Shown one piece after another: positions 1-64,000 of a stretch of 64,000 bases of DNA (positions are counted from its first letter, which is position 1; each line of letters begins with the position of its first letter). A program made the position numbers and the translations under genes. Origin of the DNA: Ectopseudomonas composti. Its GTDB lineage: Bacteria; Pseudomonadota; Gammaproteobacteria; Pseudomonadales; Pseudomonadaceae. The notes under the pieces are model-generated. The model was not told the DNA's origin. It worked only from the letters and a program-made list of their open reading frames with translations, and searched no databases. The stretch covers positions 62,001 to 126,000 of the forward strand of contig NZ_FOWP01000001.1 in assembly GCF_900115475.1 (NCBI RefSeq), given 5' to 3'.

Positions 1-1439
1 AAGCGCACCAGCATCTCACCTTCCGCCCAGACTGGCATGACCTGCAGCAACCCCAGTAAAACCGCGACCATCGCCGCCACCGCAACCACCAGCTTGAGCA
101 GGAACAGCCCCCAGCCCGGCAACGGCTGGAAGATATCGGCGCGACGCAGTTGCCAGAACAGCAGGCCAGCGTTCAGGCAAGCCGCCAGGCTGATCGCCAG
201 CGCCAGACCGACGTGCGCCATATCCAGGCCAAAAACGAACAGCGCATTCATCGCCTGGGTCGCCAGCAGGCTGACGATGGCGATGCGCACCGGTGTCTTG
301 ATGTTCTGCTGGGCATAGAAACCAGGCGCGAGGATCTTGATCAGAATCAACGCCAGCAGGCCGACCGAATAGGCCACCAGCGCCCGCTGGGTCATCAGCG
401 CGTCTTCTGCACCGAACTTGCCGTACTGGAACAGCGATACCACCAGCGGCTCGGCGAGAATCGCCAACGCCAGGGTGCAGGGCAGTACCAGCAGAAAACA
501 CAGGCGCAGCCCCCAGTCCAGCAGGCGACGATATTCGTCGCGATCCCTGCTCGCGTAGGTCTTGGAAAGCGCCGGCAGCAGGATGGTACCCAGCGCCACA
601 CCCAACACACCCGACGGCAGTTCCATCAGGCGGTCCGCGTAGTACATCCAGGACACCGAGCCGGCCACCAGAAAGGAGGCGAAGATGGTGTTGATGATCA
701 GCGAGATCTGACTCACCGAGACGCCGAAGATCGCCGGCCCCATCTGCTTGAGCACGCGCCAGACGCCGAGGTCGCCGAAACTAAGGCGCGGCAGCACCAG
801 CATGCCGATCTTCTTCAGGTGCGGCAGTTGCCAGAGCAACTGTGCCAGCCCTCCGACCAGCACCGCCCAGCCCAGCGCCATGATCGGCGGGTCGAAATAG
901 GGCGTCAGAAACAGCGCGAAGACGATCATGCTGACGTTGAGCAAGGTCGGCACGAACGCCGGCACCGAGAAACGGTTCCAGGTATTGAGCACGGCCCCAG
1001 CCAGCGATGACAGGGAAATCAGCAATATATAAGGGAAGGTCACCCGCAGCAGATCGACCGTCAACTCGAAGCGCTCGGCCTCATCGGCAAAACCCGGCGC
1101 CGTGGCCCAGACGATCCAGGGCGCTGCGAGCACGCCAATGGCCGTGACCAACGCCAGCACCAGCGTCAGCAAACCGCAAACATAGGCGACAAAGGTTCGC
1201 GTCGCCTCCTCGCCCTGCTGCATCTTGTATTCGGCCAGGATGGGCACGAAGGCCTGGGAGAAGGCGCCTTCGGCGAAGATGCGGCGCAGCAGATTGGGTA
1301 ACTTGAACGCCACCACGAAGGCATCCGACGCCACCCCAGCCCCGAAGGTGCGGGCGATGATGGTGTCGCGCACGAACCCCAGCACGCGAGACACCATGGT
1401 CAGGGAGCTGACGGCAGCCAGGGACTTGAGCAGATTCAT
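1..1439 (-). CDS. murJ: MurJ (MviN) lipid II flippase, C-terminus cut by window edge
   Basis: Polytopic inner-membrane protein of the MOP superfamily that flips lipid II to the periplasmic face for peptidoglycan synthesis. The reading frame runs open from the ATG at 1439 to the left edge, giving 479 codons of a family that is usually about 510 residues, so only the last segment is missing. The N-terminus [19 protein letters not shown] and the following [12 protein letters not shown] are typical of the family, as is the run of many hydrophobic helices and the PFYAQQN-like segment [11 protein letters not shown] in the second half. It is divergent from rpsT, as in other Pseudomonas. The nearby + strand reading frames in this region are antisense shadows. 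Confidence 0.96.
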
Positions 1440-1553
1440 GGGGTATTTCAGCTTCCATAAAGAGGTGCATTAGCGGACAATCCGCCGCCAACGAGGGCGT
1501 CGAGTGTAGCGAGCCACCGCTGGTCAGGCCAGCAGCTAAAAGCACCCGCGGAC

Positions 1554-1582
1554 TTGACAGCTGATAGTCATGTCGGCATGAT
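1554..1582 (+). promoter_or_regulatory. Probable sigma70 promoter of rpsT
   Basis: TTGACA at 1554-1559, a 17-base spacer, and CATGAT at 1577-1582. It lies about 50 bases upstream of the rpsT start in the murJ-rpsT divergent gap. The -35 is a perfect consensus; the -10 matches 4 of 6. Confidence 0.65.
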
Positions 1583-1631
1583 TCGCGGCCTTAATTTGTG
1601 TAAACCCCCCCAGTTTTCGAGGAGCTTGACG

Positions 1632-1910
1632 GTGGCCAACTCACCTTCTGCCAAAAAACGCGCCAAACAGGCTGAGAAGCGCCGTAGCCATAACGCCAGC
1701 CTGCGCTCGATGGTTCGTACCTACATCAAGAACGTGGTCAAGGCTATTGCTGCCAAAGATCTCGAGCTTGCCAAAACCGCTTACACCGCAGCTGTTCCGG
1801 TCATCGACCGCATGGCTGACAAAGGCATCATCCACAAGAACAAAGCCGCTCGTCACAAGAGCCGCCTGAACGCGCACATCAAGGCGCTGGGCGAAGCTGC
1901 TGCCGCCTAA
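1632..1910 (+). CDS. rpsT: 30S ribosomal protein S20
   Basis: Primary 16S rRNA-binding protein of the small subunit, 92 residues, the usual length. The start is the GTG at 1632 ([18 protein letters not shown]), chosen because GAGGAG lies 7 bases upstream at 1619-1624 and because S20 family members begin with MANS/MANI. The frame is open further upstream, but that extension would include the promoter. Highly basic and lysine/alanine-rich, predicted helical bundle. Monocistronic: its own promoter is upstream and a strong terminator follows at once. A non-ATG start for rpsT is also known in E. coli, where it is linked to autoregulation. Confidence 0.97.
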
Positions 1911-1926
1911 TCGCGACAGGTTCTTG

Positions 1927-1955
1927 AAAAACCGGCCCTAGAGGCCGGTTTTTTA
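1927..1955 (+). terminator. Rho-independent terminator of rpsT
   Basis: Stem ACCGGCC/GGCCGGT followed by a run of six T, starting 17 bases after the rpsT stop. Confidence 0.9.
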
Positions 1956-1980
1956 TTGCCCCGCGTTCACGATCCGCGGG

Positions 1981-2059
1981 CCATAAAAAATGGCCGGGAG
2001 CCATTTTTTACGTCGCGCAACGACGGCCCGCAAGGTGGCCGCCAGGGATGGCAGGCCAT
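1981..2059. repeat. Palindromic intergenic repeat, copy A
   Basis: An 11-bp perfect inverted repeat (arms 1984-1994 and 2000-2010, loop CGGGA), then a second part containing CCGCAAGGTGGCC and a small hairpin GCCA-GGGA-TGGC. A diverged second copy lies at 49295-49370 upstream of sspA. It sits between the rpsT terminator and the terminator of the next, convergent gene, so it is unlikely to be needed by either as a terminator. Confidence 0.7.
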
Positions 2060-2101
2060 AAAAAATGCCCGCCTTCTTCTCAATGAAGCACGGGCATTTT
2101 T
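2059..2101. terminator. Bidirectional terminator between rpsT and the PA4642-family gene
   Basis: Arms AAAAATGCCCG (2061-2071) and CGGGCATTTTT (2091-2101) with an inner CTTC/GAAG pairing. It has T-runs on both strands and serves mainly the minus-strand gene that ends at 2118. Confidence 0.8.
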
Positions 2102-2117
2102 GTCCAGCAGGTAAAAA

Positions 2118-2405
2118 TCAGCCGCGGACGGCCTTGATCACCTCGATGTAAGGCTCGGCATTGCGCTGATCCTGAATCAGCGCGACGAAGTCATTGCCCT
2201 GCGCATCAGCTGCCGACAGGTCGTAGCCCTCGGCAACGAAGAAGCCCACGAAACGCTCGAAGTCATCGACGCGCAGACCGCGATAAGCCTTGACCAGCTT
2301 GTGCAGCGAGGGCGGCGTGGCATCCGCTGGCTCCACCGCAAGGAACAGCTTGATCGAGTCATCGCTGATTTCTTCGCCAATCACCTGCTTCTTGTCTTTA
2401 CGCAT
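2118..2405 (-). CDS. PA4642-family small protein of unknown function
   Basis: 95-residue acidic, soluble protein with no signal peptide or membrane segment. It begins MRKDKKQVIGEEISDDSIK and has a central LRVDDFERFVGFFVAEGYDL segment. I recognise it as the small Pseudomonas family named after PA4642, which in P. aeruginosa is close to hpt, upp and uraA; those genes lie just downstream here. No function is known to me. The start ATG at 2405 has GGGAGCGG upstream. A hairpin terminator follows the stop. Confidence 0.75.
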   Translation of the reverse strand: MRKDKKQVIGEEISDDSIKLFLAVEPADATPPSLHKLVKAYRGLRVDDFERFVGFFVAEGYDLSAADAQGNDFVALIQDQRNAEPYIEVIKAVRG

Positions 2406-2547
2406 CGCCCGCTCCCATCAGCATTACAGAGGGCCGGCAGTGTACCGCCGAGCCGCGCGCGGCTCAACGCGCAGCCCGGCAGGCTAACACGCGAAAAATC
2501 GACACGACAGCCGACCTAGGTCATGCCGCGCGGCGCAAACTGGCCCC

Positions 2548-2553
2548 TATAAT
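2548..2553 (+). promoter_or_regulatory. Putative -10 element of the dauA-like gene
   Basis: Perfect TATAAT 25 bases before the start codon; no good -35 is visible 17 bases upstream, so this is tentative. Confidence 0.4.
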
Positions 2554-2577
2554 GCGCCAAGCCATTAGGAAGCCAGC

Positions 2578-4302
2578 ATGTCACGACCATCGTTACCGCT
2601 GTTCGCCGCCTGGCGCCAAACCCTGCGCGCGGGCTACTCCTGGAAAGCCCTGCGCGGGGATCTGAGCGCTGGCCTGACGGTCGGCATCATTGCCATTCCG
2701 CTGGCCATGGCGCTGGCCATCGCCGTGGGCGTGGCACCGCAACACGGCCTCTACACCGTGCTGATCGCGGCGCCCCTGATCGCCCTGTGCGGCGGCTCGC
2801 GCTTCAACATATCCGGCCCCACCGCCGCCTTCGTGGTGATTTTGCTGCCGATCACCCAGCAATACGGCCTCGGTGGATTGTTGCTGTGCACGCTGATGGC
2901 CGGCGTGATCCTGATCACCCTGGGGCTGCTACGCGCCGGGCGCCTGATCGAGTTCGTGCCTTATCCGGTGACGCTGGGCTTTACCGCTGGCATCGGCATC
3001 GTCATCGCCGTCCTGCAGATCAAGGACCTGTTCGGCCTGCACCTGGCCGGCACACCCCAGCACCTGCTGGAGCAAGTCAACCTGCTGATCCACGCTCTGC
3101 CCAGCCTGCAGCTTGGCGACAGCCTGGTCGGTGCCGCGTGCCTGGCGACACTGCTGATCTGGCCGCGCCTGGTGCCGAAGATTCCTGCGCACCTGGTCGC
3201 CCTGGCAATCGGCGCCTTGCTCGCGCTGGCACTGGAACCCCTGGGGCTGCCCGTGGCGACACTGGGCGAGCGCTTCAGCTATCAGCTCGATGGCATCGAG
3301 CACCCCGGCATCCCGCCGTTCCTACCGGACCTGGCGCTGCCCTGGAACCTGCCGGGCGCCGACGGCCAACCCCTGGCGCTGTCGTTCGAGCTGATCCGCC
3401 AACTGCTGGCGCCGGCATTCGCCATCGCCATGCTCGGCGCCATAGAGTCATTGCTGTGCGCCGTCGTCGCCGATGGCATGACTGGCAGCAAGCATGACCC
3501 CAATGCCGAGCTGATCGGCCAGGGCCTGGGCAACCTGGCCGCCCCTTTCTTTGGCGGTATTACCGCCACTGCCGCCATCGCCCGCACGGCAGCCAACGTA
3601 CGCGCAGGCGCCTTTTCTCCAGTAGCGGCATTGGTGCATGCAGGCGTGGTGCTGGCGGCGATTCTGCTGCTTGCCCCACTGTTCAGCTATCTGCCTATGG
3701 CGGCTCTAGCCGCGCTGCTGCTGATGGTGGCGTGGAACATGAGCGAGCCCCAGCACGTCGTTCATACGTTGCGCATCGCCCCGCGCAGCGATGTGCTGAT
3801 ACTGCTGACCTGTCTGGTACTGACAGTGCTGTTCGACATGGTGCTGGCCGTCGGCGTCGGCCTGCTGCTGGCGGCCGGGCTGTTCATCAAGCGCATGAGC
3901 GAACTGACCGATACCGCAGCACTGAGCCGCCGACAGCGAGAAGCCCTGCAAGACCTGCCCGAGCATGTGCTGGCTTACGCCATCCGCGGCCCACTGTTCT
4001 TCGGCGCGGCAGAAAAGGCACTGAGCGTGCTGCGACGCTTCACGCCGGGCGTGAGGATAGTGATCGTCGACATCAGCGCCGTGCCGCTGCTGGACATGAC
4101 CGCCATCGCCGCGCTGGACAACGTGCTGCGCGACTATCGCCTGCAAGGCATCGCCCTGATTCTCAGCGGCCCCACCGCACAGGTACGGCTGCAGCTACGC
4201 CGCGCCGGCATTCACCGACGCGCCGGACAACTGGCCTACGTGCATGATCTGCCGCAGGCGCGGGAGAAAGCCCTGCGCTGGCTGGATGAGACCGCCAGGT
4301 AG
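2578..4302 (+). CDS. dauA: SulP-family anion/dicarboxylate transporter, DauA-like
   Basis: 574-residue inner-membrane secondary transporter. Residues about 25-430 form the SulP transport domain: it starts LSAGLTVGIIAIPLAMALAI and carries the family signature around NISGPTAAFVV. Residues about 450-560 form a cytoplasmic STAS domain with VRIVIVDISAVPLLDMTAI. This matches the E. coli DauA/YchM group (C4-dicarboxylates, succinate), but SulP members also carry sulfate or bicarbonate, so the substrate is inference. AGGAAG lies 8 bases before the ATG. The TAG stop is formed by the first bases of a repeat that follows. Single gene, convergent with hpt. Confidence 0.85.
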   Translation: MSRPSLPLFAAWRQTLRAGYSWKALRGDLSAGLTVGIIAIPLAMALAIAVGVAPQHGLYTVLIAAPLIALCGGSRFNISGPTAAFVVILLPITQQYGLGGLLLCTLMAGVILITLGLLRAGRLIEFVPYPVTLGFTAGIGIVIAVLQIKDLFGLHLAGTPQHLLEQVNLLIHALPSLQLGDSLVGAACLATLLIWPRLVPKIPAHLVALAIGALLALALEPLGLPVATLGERFSYQLDGIEHPGIPPFLPDLALPWNLPGADGQPLALSFELIRQLLAPAFAIAMLGAIESLLCAVVADGMTGSKHDPNAELIGQGLGNLAAPFFGGITATAAIARTAANVRAGAFSPVAALVHAGVVLAAILLLAPLFSYLPMAALAALLLMVAWNMSEPQHVVHTLRIAPRSDVLILLTCLVLTVLFDMVLAVGVGLLLAAGLFIKRMSELTDTAALSRRQREALQDLPEHVLAYAIRGPLFFGAAEKALSVLRRFTPGVRIVIVDISAVPLLDMTAIAALDNVLRDYRLQGIALILSGPTAQVRLQLRRAGIHRRAGQLAYVHDLPQAREKALRWLDETAR

Positions 4303-4362
4303 GGTGCGCCATGCGCACCAGGGTCAGCAGCCGGAAAGCCGGTGCGCGCAGCACACCCTACG
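4299..4362. repeat. TAGGGTGCGCC-type palindromic repeat, copy 1
   Basis: GTAGGGTGCGCCATGCGCACC at the left (4299-4319) is mirrored by GGTGCGCGCAGCACACCCTAC at the right. It overlaps the stop codon of the upstream transporter. Related copies are at 17719-17738 and 57840-57908, with a half-copy at the atl stop codon near 9699. Confidence 0.75.
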
Positions 4363-4411
4363 TTGACCGCGGTTCGCGAGCAGAGCTCGCGCCTATGAGT
4401 GGGAAAGGGGC

Positions 4412-4969
4412 TTACAGCCCCTTGACCGCGAAGATGCCGGCGGCGTTGCGCCAGTAACCCTTGTAGTCCATGCCATAACCGAAGATGTAACGGTCGATGC
4501 ACTGCAGGCCCACGTAGTTGGCTTTCAGATCAGGACGTGCCTTGCGGTCATGCTCCTTGTCGATCAACACCGCGGTGTGCACGGCACGTGCGCCGGCATG
4601 TCGGCAGAAATCGATGATCGCGCCCAGGGTGTGCCCCTCGTCGAGAATGTCGTCGATGATCAGCACGTCACGGTCGATGAAGGAGACTTCCGGCTTGGCC
4701 TTCCAGAACAGCTCGCCACCGCTGGTTTCATTGCGGTAGCGAGTGGCGTGCAGGTAGGACGCCTCCAGCGGGAAATTCAGCTTGGTCAGCAGCTTGCCGC
4801 AGAAGATCAGGCCGCCGTTCATCACGCAGAACACCACTGGATTGCGCTCGGCCAGTTCGGCGTTGATCTGGCTGGCAACCTTGTCGATGGCCGCTTCCAC
4901 CTCGGCTTCGGTGAACAGGCAGTCGGCTTCCGCCATGATTTGGCGAATGTGCGCGAGATCGGCGGACAT
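4412..4969 (-). CDS. hpt: Hypoxanthine(-guanine) phosphoribosyltransferase
   Basis: 185-residue cytoplasmic type I phosphoribosyltransferase of purine salvage: transfers phosphoribosyl from PRPP to hypoxanthine and/or guanine. The PRPP-binding loop is VLIIDDILDEGHTLG (two Asp, then acidic/Gly/Thr), and an upstream VVFCVMNGGLIFCGKLL holds the pyrophosphate loop region. The ATG at 4969 is preceded by AGAGAGAA. The gene is divergent from upp with a 238-base gap; in P. aeruginosa the homologue (PA4645) is next to upp-uraA as well, pointing to a salvage locus. Confidence 0.93.
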   Translation of the reverse strand: MSADLAHIRQIMAEADCLFTEAEVEAAIDKVASQINAELAERNPVVFCVMNGGLIFCGKLLTKLNFPLEASYLHATRYRNETSGGELFWKAKPEVSFIDRDVLIIDDILDEGHTLGAIIDFCRHAGARAVHTAVLIDKEHDRKARPDLKANYVGLQCIDRYIFGYGMDYKGYWRNAAGIFAVKGL

Positions 4970-5207
4970 GATGTGTTCTCTCTTGATCGGGCTGATGAAT
5001 GGCGGCGAACGGCCTGAAAGCTGATCGAGCCGTCAAATAAAAGCGGGCAAAGGTACAGACCCATGCAGCGCTTGCCAAGTATCGCCTGACCAGCGTAGCT
5101 GACGCGCAGCACAGGACATCGTGACTCATCAGTCACCCACCACTTGGCATGAGCAATGCTTTAATCTAACGCGATTTTTCCCAGAGCCCCGTTGGAGATC
5201 CCAGCCC

Positions 5208-5846
5208 ATGCCCACTCGCGAGATCCGCCACCCGCTGATTCGTCACAAGATCGGCCTGATGCGCCGCGCCGACATCAGCACCAAGAATTTCCGTGAGCTG
5301 GCCCAGGAAGTGGGCGCCCTGCTGACCTATGAAGCGACCAACGACCTGCCCCTGGAAACCTATGCAATAGATGGCTGGGCGGGCAGAGTGCAGGTCGAGA
5401 AGATCGCCGGCAAGAAAATCACCGTGGTGCCCATCCTGCGCGCCGGCATCGGCATGCTCGACGGCGTGCTCAGCCTGATCCCCGGCGCCAAGGTCAGCGC
5501 CGTGGGCGTAGCGCGCAACGAGGAAACCCTCGAAGCGCACACCTACCTGGAAAAGCTGGCGCCGGAAATCGACTCGCGCCTGGCCCTGATCATCGACCCG
5601 ATGCTGGCCACCGGTGGCTCGATGGTCGCCACCATCGACCTGCTGAAGAAGGCCGGCTGCAAGGATATCCGCGCCATGGTGCTGGTCGCCGCTCCCGAAG
5701 GCATCAAGGCCGTCGAGCAGGCTCACCCGGACGTGACCATCTTCACCGCCTCCATCGACCAATGCCTGAACGAGCACGGCTACATCATTCCGGGCCTGGG
5801 TGATGCTGGTGACAAGATCTTCGGCACCAAGCAGAAGGACGCCTGA
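5208..5846 (+). CDS. upp: Uracil phosphoribosyltransferase
   Basis: Converts uracil plus PRPP to UMP. 212 residues from the ATG at 5208 ([20 protein letters not shown]), the family's usual length and start; the open frame continues upstream but lacks family sequence there. PRPP motif [12 protein letters not shown] and uracil-binding C-terminal [13 protein letters not shown] are present, with the [14 protein letters not shown] loop in between. GGAG lies 11 bases before the start. Directly followed, one base after the stop, by uraA: import and conversion of uracil in one operon. Confidence 0.96.
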
Positions 5847-5847
5847 C

Positions 5848-7110
5848 ATGTCGCAGACGGAATTCAACGATCCGCTGTGGCGCCAGGGCATTTCCGGCGC
5901 ACAGATGCTGTTCGTGGCCTTCGGCGCCCTGGTGCTGATGCCGCTGATCACCGGCATGGACCCCAACGTCGCGCTGTTCACCGCAGGCATCGGCACGCTG
6001 CTGTTCCAACTGGTGACCAAGCGTCAGGTGCCGGTGTTCCTGGCCTCCAGCTTCGCCTTCATCGCACCGATTCTGGCGGCCAAGGGCGAGTTCGGCTTGC
6101 CTGCCGTCATGGGCGGCGTGATTGCAGCGGGGCTGGTCTACATCCTGCTCTCGGCGCTGGTCAAACTGCGTGGCCCGAGCTTCATCGACCGCCTGCTGCC
6201 ACCCGTGGTGATCGCCCCGGTGATCATCTCCATCGGCCTGGCGCTGTCGCCCGTGGCGGTGAACATGGCCATGGGCAAGGCCGGTGACGGCAGCGTCGAG
6301 CTGGTGCCTTACAGCACCGCGATGATGATTTCGATGCCTGCGCTGATCACCACCCTGCTGGTCGCGGTGCTGGGCCGCGGGATCTTCCGCCTGGTGCCAA
6401 TCCTCGCGGGTATCGCGGTCGGCTGCGCCATTGCGGCAGTGCTCGGCGTGATCGACACCAGCGCCGTAGAGCAAGCTGCCTGGCTCGCCGTGCCCAACTT
6501 CATCACCCCGGAGCTGCACTGGGGCGCCATTCTGTACATGGTGCCGGTAGCACTGGCGCCGGCCATCGAGCACATCGGCGGCGTGGTGGCGATCGGCAAT
6601 GTCACCGGCAAGAACTTCGTCAAGAAGCCTGGCCTGCATCGCACTCTGCTGGGCGACGGCCTGGCCACCTCGGCAGCCGGCCTGTTCGGCGGCCCGCCCA
6701 ACACCACTTATGCTGAAGTCACTGGCGCAGTGATGCTGACCAAGAGCTTCAACCCGAAGATTATGACCTGGGCTGCGGCGTTCGCCATTGCCCTGGCCTT
6801 CATCGGCAAGTTCGGCGTGGCCCTGCAGAGCATTCCGGTACCGGTGATGGGCGGCATTCTCTGCCTGCTGTTCGGCTCCATCGCCGTGGTCGGCCTCAAC
6901 ACCCTGATTCGCCACCAGGTCGACCTGTCCGAAGCACGTAACCTGATCATCGTCTCGGTGACCCTGGTATTCGGCATCGGCGGCATGGTCATCGGCGGCA
7001 AGGAATTCGCCCTGTCGGGGATTTCCCTGTGCGCCATCAGCGCCCTGCTGCTCAACCTGGTCCTGCCAGGTGGTGCCGGCTGGAAGAAGCGGGACGCGGA
7101 AGAGGCCTGA
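5848..7110 (+). CDS. uraA: Uracil:proton symporter UraA (NCS2 family)
   Basis: 420-residue inner-membrane nucleobase transporter. Start ATG at 5848, one base after the upp stop, so translation is likely coupled. Conserved substrate-site glutamates are visible in ALAPAIEHIGG and in GGPPNTTYAEVTG, the two half-helix regions of the UraA fold; about 14 hydrophobic helices. The pair upp-uraA imports uracil and traps it as UMP. A good terminator follows. Confidence 0.95.
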   Translation: MSQTEFNDPLWRQGISGAQMLFVAFGALVLMPLITGMDPNVALFTAGIGTLLFQLVTKRQVPVFLASSFAFIAPILAAKGEFGLPAVMGGVIAAGLVYILLSALVKLRGPSFIDRLLPPVVIAPVIISIGLALSPVAVNMAMGKAGDGSVELVPYSTAMMISMPALITTLLVAVLGRGIFRLVPILAGIAVGCAIAAVLGVIDTSAVEQAAWLAVPNFITPELHWGAILYMVPVALAPAIEHIGGVVAIGNVTGKNFVKKPGLHRTLLGDGLATSAAGLFGGPPNTTYAEVTGAVMLTKSFNPKIMTWAAAFAIALAFIGKFGVALQSIPVPVMGGILCLLFGSIAVVGLNTLIRHQVDLSEARNLIIVSVTLVFGIGGMVIGGKEFALSGISLCAISALLLNLVLPGGAGWKKRDAEEA

Positions 7111-7125
7111 TTCCGCCGCCCAATA

Positions 7126-7153
7126 AAAAGCCCGCGATCTTCGCGGGCTTTTT
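7126..7153 (+). terminator. Terminator of upp-uraA
   Basis: AAAAAGCCCGCG-AT-CTTCGCGGGCTTTTT hairpin. It is T-rich on both strands and so may also stop the convergent DUF481 gene. Confidence 0.85.
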
Positions 7154-7174
7154 CGTCTACACAGGCGCTGATGC

Positions 7175-8188
7175 TTACCAGCCGACCCCGAAGCCCAGGG
7201 TGTAGCGGGTCTCATCCAGATCACCCTCGGCACCACTGACCATGTCCTTCTCGGCCTTCATGTTCAGCGAGGCCCAGTCGGTCACCTTGTAACGCAGACC
7301 GATCTCGGCATCCAGGCTGTAGTCAGCCGCGCCGCTGAGCGGACGGCCAACTTCACCGACACTGAACAGTTCGACGGTCTTGCCGATCAGGTAGCGGTTG
7401 TAGTCCCACTTCACGCTCATGGCGTAGAAGCGATCCTGCTCACCGTTGCTGTAGCGGTAATCGCTGCGGTTAGCCAGAGTGGCGATAGAAAACGCGCCCA
7501 GCTCGTCATCCCAGAACTGGTAACCGGGACCGGTACCGAGGGTGCGCTGACGCTCCACTTCTTCGATGCGGTCGCGCTTGTACTCGAAGCGCCCCTGCCA
7601 GAACCATTTTTCAGTGAGGAAGCGGTCGAGTGCGTACTCGGCGCTCCAGTTATCGGTACTGACGACGTCGTCTTTCAACTCGCGGTTGTAGTCGGCGATC
7701 GCGTTATGCCGCCAGCGGCCATGACGGGCCTGAGTCTTGATGTCGACGTCATAGTCATCGGAGTCGCGCTCACCGCGCTTGTAGTCCAGACCAAGGTCGA
7801 CGTTACCCTTCCAGGTGAAATCCTCCACCAGCGGCTTGGGCTTCATGATCTGCTCGATCTGCGTCAAGTCGATGGTCTTCGGCGCCTCACCATTGGCCAG
7901 TGTTACCTTGCCAGGCTCGGCGGCCAGCAGCGACTTGGCACGCTCGCCGTCCACCGGCCCGAGCTTGACCAGCAACTCATGGTCGCTTTCCAGGGTGGCG
8001 ATTTTCTTCCAGTCCAGCGGGATGGAACCGCCGTAATCGGTTTCCAGCAGCAATTTGCTGCCGTCGAAGAAGCGGATGGTGCCAGAGAGGCGGTCACCGT
8101 TCTTCAGCCAGACGGTATCGGCGAAGGCGGCAGAACTGCACAGGGCGATGCTCAGGCCTAGCAGGGACAGCGATGTAGAGCGCGACAT
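7175..8188 (-). CDS. DUF481 (YdiY-like) outer-membrane protein, paralogue 1
   Basis: 337 residues with a signal peptide (cleavage likely after AAFA, residue 23). An N-terminal segment about 24-110 begins DTVWLKNGDRLSGTI, and a C-terminal DUF481 region of about 220 residues consists of alternating beta strands and ends in the outer-membrane-like LGFGVGW. DUF481 proteins resemble YdiY, a salt-induced protein of unknown biochemical role. Its neighbour at 8318-9310 is a clear paralogue with the same order of segments. No operon partner of known function; convergent with uraA. Confidence 0.85.
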   Translation of the reverse strand: MSRSTSLSLLGLSIALCSSAAFADTVWLKNGDRLSGTIRFFDGSKLLLETDYGGSIPLDWKKIATLESDHELLVKLGPVDGERAKSLLAAEPGKVTLANGEAPKTIDLTQIEQIMKPKPLVEDFTWKGNVDLGLDYKRGERDSDDYDVDIKTQARHGRWRHNAIADYNRELKDDVVSTDNWSAEYALDRFLTEKWFWQGRFEYKRDRIEEVERQRTLGTGPGYQFWDDELGAFSIATLANRSDYRYSNGEQDRFYAMSVKWDYNRYLIGKTVELFSVGEVGRPLSGAADYSLDAEIGLRYKVTDWASLNMKAEKDMVSGAEGDLDETRYTLGFGVGW

Positions 8189-8317
8189 AAGTTGGGTAAT
8201 GGCGTTGGTGGGCGAAAGCCGGGCATTATCCGCAACCCCGGCGCCAGAGCAACAGCTGACCGACCAAGATACGCAGAGTTCAGCTTTTTCCGTCGGGCGG
8301 CGATCCGTCGATCGGCA

Positions 8318-9310
8318 TCACCACCCTACGCCGACACCGATCAGGTAGTGCCGGTCCGACACGGTCTGCCCCTGCGCTCGCAGTTGGTCCAGCTCATAGA
8401 GCAGCGACAGGCGTGCCCACTGGTTGAGGCGATAGCGCAGGCCGAACTCACTGTCGAGCACGTAGTCGATCGTATCGACATGCGGGACCTGCAGCTCGGC
8501 GTTGGCATAGAACTCCAGCCGCGTACCCCACAACAGGCGCTTGTAATCCAGCTCCAGCGATGTGGTGTTGAAGGCCAGGTCGGCGACGTCCGACTCCAGA
8601 CGCACGCGGTTGAACTGAGCGATCAGATCGAAGCGGCCCAGTTCGTCATCCCAGAAGCGATAACCAGGGCCGGTGCCAACGATGCGCTGACGGTCGATGG
8701 TTTCGAACTCATCCTCGGCCTGCTGCACCCCCATCCGCCAGAACCAGTGCTCGGAGAGAAAACGGTCAAGGTCGTATTCCAGCTCCCAGTTGTCCTCGAC
8801 CTTCCTGTCGTTCTTGGTTTCACGCTCCAGCTCGCCACTGAGCACATGCCGCCAACGCCCGTGTTCGACCCGGGTGTTGCCCTTGAGCTTCCACTCGTCG
8901 ACGTCATTCTGATTGCGCTTCATGTCCAGCTTGGCGTCGAGGTTACCCTCCCAGAGGCGGTCCTCCAGTAACGGCCGCGGCGGCACCAGACGCTTGATCT
9001 GCGCCAGCGGCAGTATGTATTCACGTTCACCCTGTACGCGGACCATGCCGCTGCCAGCAGCCGCCAACCTTTCGCTGCGTTCGTTGTCGAAACCGCTGCG
9101 ACGCACCAGCAGGGGCTTGTCCGAGCTGAGGGTATCGATATCCTTCCAGTCGATCAGTACCTGGCCAGCGTATTTGGTCTTGAGCGCCAGCTTGCCGCCA
9201 TCGAGCAGGATGATGTCACCACTGAGGCGATCCCCGTTGTCCAGCCACACGGTATCGGCCCAGGCCGGGGCGGCCAGGATAAGCAAGAACAAGGCGACCA
9301 GTGCGCGCAT
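8318..9310 (-). CDS. DUF481 (YdiY-like) outer-membrane protein, paralogue 2
   Basis: 330 residues from the ATG at 9310, chosen because it begins a good signal peptide (MRALVALFLLILAAPAWA, then DTVWLDNGDRLSGDI); the open frame extends 42 codons upstream without homology. Shares the DTVWL(K/D)NGDRLSG start, the acidic middle, the GTGPGYRFWDDELG core and the GVGVGW end with the upstream-located paralogue. Tandem duplication is likely. Its start is only 16 bases from the divergent atl start, so the two genes' promoters must overlap each other's 5' regions. Confidence 0.85.
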   Translation of the reverse strand: MRALVALFLLILAAPAWADTVWLDNGDRLSGDIILLDGGKLALKTKYAGQVLIDWKDIDTLSSDKPLLVRRSGFDNERSERLAAAGSGMVRVQGEREYILPLAQIKRLVPPRPLLEDRLWEGNLDAKLDMKRNQNDVDEWKLKGNTRVEHGRWRHVLSGELERETKNDRKVEDNWELEYDLDRFLSEHWFWRMGVQQAEDEFETIDRQRIVGTGPGYRFWDDELGRFDLIAQFNRVRLESDVADLAFNTTSLELDYKRLLWGTRLEFYANAELQVPHVDTIDYVLDSEFGLRYRLNQWARLSLLYELDQLRAQGQTVSDRHYLIGVGVGW

Positions 9311-9326
9311 GATAAGGACGCATCCT

Positions 9327-9701
9327 ATGAGCAAGACGAAGCCGCCAGAGTCTGCATGGCAGGCACCGCCACCGGCAAGCGTGGAGGCGCGCCGCGAAGC
9401 GCTGTATCTGGTCTTGGCACAGGTACCGCAAGGCAAGGTCGTCAGCTACGGTGAACTGGCGCAGTTGGCCGGCCTGGGCCGCGCAGCGCGCTGGGTAGGT
9501 CGCACGCTGAGCCAGTTGCCGGATGGCACCACGCTGCCCTGGCATCGGGTGATCGCCGCAGGCGGCCGCCTCAGCCTGACCGCTGGCAGCCCTTCTGGTG
9601 CCGAACAACGGGCGCGCTTGCGCGCAGAGGGCATCAGCATCCTGAACGAACGTGTGGATATGCGTCGTCACGGCTGGCGCCCGATGGAGCACAGCAGTTA
9701 G
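9327..9701 (+). CDS. Alkyltransferase-like protein (ATL), active-site Cys replaced by Trp
   Basis: 124-residue single-domain homologue of O6-alkylguanine DNA methyltransferase. The helix-turn-helix and arginine finger region (SYGELAQLAG, then RAARWVGRTL) is intact, but the methyl-acceptor motif PCHRV reads PWHRV, with Trp72 in place of Cys. This is the hallmark of ATL proteins (E. coli YbaZ, S. pombe Atl1), which bind alkylated guanine and hand it to nucleotide excision repair instead of reversing it. ATG at 9327 with AAGGA 8 bases upstream. The stop TAG begins TAGAGTGCGCGC, a half-copy of the local repeat. Confidence 0.9.
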   Translation: MSKTKPPESAWQAPPPASVEARREALYLVLAQVPQGKVVSYGELAQLAGLGRAARWVGRTLSQLPDGTTLPWHRVIAAGGRLSLTAGSPSGAEQRARLRAEGISILNERVDMRRHGWRPMEHSS

Positions 9702-9740
9702 AGTGCGCGCTATTCATTTTCCACCCCAGATTCGAGCCTG

Positions 9741-11537
9741 ATGCCACGCAAATCCTGGCGAGAAGCCCTCGCCACCTATGCCAACCCCGCCACACTGGCT
9801 CTTCTGCTTCTGGGGTTCGCCGCCGGCCTGCCCTACATGCTGGTGTTCTCGACCCTTTCGGTATGGCTACGCGAAGCCGGTGTAGCGCGCGAAACCATCG
9901 GTTTCGCCAGTCTCATCGGTCTGGCCTACGCCTTCAAATGGGTGTGGGCGCCGATGCTCGACCAGTGGCGCCTGCCACTGTTGGGCAAGCTCGGCCGGCG
10001 CCGTTCCTGGCTGGTGCTGTCACAGGGGCTGGTCGCCATCGGCCTGATCGGCATGGCCAATTACGACCCACAGACGCACCTGTCTTCGCTGATCGCTCTG
10101 GCCGTACTGGTAGCCTTCGCCTCGGCCACCCAGGACATTGCAGTCGACGCCTATCGCCTGGAGATTCTCGGTGATGAACACCAGGCTGCGCTCGCCGCCG
10201 CCTACATGACCGGCTACCGCGTCGCCGCACTGCTGGCCACCGCTGGCGCGCTGTACTTCGCCGAAGGCTTCGGCTCCACCGCCAAGGACTACCAGTTCAG
10301 CGCCTGGACCGGCACCTACATGGTCTTCGCCCTGCTCATGCTGCCAGGCCTGCTCACCTCCATCTGGATGCGTGAGCCACCGGCACCGCCACACATTCAC
10401 GTCGCCCCGCCCAAGCACGGTTTTTTCCACCAGTTGCTGGCGATCAGCGCGGTGATCGTACTGATCATCTCCGTGCCGACCATGTTCATCCAGTTCTACC
10501 AGAGTGACCTGATGCCCATGCTGCTTGGCGACGTCAGCATGCACGAGTTGCTCTACAACGACCGCGCCTTCCTGCGCGCCATGCTCTACAGCACCCTGGC
10601 CTGCGTATGCGCATCCGGCTTGTTCTGGGGCGGGCTGGCGCCTGTGCTGAAAACGGCTGCGGCAAAGTACGGCTTCTTCCATCAGCTGCTCTCCGTACTG
10701 CTGCTGATCATCCTGCTGATTGCCATACCGGCCATGGTCACCCAGTTCTACGAGAGCGACCTGAACCTGGTCTTTCAGGGTCAGCTGAGCCTGCAGGATC
10801 TGCTCTACTACGACCGAGCCTTCCTCCGTGCCCTGCTCTACACCCTGCTCACAGCCCTGTCCATTTCCAGCCTGTTCTGGGGTGGCATGGCACCGGTGCT
10901 CACACCGATCAACGACTTCATCGTGCGTTATCGCTGGCAGGCGCTGCTACTACTGAGCCTGATCGCCACCTATCGCCTGTCCGATACCGTGATGGGCGTG
11001 ATGGCCAACGTCTTCTACATCGACCAGGGCTTCACCAAGGAGCAGATTGCCAGCGTCAGCAAGGTCTTCGGCCTGGCAATGACATTGCTCGGAGCGGGTG
11101 CCGGCGGCCTGCTGATCGTACGTTTCGGCATCATGCCGATCCTGCTGATCGGTGCAGCCGCATCGGCGGCCACCAACCTGCTGTTCATGCTTCTGGTGGG
11201 CATGGGCCCGCACCTGAACATGCTCATCGTCACTATCAGTTGCGACAATTTCAGCGCAGGCCTGGCCACCTCGGCGTTCGTCGCCTACCTGTCGAGCCTG
11301 ACCAACCTGAAGTTCTCCGCCACCCAGTACGCCCTGCTCAGCTCCATCATGCTGCTGCTGCCGCGCCTGATCGGCGGCTACTCCGGGGTGATGGTGGAAA
11401 GCCTCGGCTATGCGCACTTCTTCCTCGCCACCGCACTGATGGGCATACCGACACTGCTACTCATCGTCGTCCAGTGGCGTCGCGACAAGCGCCAGCCACT
11501 GCCCGATACGATGCCGCCTGCGGTAGACAAGGCCTGA
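9741..11537 (+). CDS. ampG: AmpG muropeptide permease with an internal 84-residue duplication
   Basis: Major-facilitator inner-membrane permease that brings GlcNAc-anhydroMurNAc peptides into the cytoplasm for cell-wall recycling and AmpC induction signalling. N-terminus has NPATLALLLLGFAAGLPYM and the FKWVWAPMLDQW loop typical of AmpG. 598 residues, about 100 more than E. coli AmpG (491) and near the length I recall for P. aeruginosa PA4393 (594). The extra length is a tandem duplication: residues 225-308 and 309-392 align without gaps at about 56% identity (GFFHQLL, QFY(Q/E)SDL, DRAFLRA, FWGG(L/M)APVL in both). In-frame and under selection. Confidence 0.93.
   Translation: MPRKSWREALATYANPATLALLLLGFAAGLPYMLVFSTLSVWLREAGVARETIGFASLIGLAYAFKWVWAPMLDQWRLPLLGKLGRRRSWLVLSQGLVAIGLIGMANYDPQTHLSSLIALAVLVAFASATQDIAVDAYRLEILGDEHQAALAAAYMTGYRVAALLATAGALYFAEGFGSTAKDYQFSAWTGTYMVFALLMLPGLLTSIWMREPPAPPHIHVAPPKHGFFHQLLAISAVIVLIISVPTMFIQFYQSDLMPMLLGDVSMHELLYNDRAFLRAMLYSTLACVCASGLFWGGLAPVLKTAAAKYGFFHQLLSVLLLIILLIAIPAMVTQFYESDLNLVFQGQLSLQDLLYYDRAFLRALLYTLLTALSISSLFWGGMAPVLTPINDFIVRYRWQALLLLSLIATYRLSDTVMGVMANVFYIDQGFTKEQIASVSKVFGLAMTLLGAGAGGLLIVRFGIMPILLIGAAASAATNLLFMLLVGMGPHLNMLIVTISCDNFSAGLATSAFVAYLSSLTNLKFSATQYALLSSIMLLLPRLIGGYSGVMVESLGYAHFFLATALMGIPTLLLIVVQWRRDKRQPLPDTMPPAVDKA
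10413..10916 (+). repeat. Tandem 2 x 252-bp coding duplication inside ampG
   Basis: Unit 1 is 10413-10664, unit 2 is 10665-10916, each 84 codons. The DNA has diverged much more than the protein, so the duplication is old. Each unit encodes a hydrophobic helix, a polar loop of about 30 residues, and another hydrophobic helix. Confidence 0.85.
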
Positions 11538-11548
11538 TCGACAGACAG

Positions 11549-11579
11549 AAAAAAGCCCCGGATCGACCGGGGCTTTTTC
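11549..11579. terminator. Terminator between ampG and mscS (convergent)
   Basis: AGCCCCG/CGGGGCT hairpin flanked by A-run and T-run, usable from both sides. Confidence 0.85.
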
Positions 11580-11591
11580 ATTCATCGCGCC

Positions 11592-12419
11592 TCATTCGGC
11601 CTTGGCCAGATGCACCACGCGCTGCGGGAAGGGAATGCCGATACCGGCTTCGGTCAGGCGCTCCTTGGCCAGCTCGGTAAAGGCGAAGGTCACCGGCCAG
11701 AAGTCACCAGTCGCCACCCACACGCGCAAAGACAGGTTCACGGCGCTGTCACCCAGACCAGTGACGAATACCACCGGCGCGGGATCAAGCTGCACACGCG
11801 GATCCTTGGCGATATCCAGCAGCACCTCACGGGCACGCTTGATATCGCTGGAGTAATCGATACCGACATTGATGTCGGCACGCCGACGCGGCTCACGCGA
11901 ATAGTTGGTGATATGACCATTGGACAATGCACCATTGGGTACGATCACCACCTTGTTGTCTGCCGTTTTCAGCGTGGTATGGAAGATCTGGATGCTGTCG
12001 ACGCTACCGGAAACACCCTGCCCCTCGATCCAGTCGCCAGCGCGAAATGGACGGAACAGCATGATCAGCACGCCACCGGCGAAGTTGGCCAGGCTACCTT
12101 GGAGGGCGAGACCGATGGCCAGACCCGCCGCACCGATCATGGCGATAAAGGAGGTGGTCTCAACACCGATCATCGACGCGACACTGATCAGCAGCAGAAT
12201 ACGCAGCACGATGCTGACCAGGCTGCCAATGAAACTGCTCAGCGCGCGATCCACCTTACGCGCCTCGAGCATGCGCCCGATGCTGGATGTGAGCCGGCTG
12301 ATCAGCCACCAGCCGATAAGCAGCGTGATCACTGCCAGGGTCAACTTGCCGCTGTACTCCAGCACGACCGGCAGCCAGGCCTCCGACATCTTGACCAGTT
12401 CGTCGACGTTCATTTCCAT
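11592..12419 (-). CDS. mscS: Small-conductance mechanosensitive channel (MscS family)
   Basis: 275-residue inner-membrane channel that opens on hypo-osmotic shock. Start ATG at 12419 (MEMNVDELVKMSEAWLP) with GGGAG 9 bases upstream; a longer open frame adds 20 residues without support. Three hydrophobic segments at about 20-45, 62-85 and 90-118; the third is the pore helix, rich in Gly/Ala (AAGLAIGLALQGSLANFAGG). The cytoplasmic MscS beta domain follows, with VVIVPNGALSNGHITNYS. Length is close to E. coli MscS (286). Confidence 0.93.
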   Translation of the reverse strand: MEMNVDELVKMSEAWLPVVLEYSGKLTLAVITLLIGWWLISRLTSSIGRMLEARKVDRALSSFIGSLVSIVLRILLLISVASMIGVETTSFIAMIGAAGLAIGLALQGSLANFAGGVLIMLFRPFRAGDWIEGQGVSGSVDSIQIFHTTLKTADNKVVIVPNGALSNGHITNYSREPRRRADINVGIDYSSDIKRAREVLLDIAKDPRVQLDPAPVVFVTGLGDSAVNLSLRVWVATGDFWPVTFAFTELAKERLTEAGIGIPFPQRVVHLAKAE

Positions 12420-12522
12420 AGGGTGCTCCCGTTTTCCTGTACGTGAAACGAAACCGCCATGGCAGGCCATGGCGGTCAAAGTGCTATCAACCTAGGGTGC
12501 GACGCCTTGGCGCCGCAAAGGT

Positions 12523-13002
12523 TCAATCGCGGAAATTGTTGTACTGCAACGGCATACCGAACTCGTGACCACGCAAATGCGCGATGGCTTCCTGCAAGTC
12601 ATCACGCTTCTTACCGGTGACGCGCACCTGCTCACCCTGGATGGCCGCCTGCACCTTCAGCTTGGCGTCCTTGATATGAGCGACGATCTTCTTCGCCAGC
12701 TCCTTGTCGATACCCTCACGGAAGGTGACTTCCTGCTTCATCACCTTGCCCGACGCATAGGGTTCCTTGGTTTCCATGCATTGGCAGTCGATCTTGCGCT
12801 TGACCAGGCTACTGCGCACGATGTCGAGCACCTGCTCGAGCATGAACTCTGCTTCGGCGGTCAAGGTCAGCGCCTTGTCCTTGCTCTCGATGCTGCATTT
12901 TCCGCGCAGGTCGAAACGGCGGTCGAGCTCCTTGATGGCGTTATCGACCGCATTGGTCAGTTCGTGTTTGTCCAGTTCGGACACGACGTCGAACGAAGGC
13001 AT
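12523..13002 (-). CDS. yajQ: YajQ-family nucleotide-binding protein
   Basis: 159 residues from ATG 13002 ([19 protein letters not shown]), preceded by CAGGAG. UPF0234/YajQ family: two ferredoxin-like domains; family members bind nucleotides and some Xanthomonas and Pseudomonas ones bind cyclic di-GMP. The frame extends 12 codons further upstream, but the family start is at MPSFD. It lies next to, and divergent from, a response regulator with a GGDEF-like domain, which is suggestive but not evidence of a shared pathway. Confidence 0.93.
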
Positions 13003-13140
13003 GTGTGGGCTCCTGATGGACGGCGCGATACTCTTCACGGAGTGAGCGCGCCTGACTTGACGATAACTATGGCGAGCCCATTATAACCAGACTGATACAC
13101 GCCGTTTGGCGTCCTTCCTCTCTGCCTGCGAGCCTGCACC

Positions 13141-15011
<1,871 letters not shown>

Positions 15012-15103
15012 GGGCTGTTGCCGTCCCCCTGACGAGCCAGGCCGTGGCAATGACCTTCCTGGCGCGCTAACCTGCCGCTTCCACTCGCCATAGCGATAAC
15101 CTC

Positions 15104-17122
15104 ATGAGACTGCGCCAGCGCCTCGAAAACCTGCCGGTCGGCCGCAAACTGCTCGCCGCGCTGCTGGTACTGCTCGCCGCGGTAATGCTGGTGGCCAATC
15201 TGGCCTTCATCAGCGCAGCCTACTGGATCACCCAGGAGAGCATGGCGCCGCAAGCCCTGCACACCCTCGGTCGACTCATCGCCAGCCCAACGCTCAGTAA
15301 AGAGGCGCTGCATTCGCCAGCCTCGGCCCAGGCCCTGCTCAAGCGCCTTGATGAATACGCGCCACTGCGTGCCGCGGTGATCTACGACAGCAACGGCGAT
15401 AGCCTGGCGCAGCTGCAGCGCGGTGAAAAACTGCAATTACCGCAGGAAATCAGCCAACTGCAGAACTGGCGCGAAACCGCCTTTCGCACCAACCTGCTGG
15501 TCGACTTGCCGCACCCCAGTGGCCACTCCGGCGCTCTGCTGCTGGTGGCCTCAAGCGAACTGCCTGGAGCCTTCTACACCGGAACCCTGACCGCCAGCCT
15601 GGTCATTCTGGCGTTCAGCGTACTGCTGTGGATGCTGGTGGCCAGGCAGATCAAACGCCTGGTGACCAAACCCATCCGCCGCCTTGAGGAGCTCTCACGC
15701 CAGGTCACCCGCGAAGAGAACTATGCGCTACGCGCCAATCGCGGCAATCAGGATGAAATCGGCAGCCTGGCCGATGCCTTCAACACCATGCTGATGCGCA
15801 TGGAAGCCCGTGAGCAGCAGCTCAAGCGCGCCCGCGACGACGCCCAACAGGCCTTCGACCAGGCGCAGAGCCTGGCCGAGGAAACCCGCCACTCCAACCG
15901 CAAGCTGGAGCTGGAAGTGCAGGTACGCAGCAAGATCGAGAAGAAGCTCACCGGTTTTCAGAACTACCTCAACAGCATCATCGACTCCATGCCCTCGGCG
16001 CTGATCGCCCTCGACGAGCAACTCTACGTCACGCAGTGGAATCAGGAAGCCAGCGACCTGTCCGGCACACGCCTGGAAGAAGCGCTGAACCAGCCGGTAT
16101 TCCTCGCGTTCCCGCCGCTGAAACCCTTCCTCGCACAGCTCAAACGTACCGCCGAACAACACCGGGTGGAAAAGATCGAGCGCGTGACCTGGCACAAGGA
16201 CGAGGAGCCCCACCACTACGCACTGACTTTCTATCCACTGATGGGCAGTGCGGGTCGTGGCGCGGTGATCCGTATCGACGACATCACCCAGCGCCTGGCC
16301 CTCGAAGAAATGATGGTGCAGTCGGAAAAGATGCTTTCCGTCGGTGGCCTGGCTGCCGGCATGGCGCATGAAATCAACAACCCGCTCGGCGCTATCCTGC
16401 ATAACGTACAGAACATCCGCCGGCGCCTGTCTCCGGGCCTGGAAAAAAACCTCGAGCAGGCCGAACAGGCTGGCCTCAGCCTGCCTGCCATTGAGCAATA
16501 CATGGAGGCACGCGAGGTGCCGCGCCTGCTCGACGGTATCCAGCAGGCTGGCCAGCGCGCGGCCAAGATCGTCAGCCACATGCTCAGTTTCAGCCGTCGT
16601 AGCGACCGCCAGCTATCGCCCTGCGACCTGCCGGCCTTGATCGACCAGGCTCTAGAAATCGCCGGCAATGACTTCGACCTGACCGACAGCTTCGACTTCA
16701 AGGCCCTGGAGATCGTGCGCCAGTTCGACCCGCTGCTGGGCCCGGTGGCCGGCACCGCCAACGAACTGGAGCAGGTACTACTCAACTTGCTGAAGAACGC
16801 TGCCCAAGCCATTCATCAGCGCGACGAGGAGGCTGAACCTGGCCGTATCATCCTGCGCACGCGGCAAGCTGGCAGCTGGGCGGAAGTTCAGGTGGAGGAC
16901 AATGGCACCGGTATGAGCGAGGCGGTGCGCAAGCGTATCTTCGAGCCATTCTTCACCACCAAGGAAGTTGGCCAGGGCACCGGCCTGGGCCTGGCAGTCT
17001 CTTACTTCATCATCACCAACAACCACAAAGGGCAGATGGAGGTGCACTCCACACCCGGCCATGGCACCTGTTTCACCCTGCGCCTACCGCTGGCCTCCCT
17101 ACCCGACCACACAGGACTCTGA
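15104..17122 (+). CDS. Sensor histidine kinase (PA4398-like)
   Basis: 672-residue inner-membrane kinase. A transmembrane helix at about 18-42, a periplasmic sensing region, a second helix at about 162-185, a HAMP domain ([14 protein letters not shown]), a coiled coil at about 240-285, a PAS domain (about 288-400, [16 protein letters not shown]), HisKA with His422 in [15 protein letters not shown], and a HATPase_c domain with [19 protein letters not shown] and [12 protein letters not shown]. All catalytic boxes are intact. No partner regulator is adjacent, but one with a receiver domain lies two genes upstream in the same direction. The P. aeruginosa homologue has been linked to swarming and biofilm formation. 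Confidence 0.92.
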
Positions 17123-17125
17123 GAC

Positions 17126-17701
17126 ATGGGTTTTCGCCTCTCGAAGATCTACACCCGCACTGGCGACAAAGGAGAAACCGGCCTGGCCGACGGCCGTCGA
17201 GTCGGCAAGGACCATCCACGTATCGAGGCCATCGGCGAACTGGACACCCTCAACAGCCAGCTCGGCCTGCTGCTTGCCGAACTCGACGAGGCGGTCGCGA
17301 CCTGGCCAGCCCTCAAGGACGTCAGCGACGTGCTGAGACCCAGCCAACACCGCCTGTTCGACCTCGGTGGCGAACTGGCGATGCCCGAGTATCAGGCCCT
17401 GCAACAGGTGGAAGTGGAGCGTCTGGAAGCCGCCATAGACAGCTGGAACGAAGAGGTCGGGCCGCTGGAAAACTTCATCCTGCCCGGCGGCTCAAGGCTG
17501 ATCGCCCAGACCCACGTCTGCCGCAGTCTGGCGCGCAGCAGCGAGCGCCGCTGCCAGCACCTCAATGCCGTGGAGCCACTGCGCGCCGAAGGCCTGGCCT
17601 ACGTCAACCGCCTCTCCGACCTGCTGTTCGTCGCCGCCCGCCTGATCGCCAAGCGCCAGGGTATTGCCGAGGTGCTGTGGAGGGCGGCAGACAAACCGTA
17701 A
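17126..17701 (+). CDS. Cob(I)alamin adenosyltransferase, PduO type
   Basis: 191 residues. Transfers the adenosyl group of ATP to cob(I)alamin to make adenosylcobalamin. The ATP-binding N-terminal motif is TRTGDKGETGLADGRRVGK; helical C-terminal part includes RSLARSSERRC and the FVAARL segment near the end, both typical of PduO-type enzymes. Only 3 bases after the kinase stop, so probably in the same transcript. Homologue of PA4399. A structurally unrelated CobA/BtuR enzyme is likely elsewhere in such genomes. Confidence 0.92.
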   Translation: MGFRLSKIYTRTGDKGETGLADGRRVGKDHPRIEAIGELDTLNSQLGLLLAELDEAVATWPALKDVSDVLRPSQHRLFDLGGELAMPEYQALQQVEVERLEAAIDSWNEEVGPLENFILPGGSRLIAQTHVCRSLARSSERRCQHLNAVEPLRAEGLAYVNRLSDLLFVAARLIAKRQGIAEVLWRAADKP

Positions 17702-17718
17702 GGCCAGAAGCTTTGCGC

Positions 17719-17738
17719 AGGGTGCGCCGTACGCACCT
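17719..17738. repeat. TAGGGTGCGCC-type repeat, short copy 2
   Basis: AGGGTGCGCCGTACGCACCT, a single imperfect palindrome in the 67-base gap between two convergent genes. It corresponds to one arm unit of the longer copies at 4299 and 57840. Confidence 0.6.
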
Positions 17739-17768
17739 GGGGCTACCTCAATACGTGCTCGGCGCAGC

Positions 17769-18710
17769 CTACTGCGGCCAGAATGCGCGGATGCCCGCCA
17801 CGCCTTGGCCGCCAACCTGCCAGGCGCGTTCGATATCGGCCGGGCCGACGCCGCCCAGTAGATAAGCTGGCAAGTTGCAGCCCGTGAGCATCTCGCTGGC
17901 AGCGTCCCAACCCAGCGGCTGCGCCTCGGGGTGCGTCGCGGTCGCCTGCACCGGCGACAGGGTGACGAAGTCCACGCCCATCTGCATCGCCAACGCCAGT
18001 TCCTCGGCACTGTGGCACGACGCCGCCAACCAGCGGTCCTCAGGGAACGGACGGCCGCCCGCGGCATACTTGCGTAACTGCTCGGCCGTCAGATGCCAGC
18101 CGGCCGCGGGGAAATCGCCCAGCCACTCCAGCGGCCCCTTGAGCATCAACTGCGCCTTGCCGGCGCACAAACCTTGTACGTCGACAGCCAGGTCGCGGTA
18201 TTGCGGATCGAACATGTTCGGCGCACGCAGCTGAATCAGCCGCACCCCTTGCGCCAGGGCGCTGCGGATACCGGCGAGCAGCTCGCTCGGCTCCAGGTCG
18301 TCCGGGGTAATCAGGTAACGATCAGGCAGGCGCGCCGCAGCGACGATGGGCTTGTTGGCGGCGGGAAATTCATACTCCAGCAACTGTCGCTCGCTGACCC
18401 AGGTCAGTGGCTGGCCTTCGGCGCCATGGGGCTCACCGCTGAAGGCCGATACCTCCCAGACGTCCAACAGCACCTGCTTGTCGGGGTAATCGTGGCGAAT
18501 CTGGATCAGCGCACGCGCGGCCTGCGGACGAATGCCTAGTTCCTCCTCCAGCTCTCGCGCCAGAGCGACCTCGACCGCTTCGCCGTCCTCCACCTTGCCG
18601 CCGGGAAACTCCCACAGGCCGCCCTGATGTTTGTCCTGTGGGCGCTTGGCGATCAGGATGCGTCCATCTTCACCCCGAATCACCGCTGCTGCGACATGAA
18701 CGCGCTTCAC
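17769..18710 (-). CDS. mutT: Nudix (MutT-like) hydrolase fused to a ThiE/TenI-like domain
   Basis: 313 residues in two domains. Residues 1-130 are a MutT-type Nudix domain; the Nudix box runs GGKVEDGEAVEVALARELEE then ELGI, fitting Gx5Ex7REUxEExGU, so 8-oxo-dGTP clean-up is likely. Residues about 145-313 resemble thiamine-phosphate synthase/TenI (alpha/beta barrel; RLIQLRAPN, ending GGVGPADIERAWQVGGQGVAGI). The fusion is common in Pseudomonas; the role of the second domain is unknown to me. GTG start at 18710, overlapping the upstream gene's stop by 3 bases (GTGA). Confidence 0.9.
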   Translation of the reverse strand: MKRVHVAAAVIRGEDGRILIAKRPQDKHQGGLWEFPGGKVEDGEAVEVALARELEEELGIRPQAARALIQIRHDYPDKQVLLDVWEVSAFSGEPHGAEGQPLTWVSERQLLEYEFPAANKPIVAAARLPDRYLITPDDLEPSELLAGIRSALAQGVRLIQLRAPNMFDPQYRDLAVDVQGLCAGKAQLMLKGPLEWLGDFPAAGWHLTAEQLRKYAAGGRPFPEDRWLAASCHSAEELALAMQMGVDFVTLSPVQATATHPEAQPLGWDAASEMLTGCNLPAYLLGGVGPADIERAWQVGGQGVAGIRAFWPQ

Positions 18711-19339
18711 CCCTTTACCTCCTGCAATGCTGCCTGATACCAGCGCTGGAACGCCGGCCAGCGATAGATGGTTTCAACATAGGCCGCAGCCGTTGTCGGC
18801 AACGCCACATGATAACTGCGCAGTCGCGCGGCGATCGGTGCGTAGAAGGCATCGGCGATGCTGGCCTGGCCAAATAGATAGTTACCGGTACTGGCGTAAC
18901 GCTCACGGCACCCGGCCCAGATCGCGCAGATGCGATCGATATCGGCCTGCGCCTCGTCAGGCAGTTCGGCCAGTGCCTTGTCCCGTGCCAGGTCCATGGG
19001 CAGATGACTGCGCAGCGCAGTGAAGCCGCTGTGCATTTCCGCACAGATGCTGCGTGCCAGCGCGCGAGCCTGACGTTCCTGCGGCCACAGCTGTGCCTCG
19101 GGGTAGCACTCAGCCAGGTACTCGGCAATCGCCAGGGAGTCCCACACAGCCCCCTGCTCAGTTAGCAGAACCGGCACCTTGCCGGTGGGCGAATAGCGCA
19201 ACAGTTGTGCGCGACTGTCAGGCTGAAACAAACGTACCCGCAGCTCTTCGCAGTCGGCACCGGCCAGATCGACCGCCAGCGCCGCACGCAGAGACCAGGA
19301 GGAATAGTTCTTGTCGCCAATCACCAGTTGCAGTGCCAT
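18707..19339 (-). CDS. Glutathione S-transferase family protein
   Basis: About 210 residues: thioredoxin-like N-terminal domain (MALQLVIGDKNYSSWSLRAAL, where the Ser pair is the likely glutathione-activating site; GKVPVLL holds the cis-Pro) and a helical C-terminal domain (about 85-205). I chose the ATG at 19339 because GAGG lies 9 bases upstream; an ATG three codons earlier (19348) is possible. Homologue of PA4401. Co-transcribed with the Nudix fusion by a GTGA overlap. Substrate unknown. Confidence 0.88.
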   Translation of the reverse strand: MALQLVIGDKNYSSWSLRAALAVDLAGADCEELRVRLFQPDSRAQLLRYSPTGKVPVLLTEQGAVWDSLAIAEYLAECYPEAQLWPQERQARALARSICAEMHSGFTALRSHLPMDLARDKALAELPDEAQADIDRICAIWAGCRERYASTGNYLFGQASIADAFYAPIAARLRSYHVALPTTAAAYVETIYRWPAFQRWYQAALQEVKG

Positions 19340-19410
19340 CTTGCGCATCCTCGCCTACGTTCTTGAAATACCTCGAAGTCGCTCGACGTTAAAAGCCCGC
19401 CCCCTGAATA

Positions 19411-19450
19411 GCAAATTCCCGCGCGTCATGGGGTCATGAGGCGCGGGAAT
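19411..19450 (-). terminator. Probable terminator of argJ
   Basis: Stem ATTCCCGCGC/GCGCGGGAAT (19415-19424 with 19441-19450) followed on the minus strand by TTTGCT; a weak T-run. Confidence 0.55.
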
Positions 19451-19469
19451 AATGTATGGCTGGGACTAA

Positions 19470-20687
19470 TCAGGTGCGGTATTCGGCGTTGATCTTGACG
19501 TACTCGTGGGACAGGTCGGTGGTCCAGATGGTCTCACTGCAGGTTCCGCGCCCCAGCTCGATGCGGATGGTGATTTCCTCACGCGCCATCACCGCTGCAC
19601 CCTGCTCTTCGGTGTAGGTGGTCGCACGGCAACCCTTGCTGGCGATGCACACCTCACCGAGGAACACGTCGATCTTGCTCACGTCAAGTTGCGCCACGCC
19701 GGCGTAGCCCACAGCAGCAAGGATACGCCCCCAGTTGGGGTCGGAGGCGAACAACGCGGTCTTGATCAGCGGTGAGTGGGCCACGGCGTAGGCCACGTCC
19801 AGGCACTCCTGATGGGTGCCACCACCGTTGACCTGGACGGTGACGAACTTGGTCGCCCCTTCGCCGTCACGGACGATGGCCTGCGCCACTTCCATGAACA
19901 CCTCGAACACCGCCTGCTTGAGCTTGGCGAACAGCTCGCCGGTCGCCTCGGTGATTTCCGCCAGCGCCGCCTGGCCGGTGGCGATCAGCATGCAGCAGTC
20001 GTTGGTGGAGGTGTCACCGTCGATGGTGATGCGGTTGAACGACTTGTTCGCCGCGTCGCGCACCAGGTCCTGCAGTACGCCTTGAGTGACCTTGGCGTCG
20101 GTGGCGATATAGCCAAGCATGGTGGCCATGTTCGGCCGGATCATCCCGGCACCCTTGGAGATACCGGTGACGGTGATGGTCACGCCATCGTGCTGGAATT
20201 GTCGACTGGCGCCCTTGGGCAGGGTGTCGGTGGTCATGATGCCGGTGGCGGCAGCTTCCCAGTTATCGGCCTTGAGGTCATCCAGCGCAGCCTGCAGCGC
20301 GGACTCGATCTTCTCCACCGGCAGCGGCTCGCCGATCACACCGGTGGAGAACGGCAGCACGGCACTTTCGGCAACACCGGTCAGCTCGGCCAGACGCGCA
20401 CAGGCGCGACGCGCACGAGCCAGACCATCGGCGCCGGTGCCGGCGTTGGCATTGCCGGTGTTGGTCAGCAAATAGCGTACTTCACCCCCGAGGCGCTCGC
20501 GGGTGATCAGTACAGGCGCCGCGCAGAAGGCGTTGGTGGTGGTCACCCCGGCGATGCGCGAACCTTCGGCACAGCGCATCACCACCACATCCTTGCGCCC
20601 GGGACGCTTGATACCGGCCGAGGCGATGCCCAGCTCGAAACCAGGAACCGGGTGCAGGGTAGACAGCGGGCCAAGACCAACAGCCAT
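19470..20687 (-). CDS. argJ: Bifunctional glutamate N-acetyltransferase / amino-acid acetyltransferase ArgJ
   Basis: 405 residues. Moves the acetyl group from N-acetylornithine to glutamate (and can use acetyl-CoA) in the cyclic arginine pathway. Start ATG 20687 ([16 protein letters not shown]) with AGGAG upstream; the frame is open 50 codons further, without homology. The self-cleavage and nucleophile site is Thr189 in [13 protein letters not shown], so the precursor should split into alpha and beta chains. Also conserved: [10 protein letters not shown] and, near the end, [18 protein letters not shown]. Downstream of secA in the same direction, separated by a terminator. Confidence 0.95.
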
Positions 20688-20738
20688 AAGGTGAGCTCCT
20701 TGTGAGACGTTGCTGACCGCCTGGCGGTCTGAAAGATG

Positions 20739-20773
20739 GTAAAACGCCGCGAACGGCAGAGCCGTCGCGGCGT
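20739..20773 (-). terminator. Terminator of secA
   Basis: Hairpin CGCCGCGA...CGCGGCG followed on the minus strand by TTTTACC; a second small hairpin (GACCGCC/GGCGGTC) follows at about 20716-20732. Confidence 0.7.
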
Positions 20774-20846
20774 CGTCGAGGGCGGCGACAGCATAGCCGA
20801 AGCCCTCTCTACTGCAAGCGCCTTCAGCGGCGCGCACCTGCCATTA

Positions 20847-23582
20847 TCAGCCGATCTGACCGTGGCAGTGCTTGTACTTCTTGCCCGAACCACAGGGGCA
20901 CGGCTCGTTACGGCCAACCTTCTGCTCGGCACGCACCGGGGCGGCAGCCACAGCGACATCACCCTCTTCGCCATTGCTTTCTTCAGCGACCAGCGCAGAG
21001 GCGTCGGCGTGCTGGAACTGCATACGCTCGGCCATGGCCTCGGCTTCGCGGCGCAGACGGGCCTCTTCCTCTTCGGGATCTTCGCGGCGAACCTGGACGT
21101 GGCTGAGCACGCGGATAGCGTCGCGCTTGATCGACTCCAGCAGCTCCTGGAACAGGGCGAAGGACTCGCGCTTGTATTCCTGCTTCGGGTTCTTCTGCGC
21201 ATAACCGCGCAGGTGAATACCGTGACGCAGGTGATCCATGGTCGACAGGTGGTCTTTCCACAGATCGTCCAGTACGCGCAGCAGAATCTGCTTCTCGAAG
21301 GTACGCAGCGCCTCGGCGCTGGCCTGGGTTTCTTTCTCGTTGTAAGCAGCCAGCAACTCGGCGAGGATGCGCTCGCGCAGGGTTTCCTCGTACAGCTTGT
21401 CGTCTTCGTCCAGCCACTGCTGAATCGGCAGCTTGATGCCAAAATCACTCTGCAGGGTGGATTCCAGGCCCGTTACGTCCCACTGCTCCGGCATCGACTG
21501 CGGCGGGATATGGCTGTTGACCGCAGCGGTCAGCACTTCCTCGCGGAACTCGGCGATGGTGTCGCCAACACTCTCGGCGGCCAGCAGGCTGTTGCGCATG
21601 TGGTAGATCACCTTGCGCTGCTCGTTGGCCACGTCATCGAATTCGAGCAGTTGCTTACGCATGTCGAAGTTGCGCCCCTCGACCTTGCGCTGGGCCTTCT
21701 CGATGGCATTGGTGACCATACGGTGCTCGATGGCCTCGCCGGACTGCATGCCCAGGGCCTTCATGAAGTTCTTCACCCGATCCGAGGCGAAGATGCGCAT
21801 CAGGTTATCTTCCAGCGACAGGTAGAAGCGGCTTGAGCCTGGATCGCCCTGACGACCAGAACGGCCGCGCAGCTGGTTGTCGATACGACGCGACTCGTGG
21901 CGCTCGGAGGCGATCACGTGCAGGCCGCCGGCTTCGATCACCTGCTGGTGACGCTTCTGCCACTCGCTCTTGATTTGCGCGATCTGCTCATCGGTTGGAT
22001 TTTCCAGCGCGGCGACTTCCACTTCCCAGTTACCACCGAGGAGGATGTCGGTACCACGACCAGCCATGTTGGTGGCGATGGTCAGCGCGCCCGGACGACC
22101 GGCCTGGGCGATGATTTCGGCTTCCTTGTCGTGGAACTTGGCGTTGAGCACCTTGTGCTCGATACCTTCCTTGTCCAACAACTGGCTGACGTACTCGGAC
22201 GTCTCGATGGTCGCGGTACCGACCAGGATCGGCCGGCCCTGAGCCTGGCAGTCCTTGATGTCGGCGATGATCGCCTGGTACTTCTCTTCCTGGGTCAGGT
22301 AGACCAGGTCGTTGAAGTCCTTGCGCGCGACCGGCTTGTTGGTCGGAATCACCATTACGTCCAGACCATAGATCTGGCGGAACTCGAACGCCTCGGTATC
22401 GGCGGTACCGGTCATACCGGACAGCTTGTTGTAGAGACGGAAGTAGTTCTGGAAGGTGGTCGAGGCGAGGGTCTGGCTCTCGGCCTGGATGTTCACCCCT
22501 TCCTTCGCTTCGATGGCCTGGTGCAGGCCCTCGGAAAGGCGGCGGCCCTGCATGGTACGGCCTGTGTGCTCGTCGATCAGGATCACCTGGCCGTTCTGCA
22601 CGATGTATTCGACATTGCGGTTGAACAGCTTGTGCGCACGCAGACCGGCGTAAACGTGAGTCAGCAGGCCGAGGTTGTGCGCGGAATAGAGACTCTCGCC
22701 TTCTGCCAGCAGGCCGGCTGCGGTGAGCATCTCCTCGACGTACTGGTGACCGGCTTCGTTGAGTTCGACCTGACGCGTTTTTTCGTCGACCTTGTAGTGA
22801 CCTTCCTGAGTCACCACGCCTTCTTCTTCCTCGATGTGCTGCTTGAGGCGCGGAATCAGCTTGTTGATCTCGATGTACAGCTTGGAGCTGTCCTCGGCCT
22901 GGCCGGAGATGATCAGCGGCGTCCGCGCTTCATCGATAAGGATGGAGTCCACTTCGTCGATCACGGCGAAATTCAGCTCGCGCTGGAATTTGTCTTCCAG
23001 GCTGAAGGCCATGTTGTCGCGCAGGTAGTCGAAACCGAATTCGTTGTTGGTGCCGTAGGTGATATCGGCGGCATAGGCGGCACGCTTCTCTTCCGGCGGC
23101 TGGAAGGGAGTGACGATACCGACGGACAGACCGAGGAATTCATACAGCGGGCGCATCCAGTTGGCATCGCGGCGGGCCAGGTATTCGTTGACCGTCACCA
23201 CGTGCACGCCCTTGCCGGACAGCGCGTTGAGGTAAACCGCCAGGGTACCGACCAGCGTCTTGCCCTCACCGGTACGCATCTCGGCGATCTTGCCTTCGTG
23301 CAGGGTCATACCGCCGATCAGCTGCACATCGAAGTGACGCATGCCCATCACTCGCTTACCGGCCTCACGGGCCACAGCGAAGGCTTCGGGAAGCAACTTG
23401 TCGAGGGTTTCGCCCTTGGCCAGACGGCCCTTGAACTCTTCGGTCTTGCCACGCAGTTGCTCGTCCGAGAGGGCGATCATCTGCTCTTCGAGGACGTTGA
23501 CGGACTGCACCGCCTTGAGCAAGCGTTTGACTTCACGCTCATTCTTGCTTCCGAAAAGTTTTTTAAACAGAGGCGCAAACAT
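20847..23582 (-). CDS. secA: Preprotein translocase ATPase SecA
   Basis: 911-residue motor of the Sec pathway, pushing unfolded preproteins through SecYEG. Start ATG 23582 ([22 protein letters not shown]); the open frame extends 28 codons beyond it but has no SecA sequence. Nucleotide-binding motifs: [20 protein letters not shown] (Walker A) and [20 protein letters not shown] (Walker B region), with GRGTDI and [13 protein letters not shown] in the second motor half. The C-terminal zinc-binding tail [14 protein letters not shown], which contacts SecB, is intact after a low-complexity Glu/Ala linker. No secM-like gene upstream. Confidence 0.98.
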
Positions 23583-23770
23583 ATCGACAGGATCTTCCGG
23601 CGAATGGATGGAGGTCGGCGCAAATCGCGACCTGGCAGCCAGCATGGCTGCGGGCGAAGGGGGCATTCTACCCGGAAAACTCAGGGAGGAAAGTGACGTT
23701 GTCAGCCCGTTGCTGCCGTGTGATGGCGCAGGCCACGCATCCCTGGCAAACCAAGGGCGCGGCGTGAAAC

Positions 23771-23800
23771 TTTATATGGGGATGAATGCTGGCAATTCAA
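23771..23800 (-). promoter_or_regulatory. Probable secA promoter
   Basis: On the minus strand TTGAAT (23800-23795), 18-base spacer, TATAAA (23776-23771), about 190 bases upstream of the secA start. A further -10-like TAGAAT lies at about 23665-23670. Confidence 0.5.
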
Positions 23801-23819
23801 GAGCGACGAGCCCTTTGGC

Positions 23820-24740
23820 TCACTCGACGCCGCTGGCGCGGGCGATGTACAGCGCGGGATTGACCTGACGGCCATCCTTGCTGACTTCGAAATGCACGTG
23901 ATAACCGGTGGAGCGACCACTGCGGCCGACCTTGGCGATGGTCTGGCCGCGCTGCACCAGATCACCGATCTGCACGGTATTGCTCTGGTTATGCGCATAG
24001 AGGGTGATGTAGCCATCGGCGTGGCTGACCTCCACCACATTGCCATAGCCATTCTTCTTGCCGGAGAAGGTAACGATGCCCGCCGCCACCGAGACCACAT
24101 CGCTACCTGGCTTGGAGGCAAAATCGATACCCTTGTGGACACTGACCCGGCCGGTCAGCGGGTGCACGCGACGACCGAAAGGCGACGACACATAACCTTG
24201 CAGAACCGGGCGACCAGAGAGGGTTTCAGCTTCACTCAGACGGCGCTCGCCAAGCAGTTGTTCCAGCACTTCCAGCTGCTGCTCGCGGCTTTCCACGCGC
24301 AGCGCCAGATCGTCCAGCGCACTCATGAACGGGGGAGGCGCATAGGCAGAAGCGCCCAGCGCATCTTCCGCACCACCCTGGCCGACACTGAGGGAGAAAT
24401 CGAACTCGCCTGCGTCCAGCTCCGCCAGCTCGGTGAGGCGCTCACCCAGTGCATCGAGCCGGGTCAGGCGGGCCTGCAATTCCGCGACATGCACAGCGAA
24501 GGCGTCGAGTTGGCGTTGAGCATCCTGACGCACCACACCGACCTGCTCGCGTTGCTGATCGAGCGCTTCGACCAGCGAGGTGTCGACCACGGGTTCGGCT
24601 GTCAGCCACTTGGCGCCCAGTGCGGCGCCGGCGCCAAGACTCAGAACCAGCAGCAAGGCCGCCGATAGCAGCAGCCAACGCAGGTCCAGATTGATCGTTC
24701 GCGCGGAACCGTGACGGCTATTGAGCAGGATGATATGCAT
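23820..24740 (-). CDS. Membrane-anchored M23 (LytM-type) metallopeptidase
   Basis: 306 residues from ATG 24740 (MHIILLNSRHGSARTINLD). One transmembrane helix at about 22-44 (WLLLSAALLLVLSLGAGAAL) with the rest periplasmic, a coiled coil at about 60-110, and a C-terminal peptidase M23 domain at about 190-290. Zinc-site motifs are HKGIDFA (HxxxD) and YHVHFEV (HxH), both intact, so a peptidoglycan endopeptidase is likely. Homologue of PA4404, divergent from dciA and upstream of secA. Substrate bond unknown. Confidence 0.9.
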   Translation of the reverse strand: MHIILLNSRHGSARTINLDLRWLLLSAALLLVLSLGAGAALGAKWLTAEPVVDTSLVEALDQQREQVGVVRQDAQRQLDAFAVHVAELQARLTRLDALGERLTELAELDAGEFDFSLSVGQGGAEDALGASAYAPPPFMSALDDLALRVESREQQLEVLEQLLGERRLSEAETLSGRPVLQGYVSSPFGRRVHPLTGRVSVHKGIDFASKPGSDVVSVAAGIVTFSGKKNGYGNVVEVSHADGYITLYAHNQSNTVQIGDLVQRGQTIAKVGRSGRSTGYHVHFEVSKDGRQVNPALYIARASGVE

Positions 24741-24818
24741 GGCTTCCCCTTTTCGCAGAACACAGGCCGGCAGCACGCTCTGCTACCATGACGGCTCTGC
24801 AACCTAAGGCTTCCTGCC

Positions 24819-25274
24819 ATGACGTTTCGTCCCTTGCCGGCCCAGGCACCCGCTAAGCTGTTACGCGAAGCAAAGCCCCTGAAAGCGCTGTTCGGTCAGG
24901 CGCAACGCCTTACCCACCTACAGCGTCTTGTCGAAAGCCAGCTACAACCTGCTGCCCGGGAACACTGTCATGTAGCGTCCTGGCGTGAAGGCTGCCTGCT
25001 ATTGATAGTGACCGATGGCCACTGGGCAACACGCCTGCGTTATCAGCAAAGAAGACTGCAACGACAACTACAGGCACTCGAAGAATTCGCGACCTTAACG
25101 AAAATCATGTTCAAGGTGCAACCGCAAGGCGGCCAGAATCGTGGAACCGGTCGCACCTTGCACTTGTCCAATAGCGCCGCACAAAGCATCCAGGCAACGG
25201 CCGAAGGCATTAGCGACCCCAGGCTGCGCGCCGCCTTAGAGCGTTTGGCCAGCCATACGCAGAAGGACGAATAA
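24819..25274 (+). CDS. dciA: DciA (DUF721) replicative helicase loader
   Basis: 151 residues. DUF721/DciA proteins are the ancestral loaders of the DnaB helicase in bacteria without DnaC/DnaI, including Pseudomonas. The conserved core lies at about 15-95, with HVASWREGCLLLIVTDGHWA and LRYQQRRLQRQL. The C-terminal half is Gln/Gly-rich and basic and probably disordered. Located beside secA and lpxC, as I recall for P. aeruginosa PA4405. Convergent with lpxC. Alternative reading: DUF721 protein of unknown role. Confidence 0.85.
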   Translation: MTFRPLPAQAPAKLLREAKPLKALFGQAQRLTHLQRLVESQLQPAAREHCHVASWREGCLLLIVTDGHWATRLRYQQRRLQRQLQALEEFATLTKIMFKVQPQGGQNRGTGRTLHLSNSAAQSIQATAEGISDPRLRAALERLASHTQKDE

Positions 25275-25373
25275 GCCCTCCTTCCGTTCGTCGGCAAACT
25301 TCACCTTGCTGCACTCGCCAGGTAAATGGCGCCAGTTTTTTGAAAACCGCCCTGCACCTAAACGGCACGCCAT

Positions 25374-25398
25374 AAAAAAGGCCACCCGAAGGTGGCCT
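25374..25398 (-). terminator. Terminator of lpxC (end of dcw cluster)
   Basis: Stem AGGCCACC/GGTGGCCT with CGAA loop, followed on the minus strand by six T. The hairpin has no long T-run on the + strand. Confidence 0.85.
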
Positions 25399-25424
25399 CA
25401 ACTGAAGCTGGAAAGAGAGTAGCT

Positions 25425-26354
<930 letters not shown>

Positions 26355-26387
26355 CTAGTTGCGAACTGTTTTCAACAATGGTCGGGG

Positions 26388-26393
26388 ATAATA
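26388..26393 (-). promoter_or_regulatory. Possible -10 element for lpxC
   Basis: Minus-strand TATTAT about 52 bases before the lpxC start; no clear -35 at 16-18 bases, so tentative. Confidence 0.3.
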
Positions 26394-26447
26394 GCAGAAC
26401 CGACCTTTGCTGAACACCAATCAACTTCATACTCCTGATACATTCCA

Positions 26448-27641
26448 TCAATCGGCCTGACGACGCAGGAAAGCCGGAATATCCAGGTAATCGAGATCAT
26501 CCTGGGTATTGAGCTTGGCTGCAGTGGCCGCACCGCCGTGGCTCTGACGCTGTACAGTCGGGCGCTCATAGTCCTTGTAGTTGACCGACTGCTCGCTGCG
26601 CGGCTGCGCGGCAGGCTGCTGGGCAACCGGCTGGCTGACGGCGACCTGAACGGTGTTGTCGACCACTTTGACCGGCTTCTCCATGCGCGCACCCAGACCG
26701 GTAGCGACCACGGTGACGTGCAGTTCGTCGCGCATGTCGGCATCGATCACGGTGCCGACCTTGACGGTGGCGTGCTCGGAAGCGAACTGCTCGATGATGT
26801 TACCCACGTCGGAGTACTCACCCAGTGACAGGTCCGGGCCGGCAGTGATGTTCACCAGAATGCCGCGAGCGCCCTGCAGGTTGACGTCTTCCAGCAGCGG
26901 GTTACGGATGGCCGCTTCGGTCGCTTCACGCGCACGGTTCGGACCGCTGGCGCAGCCAGTGCCCATCATCGCCATGCCCATCTCGCTCATCACGGTTTTC
27001 ACGTCGGCGAAGTCGACGTTGATCATGCCCGGACGCTTGATGATGTCGGAGATACCGCGCACGGCACCGGCCAGTACATCGTCAGCCTTGGCGAAGGCGG
27101 ACAGCAGGCTGGCGTCCTTACCGAGGATGGTCAGCAGCTTTTCGTTGGGGATGGTGATCAGCGAGTCGACGCTCTCGGACAGCGCGCGGATGCCCTCATC
27201 GGCGATGACCATGCGCTTCTTGCCTTCGAACGGGAACGGACGGGTCACCACGGCAACGGTGAGGATGCCCATCTCCTTGGCCACTTCGGCGATCACCGGA
27301 GCAGCGCCAGTGCCGGTACCACCACCCATGCCGGTGGTGATGAACACCATGTCGGTGCCTTGCAGCACTTCGGCGATGCGCTCGCGATCTTCCAGCGCGG
27401 CCTGACGACCGACCTCAGGATTGGCGCCAGCACCCAGGCCTTTGGTCACGCCTGGGCCGAGCTGCAGCACGGTGCGTGCACCGATGTTCTTCAGCGCCTG
27501 CGCATCGGTGTTGGCGCAGATGAACTCGACGCCCTCGATGTTGCTGACCGCCATGTGATTGACTGCGTTGCCGCCGCCACCACCGACACCGATTACTTTG
27601 ATCACCGCGCTTTGCGGAATGTTATCTACTAGTTCGAACAT
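26448..27641 (-). CDS. ftsZ: Cell division protein FtsZ
   Basis: 397-residue tubulin-like GTPase that forms the Z ring. N-terminus MFELVDNIPQSAVIKVIGVGGGG; GTP-binding signature GGGTGTGAAPV; T7-loop region VDFADVKTVMSEMG. A variable Gln/Pro linker (about 318-375) leads to the C-terminal peptide LDYLDIPAFLRRQAD that binds FtsA and ZipA. 42 bases after ftsA. Confidence 0.99.
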   Translation of the reverse strand: MFELVDNIPQSAVIKVIGVGGGGGNAVNHMAVSNIEGVEFICANTDAQALKNIGARTVLQLGPGVTKGLGAGANPEVGRQAALEDRERIAEVLQGTDMVFITTGMGGGTGTGAAPVIAEVAKEMGILTVAVVTRPFPFEGKKRMVIADEGIRALSESVDSLITIPNEKLLTILGKDASLLSAFAKADDVLAGAVRGISDIIKRPGMINVDFADVKTVMSEMGMAMMGTGCASGPNRAREATEAAIRNPLLEDVNLQGARGILVNITAGPDLSLGEYSDVGNIIEQFASEHATVKVGTVIDADMRDELHVTVVATGLGARMEKPVKVVDNTVQVAVSQPVAQQPAAQPRSEQSVNYKDYERPTVQRQSHGGAATAAKLNTQDDLDYLDIPAFLRRQAD

Positions 27642-27683
27642 GATCCCTCTCCTTCCTTTCTAGTTGTAACGCCTACTGCAAAT

Positions 27684-28931
27684 TTAGAAATTACCTTGCA
27701 CCCAACGCTTGATGCGCTCGAGTACCGGGGTTTTGCTCTCGTCCTGGTAAGGACTGCCCACCGACATGGAAATGCCGTCGTTCTGCTTCTGCAGCCCGTA
27801 CAGCAGCAAGCCCACACCGGTGGAATAAATCGGGTTGCGCACCACGTCGCCCATGCCTTTGACGCTGTGCGGCACGCCGAGGCGTACCGGCATATGGAAA
27901 ATCTCCTCGGCCAGCTCGACCGCGCCTTCCATCTTCGCCGTACCGCCAGTCATGACGATGCCGGCGGGAATCAGGTCTTCGTAGCCACTGCGGCGCAGCT
28001 CGGCCTGAACCAGGGTGAACAGCTCGTCGTAACGCGGCTCGACCACTTCGGCCAGGGACTGGCGCGACAGGTCGCGCGGCGGACGATCACCGACGCTCGG
28101 CACCTTGATGGTCTCGCCGGCACCGGCCAGCTTGGCCAGGGCGCAGGCGTAACGGATCTTGATTTCCTCGGCATACTGGGTCGGTGTACGCAGGGCCATG
28201 GCGATGTCGTTGGTGACCTGGTCACCGGCAATCGGGATCACCGCCGTGTGGCGAATCGCACCTTCGGTGAAGATGGCGATATCGGTGGTACCGCCGCCGA
28301 TGTCCACCAGGCACACGCCCAGCTCCTTCTCGTCCTCGGTCAGTACCGAATAAGCGGATGCCAGCTGCTCGAGGATGATGTCATCGACCTCCAGGCCACA
28401 GCGGCGCACGCACTTCTCGATGTTCTGCGCGGCGTTCACCGCGCAGGTGACCACATGCACCTTGGCTTCCAGGCGCACGCCAGACATACCCAGCGGCTCG
28501 CGCACGCCCTCCTGGTTGTCGATCACGTAGTCCTGCGCCAGGGTGTGCAGCACGCGTTGATCCGCCGGAATGGCGACAGCCTGCGCGGCGTCGAGCACGC
28601 GCTCGATATCGGCCGGGCTCACTTCGCGATCACGAATGGCGACGATGCCGTGGCTGTTCAGGCTGCGGATGTGATTGCCGGCCACGCCGACGAAGGCCGA
28701 GTGGATACGGCAGCCGGCCATCAACTGCGCCTCTTCCACGGCGCGCTGAATCGAGGCCACGGTGGATTCGATATTGACCACCACGCCCTTCTTCAGACCG
28801 CGCGACGGATGGGTGCCAATGCCGACGATTTCCAGCTGGCCATCGGCCGTCACCTCGCCCACCAGCGCCACCACCTTGGAGGTGCCGATGTCCAGGCCAA
28901 CGATCATCTTGCCGCTCTGCGCGCTACTCAT
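27684..28931 (-). CDS. ftsA: Cell division protein FtsA
   Basis: 415-residue actin-like ATPase tethering FtsZ to the membrane and activating the divisome. Phosphate-binding motifs GLDIGTSKVVALVG and CLVDIGGGTTDIAIF; SHS2 (1C) domain at about 85-165. The C-terminal amphipathic helix, ending ERIKRWVQGNF, is the membrane anchor. 15 bases after ftsQ. Confidence 0.98.
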   Translation of the reverse strand: MSSAQSGKMIVGLDIGTSKVVALVGEVTADGQLEIVGIGTHPSRGLKKGVVVNIESTVASIQRAVEEAQLMAGCRIHSAFVGVAGNHIRSLNSHGIVAIRDREVSPADIERVLDAAQAVAIPADQRVLHTLAQDYVIDNQEGVREPLGMSGVRLEAKVHVVTCAVNAAQNIEKCVRRCGLEVDDIILEQLASAYSVLTEDEKELGVCLVDIGGGTTDIAIFTEGAIRHTAVIPIAGDQVTNDIAMALRTPTQYAEEIKIRYACALAKLAGAGETIKVPSVGDRPPRDLSRQSLAEVVEPRYDELFTLVQAELRRSGYEDLIPAGIVMTGGTAKMEGAVELAEEIFHMPVRLGVPHSVKGMGDVVRNPIYSTGVGLLLYGLQKQNDGISMSVGSPYQDESKTPVLERIKRWVQGNF

Positions 28932-28946
28932 TAGTCCTGCCTCTCC

Positions 28947-29813
28947 TCAATTCACTTTCTGCTCGGCCGTGGCCGGCTCCACCGGCTCACGCCAGGCCAC
29001 GGCCAGGCCGTTGGCATAACGCAGGTCGATGCGCGCGATCTTCGCGCTCTGTTCTTTCAGTTCCCGCTCGTAGATCGCGGCGAACCGACGCATTTTTTCC
29101 ACCACGTGATCACGCCCCAGCAGGATGTCAATACGCTGGCCGCTGGCATTCTCGGTAGCCGAGAGGAACCAGCTGCCGCGCTCGCGCAGCTGCAGCCCAA
29201 CCACGGTGAAGCCCATCGGCCGCAGCAACTGGCTGAGCATCTGGTACTGCTGCATCACCTTCGGCTGCGCCCGCTTCGGACCGGACAGCTGCGGCAGATG
29301 CTGATAGTTGTCCAGCTCCTGCGGTGCGAACGCCTGGCCCTGGTTATTGAGCAGTGCCTCGTCACCCCAGCGGGCGATGGGCAACTGTTCTTCCAGGCGC
29401 ACATCGATCTGATCCGGCCAGACGCGACGCACTTCGGCATGGGCGATCCATGGCATGCGCTCCAGCTCTTCGCGCATACCGCGCAGATCGGCGCTGAAGA
29501 AGCTTGCCTCGATGAATGGCGCGATCCGCCGCTGCACCGCCTGCTGACTGATATAAGCCAGATCACCCTGCACGCTGATGCGCGCGATCGGGCGGTCGGC
29601 GTACGGCAGCAGTCGCTGTGCACCTTCGTAAGCCCCGAAGCCGAGCCCCACCAACAGCAGTGGCCAGAGCAAACGGCCCATCCAAGAGAAATCCGGCTTG
29701 GGCAGGCGCAGGCGCATCGGCTCCTTGGCCACCAGACGGCTGGCGCCACGCGGCGCGGGCTTGCCGCGTTGCGGAGCCCTCAGCGAGTCCTGATGACGCA
29801 GAGCGATGCTCAT
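28947..29813 (-). CDS. ftsQ: Cell division protein FtsQ
   Basis: 288-residue bitopic divisome protein. Basic cytoplasmic N-terminus, one transmembrane helix at about 46-66 ([17 protein letters not shown]), POTRA domain ([18 protein letters not shown]) and FtsQ beta domain in the periplasm, where it binds FtsL/FtsB. The ATG at 29813 lies 3 bases after the ddlB stop. Confidence 0.96.
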
Positions 29814-29816
29814 CGC

Positions 29817-32189
<2,373 letters not shown>

Positions 32190-32197
<8 letters not shown>

Positions 32198-33260
32198 GCA
32201 TCACCTCCTGGCAGATGTCGACCACCGTGCGGGTTGCATCGGGCTTGGCCAGGCGGCGCGCAGTGGCGCCCATGACATTGAGTTTTTCCAGGTGCATCAG
32301 AACCTCGGTGAGCTGCGCGGCAAGCGTGTCCGCGTCAGTGGCATATTGCGCAAGAAGGACAGCGGCGCCCTCCTTCGCCAGGTATTCGGCATTGCGGCTC
32401 TGGTGGTCGTCGATCGCGTGCGGCAGCGGCACGAGAAACGACGGCAAGCCAGCGGCGGCCAATTCGCTGACGGTCAGCGCGCCGGCGCGGCACACCACCA
32501 GATCAGCCCAGCCATAGGCGCGGGCCATGTCCTTGATGAAAGGCGCGACCTCGGCTTCGACCGCGGCATCGCGATAACGCTCCGCAGTGATTTCGGCATG
32601 TTGTTTACCGGCCTGGTGAAACACCTGTGGGCGCACCTCGGTGGAGATTTTCCCCAGTGCGGCAGGCAGCAATTTGTTCAGTGGCTCGGCGCCCAGGCTG
32701 CCGCCCAGCACCAGCAATTTCGGCTTGCGGCCAACCAGCGGCTCACGCGGCGTTTCCAGGAACAGCTCCTCACGCACCGGGTTGCCAGTGGTGCGCCGCT
32801 TGTCGGAAGCGCCGAAGGTGTTCGGGAAGGCCTCGCAGATGCGCACGGCGATGCGCGACAGCAGGCGATTGGCGGTACCGGCAACGGCGTTCTGCTCGTG
32901 GATCACCAGCGGTACACCGGCCAGACGTGCAGCCAGGCCGCCAGGCCCGGTTACATAGCCGCCCATGCCGAGTACGCAGACCGGCTGCACCTCGCGCACA
33001 ATGCGACGTGCCTGCAGCAGCGAACGCAGCAGTTGGAACGGCGCCTTGAGCAGTGACAACTTGCTCTTGCCGCGCAGGCCGCTGACGTTGATCAGGTGCA
33101 GCGGCAGCCCGGCTTGCGGCACCAGCTCGTTCTCGATGCCACGCGGCGTACCGAGCCAGTGCACGCTGTAACCGCGAGCCTGAAATTCGCGCGCGCAGGC
33201 AAGCGCCGGGAATACGTGGCCGCCCGTGCCACCGGCCATGATCAATACGTTACCGCGCAT
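32190..33260 (-). CDS. murG: UDP-GlcNAc:lipid I N-acetylglucosaminyltransferase
   Basis: 356-residue peripheral inner-membrane GT28 enzyme converting lipid I to lipid II. The first G loop is [16 protein letters not shown], the second [11 protein letters not shown], and the third [11 protein letters not shown]. Overlaps ftsW by 11 bases and murC by 8. Confidence 0.98.
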
Positions 33261-34467
33261 GGGCGACCTCCTTGCTCGGCTCGGCGAAATCTTCTTCGCT
33301 GAACTCGATATCCTCGTTGCCCAGCACGTTGCGTCGCTCCCACTCGATACGCAGCAGAATGGCCAGGCTGATGCAGCAGATCACCAGCGACGAACCACCG
33401 TAGCTGAGGAAGGGCAAGGTCAGACCCTTGGTCGGCAACAGGCCGGTATTCACGCCGATATTGATCAAGAACTGGCCGATCCACAGGAACGACAGCCCGT
33501 ACGCCACGTAGGCGGAGAAGAACTGCTTGGCCTTCTCGGCCCACAGGCCGATGTAAAGGCCGCGTACGCAGACGAAGACGAACAGCGCCAGGGTCGCCAG
33601 CGCACCGACGAAGCCCAGCTCCTCGGCCAGGACCGAGAAGACGAAGTCGGTGTGCGCTTCGGGCAGGTAGAACTGCTTCTGGATGCTGTTGCCCAGGCCC
33701 ACGCCGAACCACTCGCCACGGCCGAAGGCAATCAGCGCCTGGGTCAACTGGTAGCCCGAGCCATACTGGTCAGCCCAGGGGTCAGTGAAGGTGATCAGAC
33801 GTTGCAGGCGATATTCCTGGGTTTGCACCAGCACGAACACGGCACCGACCGCCAGGGCCACCATCAGGCCGAAGCGCAACATGCCGACACCACCGAGGAA
33901 CAGCATGGCCATGGCCGCGCCCATCATCACCACGGTGGCGCCGAAGTCCGGCTCCAGCAGCAACAGGCCGGCCATCGGCAGCAGCACCACGAACGGCTTG
34001 AAGAAGCCCATCCAGCTCTCGCGCACTTCTTCCTGACGGCGCACCAGATAGCCGGCCAGGTAGACCACCACGAACACCTTGGCGATCTCCGAGGGCTGCA
34101 CGTTGAACGCGCCGAAACCGATCCAGCGCCGCGCACCGTTGACCTCGCGGCCAATACCGGGGATCAGCACCAACACCAGCAGGCCGAACGCTGCCAGCAA
34201 CAGCATCCAGCCATAACGCTGCCAGAAGCTCATCGGGATCATCAGCACGACGCCGGCAGCGCCGAGGCCGATGACCAGATAGATCAGGTGGCGAATCATG
34301 TGATACAGCGGGTTGCCGGACAGCGCCGCCGCCACCTCCGACGAGGCCGAGGTGATCATCACCAGGCCCAGGCCGAGCAGCCCCAGGCAGCCGGCAAGCA
34401 TCGGGAAGTCGACGTTGAAACCGCGACCGAACAGCGGCGAGGGACTAACGCGCAGGAAGGCCAGCAT
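33250..34467 (-). CDS. ftsW: Peptidoglycan glycosyltransferase FtsW (SEDS family)
   Basis: 405-residue polytopic membrane protein polymerising septal glycan strands with FtsI. Start ATG 34467 (MLAFLRVSPSPLFGRGFNV), sharing one base with the murD stop (TGATG). Typical SEDS features: about 10 helices, GARRWIGFGAFNVQPSEIAK with the conserved acidic/Arg motif, and the C-terminal GLTLPFLSYGGSS. The upstream 26-codon extension of the frame lies inside murD. Confidence 0.97.
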   Translation of the reverse strand: MLAFLRVSPSPLFGRGFNVDFPMLAGCLGLLGLGLVMITSASSEVAAALSGNPLYHMIRHLIYLVIGLGAAGVVLMIPMSFWQRYGWMLLLAAFGLLVLVLIPGIGREVNGARRWIGFGAFNVQPSEIAKVFVVVYLAGYLVRRQEEVRESWMGFFKPFVVLLPMAGLLLLEPDFGATVVMMGAAMAMLFLGGVGMLRFGLMVALAVGAVFVLVQTQEYRLQRLITFTDPWADQYGSGYQLTQALIAFGRGEWFGVGLGNSIQKQFYLPEAHTDFVFSVLAEELGFVGALATLALFVFVCVRGLYIGLWAEKAKQFFSAYVAYGLSFLWIGQFLINIGVNTGLLPTKGLTLPFLSYGGSSLVICCISLAILLRIEWERRNVLGNEDIEFSEEDFAEPSKEVAHAR

Positions 34468-35813
34468 CAGCGAAGCCCTCCCACAGCCTGGGCGAACAGA
34501 CGCCCGCGCTCTTCGAAGTTCTTGAACATGTCGAGGCTGGCACACGCTGGCGACAACAGCACAGCATCGCCGGCCTCGGCCAGTTCGCGGCAGCGCTGCA
34601 CGGCCTCGTCGAGGGTCGTTACCCGCACCAGCGGCGCGGCGTCGCCCAAGGCTTCGGCCAGGCGCTCGGCATCACGACCGAGCAGCACCACGGCGCGGCA
34701 GAAGCGTGCAACTGAAGTTTTCAGCGCGGAGAAGTCGGCGCCCTTGCCATCGCCACCGGCAATCAGCACCAGCTTGCCGGCAATATCTGCGCCCAGGCCT
34801 TCGATGGCCGCCAGCGCGGCACCGACGTTGGTGGCTTTGGAATCATCGTAGTAATTCACCCCAGCACGTTCACCAACCCACTGGCAGCGGTGCGGCAAAC
34901 CGGTGAACTGGCGCAGGGTAGCGAGCATGGCGTCCATCGGCAGGCCGACGGCCTGACCGAGCGCCAGCGCCGCCAGGGCGTTGGACTGGTTATGCGCGCC
35001 GCGGATCTTCAGCTCGCTCACCGGCAGCAGCGTCTCGAAGCGAAACGCCAGGGATTTTTCGCCGTTTTCTTCGAGCAGGCCGAAGCGTTTGAAGTCGGGT
35101 TTGCCAAGGCCGAACTCCCAGCAGGTCACCTGATCGGCGATCAGCGGACGCGAAAGCGCGTCGTCTCGATTGATCACCACCTGACGGGCACCACGAAAGA
35201 TCCGGTGCTTGGCCAGGTGATAGGCCGGCAGGCCGCTGTAGCGGTCCATGTGGTCTTCGCTGATGTTCAGGCAGGTGGCCACTTCAGCGTTGAGCTGATC
35301 GGTGGTTTCCAGCTGGAAGCTGGACAGTTCCAGCACGTACAGCTCGACGTCGTCCGCCAGCAGGTCCAGCGCCGGGGTACCGAGGTTGCCGCCGACGGCA
35401 ACGCGCTTGTCGGCCGCAACGGCCATTTCACCGACCAGGGTGGTGACGGTGCTCTTGGCATTGGAACCGGTGATGGCGACGATCGGCGCCTTGGCGTGAC
35501 GGGCGAACAGGTCGATATCACCGGACAACTTCACCCCGCGCGCAGCAGCTTCGGCCAGCGCCGGCGTGGCCACGGCCAGACCAGGGCTCACGTACAGCTC
35601 CGAGGCGCGGCAGAGAAAATTCACGTCCAGCTCGCCGCAGCGTACCTCCACCTGCGGGTAGTCGCGCTTGAGCGTTTCCAGCTCCGGTGGGTTCGCGCGC
35701 GTATCGGCCACGGCAAAGCGCACGCCCTGCTGCGCCAGGAAGCGCACCAGGGACATGCCGCTCTTGCCGAGGCCGACAACGATGCGGAACTGGTCGGAAG
35801 CGATCAACGACAC
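34467..35813 (-). CDS. murD: UDP-N-acetylmuramoyl-L-alanine--D-glutamate ligase
   Basis: Mur ligase adding D-Glu, 448 residues if it starts at the GTG at 35813 (MSLIASDQFRIVVGLGKSG), which fits the family N-terminus and has GAGG 9 bases upstream. A TTG two codons earlier (35819) abuts the mraY stop and is the alternative. Motifs: P-loop ITGSNAKSTVTTLVGE, NISEDHMDRY, and YDDSKATN. Confidence 0.97.
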   Translation of the reverse strand: MSLIASDQFRIVVGLGKSGMSLVRFLAQQGVRFAVADTRANPPELETLKRDYPQVEVRCGELDVNFLCRASELYVSPGLAVATPALAEAAARGVKLSGDIDLFARHAKAPIVAITGSNAKSTVTTLVGEMAVAADKRVAVGGNLGTPALDLLADDVELYVLELSSFQLETTDQLNAEVATCLNISEDHMDRYSGLPAYHLAKHRIFRGARQVVINRDDALSRPLIADQVTCWEFGLGKPDFKRFGLLEENGEKSLAFRFETLLPVSELKIRGAHNQSNALAALALGQAVGLPMDAMLATLRQFTGLPHRCQWVGERAGVNYYDDSKATNVGAALAAIEGLGADIAGKLVLIAGGDGKGADFSALKTSVARFCRAVVLLGRDAERLAEALGDAAPLVRVTTLDEAVQRCRELAEAGDAVLLSPACASLDMFKNFEERGRLFAQAVGGLR

Positions 35814-35819
35814 GCTCAA

Positions 35820-36902
35820 TTACCTCAGTTTCAGGGTGGCAAGGCCAATCAGCACGAGAATCACGGTGATGATCCAGAAGCGGACGATCACGCGCGGCTC
35901 GGGCCAGCCCTTGAGTTCGAAATGGTGGTGGATCGGCGCCATGCGGAACACGCGCTTGCCGGTCAGCTTGAAGCTGGCGACCTGGATGATCACCGACAAG
36001 GTTTCCATGACGAACACCCCACCCATGATGAACAGCACGACTTCCTGGCGGACGATCACGGCGATGGTGCCCAGTGCGGCGCCGAGGGCCAGCGCGCCGA
36101 CGTCGCCCATGAACACCTGTGCCGGGTAGGTGTTGAACCACAGAAAGCCCAGGCCGGCACCGACCAACGCGGCGCAGAACACGATCAGCTCACCAGAGCC
36201 CGGCACATACGGGATCAGCAGGTATTCAGCGAAGTTCACGTTGCCTGACAGGTAGCAGAAGATGCCCAGCGCGCCGCCGACCATCACGGTCGGCAGAATG
36301 GCCAGACCATCGAGGCCGTCGGTGAGGTTCACTGCGTTGCTCGAACCGACGATGACGAAGTAGGTCAGCACCACGAAGCCGATACCCAGCGGGATGCTTA
36401 CATCCTTCAGCAGCGGCAGGATCAGGGTGGTCTCCACCGGGCTCTGCGCCGTCATATAAAGGAAGAAGGCGGCGCCCAGGCCGAACACCGACTGCCAGAA
36501 ATACTTCCAGCGGCTCGGCAGGCCACGCGAGTTCTTCTCGATCACCTTGCGGTAGTCATCGACCCAGCCGATGGCACCGAACAGCAGGGTCACGGCCAGT
36601 ACCACCCAGACGTAGCGATTCGACAGGTCAGCCCAGAGCAACGTGCTGACGGTGATGGCGCTGAGGATCAGCGCACCGCCCATGGTCGGCGTGCCCTTCT
36701 TCGACAGATGCGACTGCGGGCCATCGTTGCGCACGGACTGGCCGATCTGACGCACCTGCAGGGTACGGATCATCCACGGGCCGAGCCACAGCGACAGCGC
36801 CAGGGCCGTAAGCACGCCGAGGATGCCGCGCAGGGTCAGGTACTGAAAGACCGCGAAGCCCTTGTGGAACTGTTGCAGGTACTCCGCCAGCAGCAGCAGC
36901 AT
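35820..36902 (-). CDS. mraY: Phospho-N-acetylmuramoyl-pentapeptide transferase
   Basis: 360-residue membrane enzyme making lipid I from UDP-MurNAc-pentapeptide and undecaprenyl phosphate. Ten hydrophobic helices; catalytic/Mg motifs [11 protein letters not shown] and [21 protein letters not shown] and, near the end, [13 protein letters not shown] are intact. Stop and start codons of murF, mraY and murD abut without spacer. Confidence 0.98.
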
Positions 36903-38273
36903 TTAGTGAATCTCCCCAGATACGCCACACAGCGCCGCCACGACCTTGTCCATGGCTGCGCTGCGTGAACCCTTGATTAGTAGTGTGCTGCCGGCCTGCT
37001 CGGCGCGAAGCGCTTCGATCAGCTCGGCCTGGTCGACGAAGTGGCGGCCTTTTGAGCCAAACTCCTCGACCGCATGACGCATGAGAGAGCCAACGGCATA
37101 CAGTGCATCGACCTTGCCGGCTGCGTGGCGGCCAACATCGCGATGGCCCTGTTCAGCCCATTCGCCCAACTCGCCCATGTCTCCCAGCACCAGAACGGTG
37201 CGACCGGAGAAGGCGGCGAGTATATCCACCGCCGCACACATCGACACGGGGTTGGCGTTGTAACTGTCATCGATGATGCGCACGCCATTAGCCGCCAGCT
37301 GCGCTACCGCGCGCCCCTTGACCGGCTGCTGGCTTTGCAGACCTTGAACCATGGCGACCAACGGCATGCCCAGAGCATGGGCGGCGGCACAGGCGGCCAA
37401 GGCGTTAGCCACGTTATGCTCGCCCAGCAGGTTGAGCTGAATGCGCGTACTACCGACCGGGCTACGCAAGGTGAAGCCCTGACAGCCACGCTCGTCGCGG
37501 GCCAGATCGCTGCCGTGGAAGTCCGCGCGAGTGTCGCGCAAGGCAAAGCTCATTACCTTACGTCCGGCCGCGCGACGCTGCCAGGTGACGAAGGCCTTGT
37601 CATCCAGGTTGAGCACGGCCACGCCATCGTTCGGCAGACCTTCGAGTATCTCGCCTTTGGCCTCGACGATTTTTTCCGGGCCGCCGAACTCGCCAACGTG
37701 AGCGTTACCGGCGTTGGTAATGATCGCCACCTGCGGCCGAGTCAGGCTGACGGTGTAGGCGATCTCACCAATATGATTGGCGCCCAGCTCGATCACCCCG
37801 GCGCGATGCTCCGGCGCCAGTTCCAGCAAGGTCAGCGGCGCACCAAGGTCGTTGTTGAGATTACCGCGGGTCGCCAGCACTGCGCCGTTCAAGCCAGCAC
37901 GCAGGATGGCCGCAAGCATTTCCTTGACGCTGGTCTTGCCGCTGGAGCCGGTCACGGCAGCCAGCGGGCCGTTGAAGGCCTCGCGATTCAGCGCACCCAA
38001 CTGACCGAGCGCCATGCGCGAATCCGCCACCAGCAGTTGCGGCAGCGGCGCATTCGCCACCTCGCGCTCGACCAATGCCGCCACGGCGCCCTTGGCGGCG
38101 ACTTCGGCCAGATAGTCATGGCCGTCAAAACGCGGCCCGGCCAGTGCCACGAACAGCTGGCCTGCGGCAATGCTGCGGCTGTCGGTGCCCACCGCCGAGA
38201 AAGCGACATCGGCACCAATCACGCGCGCGTTCAAGTCACTGGCAACGTCGCTGAGCAGCCAGGGCTTAAGCAT
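36903..38273 (-). CDS. murF: UDP-MurNAc-tripeptide--D-Ala-D-Ala ligase
   Basis: 456-residue Mur ligase completing the pentapeptide. P-loop VTGSSGKTSVKEMLAAI; ELGANHIGEI; IDDSYNANPVSM in the third domain. The first eight bases overlap the end of murE. Ends directly before the mraY ATG. Confidence 0.97.
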   Translation of the reverse strand: MLKPWLLSDVASDLNARVIGADVAFSAVGTDSRSIAAGQLFVALAGPRFDGHDYLAEVAAKGAVAALVEREVANAPLPQLLVADSRMALGQLGALNREAFNGPLAAVTGSSGKTSVKEMLAAILRAGLNGAVLATRGNLNNDLGAPLTLLELAPEHRAGVIELGANHIGEIAYTVSLTRPQVAIITNAGNAHVGEFGGPEKIVEAKGEILEGLPNDGVAVLNLDDKAFVTWQRRAAGRKVMSFALRDTRADFHGSDLARDERGCQGFTLRSPVGSTRIQLNLLGEHNVANALAACAAAHALGMPLVAMVQGLQSQQPVKGRAVAQLAANGVRIIDDSYNANPVSMCAAVDILAAFSGRTVLVLGDMGELGEWAEQGHRDVGRHAAGKVDALYAVGSLMRHAVEEFGSKGRHFVDQAELIEALRAEQAGSTLLIKGSRSAAMDKVVAALCGVSGEIH

Positions 38274-39728
38274 GAGCCGCCTCCCAGGCCGCCAGGGCCT
38301 TGTTCGCTTCGATCAGGTCGGAGAACGGCTGACGCACACCCATGATTTCCTGGTAATCCTCATGCCCCTTGCCAGCCAGCACCAGAACGTCGGCGGCTTC
38401 AGCCTGAGCGATCAGCCGCGCGATGGCATCGCCACGACCATGAATGAACTGCACCTGCTCCGGCGCTGCGAAGCCAGCGCGAATATCGGCAACGATCTGC
38501 GCTGGTTCTTCAGTGCGCGGGTTGTCATCGGTCACCCACACCCTGTCAGCCAGGCGCTCGGCTACCGCAGCCATCAGCGGGCGCTTGCCACGATCACGAT
38601 CACCACCGCAGCCGAACAGACAGACCAGACGCCCGTCGACATGTGGGCGCATGGCTTCGAGCACTTTCTCCAGCGCGTCCGGTGTGTGTGCGTAGTCGAC
38701 CACCACCAGCGGCTTGTCGCCGCCGCCAAGGCGCTGCATGCGGCCAGCCGGTCCCTGAAGTTGCGGCAAGACCTTGAGAATCTCGTCGAGTGCGTAATCC
38801 AGTCCCAGCAGCGCACCGACCACCGCCAGCAAATTGCTGAGGTTGAAGCGGCCAAGCAGATTACTGCGCAGCACGCCTTCGCCACGCGGCGTGACCAGGC
38901 GTGCGCGCACGCCGTGATCGTCGAAGTGCGCTTCGCTGCAATAAAGGAAGGCGCTGGCATCGTTGAGGCTGTAACCGATCAGGCGCGACTCATGCGTCTG
39001 CGCGGCCAGTTCACGACCGAAGGCGTCATCGAGGTTGATCACCCGGCAGCGCAGATTCGGCCAGGCGAACAGCTTGGCCTTGGCCGCGCCGTAGGCCTCC
39101 ATGCTGCCGTGATAATCAAGGTGGTCACGCGACAGATTGGTGAACACCGCGACATCGAACTCCAACGCGGCAACACGGCCCTGATCCAGCCCATGGGAAG
39201 AGACCTCCATGGCCACCGCACGGGCACCAGCCTGTTTCAGGCCAGCGAGGGTCGCCTGTACACCGACCGGATCGGGCGTGGTGTGCTTGCCTTGCTCCAG
39301 CGCGCCATGGAAACCATTGCCCAGGGTGCCGACGATGCCGCAGCGCTGACCGAGCAGATCCATCGCCTGCGCCAGCAACTGGCTGACGCTGGTCTTGCCG
39401 TTGGTGCCAGTGATGCCGACCAGATGCAGAGCACGACTCGGCTCACCATAGAAACGCCCGGCGATGGCGGAGAGCTGTTTGGCCAGGCCTTTTACCGGAA
39501 CCAGCACGGCGCTATCGGCATGCATCGCCGGCGCGCCATCGGCCTCGAATGCCACGGCAGCGGCACCGCGAGCAATGGCATCGGCGATATGCACGCGCCC
39601 ATCCTGCTGGGTGCCCGGCACAGCCAGGAACAGGTCGCCCGGACGCACCTTGCGGCTGTCCAGCGTCAGTTCACGAATCAGCACGCCGCCCTCGGCAGCC
39701 GGCAACAATTGATTGAGTGGCATGGGCA

Positions 39729-39729
<1 letters not shown>
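38266..39729 (-). CDS. murE: UDP-MurNAc-L-Ala-D-Glu--meso-diaminopimelate ligase
   Basis: 487-residue Mur ligase. P-loop GITGTNGKTSVSQLLA; the DNPR tetrapeptide (VTDDNPRTEEP) marks the meso-diaminopimelate-specific type, as expected in a Gram-negative cell wall. YAHTPDALEKVL is also present. ATG at 39729 shares one base with the ftsI stop (TAATG); a second ATG two codons in is possible. Confidence 0.97.
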
Positions 39730-41742
<2,013 letters not shown>

Positions 41743-41746
<4 letters not shown>

Positions 41747-42693
41747 CGCAACTTCTCCGCGATGCGCATCACCGCGCTGCGCGAGCGCGGATTGGCCTTG
41801 AGTTCGGCATCGCCAGCGTAGACCGGCTTGCCGATCAGCTTGAGACGCGGCTCGAAGGCTTTCGGGATGATCGGCAGGTCGCGCGGCAACTTGTCCGCCT
41901 CGCCCTTGGCCTGACGTCTCATGAACTGCTTGACGATGCGGTCTTCCAGCGAATGGAAGCTGATCACCACCAGGCGACCACCTACTTCCAGAGTCTCGAG
42001 CGCTGCTTCGAGGCCGCGTTCGAGATCACCGAGCTCGTTATTGACGTAAATGCGGATGCCCTGGAACGCACGGGTTGCCGGGTTCTTGCCCTTTTCCCAG
42101 GCAGGATTAGCCACGGTCAGCACCTGCGCCAGATCAGCAGTGCGGGTGAACGGCTGCTCAGCCCGGCGCTGCACCACGGCACGCGCCATACGCTTGGCAA
42201 AACGCTCTTCGCCGTAATCCTTGAGTACACGGGCGATTTCATCTTCGTCCGCGGTGGCGATCCAGTCAGCGGCACTGACACCGACATCCGGATTCATCCG
42301 CATGTCCAGCGGACCGTCGTTGAGGAAGCTGAAGCCGCGCTCGGGATCATCCAACTGCGGCGAGGACACGCCGAGGTCCAGCAGGATGCCGGCGACCTGA
42401 CCGGAGATGCCGCGGACAACAGCTTCTTCGCCAAGTTCCGCAAAACTGCGCTGCACAACGACAAAGCGGCCGTCTTCGGCCGCCAATGCTTCCCCGGTGG
42501 CTATCGCCAGGGGATCTTTGTCGAACCCCAACAGCCGCCCATCTGGCCCGAGTTTCTGCAAGATAAGCCGGCTATGCCCACCGCGCCCAAAGGTGCCATC
42601 CATATAACGACCATCGACGCGCACAGCCAACCCCTCGACAGCCTCGTCGAGCAGCACGGTGATATGGCGGAAGGTGCTATCGGTCATGGTCAC
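41743..42693 (-). CDS. rsmH: 16S rRNA (cytosine1402-N4)-methyltransferase RsmH (MraW)
   Basis: 316 residues. SAM-dependent methylation of C1402 in the ribosomal P site. SAM-binding region [16 protein letters not shown] and [30 protein letters not shown] is the family signature area. GTG start at 42693 overlaps the mraZ stop (GTGA); the ATG at 42687 is an alternative. Its partner RsmI, which 2'-O-methylates the same base, lies at 43861-44727. Confidence 0.97.
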
Positions 42694-43145
42694 AGGATCA
42701 GGTCACGCAGGTCATCGGAAAGGGCTCCCGGCTGCTTGATGGCAGCGAGGTCGGCTTCGGCTACGGCATTCCAGGAGTCTTCATCCCAGAGTTGAAACTT
42801 GTTCAGCTGACCGACGAGCATCGCTCGCTTGTCCAGCTTGGCGTACTCGCGCAAACGCGGCGGCACCAGGAAGCGGCCACTGGCATCGAGTTCGAGATCG
42901 ACGGCATTACCGATCAACAGACGCTGCAGGCGGCGGTTCTCTTCACGGAAGGAAGCCAGCTCACGCAGCTTGTTTTCGATCAGCTCCCACTCGGCCAGGG
43001 GATAGACGCAAAGACAGGGGTCAACGGCGTCGATGGTCACGATGAGCTGGCCACTGCAACGCGCAACGAGCTCGTCACGATACCGACTCGGCATCGCGAG
43101 GCGCCCTTTGGCGTCGAGACTGATGGCGTTAGCTCCGCGAAACAC
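42690..43145 (-). CDS. mraZ: Transcriptional regulator / division-cluster protein MraZ
   Basis: 151 residues, an AbrB-like protein with two swapped-hairpin repeats, each with the DxxxR DNA-binding motif: [16 protein letters not shown] at about 10-25 and [16 protein letters not shown] at about 82-97. MraZ forms rings and represses its own promoter by binding TGG-type repeats; matching boxes are present upstream. GTG start at 43145 with GGGGAAG ahead of it. First gene of the dcw cluster. Confidence 0.97.
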
Positions 43146-43175
43146 GGCTGCGCTTCCCCTGTAATTAGCTTTCCA

Positions 43176-43214
43176 TGCCCAAAAAAACCCACTTCATGCC
43201 ACTTCTTACCACTT
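43176..43214 (-). promoter_or_regulatory. MraZ operator: direct repeats every 10 bp
   Basis: On the minus strand AAGTGG occurs three times exactly 10 bases apart (43214, 43204 and 43194 as first bases). A fourth TGG follows in register within TTTTGGGCAT. It lies immediately downstream of the -10, so bound MraZ would block initiation or escape. The known E. coli MraZ boxes are TGGG repeats with the same 10-bp period. Confidence 0.75.
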
Positions 43215-43220
43215 GCGCAC

Positions 43221-43250
43221 ACTATAGGAACGCGCACGCCCCACCGTCAA
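43221..43250 (-). promoter_or_regulatory. Main promoter of the mra/dcw cluster
   Basis: Minus strand TTGACG (43250-43245), 18-base spacer, TATAGT (43226-43221). Transcription would start near 43214, at the first MraZ box. Upstream, from 43251 to the rnpB 3' end at 43456, I see only AT-richer sequence with no gene. Confidence 0.75.
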
Positions 43251-43455
43251 GGCGCGCCAGAAGGGAAAAATCCTTACAGGACGGAGATTTAGCGAACAAA
43301 AGCGAGGGGAAAAGGGATGCCTGAACCGGCTTTTGACAGACAAAGCTCAACCATTCCAGCCAGCTGAAATTCAAACTTAAAGTAATTTGTTAAGAGTAAG
43401 AATTTTTCGGTATCAGACGAGCGGGGAATAGAAGGACAACACGAGAAAGGAAGGA

Positions 43456-43801
43456 GGAGAGTCGATCTGTAAGCCGGGTTCTGTCGAGGACAGTCATTCC
43501 TCTACGGCGTACATCACTGCACGCCTTTAGCAACCTACCCGGTTCCAGCGCGGGCCACGCCAATGGAACCCTATTTGGTCTTGCTCCGAGTGGGGTTTAC
43601 CTAGCCACGGACTGTTGCCAGCCGCGCGGTGCGCTCTTACCGCACCTTTTCACCCTTACCGGCGCCGAAGCGCTTAGGCGGTTATTTTCTGTGGCACTTT
43701 CCGTAGGCTCACGCCTCCCAGGCATTACCTGGCACTCCGCCCTATGGAGCCCGGACTTTCCTCCCCCTTCTTGCGAAGGCAGCGACTGTCCGATCGACTC
43801 T
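43456..43801 (-). ncRNA. rnpB: RNase P RNA (M1 RNA, bacterial class A)
   Basis: Catalytic RNA that matures tRNA 5' ends. On the minus strand the 5' end reads AGAGTCGATCGGACAGTCGC and the 3' end CCGGCTTACAGATCGACTCT; these two ends pair as helix P1. The conserved GAGGAAAGTCCGGGCTCCAT near the 5' side is the hallmark core of this RNA. About 346 nt, near the E. coli length (377). Located between mraZ and rsmI, as in other Pseudomonas. Short reading frames across it are meaningless. Confidence 0.96.
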
Positions 43802-43810
43802 CCGCCGGCA

Positions 43811-43839
43811 AGGGTACCGGGCGTGATGGCAAGCTGCAA
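43811..43839 (-). promoter_or_regulatory. Probable rnpB promoter
   Basis: Minus strand TTGCAG (43839-43834), 17-base spacer, TACCCT (43816-43811), placing the start about 9 bases downstream at the mapped-looking 5' end of the RNA. Confidence 0.55.
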
Positions 43840-43860
43840 GCTAGACCGACGGCGAACGCC

Positions 43861-44727
43861 CTAGGCCTTGCGCTCCAGGGCGACCTGGTAAAGCAAATTC
43901 TTGCGCACCCCGGTGATCTCTGCCGCCAGCGCCGCGGCCCGTTTGAGCGGCATCTCCGCCATCAGCAGATCGAGCACGCGCAAGGCTTCGGCGCTGACCG
44001 CCTCCTCGCCCTCCGGCGCCTGCCAGCCCGCCACCAGCACCACGCATTCGCCACGCTGCTGATTGCTGTCTGCAGCCACCCAATCAGATAGCTCGGCCAA
44101 CGGCAGCCCCTGCAAGGTCTCGAATGTCTTGGTCAGCTCACGCGCCAGCAATGCGGGACGATCACCACCAAATACATCACGCATGTCCTGCAGGCATTCG
44201 AGAATACGGTGCGGCGCCTCATAGAAGATCAGCGTGCGCGGCTCTTCCCGCACCTGCTCCAGACGCGCGCGGCGCCCAGCTGCTTTGGCCGGCAGAAAAC
44301 CCTCGAAGATGAAGCGATCCGACGGCAGGCCAGCCGCCGACAGTGCAGCGATCAACGCACAGGCGCCGGGCACGGGCACGACCGCGAACCCTGCGGCACG
44401 CGCCTGGCGCACTAGGTGATAACCCGGATCGGAGATCAGCGGCGTGCCTGCATCGGAAATCAGCGCGACATCTTCACCGGCCTGCAACCGCGCCAGAAAG
44501 CGCCCACCCTGGTCGCGCTCGTTGTGCTCATGGCAGGCAGCCAATGGCGTATCGATGCCGAAGTGCTGCAGCAGTCGTGCCGAATGCCGCGTGTCTTCGG
44601 CGGCAATCAGCGCCACCTCGCGCAGAATCCGCAGCGCCCGCGCGCTGATGTCGTCCAGATTGCCAATGGGCGTGGCGACCACATAAAGGCTGCCTGGCTG
44701 GACGCTTGCGACTGCGGGCTGACTCAC
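43861..44727 (-). CDS. rsmI: 16S rRNA (cytidine1402-2'-O)-methyltransferase RsmI
   Basis: 288 residues from the GTG at 44727 ([24 protein letters not shown]), preferred because GAGGTG lies 6 bases upstream; an ATG 11 codons earlier (44760) has no good ribosome site. SAM-binding tetrapyrrole-methylase fold: [43 protein letters not shown]. Acts on the same 16S base as RsmH. Divergent from lpoA. Confidence 0.96.
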
Positions 44728-44808
44728 TGGAAACACCTCGTTAATTGAAAGAGCGCTCATTCTAGCCGGTTCCGCCCCTGCGGCATCGCACCGATCTCGG
44801 GGCTTGGG

Positions 44809-44814
44809 TACAAT
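44809..44814 (+). promoter_or_regulatory. Possible -10 of the lpoA operon
   Basis: TACAAT 35 bases before the lpoA start; -35 not convincing. Confidence 0.35.
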
Positions 44815-44849
44815 CGCCGCTTGATTTGCTCAAGTATCAGGATGACCCG

Positions 44850-46658
44850 ATGATCGCTAGCCTGCGTCCTCTTTCTGCTCTTTTCCTGGCCGGCCTGCTC
44901 GCCGCCTGCGCCAGCTCGCCCTCCAATAACCTGGGCCAGCTGCCGCGCACGCCACAAGCCAGCATCGAGCAGATGCTCCAGCAAGCCGCCGAGAGCAAAC
45001 CGGAACAGGCCGCCCTGTTACGCCTATCTGCAGCCGACCAGAGCTACCAGCAGAACGACGTGGCGCGCGCCACCCGCATTCTCGAACAGGTCGATATCGC
45101 CGGCCTGCAGCCAGCCCAGCAGATCTTTGCCAGCACCCTGAAGGCCGAGCTGGCCATGGCTCGCAAGCAGCCCAAGAGTGCACTGAAAGCCCTGCAGCAC
45201 CCCAGCCTCGACCGCCTGGGCGAACTCCCGGTCGAGCAACAGATCCGCACTCAGCTGGTCCGCGCACGCGCCCTTGAAGCCGACGGCCAAATCCTGGCCG
45301 CCGCCCGCGAACGCGTATTTATCGCGCCGCTGCTGAGCGGTCAGGTCGCTCACGACAACCACGAGAACATCTGGGCCCTGGTCTCCACTCTGCCAACGCA
45401 AACCTCCGCTGGCACCGACAGTGACCTGGCCGGCTGGCTGGAGCTGGCCCAGGTAACCAAAAGCAATACCACACTGGAGCAGCAGCAAGCCGCCATCGAC
45501 CAGTGGGTCGCGCAGAACCCACAGCACCCTGCCGCCGAACAACTGCCCGAAGCCCTCGGCAAACTGCGCGAACTGGCCAGCCAGCCACTGACTCGTGTCG
45601 CCCTGCTGCTGCCGCAGGAAGGCCAACTGGCAAGTGTCGCCCGTGCCCTGCGTGACGGCTTTCTCGCCGCACATTACGAAGCCCAGCAGGCCGGGCAGAA
45701 CCCACCGGAAATCAAGCTATACGACAGCTCCCGCATCGGCTCGCTGGATGCCTTCTACCAGCAGGCACAAGCCGATGGCATACAACTGGTGGTCGGCCCG
45801 CTGGAAAAACCGCTGGTCAAGCAGCTCAGTGATCGCGAGCAACTGCCCATCACCACCCTGGCCCTGAACTACAGCGACGCAGGTCAGGAAGGCCCAGCGC
45901 AACTGTTCCAGTTCGGCCTGGCCGCCGAAGACGAAGCCCGCGAAGTCGCGCGCCGTGCCTGGAACGATGGCATGCGCCGCGCCGTGGCCCTAGTACCGCG
46001 CGGCGACTGGGGCGACCGCGTACTGGATGCCTTCCGCCAGAGCTGGCAGGCCCAAGGCGGCACACTGATCGCCGCCGAACATGTCGACCAACCCGTGGAG
46101 CTGGCCCGTCAGATCGCCGACCTGTTCCAGCTGCGCGAGAGCGAAGCCCGTGCCCGTCGCCTGCAAAACACTCTGGGCACCAGCCTGGATGCACAACCGG
46201 CGCGCCGCCAGGACATCGATTTCATCTTCCTCGCCGCCACCCCGCAGCAGGCGCAGCAGATCAAGCCGACCCTGGCCTTCCAGTACGCCGGCGACGTGCC
46301 GGTCTACGCCACCTCGCACCTGTTCACCGGCGCTCACAGTCAGGCCCAGTATCAGGACCTGGAAGGTATCCGCTTCTGCGAAACCCCCTGGCTGCTCGAC
46401 AACCACGCACCACTGCGCCAGGAAGTCAGCAACCAGTGGCCGCAGGCCGGTGGCAGCCTGGGCCGCCTGTATGCCATGGGGATAGACGCCTACCGCCTGG
46501 CGCCACGCCTGGGCCAGCTCAAGGCGCTGCCGGAATCGCGCATCGACGGCCTGTCGGGCAGCCTCAGCCTCAACGCCACGCAGCGCATCGAACGCCAACT
46601 GCCTTGGGCCGAATTCCGTGGCGGCCAGGTTCAGCGCCTTCCTGACAGCATCAATTGA
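44850..46658 (+). CDS. lpoA: Outer-membrane lipoprotein LpoA, PBP1a activator (YraM family)
   Basis: 602 residues. Lipoprotein signal peptide with lipobox LAGLLAAC (Cys20). N-terminal TPR-like helical half (about 35-260) and a C-terminal periplasmic-binding-protein-like half (about 265-590; RVALLLPQEGQLASVARALRDG). In E. coli LpoA stimulates PBP1A from the outer membrane. ATG 44850 begins the signal peptide; a TTG upstream is not needed. Gene order lpoA-yraN-gmhA/diaA-dolP equals E. coli yraM-yraN-yraO-yraP. In P. aeruginosa PBP1a is activated by the unrelated LpoP for PBP1b, so partner choice is inference. Confidence 0.92.
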   Translation: MIASLRPLSALFLAGLLAACASSPSNNLGQLPRTPQASIEQMLQQAAESKPEQAALLRLSAADQSYQQNDVARATRILEQVDIAGLQPAQQIFASTLKAELAMARKQPKSALKALQHPSLDRLGELPVEQQIRTQLVRARALEADGQILAAARERVFIAPLLSGQVAHDNHENIWALVSTLPTQTSAGTDSDLAGWLELAQVTKSNTTLEQQQAAIDQWVAQNPQHPAAEQLPEALGKLRELASQPLTRVALLLPQEGQLASVARALRDGFLAAHYEAQQAGQNPPEIKLYDSSRIGSLDAFYQQAQADGIQLVVGPLEKPLVKQLSDREQLPITTLALNYSDAGQEGPAQLFQFGLAAEDEAREVARRAWNDGMRRAVALVPRGDWGDRVLDAFRQSWQAQGGTLIAAEHVDQPVELARQIADLFQLRESEARARRLQNTLGTSLDAQPARRQDIDFIFLAATPQQAQQIKPTLAFQYAGDVPVYATSHLFTGAHSQAQYQDLEGIRFCETPWLLDNHAPLRQEVSNQWPQAGGSLGRLYAMGIDAYRLAPRLGQLKALPESRIDGLSGSLSLNATQRIERQLPWAEFRGGQVQRLPDSIN

Positions 46659-47014
46659 GCGCACACAACGATCTGGGGCGAGCCGCCGAGCAGGCCGCTC
46701 GCCAGCACCTGGAACGTAACGGCCTGCAACTGATCGAACAGAACTGGAGCTGTCGACGCGGCGAACTCGATCTGGTCATGCTCGACGGCGATACAGTAGT
46801 ATTCGTCGAGGTCCGCGCCCGCCGCCACAGTGCCTGGGGCGGCGCTCTGGAGAGCATCGATGCGCGCAAGCGTGGCAAGTTGGTCATCGCCGCAGAACTC
46901 TTCCTCCAGCAACACTCACGCTGGGCCCGCTACCCCTGCCGCTTCGACGTGGTCGCCATCAGTACCAGCGGCGCCACTCGCCTCGACTGGATCAAGAACG
47001 CCTTCGATGCCTGA
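46655..47014 (+). CDS. yraN: YraN family (UPF0102) endonuclease-like protein
   Basis: 119 residues. Restriction-endonuclease-like fold: AEQAARQHLERNGLQLIEQN, then RRGELDLVMLDGDTVVFVEV, where Glu/Asp and the VFVEVRAR (ExK-like, here EVR) form the putative metal site. Function unproven. The TTG start at 46655 overlaps the lpoA stop (TTGA), suggesting coupled translation; I see no better start. Confidence 0.92.
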   Translation: MSAHNDLGRAAEQAARQHLERNGLQLIEQNWSCRRGELDLVMLDGDTVVFVEVRARRHSAWGGALESIDARKRGKLVIAAELFLQQHSRWARYPCRFDVVAISTSGATRLDWIKNAFDA

Positions 47015-47036
47015 CGGCCGTAAACTCAAGGTTTAA

Positions 47037-48163
<1,127 letters not shown>

Positions 48164-48181
48164 TTCGAACGCAGAAACGAC

Positions 48182-48203
48182 AAGGGCGCCCGCGGGCGCC
48201 CTT
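48182..48203. terminator. Terminator between dolP and sspB (convergent)
   Basis: AGGGCGCC/GGCGCCCT hairpin followed by TTTTCATT on the + strand. Confidence 0.8.
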
Positions 48204-48211
48204 TTCATTGC

Positions 48212-48625
48212 TTACTTGACCACTTTCAGACTTGGCCGGCCGCTGGGACGCGGCGGCTCATCACCAGAGGGCCCATCATCATCCGGCTCGGGCTCTTCAG
48301 GACTGCCAGCAACCGACGGCTCCATATCGAAGACCATGCCCTGGCCGTTCTCCCGCGCATAGATAGCCAGGATCGCTGCCGCAGGAATGTAAAGGCTGTG
48401 CGCGACGCCACCGAAGCGCCCTTCGAAACTGACCGCCTGATTGTCCATATGCAGATGACGCACGGCACTGGGCGACGCATTGAGCACAATCTGACCGTCA
48501 CTGGCAAAGCCAGGCGGCACCTGCACCCCGGGATATTCGGCATTGACCAGCAGATGCGGCGTGCAATCGTTGTCGACGATCCACTCATAGAGGGCGCGAA
48601 CCAGGTAGGGACGACTGGAATTCAT
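48212..48625 (-). CDS. sspB: ClpXP protease specificity-enhancing factor SspB
   Basis: 137 residues. Binds ssrA-tagged proteins and delivers them to ClpX. N-terminal domain (about 5-110): SSRPYLVRALYEWIVDNDCT and HLLVNAEYPGVQVP; flexible acidic linker and a C-terminal ClpX-binding tail RPSLKVVK, both intact. 13 bases downstream of sspA, the usual sspA-sspB operon. Confidence 0.95.
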   Translation of the reverse strand: MNSSRPYLVRALYEWIVDNDCTPHLLVNAEYPGVQVPPGFASDGQIVLNASPSAVRHLHMDNQAVSFEGRFGGVAHSLYIPAAAILAIYARENGQGMVFDMEPSVAGSPEEPEPDDDGPSGDEPPRPSGRPSLKVVK

Positions 48626-48638
48626 GGTTTCCTCCTTC

Positions 48639-49256
48639 TTAGCGCATCACGCGCTCGGCAGCAGAAAGACTGGCCTGAAAGGCCTCGCGGGCGAACTGGC
48701 GCTCCATATAGTCGAGCAGCGGCTTGGCCGGACGCGGCAACTCGATACCCAGCACCGGCAGACGCCAGAGAATGGGCAGCAAGCAGCAATCCACCAGACT
48801 CAGCTCCTCACTGAGAAAGAATGCCTTGTCAGCGAACAGCGGCGATACACCGGTCAGGCTTTCGCGCAGTTCCTTGCGCGCCAATTGACGCTCAGCCTCC
48901 TTGCTGCGCTTGTCGAGAATACGATCAACCAGCACGCACCAGTCACGCTGGATGCGGTGCATCAACAAACGACTGTTGGCCCGCGCCACCGGGTACACCG
49001 GCAGCAACGGCGGATGCGGGTAGCGCTCGTCCAGATACTCCATCACCACGGACGCTTCGTACAACGCCAGGTCGCGATCGACCAGCGTCGGCACGCTGCC
49101 GTAGGGATTGACCTCGGCAAGCTTGGGCGGACAACGGCCCTGCTCGACATCGATGATCTCGACGCTGACACCTTTCTCGGCGAGCACCAGACGCACGCGA
49201 TGGGAATAGTGGTCGGCGGGGTCGGAGTAGCAGGTCAACCTATTGGTCACCGCCAT
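48639..49256 (-). CDS. sspA: Stringent starvation protein A
   Basis: 205 residues, GST-fold RNA-polymerase-associated regulator of acid tolerance and virulence genes. Start ATG 49256 ([19 protein letters not shown]) with GAGGAGGAT upstream. The conserved surface motif PVYP is seen in [13 protein letters not shown], residues needed for SspA function. The leader between petC and this gene contains a copy of the palindromic repeat found at 1981-2059. Confidence 0.95.
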
Positions 49257-49294
49257 GGCGATCCTCCTCGCTTTTTTTGATTTTCCAGAGACAC

Positions 49295-49370
49295 GAAAAA
49301 TTGCCAGGAGCAATTCTTGAATGTGCAGGCGACGACACCGCAAGGTGGCCACCCGGAATGGCAGGGCACA
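49295..49370. repeat. Palindromic intergenic repeat, copy B
   Basis: Second copy of the 1981-2059 element. The first stem is AATTGC-CAGGA-GCAATT instead of copy A's ATGGC-CGGGA-GCCAT; both arms changed together. CCGCAAGGTGGCC is identical in both, as is the spacing to GCCA...TGGC. Lies about 40-115 bases upstream of the sspA start. Confidence 0.65.
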
Positions 49371-49401
49371 AAAACCTGCGCGCCCATAAGGGCGCGCAGG
49401 T
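49370..49401 (-). terminator. Terminator of petABC
   Basis: 12-bp perfect stem ACCTGCGCGCCC/GGGCGCGCAGGT with a four-base loop, then T-run on the minus strand, ending 23 bases after the petC stop. Confidence 0.85.
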
Positions 49402-49423
49402 GCATGCAGAGAACGGCAACGAA

Positions 49424-50203
49424 TTAATGCACGTCCTTCCAGTACTCACGCTTGAGCAGGTAGGCGAACACGAAGAAGAACGCCAGGTACAGCAGCACGT
49501 AGGTGCCGATGCGCTGGGACTTCAGCTTGACCGGGTTGGCCGAATAGGCCAGGAAGGTCACCAGGTTCTTCACCTTCTCGTCGAACTCGGCCTCGCTCAG
49601 GGTGCCGGTGTTCGCTTCCACGGTGAGCTGATCACAGGCTTCATGAGTGATCGGCGCGCCAGTCAGCGGATCGAACTGTTTCTTGCCATCGGTGACGACC
49701 TGAACCTGCTTGCAGCCGATGACCTGGTTGCCTTGCAGGCCAACCAGTACGTTCGGCATACCCACGTTCGGGAACACCTTGTTATTGGCACCCAGCGGAC
49801 GCGCAGGATCGGCGTAGAAGGTACGCAGATAGGTGTACAGCCAGTCATTACCACGCACACGAGCAACCAGGGTCAGATCGGGCGGAGCAGCACCGAACCA
49901 GCCCTTGGCGTCGTCCGGCTTCATGCCGATCTTCATGTGCTCGCCGATCTTGGCGCCACTGAATACCAGGTTGTCCAGCATGATTTCGTGCGGGATGCCG
50001 AGGTCATCGGCAACACGCTCGTAACGCTGATACTGGGCCGAGTGGCAGCCCATGCAGTAGTTGGCGAAGGTACGCGCGCCGTCCTGCAGAGCAGCCTTGT
50101 CAGTCAGGTCGATATCGACCTTGTCCAGCGGATGGTTGCTGGCAGCGCCCATGGCCAGAGCCGGCAGCGCAGCGAAAACAAATGCAGCGAAGAGCTTTTT
50201 CAT
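49424..50203 (-). CDS. petC: Ubiquinol-cytochrome c reductase, cytochrome c1 subunit
   Basis: 259 residues from ATG 50203 ([20 protein letters not shown], a signal peptide), sharing a base with the petB stop (TGATG). Haem c motif CMGCH in [18 protein letters not shown], axial Met likely in NVGMPNVL, and a C-terminal membrane anchor ([17 protein letters not shown]). Carries electrons from the Rieske centre to cytochrome c. The open frame continues 66 codons upstream inside petB, unused. Confidence 0.97.
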
Positions 50204-51414
50204 CAGCCAGTCACCCTTTCCGGAACCGGTTTGGTCTTCTCCATCCTGGTGTAGAACGGCATCAGGATGAAGTACGCGAAGTACAGGAAGGTGCACACCT
50301 GCGACAGCAGAGTACGACCCGGGGTCGGAGCCAGCACACCCAGTACGCCGAGAATGACGAAGGAGATGCAGAAGATCACCAGCCAGATCTTGCTCAGCCA
50401 ACCCTTGTAGCGCATGGATTTGACCGGGCTACGGTCAAGCCAGGGCAGCACGAACAACACCGCGATGGCAGCGCCCATGGCGATAACACCGAGCAGCTTG
50501 TCCGGTACGGCACGCAGGATCGCGTAGAACGGCGTGAAATACCAAACCGGGGCGATGTGATCAGGCGTCTTGAACGGGTTGGCCGCTTCGAAGTTCGGCT
50601 TCTCGAGGAAGTAACCGCCCATCTCCGGGAAGAAGAACACCACGAAGCAGAACACGAACAGGAAGACCACTACACCGACGATGTCTTTCACGGTGTAGTA
50701 AGGGTGGAACGCGATACCGTCGAGCGGCACGCCGTTCTCGTCCTTGAATTTCTTGATGTCGACGCCGTCCGGGTTGTTCGAGCCGACTTCGTGTAGTGCC
50801 AGGATGTGCAGTACGACCAGGCCGAGCAGCACGATTGGCAGCGCGATCACATGCAGGGCGAAGAAGCGGTTCAGGGTGATGCCGGAAATCAGGTAGTCAC
50901 CACGAATCCACTGGGTCAGGTCGTCGCCGATCACCGGAATGGCACCGAACAGCGAGATGATCACCTGGGCGCCCCAATAGGACATCTGGCCCCAAGGCAG
51001 CAGGTAGCCCATGAAGGCCTCGGCCATCAGCACCAGATAGATCAGCATGCCGAAGATCCACACCAGCTCACGCGGCTTCTGGTAGGAGCCGTAAAGCAGA
51101 CCGCGGAACATGTGCAGGTAGACCACCACGAAGAACGCCGAAGCGCCGGTGGAGTGCAGATAGCGCAGGATCCAGCCGTACTCGACGTCACGCATGATGT
51201 ATTCGACAGAGGCGAATGCACCCTCGGCCGAAGGTTCGAAGCTCATGGTCAGCCAGATACCGGTAACGATCTGATTGACCAGCACCAGCAGTGCCAGCGA
51301 GCCGAAAAAGTAGAAGAAGTTGAAGTTCTTCGGTGCGTAGTACTTGGAGAGATGATCTTCCCACATCTTGGTGGCGGGGAAGCGCGCATCCACCCATTCC
51401 ATGAATTTGCTCAT
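50203..51414 (-). CDS. petB: Ubiquinol-cytochrome c reductase, cytochrome b subunit
   Basis: 403-residue membrane subunit with two b haems and the quinol sites. Paired histidines in YLHSTGASAFFVVVYLHMFRG and FFALHVIALPIVLLGLVVLH; quinol-oxidation site PEW-type motif region and GAIPVIGDDLTQWIRGD. Extra C-terminal helix as usual for the bacterial long form. Overlaps both neighbours by one base. Confidence 0.97.
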   Translation of the reverse strand: MSKFMEWVDARFPATKMWEDHLSKYYAPKNFNFFYFFGSLALLVLVNQIVTGIWLTMSFEPSAEGAFASVEYIMRDVEYGWILRYLHSTGASAFFVVVYLHMFRGLLYGSYQKPRELVWIFGMLIYLVLMAEAFMGYLLPWGQMSYWGAQVIISLFGAIPVIGDDLTQWIRGDYLISGITLNRFFALHVIALPIVLLGLVVLHILALHEVGSNNPDGVDIKKFKDENGVPLDGIAFHPYYTVKDIVGVVVFLFVFCFVVFFFPEMGGYFLEKPNFEAANPFKTPDHIAPVWYFTPFYAILRAVPDKLLGVIAMGAAIAVLFVLPWLDRSPVKSMRYKGWLSKIWLVIFCISFVILGVLGVLAPTPGRTLLSQVCTFLYFAYFILMPFYTRMEKTKPVPERVTG

Positions 51415-52007
51415 CAGGCCTTCTCCTGGTCCACACCGACGACGATGATGTCATCCGTCTCGTAGCTGTATGGCGGCACCGGCAGGTTCAACGGCGCCGG
51501 CTGCGCCTTGTAGACACGTCCAGCGAGGTCGTAGCGGGAACCATGGCAGGGGCAGAAATAACCGCCAACCCAGTCCGCACCCAGATCGGCCGGCGCCACT
51601 TCCGGACGGAAGGACGGCGAGCAACCCAGGTGGGTGCACAGACCAACCAGGACCAGTAGCTCGGGCTTGATCGAGCGGGTTTTCTTGTCCACGTACTCCG
51701 GCTGCACGGAAGCAGCGGACTCGGGATCAGCCATGCTGCCTTCGATCTTGGTCAGGTTGGCCAGGATCTCCTCAGTGCGGCGCACGATGAACACCGGCTG
51801 ACCGCGCCACTCAGCAACCATCTGCTGACCCGCTTCGATCTTGCTGACGTTCACCTTCACCGGTGCACCGGCCGCCTTGGCCCTTGCACTGGGGAACCAT
51901 GACCCCACGAACGGAGTCGCAGCACCTACCGCCCCTGCTGCACCCACCACGGAGGTGGCTGCAACCAGGAAGCGACGCCGGCCTGCATTCACGCCGTCAT
52001 TGCTCAT
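51414..52007 (-). CDS. petA: Ubiquinol-cytochrome c reductase, Rieske iron-sulfur subunit
   Basis: 197 residues. N-terminal twin-arginine signal-anchor (GRRRFLVAATSVVGAAGAVG). The 2Fe-2S ligands are in CTHLGC and CPCHGSRYD, with GRVYKAQPAPLNLPVPPY after. First gene of petABC; the operon is the bc1 complex of aerobic respiration. Confidence 0.97.
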   Translation of the reverse strand: MSNDGVNAGRRRFLVAATSVVGAAGAVGAATPFVGSWFPSARAKAAGAPVKVNVSKIEAGQQMVAEWRGQPVFIVRRTEEILANLTKIEGSMADPESAASVQPEYVDKKTRSIKPELLVLVGLCTHLGCSPSFRPEVAPADLGADWVGGYFCPCHGSRYDLAGRVYKAQPAPLNLPVPPYSYETDDIIVVGVDQEKA

Positions 52008-52088
52008 TCAGTCGTCTCCCATCAGCTTTGTGGCCTGTTGTTCAGGCCTCTACTAAGTAAAAATCGGGCCGCGCAAAAAATTCGCCAA

Positions 52089-52117
52089 ATGGTAAAGAAA
52101 AGCCCCTTTTCTGACAA
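52089..52117 (-). promoter_or_regulatory. Probable petABC promoter
   Basis: Minus strand TTGTCA (52117-52112), 17-base spacer, TACCAT (52094-52089), about 82 bases before petA. Confidence 0.5.
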
Positions 52118-52206
52118 GGTAATTACCCCCGAAGAGAGCGGCGAAAGCCTTGGAGGATGCGGCTTACGCGTATGCGGCACGTTGTCGCAGCATTTTGCCA
52201 TGCCCA

Positions 52207-52245
52207 TAAAAAACGCCCAGCTCCGTAAGGAAACTGGGCGCTTTT
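52207..52245 (-). terminator. Terminator of rplM-rpsI
   Basis: Stem CGCCCAG/CTGGGCG with a T-run (TTTTTTA) on the minus strand. Confidence 0.85.
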
Positions 52246-52261
52246 GGAAGCGTAGTCGCGA

Positions 52262-52654
52262 TTAACGCTTCGAGTACTGCGGACGCTTACGCGCTTTACG
52301 CAGACCGACTTTCTTACGCTCGACTTCACGGGCGTCGCGAGTGACGTAACCAGCTTTACGCAGCGGGCTGCGCAGGGCTTCGTCGTACTCGATCAGAGCG
52401 CGGGTGATGCCGTGACGAATGGCACCAGCTTGACCACTGACACCACCACCGGCAACGGTGACGAAGATGTCGAACTTCTCGACGGTCTCGGTCAGCTCCA
52501 GCGGCTGACGCACGACCATGCGAGCAGTTTCGCGACCGAAGAAGGTATCCAGGGTGCGATTGTTGATCGAGATGTTACCAGTGCCCGGACGCAGGAAAAC
52601 GCGCGCGGTTGCGGTCTTGCGACGGCCAGTGCCGTAATTTTGAGTCGCCGACAT
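52262..52654 (-). CDS. rpsI: 30S ribosomal protein S9
   Basis: 130 residues, usual length. N-terminus [20 protein letters not shown]-terminal basic tail ending KRPQYSKR reaches the P-site tRNA. 14 bases after rplM, the standard pair. Confidence 0.98.
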
Positions 52655-52668
52655 AATGAACTATTCCG

Positions 52669-53097
52669 TTAAATCTTCAGTTCTTGGGGCTGCTGAGCGG
52701 TGTGCGGGTGAACTGCACCCTTGTACACCTTCAGCTTACGGTACATGTCGCGACCCAGCGGGTTCTTCGGCAGCATGCCTTTGACCGCGGTCTCGATCAC
52801 GCGCTCAGGAGCACGAGCGATCAGCTTCTCGAAGTTGATCTCTTTAATGCCGCCCGGGAAGCCGGAGTGGGAGTAGTACATCTTGTCGCTGGTCTTGGCA
52901 CCAGTCACACGCACCTGCTCGGCATTGATCACGACAATGTAGTCGCCAGTATCAACGTGCGGGGTGTACTCAGGCTTGTGCTTGCCACGCAGACGGCTCG
53001 CGATTTCGGTGGCCAGACGACCCAGGGTCTTGCCAGCAGCGTCAACGACGAACCAGTCGCGTTTTACTGTTTCCGGTTTAGCAGTAAAAGTTTTCAT
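52669..53097 (-). CDS. rplM: 50S ribosomal protein L13
   Basis: 142 residues, usual length. [20 protein letters not shown] start and the [10 protein letters not shown](I) signature. First gene of rplM-rpsI. In E. coli L13 represses its own mRNA; the roughly 40-base leader here is short. Confidence 0.98.
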
Positions 53098-53139
53098 TCT
53101 TTATAGCCTCAGGGGCCGCCCAGCAAAAATAGACGGCGG

Positions 53140-53168
53140 ATCTTACTGGATAGTGCGTACTTTGACAA
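53140..53168 (-). promoter_or_regulatory. Probable rplM-rpsI promoter
   Basis: Minus strand TTGTCA (53168-53163), 17-base spacer, TAAGAT (53145-53140). Confidence 0.65.
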
Positions 53169-53344
53169 GTCAAAGGCAGCCGCATACGGACGCTATCGGG
53201 GGCTCGGGTCAGCGCGTCCACAATACGGCAAGATTCTTCGGCAGGCGGCGCATCACTTCCACCGCAGAAAGAGGTGGCGGATTATCCTGATTGCGAAAAA
53301 AATTTCAACCTGCTTGTATGACTCTTTTACCCAAGGAGTACTTC

Positions 53345-54382
53345 ATGGAATACCGCAAGCTAGGCCGAACCGATCTCGATGTCAGCGCACTATGCCTGGG
53401 CACCATGACCTGGGGCGAGCAGAACAGCGAGAGCGAAGGCCATGCCCAGATCGAGCGGGCCAAGGCCAGCGGCGTCAATTTCATCGATACCGCCGAGATG
53501 TACCCGGTACCGCCGCGCGCAGAGACCTACAGCAAGACCGAACAGATCATCGGCAGCTATTTCAAACAGCGTGGTGACCGCGCCGACTGGATCCTGGCCA
53601 GCAAGATCGCCGGCCCCGGCAATGGCATCTCGCACATCCGTGACGGCCAGCTGAAATTCAACCGCCAGCACATCGTCGCCGCCTTGGACGCCAGCCTGAA
53701 ACGCCTGCAGACCGACTGGATCGATCTGTATCAACTGCACTGGCCGGAACGCCCGACCAACTTCTTCGGCCAACTCGACTACAAGCACAAGGACGTGGAC
53801 TTCACGCCACTGGAAGAAACCCTGGAAGTGCTCGATGAGCAGGTCAAAGCCGGCAAGATCCGCCACATTGGCCTGTCCAACGAAACCCCGTGGGGCACCA
53901 TGAAGTTTCTGCAACTGGCGCAAAGTCGTGGCTGGCCGCGCGCGGTATCGATCCAGAACCCTTACAACCTGCTCAACCGCAGCTTCGAAGTGGGCCTGGC
54001 GGAAGTGGCCATTCGCGAACAGTGCGGCCTGCTGGCCTATTCGCCACTGGCGTTCGGCATGCTCAGCGGCAAGTACGAAGGCGGCGCACGACCTGCAGGT
54101 GCACGCATCAGCCTGTTCAGCCGCTTCGCCCGCTACACCAATCCGCAGTCGGAGGCGGCCTGCTCGCGCTACGTCGCCCTGGCCCGTGAGCACGGCCTGG
54201 ATCCGGCGCAAATGGCGCTGGCCTTCGTCACCGCACAGCCCTTCGTGACCAGCAACATCATCGGCGCCACCAGCCTGGAGCAGTTGGACAGCAACCTGGC
54301 CAGCGCCGAACTGAAGCTCTCAGAGGAAGCGCTCGTCGGCATCGAGGCGATCCACAAGGCGCAGCCCAACCCAGCCCCCTGA
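53345..54382 (+). CDS. Aldo/keto reductase (Tas-like, NADP-dependent)
   Basis: 345 residues from ATG 53345 (MEYRKLGRTDLDVSALCLG) with AAGGAG 8 bases upstream; an 18-codon upstream extension is unsupported. Catalytic tetrad is visible: Asp and Tyr in IDTAEMYP, Lys in WILASKIAG, His in LYQLHWPER. Insert typical of the Tas/AKR group (QLDYKHKDVDF). Homologue of PA4434. Physiological substrate unknown. Confidence 0.92.
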   Translation: MEYRKLGRTDLDVSALCLGTMTWGEQNSESEGHAQIERAKASGVNFIDTAEMYPVPPRAETYSKTEQIIGSYFKQRGDRADWILASKIAGPGNGISHIRDGQLKFNRQHIVAALDASLKRLQTDWIDLYQLHWPERPTNFFGQLDYKHKDVDFTPLEETLEVLDEQVKAGKIRHIGLSNETPWGTMKFLQLAQSRGWPRAVSIQNPYNLLNRSFEVGLAEVAIREQCGLLAYSPLAFGMLSGKYEGGARPAGARISLFSRFARYTNPQSEAACSRYVALAREHGLDPAQMALAFVTAQPFVTSNIIGATSLEQLDSNLASAELKLSEEALVGIEAIHKAQPNPAP

Positions 54383-54392
54383 TCCAGCGCGC

Positions 54393-54427
54393 AATAAAAA
54401 GCCCGGCACAATGCCGGGCTTTTTATT
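54393..54427. terminator. Bidirectional terminator
   Basis: AATAAAAAGCCCGGCA/TGCCGGGCTTTTTATT, near-perfect symmetry, between the reductase and the convergent acyl-CoA dehydrogenase. Confidence 0.9.
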
Positions 54428-54441
54428 GCCATCAACCAACC

Positions 54442-55581
54442 TCAGACCAACGAGCGAGCGATGATCTCCTTCATGATCTCGTTGGTGCCGGCGTAGATGC
54501 GCTGTACCCGCGCATCAGCCCAGGCACGCGCCACCGGGTATTCCCACATGTAGCCATAACCACCATGCAGCTGCACGCACTCGTCGAGCACCTTGCACTG
54601 CAGGTCGGTGCCCCAGTACTTGAGCATCGCGGCAGTCGGCACATCCAGCTTGCGCTGCAGATGCAGCTCCAGGCAGCGATCAACGAAGACGCGCCCCACC
54701 TGAATTTCGGTGGCCATCTCGGCGAGTTTGAAGCGGGTGTTCTGGAAGTCCGCCACGGCCTTGCCGAAGGCCTTGCGCTCGCGGGTGTAGTCGAGCGTCC
54801 ACTGCAGCGCCGCTTCGGCTGACGCCAAGGCGCCGATACCGACGGTCAGGCGCTCCTGCGGCAACTCCTGCATCAGATAAGCGAAGCCCATGCCCGGCTG
54901 ACCCAGCAGGTTCTCCTTGGGCACGCGCACGTCCTGGAAGAACAGCTCGGAGGTGTCCTGCGCCTTCATGCCGACCTTCTCCAGGCGCTTACCCTTGGAG
55001 AAACCCGGCGTATTAGCCTCGACCAGGAACAGGCTGGTGCCCTTGGCACCTGCCTTCGGATCGGTCTTGGCCACGACGATCACCAGATCAGCCAGCCAGC
55101 CGTTGGTGATGAAGGTCTTCGAACCATTGATCACATACTCGTCGCCATCGAGCACGGCGCTGGTCTTCACACCCTGCAAGTCGGAGCCGGCACCCGGCTC
55201 GGTCATGGCGATGGCGGTGACCATCTCGCCGCTCACCAGCTTGGGCAGGTAATGCTGCTTCTGCACCTCGCTGCCGTAATGCAGAATGTAGGGCGCGACG
55301 ATATCCGAGTGCAGGGAGAAGCCGATGCCGGTCAGCCCCAGACGCCCGATCTCCTCGATCACCACGGTGCTGTAGAGGAAGTCGGCCGCCATGCCGCCGT
55401 ACTCTTCAGGGATATGCGAACAGAGCATCCCCGCCTCGCCGGCCTTACTCCACAGTGCGCGGTCGACATGGCCGTCCTTTTCCCATTGATGGTGATAAGG
55501 CACCGCTTCCTGCTCGAGAAACTTGCGCACACTGTCGCGAAACAGTTCATGGTCGGAGCTGAATATCGTTCTAGGGATCAT
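54442..55581 (-). CDS. Acyl-CoA dehydrogenase
   Basis: 379-residue FAD enzyme of the acyl-CoA dehydrogenase superfamily. Start ATG 55581 (MIPRTIFSSDHELFRDSVRKF); the 103-codon upstream open frame is spurious. FAD/substrate signatures AIAMTEPGAGSDLQGVKT and, near the end, QLHGGYGYMWEYPVARAWAD, followed by RIYAGTNEIMKEIIARSLV. Resembles the long-chain/isovaleryl-type group; exact substrate is unknown. Divergent from the regulator at 55726, which is a candidate controller. Homologue of PA4435. Confidence 0.92.
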   Translation of the reverse strand: MIPRTIFSSDHELFRDSVRKFLEQEAVPYHHQWEKDGHVDRALWSKAGEAGMLCSHIPEEYGGMAADFLYSTVVIEEIGRLGLTGIGFSLHSDIVAPYILHYGSEVQKQHYLPKLVSGEMVTAIAMTEPGAGSDLQGVKTSAVLDGDEYVINGSKTFITNGWLADLVIVVAKTDPKAGAKGTSLFLVEANTPGFSKGKRLEKVGMKAQDTSELFFQDVRVPKENLLGQPGMGFAYLMQELPQERLTVGIGALASAEAALQWTLDYTRERKAFGKAVADFQNTRFKLAEMATEIQVGRVFVDRCLELHLQRKLDVPTAAMLKYWGTDLQCKVLDECVQLHGGYGYMWEYPVARAWADARVQRIYAGTNEIMKEIIARSLV

Positions 55582-55725
55582 GGCGCTACCTGTGTCTGAG
55601 GCAATTGGAAAGCATGGCCTCGACTTTAGCCAAGCAAACGCTTGGTCGCACTGGACACAAGCGCCAAAAAATAAGACGATCCAGCCGCCGCATGACCACT
55701 TAGCCTTAAATAAGAATAAATACCC

Positions 55726-56733
55726 ATGGTTATCCCAGAGCCGCGTGCAGCCTTGCGCCGTGTCAGCATCCTCGCCACCGATGGCGTCTTTGCCTCTACC
55801 CTGATGCAGGCCAAGGACTTCTTCCATATGGCCGGCATTCGCTATGCCAAGCAGCAAGGTATTGGCCTCGAGCCGCCGTTCGAAATCCACTTGGTCAGCC
55901 CCGATGGACTGCCCGTAAACAGCTTCAGCAAGGTCAAGGTGCCCGTAGACGGTGGCCTAGACACGTGCGACGTCATCATCCTACCGGCCTTCTGGGACGA
56001 CTTCGATGCACTCAGTCGTCGTTATCCCCAGGTGCTGGACTGGCTCAAGCGTCAGCATGCCAGCGGCACGGCGATTTGCGGCGAGGCCAGCGGCGTGTTC
56101 TGGATGGCCGAGGCCGGCCTGCTCGATGGCAAGGAGGCGACCACCTACTGGCGTTTCTTCCGTGAGTTTGCCGAACGCTTCCCCAAGGTCCTGCTCAATC
56201 AGGACAAACACCTGTCCGATGCCGACAACCTGTACTGCGCAGGCGGCGTCACCTCGGCCTGCGACCTCTACATCTATCTGATCGAGCGTTACTGCGGCGC
56301 CGGTGTAGCCCAGGGCGTGGCGCGCGACATTCTCTACGAGGTGCAGCGTAGCTACACGCCTGGGCGCATCGGGTTCGGCGGGCAGAAGCTGCACCAGGAC
56401 GTCACCGTGCTGCAGATCCAGCACTGGCTGGAAGAACATTACGCCGACAAATTTCGCTTCGAGGACGTGGCCCGCGAGCACGGCATGAGCATCCGCAACT
56501 TCATGCGCCGCTTTCAGGGCGCCACCGGCGACAAGCCGCTGCACTACCTGCAGCGTCTGCGCATCGAAACGGCCAAGAGCCTGCTCTCCTCGACCCGCAA
56601 GAGCATCAAGACCATCAGCTACGAAGTGGGCTACGACGACGCCAGTTTCTTCGCTCGTCTGTTTCGTCAGCACACCGAGCTGTCGCCGAACCAGTACCGC
56701 CGCCAGTTCCAGCAGAAAGACACGCAAGCCTGA
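55726..56733 (+). CDS. GlxA-type AraC-family transcriptional regulator
   Basis: 335 residues: an N-terminal DJ-1/PfpI-like domain (about 12-190; TAICGEASGVFWMAEAGLLD, with Cys at the elbow position) and a C-terminal AraC double helix-turn-helix (about 230-330; KTISYEVGYDDASFFARLFR). Family members sense small molecules and activate nearby catabolic genes, for example for choline or carnitine breakdown. The ATG at 55726 has no strong ribosome site. Shares a 144-base divergent gap with the acyl-CoA dehydrogenase gene. Confidence 0.9.
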   Translation: MVIPEPRAALRRVSILATDGVFASTLMQAKDFFHMAGIRYAKQQGIGLEPPFEIHLVSPDGLPVNSFSKVKVPVDGGLDTCDVIILPAFWDDFDALSRRYPQVLDWLKRQHASGTAICGEASGVFWMAEAGLLDGKEATTYWRFFREFAERFPKVLLNQDKHLSDADNLYCAGGVTSACDLYIYLIERYCGAGVAQGVARDILYEVQRSYTPGRIGFGGQKLHQDVTVLQIQHWLEEHYADKFRFEDVAREHGMSIRNFMRRFQGATGDKPLHYLQRLRIETAKSLLSSTRKSIKTISYEVGYDDASFFARLFRQHTELSPNQYRRQFQQKDTQA

Positions 56734-56866
56734 GCCGCCATCCCGGCTGGCCACGTCGAGATAGGGTGAGCGCCCGGCAAATGGCCAGCCCACCCTTGGT
56801 TAGGTTGGCGCCTTGCGGCAGCGCCCTATGATCGGTGGTGAACATAACAACAATAGGTTCACCACC

Positions 56867-57829
56867 ATGCGCCGCCTCTTGATTGCCCTGCTTGCCACCT
56901 GCAGCCTCGGCGCTGCCGCCGCCGACAACTGGAAACCCTTCCCGCTCGACCAGAGCGCCTATGACTACAGCGGCGACAAGCTGCGCCAGGCCTGGCCGCA
57001 ACTGACCCGCGGCTTCGGCGATTACCCCTTCCCCGATGCTGACTGGGTGGTGACCATGGCTACCCGCCACCCGCAAGCGCTGGAGAAAACCGTCGCAGCC
57101 GGCACCGGCTTTACCGGTAAGCCGGAAGAAGCCGAGCTCTACGCGCAGAAGCTGCAGGAGGTCTGGCGCCTGATGTTTCGCGGCGACTTTGCCCAGGCCA
57201 AGGAACAGGGGCTGGCCCTCGGCGTCGGCGGTCAGGTTCCGGCGATGTTCGCCCAGGTGATCTACGCCATGTTCCTGGTGCCCGATCAAACGGAGAAACA
57301 TCGGCTGCTCGAAGAAGTGATCGCCTATACCGACGAAGCCGGCGAACTGGTCCAGGCGGACACCGTCGCGCAGTTCGGCCGCGTCTATGCCAAGGCGCGC
57401 CTGGGCGAGGAATTGTCGGTACCGGTGGTACTCAAGCGCGGCTACACCTCGCAGATCCCCGAGGAACTCAAGGCGCTGCTCGCCAAGCAGCCGCAGCAGC
57501 CGTTCGCCCTGGCGCTCTACGGCGGCTATGAAGCCGGGGTGATCCGCAAGGTCGGCAAGCTGGTCGGCAAGATGACCTACGGCGTCAGTACGGACAACAT
57601 GGAGCGGTACTTCCAGCGCAGCTTCCAGGCCCTTGACGATCTGCCCATTGGCCACTACGAGTATGCCAACGCGCTGACCTATGTGTATGGCGACGATGAA
57701 GAAGACAAGGTCATCGAACACCTCAAACGCGCCGTGGCGATCAAACCGATCAACGCCATGGAGGCACTGGAAGTGGCGCACGCGCAGAAGATGCTCACGC
57801 AGTACCAGCAGAAGCTGGCGAAAAACTGA
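56867..57829 (+). CDS. Exported protein of unknown function
   Basis: 320 residues from ATG 56867, which begins a clear signal peptide (MRRLLIALLATCSLGAAAAD, cleavage after AAA). I do not recognise a domain. The mature part is mostly helical by composition, with repeated Ala/Leu/Glu stretches such as GDFAQAKEQGLALGVGG and YAKARLGEEL and EDKVIEHLKRAVAIKP, a pattern that recalls tetratricopeptide-like repeats. It lies where P. aeruginosa has PA4437. A repeat and terminator follow. No known operon partner. Confidence 0.8.
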   Translation: MRRLLIALLATCSLGAAAADNWKPFPLDQSAYDYSGDKLRQAWPQLTRGFGDYPFPDADWVVTMATRHPQALEKTVAAGTGFTGKPEEAELYAQKLQEVWRLMFRGDFAQAKEQGLALGVGGQVPAMFAQVIYAMFLVPDQTEKHRLLEEVIAYTDEAGELVQADTVAQFGRVYAKARLGEELSVPVVLKRGYTSQIPEELKALLAKQPQQPFALALYGGYEAGVIRKVGKLVGKMTYGVSTDNMERYFQRSFQALDDLPIGHYEYANALTYVYGDDEEDKVIEHLKRAVAIKPINAMEALEVAHAQKMLTQYQQKLAKN

Positions 57830-57839
57830 AAGACCGACC

Positions 57840-57908
57840 GTAGAGTGCGCCGCGCGCACAGAACAAGCCAGAAACATCCAGGGCTTTGGTGCACATGGCG
57901 CACCCTGC
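57840..57908. repeat. TAGGGTGCGCC-type palindromic repeat, copy 3
   Basis: Left arm TAGAGTGCGCCGCGCGCAC, right arm GGTGCACATGGCGCACCCT, with about 30 bases between. Same family as 4299-4362 and 17719-17738. Confidence 0.7.
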
Positions 57909-57917
57909 CCGCCCAAT

Positions 57918-57949
57918 GAAAAAGGCGACCTTGTGGGTCGCCTTTTTCA
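57918..57949. terminator. Terminator between the exported-protein gene and zapE
   Basis: GAAAAAGGCGACC/GGTCGCCTTTTTC, T-rich on both strands for the convergent pair. Confidence 0.85.
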
Positions 57950-57961
57950 TATCGCTTTCCG

Positions 57962-59056
57962 TCAGGGCCGGTGTGGGCGCGAGAGGAATTCGTGCGATTG
58001 CATTTCCAGCAGACGGCTCAGCGTACGCTGGAACTCGAAGCTCAGGCGGCCGCCGGTGTAGAGATCCTTGAGCTCCACTTCGGCAGAGATGATCAGCTTG
58101 ACGTTGCGGTCGTAGAACTCGTCCACCAGGTTGATGAAGCGTCGCGCCATGTCGTCCTTGGCCACGCTCATCTGCTCGACATTGGCCAGGATCACTGCAT
58201 GGAAAATCTTGCCCAGTTCGATGTAATCGTTCTGGCTGCGCGGGCCGTCGCACAGCTCGCGAAACTCGAACCAGGCCACGTCCTCGCAGACCCGCACGGC
58301 GTTGATCGCGCGGTTCTCGATCATCAGCGCCTCGTTCTCCACCATATGGGTGCAGTCCGGCAGCAGGCTGCGGAAGCTGGTCAGCAGACTCTCCTCGGCA
58401 GCCGGGCCGAGTGGGAAGTGGAACAACTCGGCCTGCTCCAGCGCGCGCAGGCGGTAGTCGACGCCGCTGTCGACGTTGACGATGTCGGTGTGCTGCTTGA
58501 GCAAGGCGATGGCTGGCAGGAAGCGGGCGCGCTGCAGGCCATCCTTGTACAGACCGTCCGGCACGATGTTGGAGGTCGCGACCAGCGATACGCCGTTCTT
58601 GAACAGCTCCTCCATCAGCGTGGCGAGGATCATCGCGTCAGTGATGTCGCTGACGAAGAACTCGTCGAAGCAGATCACCCGCGCCTCGTCGGCGAAACGC
58701 TTGCCAATGATGGTCAGCGGATTCTTCTCGCCCTTGAGGGTCTTCATCTCCTCGTGCACGCGCTTCATGAAGCGGTGGAAGTGGGTGCGCACTTTCTGCT
58801 CGAACGGCAGTGCATCGAAGAAGGTGTCGACCAGGTAGGTCTTGCCACGGCCGACGCCGCCCCAGAAATACAGGCCCTTGACCGGCCCCTGCGGCTTCTT
58901 GCCGAACAGCTTGCCCATCAACCCAGATTTGCCCTGATCGCGCGCGACCAGATCGTCGTACAGACGCTGCAGGTGGCGGACGGCATTTTCCTGGGCCGCA
59001 TCATGGAAGAAGTCGGGCCGCTTGAGGTCGGCCTGATAACGCTCTAAGGGGGTCAT
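57962..59056 (-). CDS. zapE: Cell division ATPase ZapE (AFG1/YhcM family)
   Basis: 364 residues. Walker A FWGGVGRGKTYLVDTFFDAL, Walker B VICFDEFFVSDITDAMI, sensor region LVATSNIVPDGLYKDGLQR, and arginine-rich C-terminal part. In E. coli ZapE is Z-ring associated and needed under stress. ATG at 59056. Downstream of trpS with a terminator between. Confidence 0.94.
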   Translation of the reverse strand: MTPLERYQADLKRPDFFHDAAQENAVRHLQRLYDDLVARDQGKSGLMGKLFGKKPQGPVKGLYFWGGVGRGKTYLVDTFFDALPFEQKVRTHFHRFMKRVHEEMKTLKGEKNPLTIIGKRFADEARVICFDEFFVSDITDAMILATLMEELFKNGVSLVATSNIVPDGLYKDGLQRARFLPAIALLKQHTDIVNVDSGVDYRLRALEQAELFHFPLGPAAEESLLTSFRSLLPDCTHMVENEALMIENRAINAVRVCEDVAWFEFRELCDGPRSQNDYIELGKIFHAVILANVEQMSVAKDDMARRFINLVDEFYDRNVKLIISAEVELKDLYTGGRLSFEFQRTLSRLLEMQSHEFLSRPHRP

Positions 59057-59076
59057 GATTCGTTAGCCGGGCAAGT

Positions 59077-59111
59077 AAAAACGGGGGCGTCACTTTAGCG
59101 ACGCCCCCGTT
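59077..59111 (-). terminator. Terminator of trpS
   Basis: 11-bp stem ACGGGGGCGTC/GACGCCCCCGT with minus-strand TTTTTAC. Confidence 0.85.
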
Positions 59112-59128
59112 GCTTGGCAATCATGGCC

Positions 59129-59185
59129 GTAGCCCGGATGCAATCCGGGGGAATACTGGCGATGCTCGCCAGGATTACATCCAGG
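59129..59185. repeat. GTAGCCCGGAT-type palindromic repeat
   Basis: CCCGGAT-GCA-ATCCGGG hairpin followed by a second part with TGGCGATGCTCGCCA; resembles the common Pseudomonas intergenic element beginning GTAGCCCGGAT. One copy in this window. Confidence 0.55.
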
Positions 59186-59190
59186 CCACT

Positions 59191-60537
59191 TTATTCCTGC
59201 GGTGCCAGCGCTTCACGCAAGCGAGCGATAGCGGCTTCCAGCGCCTGGCCGTCAGCGAACTCGGGGCTGCTGGCCACGCTTTCGCCATCGATCCAGATCG
59301 AGAAGGTCAGGCCTTCGGCGCGCACATCCAGCGCTTCGCCGGATTGCAGGCGCTTGTTGGCCATACCGGCCGACTTGCCATCGGCAAAGGATTTCGACAG
59401 CAGCAGTTGCTCGCCATCGGCATCCAGCAGACGGAAGCGGAAGCTGCCGTCGTCATCGCGGAAACTGACGAAGCGCGCGCTCTTGGTGGCTTTCTTCTTC
59501 TCGCCAGCGGCAACCTGCACCTGCTCGCGGAACGAACGCAGACCAACCGCCTCGCGCAGCTCGCCGAGGAACGGCGTGGCGATCTTACGTGCCTTGGCCG
59601 CGCCAGCGAGGAGGATGTCTTCCAGATCGGCCGGCCTGGCGATCAATGCGTTGTAACGCTCGCGCGCCTCGCCCAGGGTGTCTTCGAGCAGTTGGTACAG
59701 GCGATTCTTCGCCTCGCCCCAGGCCAGGCCACCTTCCAGCTCGGCGCGGAACTCGGCCTGCTGCGCGTGGCTGGCAAAGGCCTGGTACAGGGTGAACAGG
59801 TGCGAGCCTTCGGCATCCTTGGGTTCACCCGGCAGCTTGGAGTCGGTGACGATGCGCGCCACGGCCTCCTTGAGCTGCTTGGCGCTGCCGAACAGCGGGA
59901 TGGTGTTGTCGTAGCTCTTGCTCATCTTGCGCCCGTCGAGGCCGGGCAGCGTGGCCACTTCTTCCTCGATCACCACCTCGGGCAGGACGAACAGGTCCTT
60001 GCCCTTGCCGAACAGGTGGTTGAAGCGCTGACCGATGTCGCGGGCCATCTCCACGTGTTGGATCTGGTCGCGACCGACCGGCACCTTCTGCGCGTTGAAC
60101 ATCAGGATGTCCGCTGCCATCAGCACCGGGTAGCTGAACAGGCCCATGGTCACACCGGCATCCGGGTCTTCACCGGCTTCGACGTTCTTGTCCACCGAGG
60201 CCTTGTAGGCGTGGGCGCGGTTGAGCAAGCCCTTGCCGGCAACGCAGGTGAGCAACCAGCACAGCTCGGGAATTTCAGGAATGTCGGACTGGCGGTAGAA
60301 AGTCGCCTTGTCAGTATCCAGGCCCAGCGCCAGCCAGGTGGCCGCGATTTCCAGGCGTGAACGCTGGATGCGTACTGGGTCATCGCACTTGATCAGCGCG
60401 TGGTAGTCGGCGAGAAAATAGAACGAGTCCATCTGCGGGTCGCGGCTGGCGACGATGGCTGGACGGATAGCGCCGGCGTAGTTGCCCAGGTGCGGCGTGC
60501 CGGTGGTGGTGATACCGGTAAGGATACGGGTGGTCAT
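59191..60537 (-). CDS. trpS: Tryptophan--tRNA ligase, long form with C-terminal repeat domain
   Basis: 448 residues from ATG 60537 ([20 protein letters not shown]). Class I synthetase motifs: TPHLGN (HIGH-like) and [10 protein letters not shown] (KMSKS). Standard bacterial TrpS is about 330-350 residues; here about 95 residues are added at the C-terminus (353-448). They form two weakly similar units, [19 protein letters not shown] and [18 protein letters not shown], each followed by ADG and an Ala-rich helix, which recalls DUF1508 (YegP) repeats. I recall P. aeruginosa TrpS having the same length, so it is genus-typical. Confidence 0.95.
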
Positions 60538-60585
60538 GATCGGATTCGCTTGTCTTGCTGCAATGACGTGGCAGGGCTTCACTTG

Positions 60586-60656
60586 CCGTCACTCCCGCGA
60601 AGGCGGGAGCCTAGGTGCTGCGGCCCTCTGGGTGCCCGCCTGCGCGGGAATGACGG
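60586..60656. repeat. Long inverted repeat of the CGTCACTCCCGCG type
   Basis: Arms 60586-60607 and 60635-60656 pair at 20 of 22 positions; contains CCCGCGAAGGCGGGA. Lies in the trpS upstream gap, next to the end of the hydrolase gene. A widespread proteobacterial repeat family. Confidence 0.8.
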
Positions 60657-60657
60657 T

Positions 60658-61290
60658 TTATAGACGTGGCAGAAGGATGTCCTTCAGATCGGTCAGCTTG
60701 CCGTGAAAAAAGTGACCGCATTCTGCCACTTTCAGCAGCTCGTGGGCACGCCCGAGATTGGCCGACCAGTCGTACACGGTCTGCGGCTCGACCACTTCGT
60801 CTGCGTCGGGTTGGATCACCACCAGCGGGCACTGGCTGGCCGGCGGCGTCTCGGCAGTCAGGCGATGCACCGCTGGCGCCACCATGAATAGCTTGCTCGG
60901 TACCTGGCCCTGCGCTTCCAGGCGTGCTCCCAGCGCGGCGGCGACGAAACCGCCGAAGGAAAAGCCCAGCAGCGTGACGGGCAGGTTCGGGTACTCCTCC
61001 TTGAGCCAGGCAGCAACGGCCTCGGCATCGTCGACCTCGCCGGTGCCCATGTCATGGCTGCCGGCACTGGCGCCGACGCCGCGATAATTGAAACGCAATG
61101 TGTGATAGCCACAGTCACGTGCGGTGCGCTGCAAGGTGCTCACCACCTTGTTGAGCATGGTGCCACCCTGCACCGGGTTGGGATGGCAGACCAGCGCCAC
61201 GCCTCGGGCGTCCGGCACTTCCAGCAGCAGGGCTTCGAGTTGACCCACAGGGCCTTGAATGAAAAGAGGGGTTTCGCGACTGAGCAACAC
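60658..61290 (-). CDS. Alpha/beta hydrolase
   Basis: 210 residues. Nucleophile elbow LLGFSFGGFVAAAL (Ser), acid Asp in IQPDADEVVEP, and His in CGHFFHGKL complete a catalytic triad; HPNPVQGGTMLNKVV near the oxyanion hole is typical of the YfbB/COG2945 group. GTG start at 61290. Upstream of trpS in the same direction. Homologue of PA4440. Substrate unknown. Confidence 0.88.
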   Translation of the reverse strand: MLLSRETPLFIQGPVGQLEALLLEVPDARGVALVCHPNPVQGGTMLNKVVSTLQRTARDCGYHTLRFNYRGVGASAGSHDMGTGEVDDAEAVAAWLKEEYPNLPVTLLGFSFGGFVAAALGARLEAQGQVPSKLFMVAPAVHRLTAETPPASQCPLVVIQPDADEVVEPQTVYDWSANLGRAHELLKVAECGHFFHGKLTDLKDILLPRL

Positions 61291-61408
61291 TGAACTCCGT
61301 GACCCCGCAACGGGTCGACTCGTCTAGCAAACTGCCTGCGAGGTAAACGTATACAGCGCAGGTTCGAGCCGCTAACGTAAAGCAAAGCCGTTTTGAGAGG
61401 AAGGACTC

Positions 61409-61840
61409 GTGGAACAGACCGTTACAGCCTGGTTGATACCCGCACTGACCCTGGTGGTCGGCATCGCCGTGGGCTTTCTGCTCGCCCGCCTGGCCCCCAA
61501 TGCTGCACCGGGCCGTACGCAGCGGCAGATGGATGAAATGCAGGCACGCTTCGAGGCCTACCAGAGCGAAGTGGTGACCCACTTCAACACCACCGCCAGC
61601 CTGGTGAAGAAACTCACCCAGAGCTATCAGGACGTGCAGGAGCACCTGTCCGACGGCGCCAACCGCCTGGCCCTGGACGAGCTGACCCGTCAGCGTCTAC
61701 TGGCCACCCTGAACAGCACCGAAACCGGCGAGAAGCGCGAACGCCTGACTCCGCCGAAGAACTACGAAATGCCCAAGGACTACGCGCCGAAAAGCGATGG
61801 CCCCGGCATGCTCGACGAGAGCTACGGGCTGAAGAAGTAA
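61409..61840 (+). CDS. zapG: YhcB/ZapG family (DUF1043) inner-membrane protein
   Basis: 143 residues. One N-terminal helix (TAWLIPALTLVVGIAVGFLL) followed by a cytoplasmic coiled coil (about 35-100) and a Pro/Lys-rich tail. E. coli YhcB/ZapG links envelope growth and division. GTG start at 61409 with GAGAGGAAGGA upstream. Homologue of PA4441. Divergent from the hydrolase gene. Confidence 0.88.
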   Translation: MEQTVTAWLIPALTLVVGIAVGFLLARLAPNAAPGRTQRQMDEMQARFEAYQSEVVTHFNTTASLVKKLTQSYQDVQEHLSDGANRLALDELTRQRLLATLNSTETGEKRERLTPPKNYEMPKDYAPKSDGPGMLDESYGLKK

Positions 61841-61859
61841 CCCGCTAGCCAGCAATACC

Positions 61860-61886
61860 GAGCCCCGCGATTGCGGGGCTTTTTAT
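61860..61886 (+). terminator. Terminator of zapG
   Basis: AGCCCCGC/GCGGGGCT hairpin followed by TTTTTATT. Confidence 0.85.
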
Positions 61887-61914
61887 TGGGCGCGGTTGTG
61901 GGCTACGCGGGACG

Positions 61915-61974
61915 GTAGGAGCGAATTCATTCGCGATCATCGTAAGCCCATATCGCGAATGAATTCGCTCCTAC
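61915..61974. repeat. REP-type perfect inverted repeat (GTAGGAGCGAATTCATTCGCGA)
   Basis: Two perfectly complementary 22-base arms (61915-61936, 61953-61974) with a 16-base spacer. This is the common Pseudomonas REP/REPIN pattern (GTAGGAGCGAA...), between convergent genes. Confidence 0.85.
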
Positions 61975-61993
61975 AAAAGACACCCCACAAACG

Positions 61994-62021
61994 AAGAGCC
62001 CCGCTAATAGGCGGGGCTCAT
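61994..62021 (-). terminator. Terminator of cysNC
   Basis: Stem AGCCCCGC/GCGGGGCT with minus-strand CTTCGTTTG; weak T-run. Confidence 0.6.
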
Positions 62022-62039
62022 CATGCTGCATCGCGAGCG

Positions 62040-63935
62040 TTAGATCGCGCCGCGACTGCGCAGCAAGTCCAGCACCGCCTTGACGCCCTCCTCGACCGAC
62101 TGCGTCTGGGTGTCGATCACCAGATCGGCGTTCAGCGGCACGTCGTAGGGGAAGCCGTCGCCCGGGATGTTGTCGCCACCGGCGGCATACAGGCCCTGCG
62201 GATCACGCTCGGCGCAGACCTGCGGCGAGGCCTGGACGTAGACGGTCAGAGCGCGCTCGCTGCCGATCAGTGCCTTGGCCTGCTCACGCCCTTCTGCATC
62301 CGGGGCGACGAAGGCGGCCAGGGCAATCATCCCGGCTTCGTTGAACTGACGCGCCACATGCGCGGCACGGCGCCAGTTCTCGGCGCGGCCTGCGCGATCC
62401 TGCGGCAGCCCCTTGTTGAGATCGTGGCGCAGGTTCTGGCCATCGAGCACGTACACCGCACGGCCCATGTCGAACAGCTTGCGCTCCACGGCATAGGCCA
62501 GGGTGCTCTTGCCGGCGCCGGACAGGCCGCTGAACAGCACGGTGGCTGGCTGCTGGCCAAAGCGCGAAGCACGCTCCTCGGTCGATACGTGCGCCAGACG
62601 GCCATGCTGACCGCCGCCATGGGCGACAGGATCGGCGATGATCATGCCAGCACCGACGGTGCCGTTGGTCAGGCGGTCGACGATGATGAAAGCGCCAGTG
62701 GTGCGGTTGTATTCGTAACCATCCAGGGCGATCGGCGCATCCAATGCGACCTTGACCCGGCCGATCTCGTTGAGCTTCAGCTCGCTGGCTGCGCCCTGCT
62801 CCAGGGTGTTCACATCAACGCGATGGACGATGCTTGGGATCGAGCCGGGCACGTAGCTAGTGGCGCGTTTGATGTCGTATTTCTTGCCCGGCAGCATCGG
62901 CTCTTCGCCCATCCACACCAGCATGGCCTCGAAGCTGTCGGTAACCTGCGGACGGTTGTCGGCATGCACCAGCATGTCGCCGCGCGACACGTCGATCTCG
63001 TCTTCCAGGGTCAGGGTGATTGCCTGGCCCGGGCCTGCCTGTTCCAGCTCACCTTCGAAGGTGACGATGGATTTGACCCGACTGCTCTTGCCCGACGGCA
63101 AGGCCAGCACTTCGTCGCCCTTGCGCACGATGCCGCTGGCCAGGGTGCCGGCGAAGCCACGGAAGTTCAGGTTCGGGCGGTTGACGTACTGCACCGGGAA
63201 GCGCAGGTCGTCGAAATTGCGGTCGCCCGCGACTTCGACGGTCTCGAGAATTTCCATCAGCGACTGGCCGGTGTACCAGGGCGAGCGCTCGGACTTGTTG
63301 ACCACGTTGTCGCCCTTGAGCGCCGACATCGGCACGAACTCCAGGGTGGTCGGACGCAGGTTGATCTTCTCGGCGAAGGCCAGGTAGTCGGCCTTGATCT
63401 GCTCGAAGACGCCCTGATCGAAGTCCTTCAGGTCCATCTTGTTGACGGCGACGACGATGTGCTTGATGCCCAGCAGGGACGCGATGAAGCTGTGGCGTCT
63501 GGTCTGGGTCTGCACGCCATAGCGGGCGTCGATCAGGATGATCGCCAGGTCGCAAGTGGACGCACCAGTGGCCATGTTGCGCGTGTACTGCTCATGGCCG
63601 GGGGTGTCGGCGATGATGAACTTGCGCTTGGCAGTGGAGAAGTAGCGGTAGGCCACGTCGATGGTGATGCCCTGCTCGCGCTCGGCCTGCAGGCCGTCGA
63701 CCAGCAGTGCCAGGTCGATGTCATCGCCGGTGGTGCCGACCTTCTTCGAATCCTTGGTGATGGCTTCCAGATGATCTTCGTAGATCATCTTGGAGTCGTG
63801 CAGCAGGCGGCCGATCAGCGTGCTCTTGCCGTCGTCGACGTTGCCGCAGGTAAGAAAGCGCAGCAGTTCCTTGCGCTCATGCTGGGCCAGGTACGCGAGA
63901 ATGTCCTGGCTGATCAAATCGGATTGGTGACTCAT
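62040..63935 (-). CDS. cysN: Bifunctional sulfate adenylyltransferase subunit 1 / adenylylsulfate kinase
   Basis: 631-residue CysN-CysC fusion of sulfate assimilation. The N-terminal GTPase (about 25-240) has [36 protein letters not shown] and NKMD; with CysD it makes APS from sulfate and ATP. The C-terminal APS kinase (about 460-631) has [15 protein letters not shown] and FVAPDAEGR; it makes PAPS. Both active sites look intact. The ATG at 63935 is 12 bases after the cysD stop. Homologue of PA4442. Confidence 0.97.
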
Positions 63936-63947
63936 CGTGCGCGATCC

Positions 63948-64000
63948 TCAGAAATAGCCCTGACGTTTCTTCTCTTCCATCGAACCGGCCTGGTCGTGGT
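63948..64000 (-). CDS. cysD: Sulfate adenylyltransferase subunit 2 (CysD), C-terminal end only
   Basis: The minus strand from the window edge reads DQAGSMEEKKRQGYF then stop (TGA at 63950-63948), matching the conserved end of CysD. Only 17 codons are inside the window. Directly upstream of cysN, the standard operon order. Confidence 0.85.
   Translation of the reverse strand, partial: HDQAGSMEEKKRQGYF

Follow-up and report, generated by a model that had tools for sequence, protein, structure and literature searches.

The AmpG transporter encoded in a 64,000-nucleotide stretch of Ectopseudomonas composti DNA (the window) carries two tandem copies of an 84-residue unit between its two six-helix bundles. 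The linker likely arose when a two-helix transmembrane hairpin was duplicated in tandem and in frame, one long unit being doubled once; the protein would then have about 16 membrane helices, with the added hairpins in an accessory role.

Tandem Repeat in the Window AmpG

MFS transporters have six helices per bundle. The window ampG gene (9741..11537, forward strand, as are all features given here) encodes a 598-aa AmpG-family muropeptide MFS transporter, which matched TIGR00901 with 478.4 bits (cut-off, 350) over residues 13–576, i.e., across both bundles, and the superfamily model MFS_1 (PF07690) with 63.3 bits (gathering score, 33.4); scores against the narrower NCBIfam equivalogs PRK11010 and PRK11902 (235.1 and 255.1 bits) were below their cut-offs of 756 and 656. 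We consider this protein an AmpG-family transporter, with muropeptide uptake as a putative function assigned from the family match. An ampF-like gene (9342..9701; start chosen within the open reading frame 8913–9701), encoding a 6-O-methylguanine DNA methyltransferase DNA-binding domain (PF01035, E = 6.6e-21), is located upstream of ampG with a gap of 39 nt; an ampF-ampG operon is known in P. aeruginosa (PMC3022710). The window's genome also encodes two more AmpG-like proteins that scored under the family cut-off (235.5 and 175.9 bits; G000:C7:4654-5829 and C7:109820-110962) and are candidate AmpP-like or siderophore-type transporters.

Unit 1 (L1; residues 225–308, 10413..10664) and unit 2 (L2; residues 309–392, 10665..10916) align without gaps, with 44 of 84 residues identical and a period of 252 nt. 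The sequence-only reading that preceded this analysis had placed a gapless 84-residue tandem duplication at exactly these residues, and its count of 44 identities was right, but the number of positions compared is all 84 rather than 79. When the protein was compared with itself, offset 84 stood out, with 44 identities in the best 80-residue window against 18 for the runner-up (offsets 20–399); the BLOSUM62 local score between L1 and L2 was 243, far above 2000 shuffled controls (mean 27.8, s.d. 5.2, maximum 57). The motifs GFFHQLL, QFYxSDL, DRAFLRA, and FWGGxAPVL, listed by the same reading as shared, are indeed present in both units. A repeat finder reported three direct-repeat pairs with a spacing of 252, while Tandem Repeats Finder did not report the L1/L2 repeat; given the latter result, a DNA identity of 66% between the units, and a pS of 0.54, the duplication is not recent. 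In a search of the window's genome (E up to 0.001), the only match of the unit pair was the pair itself. An origin of the unit from the transporter's own helix pairs was rejected, as single units showed no profile similarity to four core segments (E = 0.07 to 0.61).

Structure prediction reproduced the repeat in a fragment model (184 residues, 23 sequences; pLDDT 69, pTM 0.61), in which both units presented the pattern helix, two short helices, helix. In unit 1, the predicted helices comprise residues 227–254, the short helices 257–261 and 267–273, and a helix from residue 275; in unit 2, they comprise residues 311–338, the short helices 341–345 and 351–357, and residues 359–382. The full-length model, on the other hand, reached only pLDDT 47 and pTM 0.32 (23 sequences, the other 22 being 78–96% identical to the window protein). 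No sequence or fold relation of the units to any solved hairpin was detected: a Foldseek search with the fragment model yielded no relative (best E = 2.6), a profile of AmpG units had no match among PDB chains at E up to 10, and no Pfam family matched the units above its cut-off.

Position in the Linker and Membrane Topology

The solved AmpG chains 9c3f and 8zgz align to residues 10–214 or 11–214 and to residues 386–577 of the window AmpG, locating the N-terminal six-helix bundle at residues 21–212 (9801..10376) and the C-terminal six-helix bundle at residues 393–577 (10917..11471); the comparison covers these two chains, whose alignments were shown, and the AmpG entries 9j9z and 8zbb matched too. 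Because the two chains have 12 residues between the aligned parts, compared to 171 in the window AmpG, both units represent an insertion between the bundles, the place of the insert in the POT and DHA2 transporters with linker hairpins. The net length excess is smaller than the insert, as 8zgz (494 residues) continues for about 90 residues after the alignment ends, a stretch that the window protein lacks. The earlier proposal of two added helices with topology kept holds relative to a single-unit relative; relative to 9c3f and 8zgz, both units are extra and the number of added helices is four.

Membrane crossings of this region have been measured in P. aeruginosa, where PhoA/LacZ fusions to PAO1 AmpG placed residues 221, 290, and 368 in the cytoplasm and residues 255 and 338 in the periplasm (PMC3022710). 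We mapped these positions on L104, an AmpG with a linker of 155 residues (180 in the window AmpG). Nine strings from 8 of 12 published PAO1 clusters (PMC5154545) sit in L104 at their published positions (24, 53, 87, 125, 364, 405, 497, 522, and 541); L104 need not be P. aeruginosa itself, and we took the PAO1 linker length as that of L104 because the motif positions agree. On this map the fusions fall in the linker as two out-and-back hairpins. By analogy, the hairpin loops of unit 1 (residues 255–274, 10503..10562) and unit 2 (residues 339–358, 10755..10814), as delimited in the fragment model, may be periplasmic, with the PhoA-positive fusions at P. aeruginosa residues 255 and 338 (PMC3022710) as their respective counterparts. 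We read each unit as a two-helix membrane hairpin, with the two crossings per unit taken from the P. aeruginosa experiments; a published model disagrees, placing the central 167 residues of PAO1 AmpG outside the membrane and treating only TM 7 and 8 as non-conserved (PMC5154545). The window AmpG most likely has about 16 membrane helices (6 + 2 + 2 + 6), which is our own sum, as compared to the 14 of Kong et al. (2010), who treated two predicted C-half helices as false positives (PMC3022710).

Distribution of Hairpin Number

The unit pair, used as a query, matched 393 of 398 genomes of the genus. Among the matches listed, the whole pair (all 168 residues) was matched in 16 of the 398 genomes and the others span about one unit; genomes beyond these were assigned one unit from E-values of ~1e-24 to 1e-18. 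The five genomes without a pair match include three with a P. aeruginosa-like short double linker, one with a partial AmpG piece, and one with a weak match. The span of the family match, available for 144 genus genomes among the matches listed, was 1437–1443 nt (single unit) in 131, 1692–1695 nt (double) in 7, 1500–1506 nt in 4, and 1617 nt (short double) in 1, with 1 partial match; these classes were anchored on extracted loci (L125 and L126 single at 1437–1443 nt; two of the four at 1500–1506 nt single). No triple units were seen among the spans listed. Close relatives with one copy do not share the total length of the window protein: the one single-unit AmpG viewed whole (L026) has 504 residues, in line with the shorter span of most genus genomes. 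A genus trait was thus ruled out by these counts, and the earlier suggestion that it might be one, unremarked so far and present in P. aeruginosa too, fails on the same grounds, as well as on the different origin of the P. aeruginosa length (see below).

Both bundles were recovered from 209 of 217 loci (duplicates included; the sample is not random), of which 68 have no linker unit, 40 a single unit, 42 a double long linker, and 32 a double short linker; the remaining linkers include 25 of 90–121 residues from other gammaproteobacteria (most with one hairpin), a single linker with two unlike hairpins (L161), and one other. With 29 different linker sequences carrying the double unit across the 42 double-long loci, a strain oddity or assembly error was ruled out. 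The 22 loci found with the pair query include P. chengduensis, P. alcaliphila, P. oleovorans, P. mendocina, P. guguanensis, P. khazarica, P. toyotomiensis, P. composti, P. sediminis, P. yangonensis, P. indoloxydans, P. indica, and P. matsuisoli, as well as other Pseudomonas strains. An ampF-like gene was present in the ampG locus, which varies in length, in 42/42 double-long, 40/40 single-unit, and 28/32 double-short loci. Three genus members with the short double type (L132 in G235, L133 in G126, and L134 in G172) group with the genus g18 in core trees, possibly reflecting ampG transfer or a lineage of uncertain placement. One AmpG match (G040:C1:2327551-2328762) ends at profile position 338 of 417 in an open frame of 440 residues; this ampG is possibly truncated or frameshifted.

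P. aeruginosa AmpG (PA4393) has 594 aa (PMC3022710, PMC5154545), as the sequence-only reading noted; the similar length appears to stem, however, from different insertions, i.e., a 155-residue linker and about 20 residues in the C half. P. aeruginosa-type linkers hold two short units in about 148–158 residues, as compared to two 84-residue units in the 180-residue window linker. The two short units (S1 and S2) match each other in a profile comparison (E = 2.4e-18). As judged from the published motif positions, the P. aeruginosa length may be explained by a pair of short, diverged hairpins together with the 20 or so residues of the C half. The P. aeruginosa-type proteins L102–L106 carry about 20 extra C-bundle residues near the equivalent of window residues 489–491, and the same excess in C-half spacing is evident from PAO1 positions 419 and 544 (PMC5154545).

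In many other gammaproteobacterial AmpGs (L174, L177, L182, L157, L144, and similar), the corresponding position is occupied by a linker of about 100 residues. Kinship of their hairpin to the Pseudomonadaceae unit was not detectable (E = 0.085) despite the same position, and this linker may represent either a second origin or extreme divergence. In a gammaproteobacterium outside the Pseudomonadaceae (L161, G599:C23:19367-21061), a 177-residue linker appears to hold two hairpins, the second of which matches the usual gammaproteobacterial hairpin (E = 1.6e-20). The first matched neither that hairpin nor the Pseudomonadaceae unit (E = 0.51 and 0.28), and a match of the first half to the second (4e-05) consists only of 10 residues shared by both cuts. 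Scans of viral contigs for more diverse AmpGs yielded no relatives.

Selection on the Units and Their Role

Both units are under purifying selection in all nine comparisons made between the window and 9 of the 22 pair-query loci. Omega ranged from 0.036 to 0.225 for unit 1 and from 0.047 to 0.188 for unit 2, with 0.014–0.142 for the N bundle and 0.025–0.180 for the C bundle; dS was >1, near saturation, for L061 and for unit 1 of L060, and these two proteins (6 and 5 residues longer than the window protein, respectively) were compared at fixed positions. L1, L2, and single units all retain the motifs DRAFLR and APVL.

A P. aeruginosa PAO1 ampG mutant was complemented by the AmpGs of E. coli (491 residues), V. 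cholerae (462), and A. baumannii (415) (PMC5154545). By their lengths and the solved AmpG chains, these proteins appear to be without the hairpin; the same study predicts 14 helices for E. coli AmpG (PMC5154545). Because these shorter AmpGs work in P. aeruginosa, transport probably needs no hairpin, and the hairpins are probably outside the transport path. They are most likely accessory linker helices; this term may be wrong, since deletion of the linker helices in Rv1410/MHAS2168 abolished transport (PMC10576003). The complementation, along with a hairpin number that varies among relatives (0, 1, or 2), would also suit an extra hairpin that is neutral baggage, tolerated in a flexible linker at no benefit. 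We find this somewhat unlikely given the low omega of both units and the conservation of DRAFLR and APVL, although selection could be for folding alone.

History of the Duplication

L1 and L2 formed one group (support 100/97), nested among single units, in a tree of 64 units with outgroup. This tree rejected the groupings L1+S1 (p = 0.0002), L2+S2 (p = 0.0099), L2+single (p = 0.0045), and L1+single (p = 0.014), and S1+S2 stood (p = 0.138, not rejected). In a 49-unit tree with no outgroup, L1+L2 was supported at 100/99.8 and S1+S2 at 94/88, but rival groupings were at the border of rejection or stood, with p-values of 0.052 (L1+S1), 0.165 (L2+S2), 0.048 (L2+single), 0.048 (L1+single), and 0.061 (L2+single+S2); both trees are built on 84 columns with long branches, and for the 64-unit tree the program warned of few columns and of long branches meeting. 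Mean identities were 55.8% (L1–L2), 57.6% (L2–single), and 44.2% (L1–single), a mixed picture that is expected if unit 1 changed faster. Copies of L1 cluster across species (100/99 and 100/100), as do copies of L2 (96/86 in the 64-unit tree; 67% of bootstrap trees with 49 units), so there is no continuing conversion between the units. Core trees united the double-long proteins at only 58 and 73/78, with P. indica, PIC25, and P. matsuisoli joining the window's group at only 73/78, and did not show the order of the 0-, 1-, and 2-unit states.

These trees make it likely that one duplication occurred in the window's group, separate from the P. aeruginosa-type doubling. A single ancient doubling at the base of the Pseudomonadaceae, from which most lineages later lost one unit while gene conversion made L1 and L2 alike in the window's clade, is unlikely by comparison; it would account for the two homologous hairpins of P. 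aeruginosa-type AmpGs, fits the L2+S2 grouping and, at the border, L1+S1 when the outgroup is left out, and is compatible with core trees that give no order of states, but it conflicts with the high L1+L2 support in both trees, the rejection of L1+S1 and L2+S2 with the outgroup, and the clustering of each copy across species.

Discussion

Under the duplication that we favor, the ancestral state in the window's relatives would be one long unit. A single doubling, placed in an ancestor of the mendocina/oleovorans/indica/matsuisoli-like lineages, would have yielded the 6 + 2 + 2 + 6 arrangement. With two membrane crossings in each unit, the orientation of the C-terminal bundle would be preserved. 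The hairpins would sit beside the two bundles, a packing that we infer, rather than form the muropeptide path, and may tune stability, lipid contact, or partner contact. A broader and more tentative possibility is that the linker of AmpG acts as a module open to repeated expansion: Pseudomonadaceae may have acquired a hairpin that was then doubled on two or more independent occasions (long and short types), another gammaproteobacterium appears to have two unlike hairpins, and forms with about 16 helices may recur since linker hairpins do a selected job, e.g., keeping the bundles in place or binding a partner in the periplasm. That the hairpin loops specifically form a new periplasmic surface docking a partner, e.g., an enzyme releasing or trimming anhydromuropeptides, seems improbable. 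In its favor, the loop is longer by about 20 residues in the long units than in the short type, each unit has two predicted short helices and a conserved DRAFLR, and the loop between TMA and TMB of Rv1410 is among the parts passing lipid to periplasmic LprG in simulations (PMC10576003), but the conservation could be structural.

A word search ("duplicat") of the main texts of PMC3022710, PMC5154545, and PMC6287161 found no mention of the duplication, nor did titles and the beginnings of abstracts mention a duplication inside AmpG or a 16-helix MFS transporter; this search covers openly available text, with subscription work, likely including the solved AmpG structures, outside its scope, and the repeat may have been noticed there. 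If confirmed, the window AmpG would be a clear case of a transporter gaining helices by a tandem duplication that copied an accessory pair rather than a whole bundle. The near-equal length of the window and P. aeruginosa proteins, stemming from different insertions, corrects a simple assumption. With natural versions carrying 0, 1, or 2 hairpins on alignable bundles in one bacterial family, and a published fusion map as an anchor, AmpG offers a series in which the role of add-on MFS linker helices could be tested; some working POTs are without such helices (PMC10215352), while Rv1410 needs them (PMC10576003).

Among AmpGs, the single-hairpin protein of most sampled genus genomes belongs to the same family and has the same 84-residue unit at the same position, differing in having one unit only. 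P. aeruginosa AmpG likewise has its insert between the bundles, which in P. aeruginosa-type loci consists of two hairpins homologous to the window units, and its fusions fit two crossings each (PMC3022710); its units differ in being without about 20 hairpin-loop residues, and its doubling looks separate. In bacterial POT peptide transporters, too, helices 6 and 7 are separated by a membrane hairpin of two helices, missing in 5% of the sequences analyzed in one study (PMC10215352); unlike the window AmpG, they have one hairpin, and a sequence relation to the AmpG units was not found (solved chains, E up to 10). The 14-helix DHA2 transporters, e.g., Rv1410/MHAS2168, carry linker helices A and B between TM6 and TM7, at the place of the AmpG insert; in contrast to the window AmpG, they carry one pair, which is required for lipid transport (PMC10576003).
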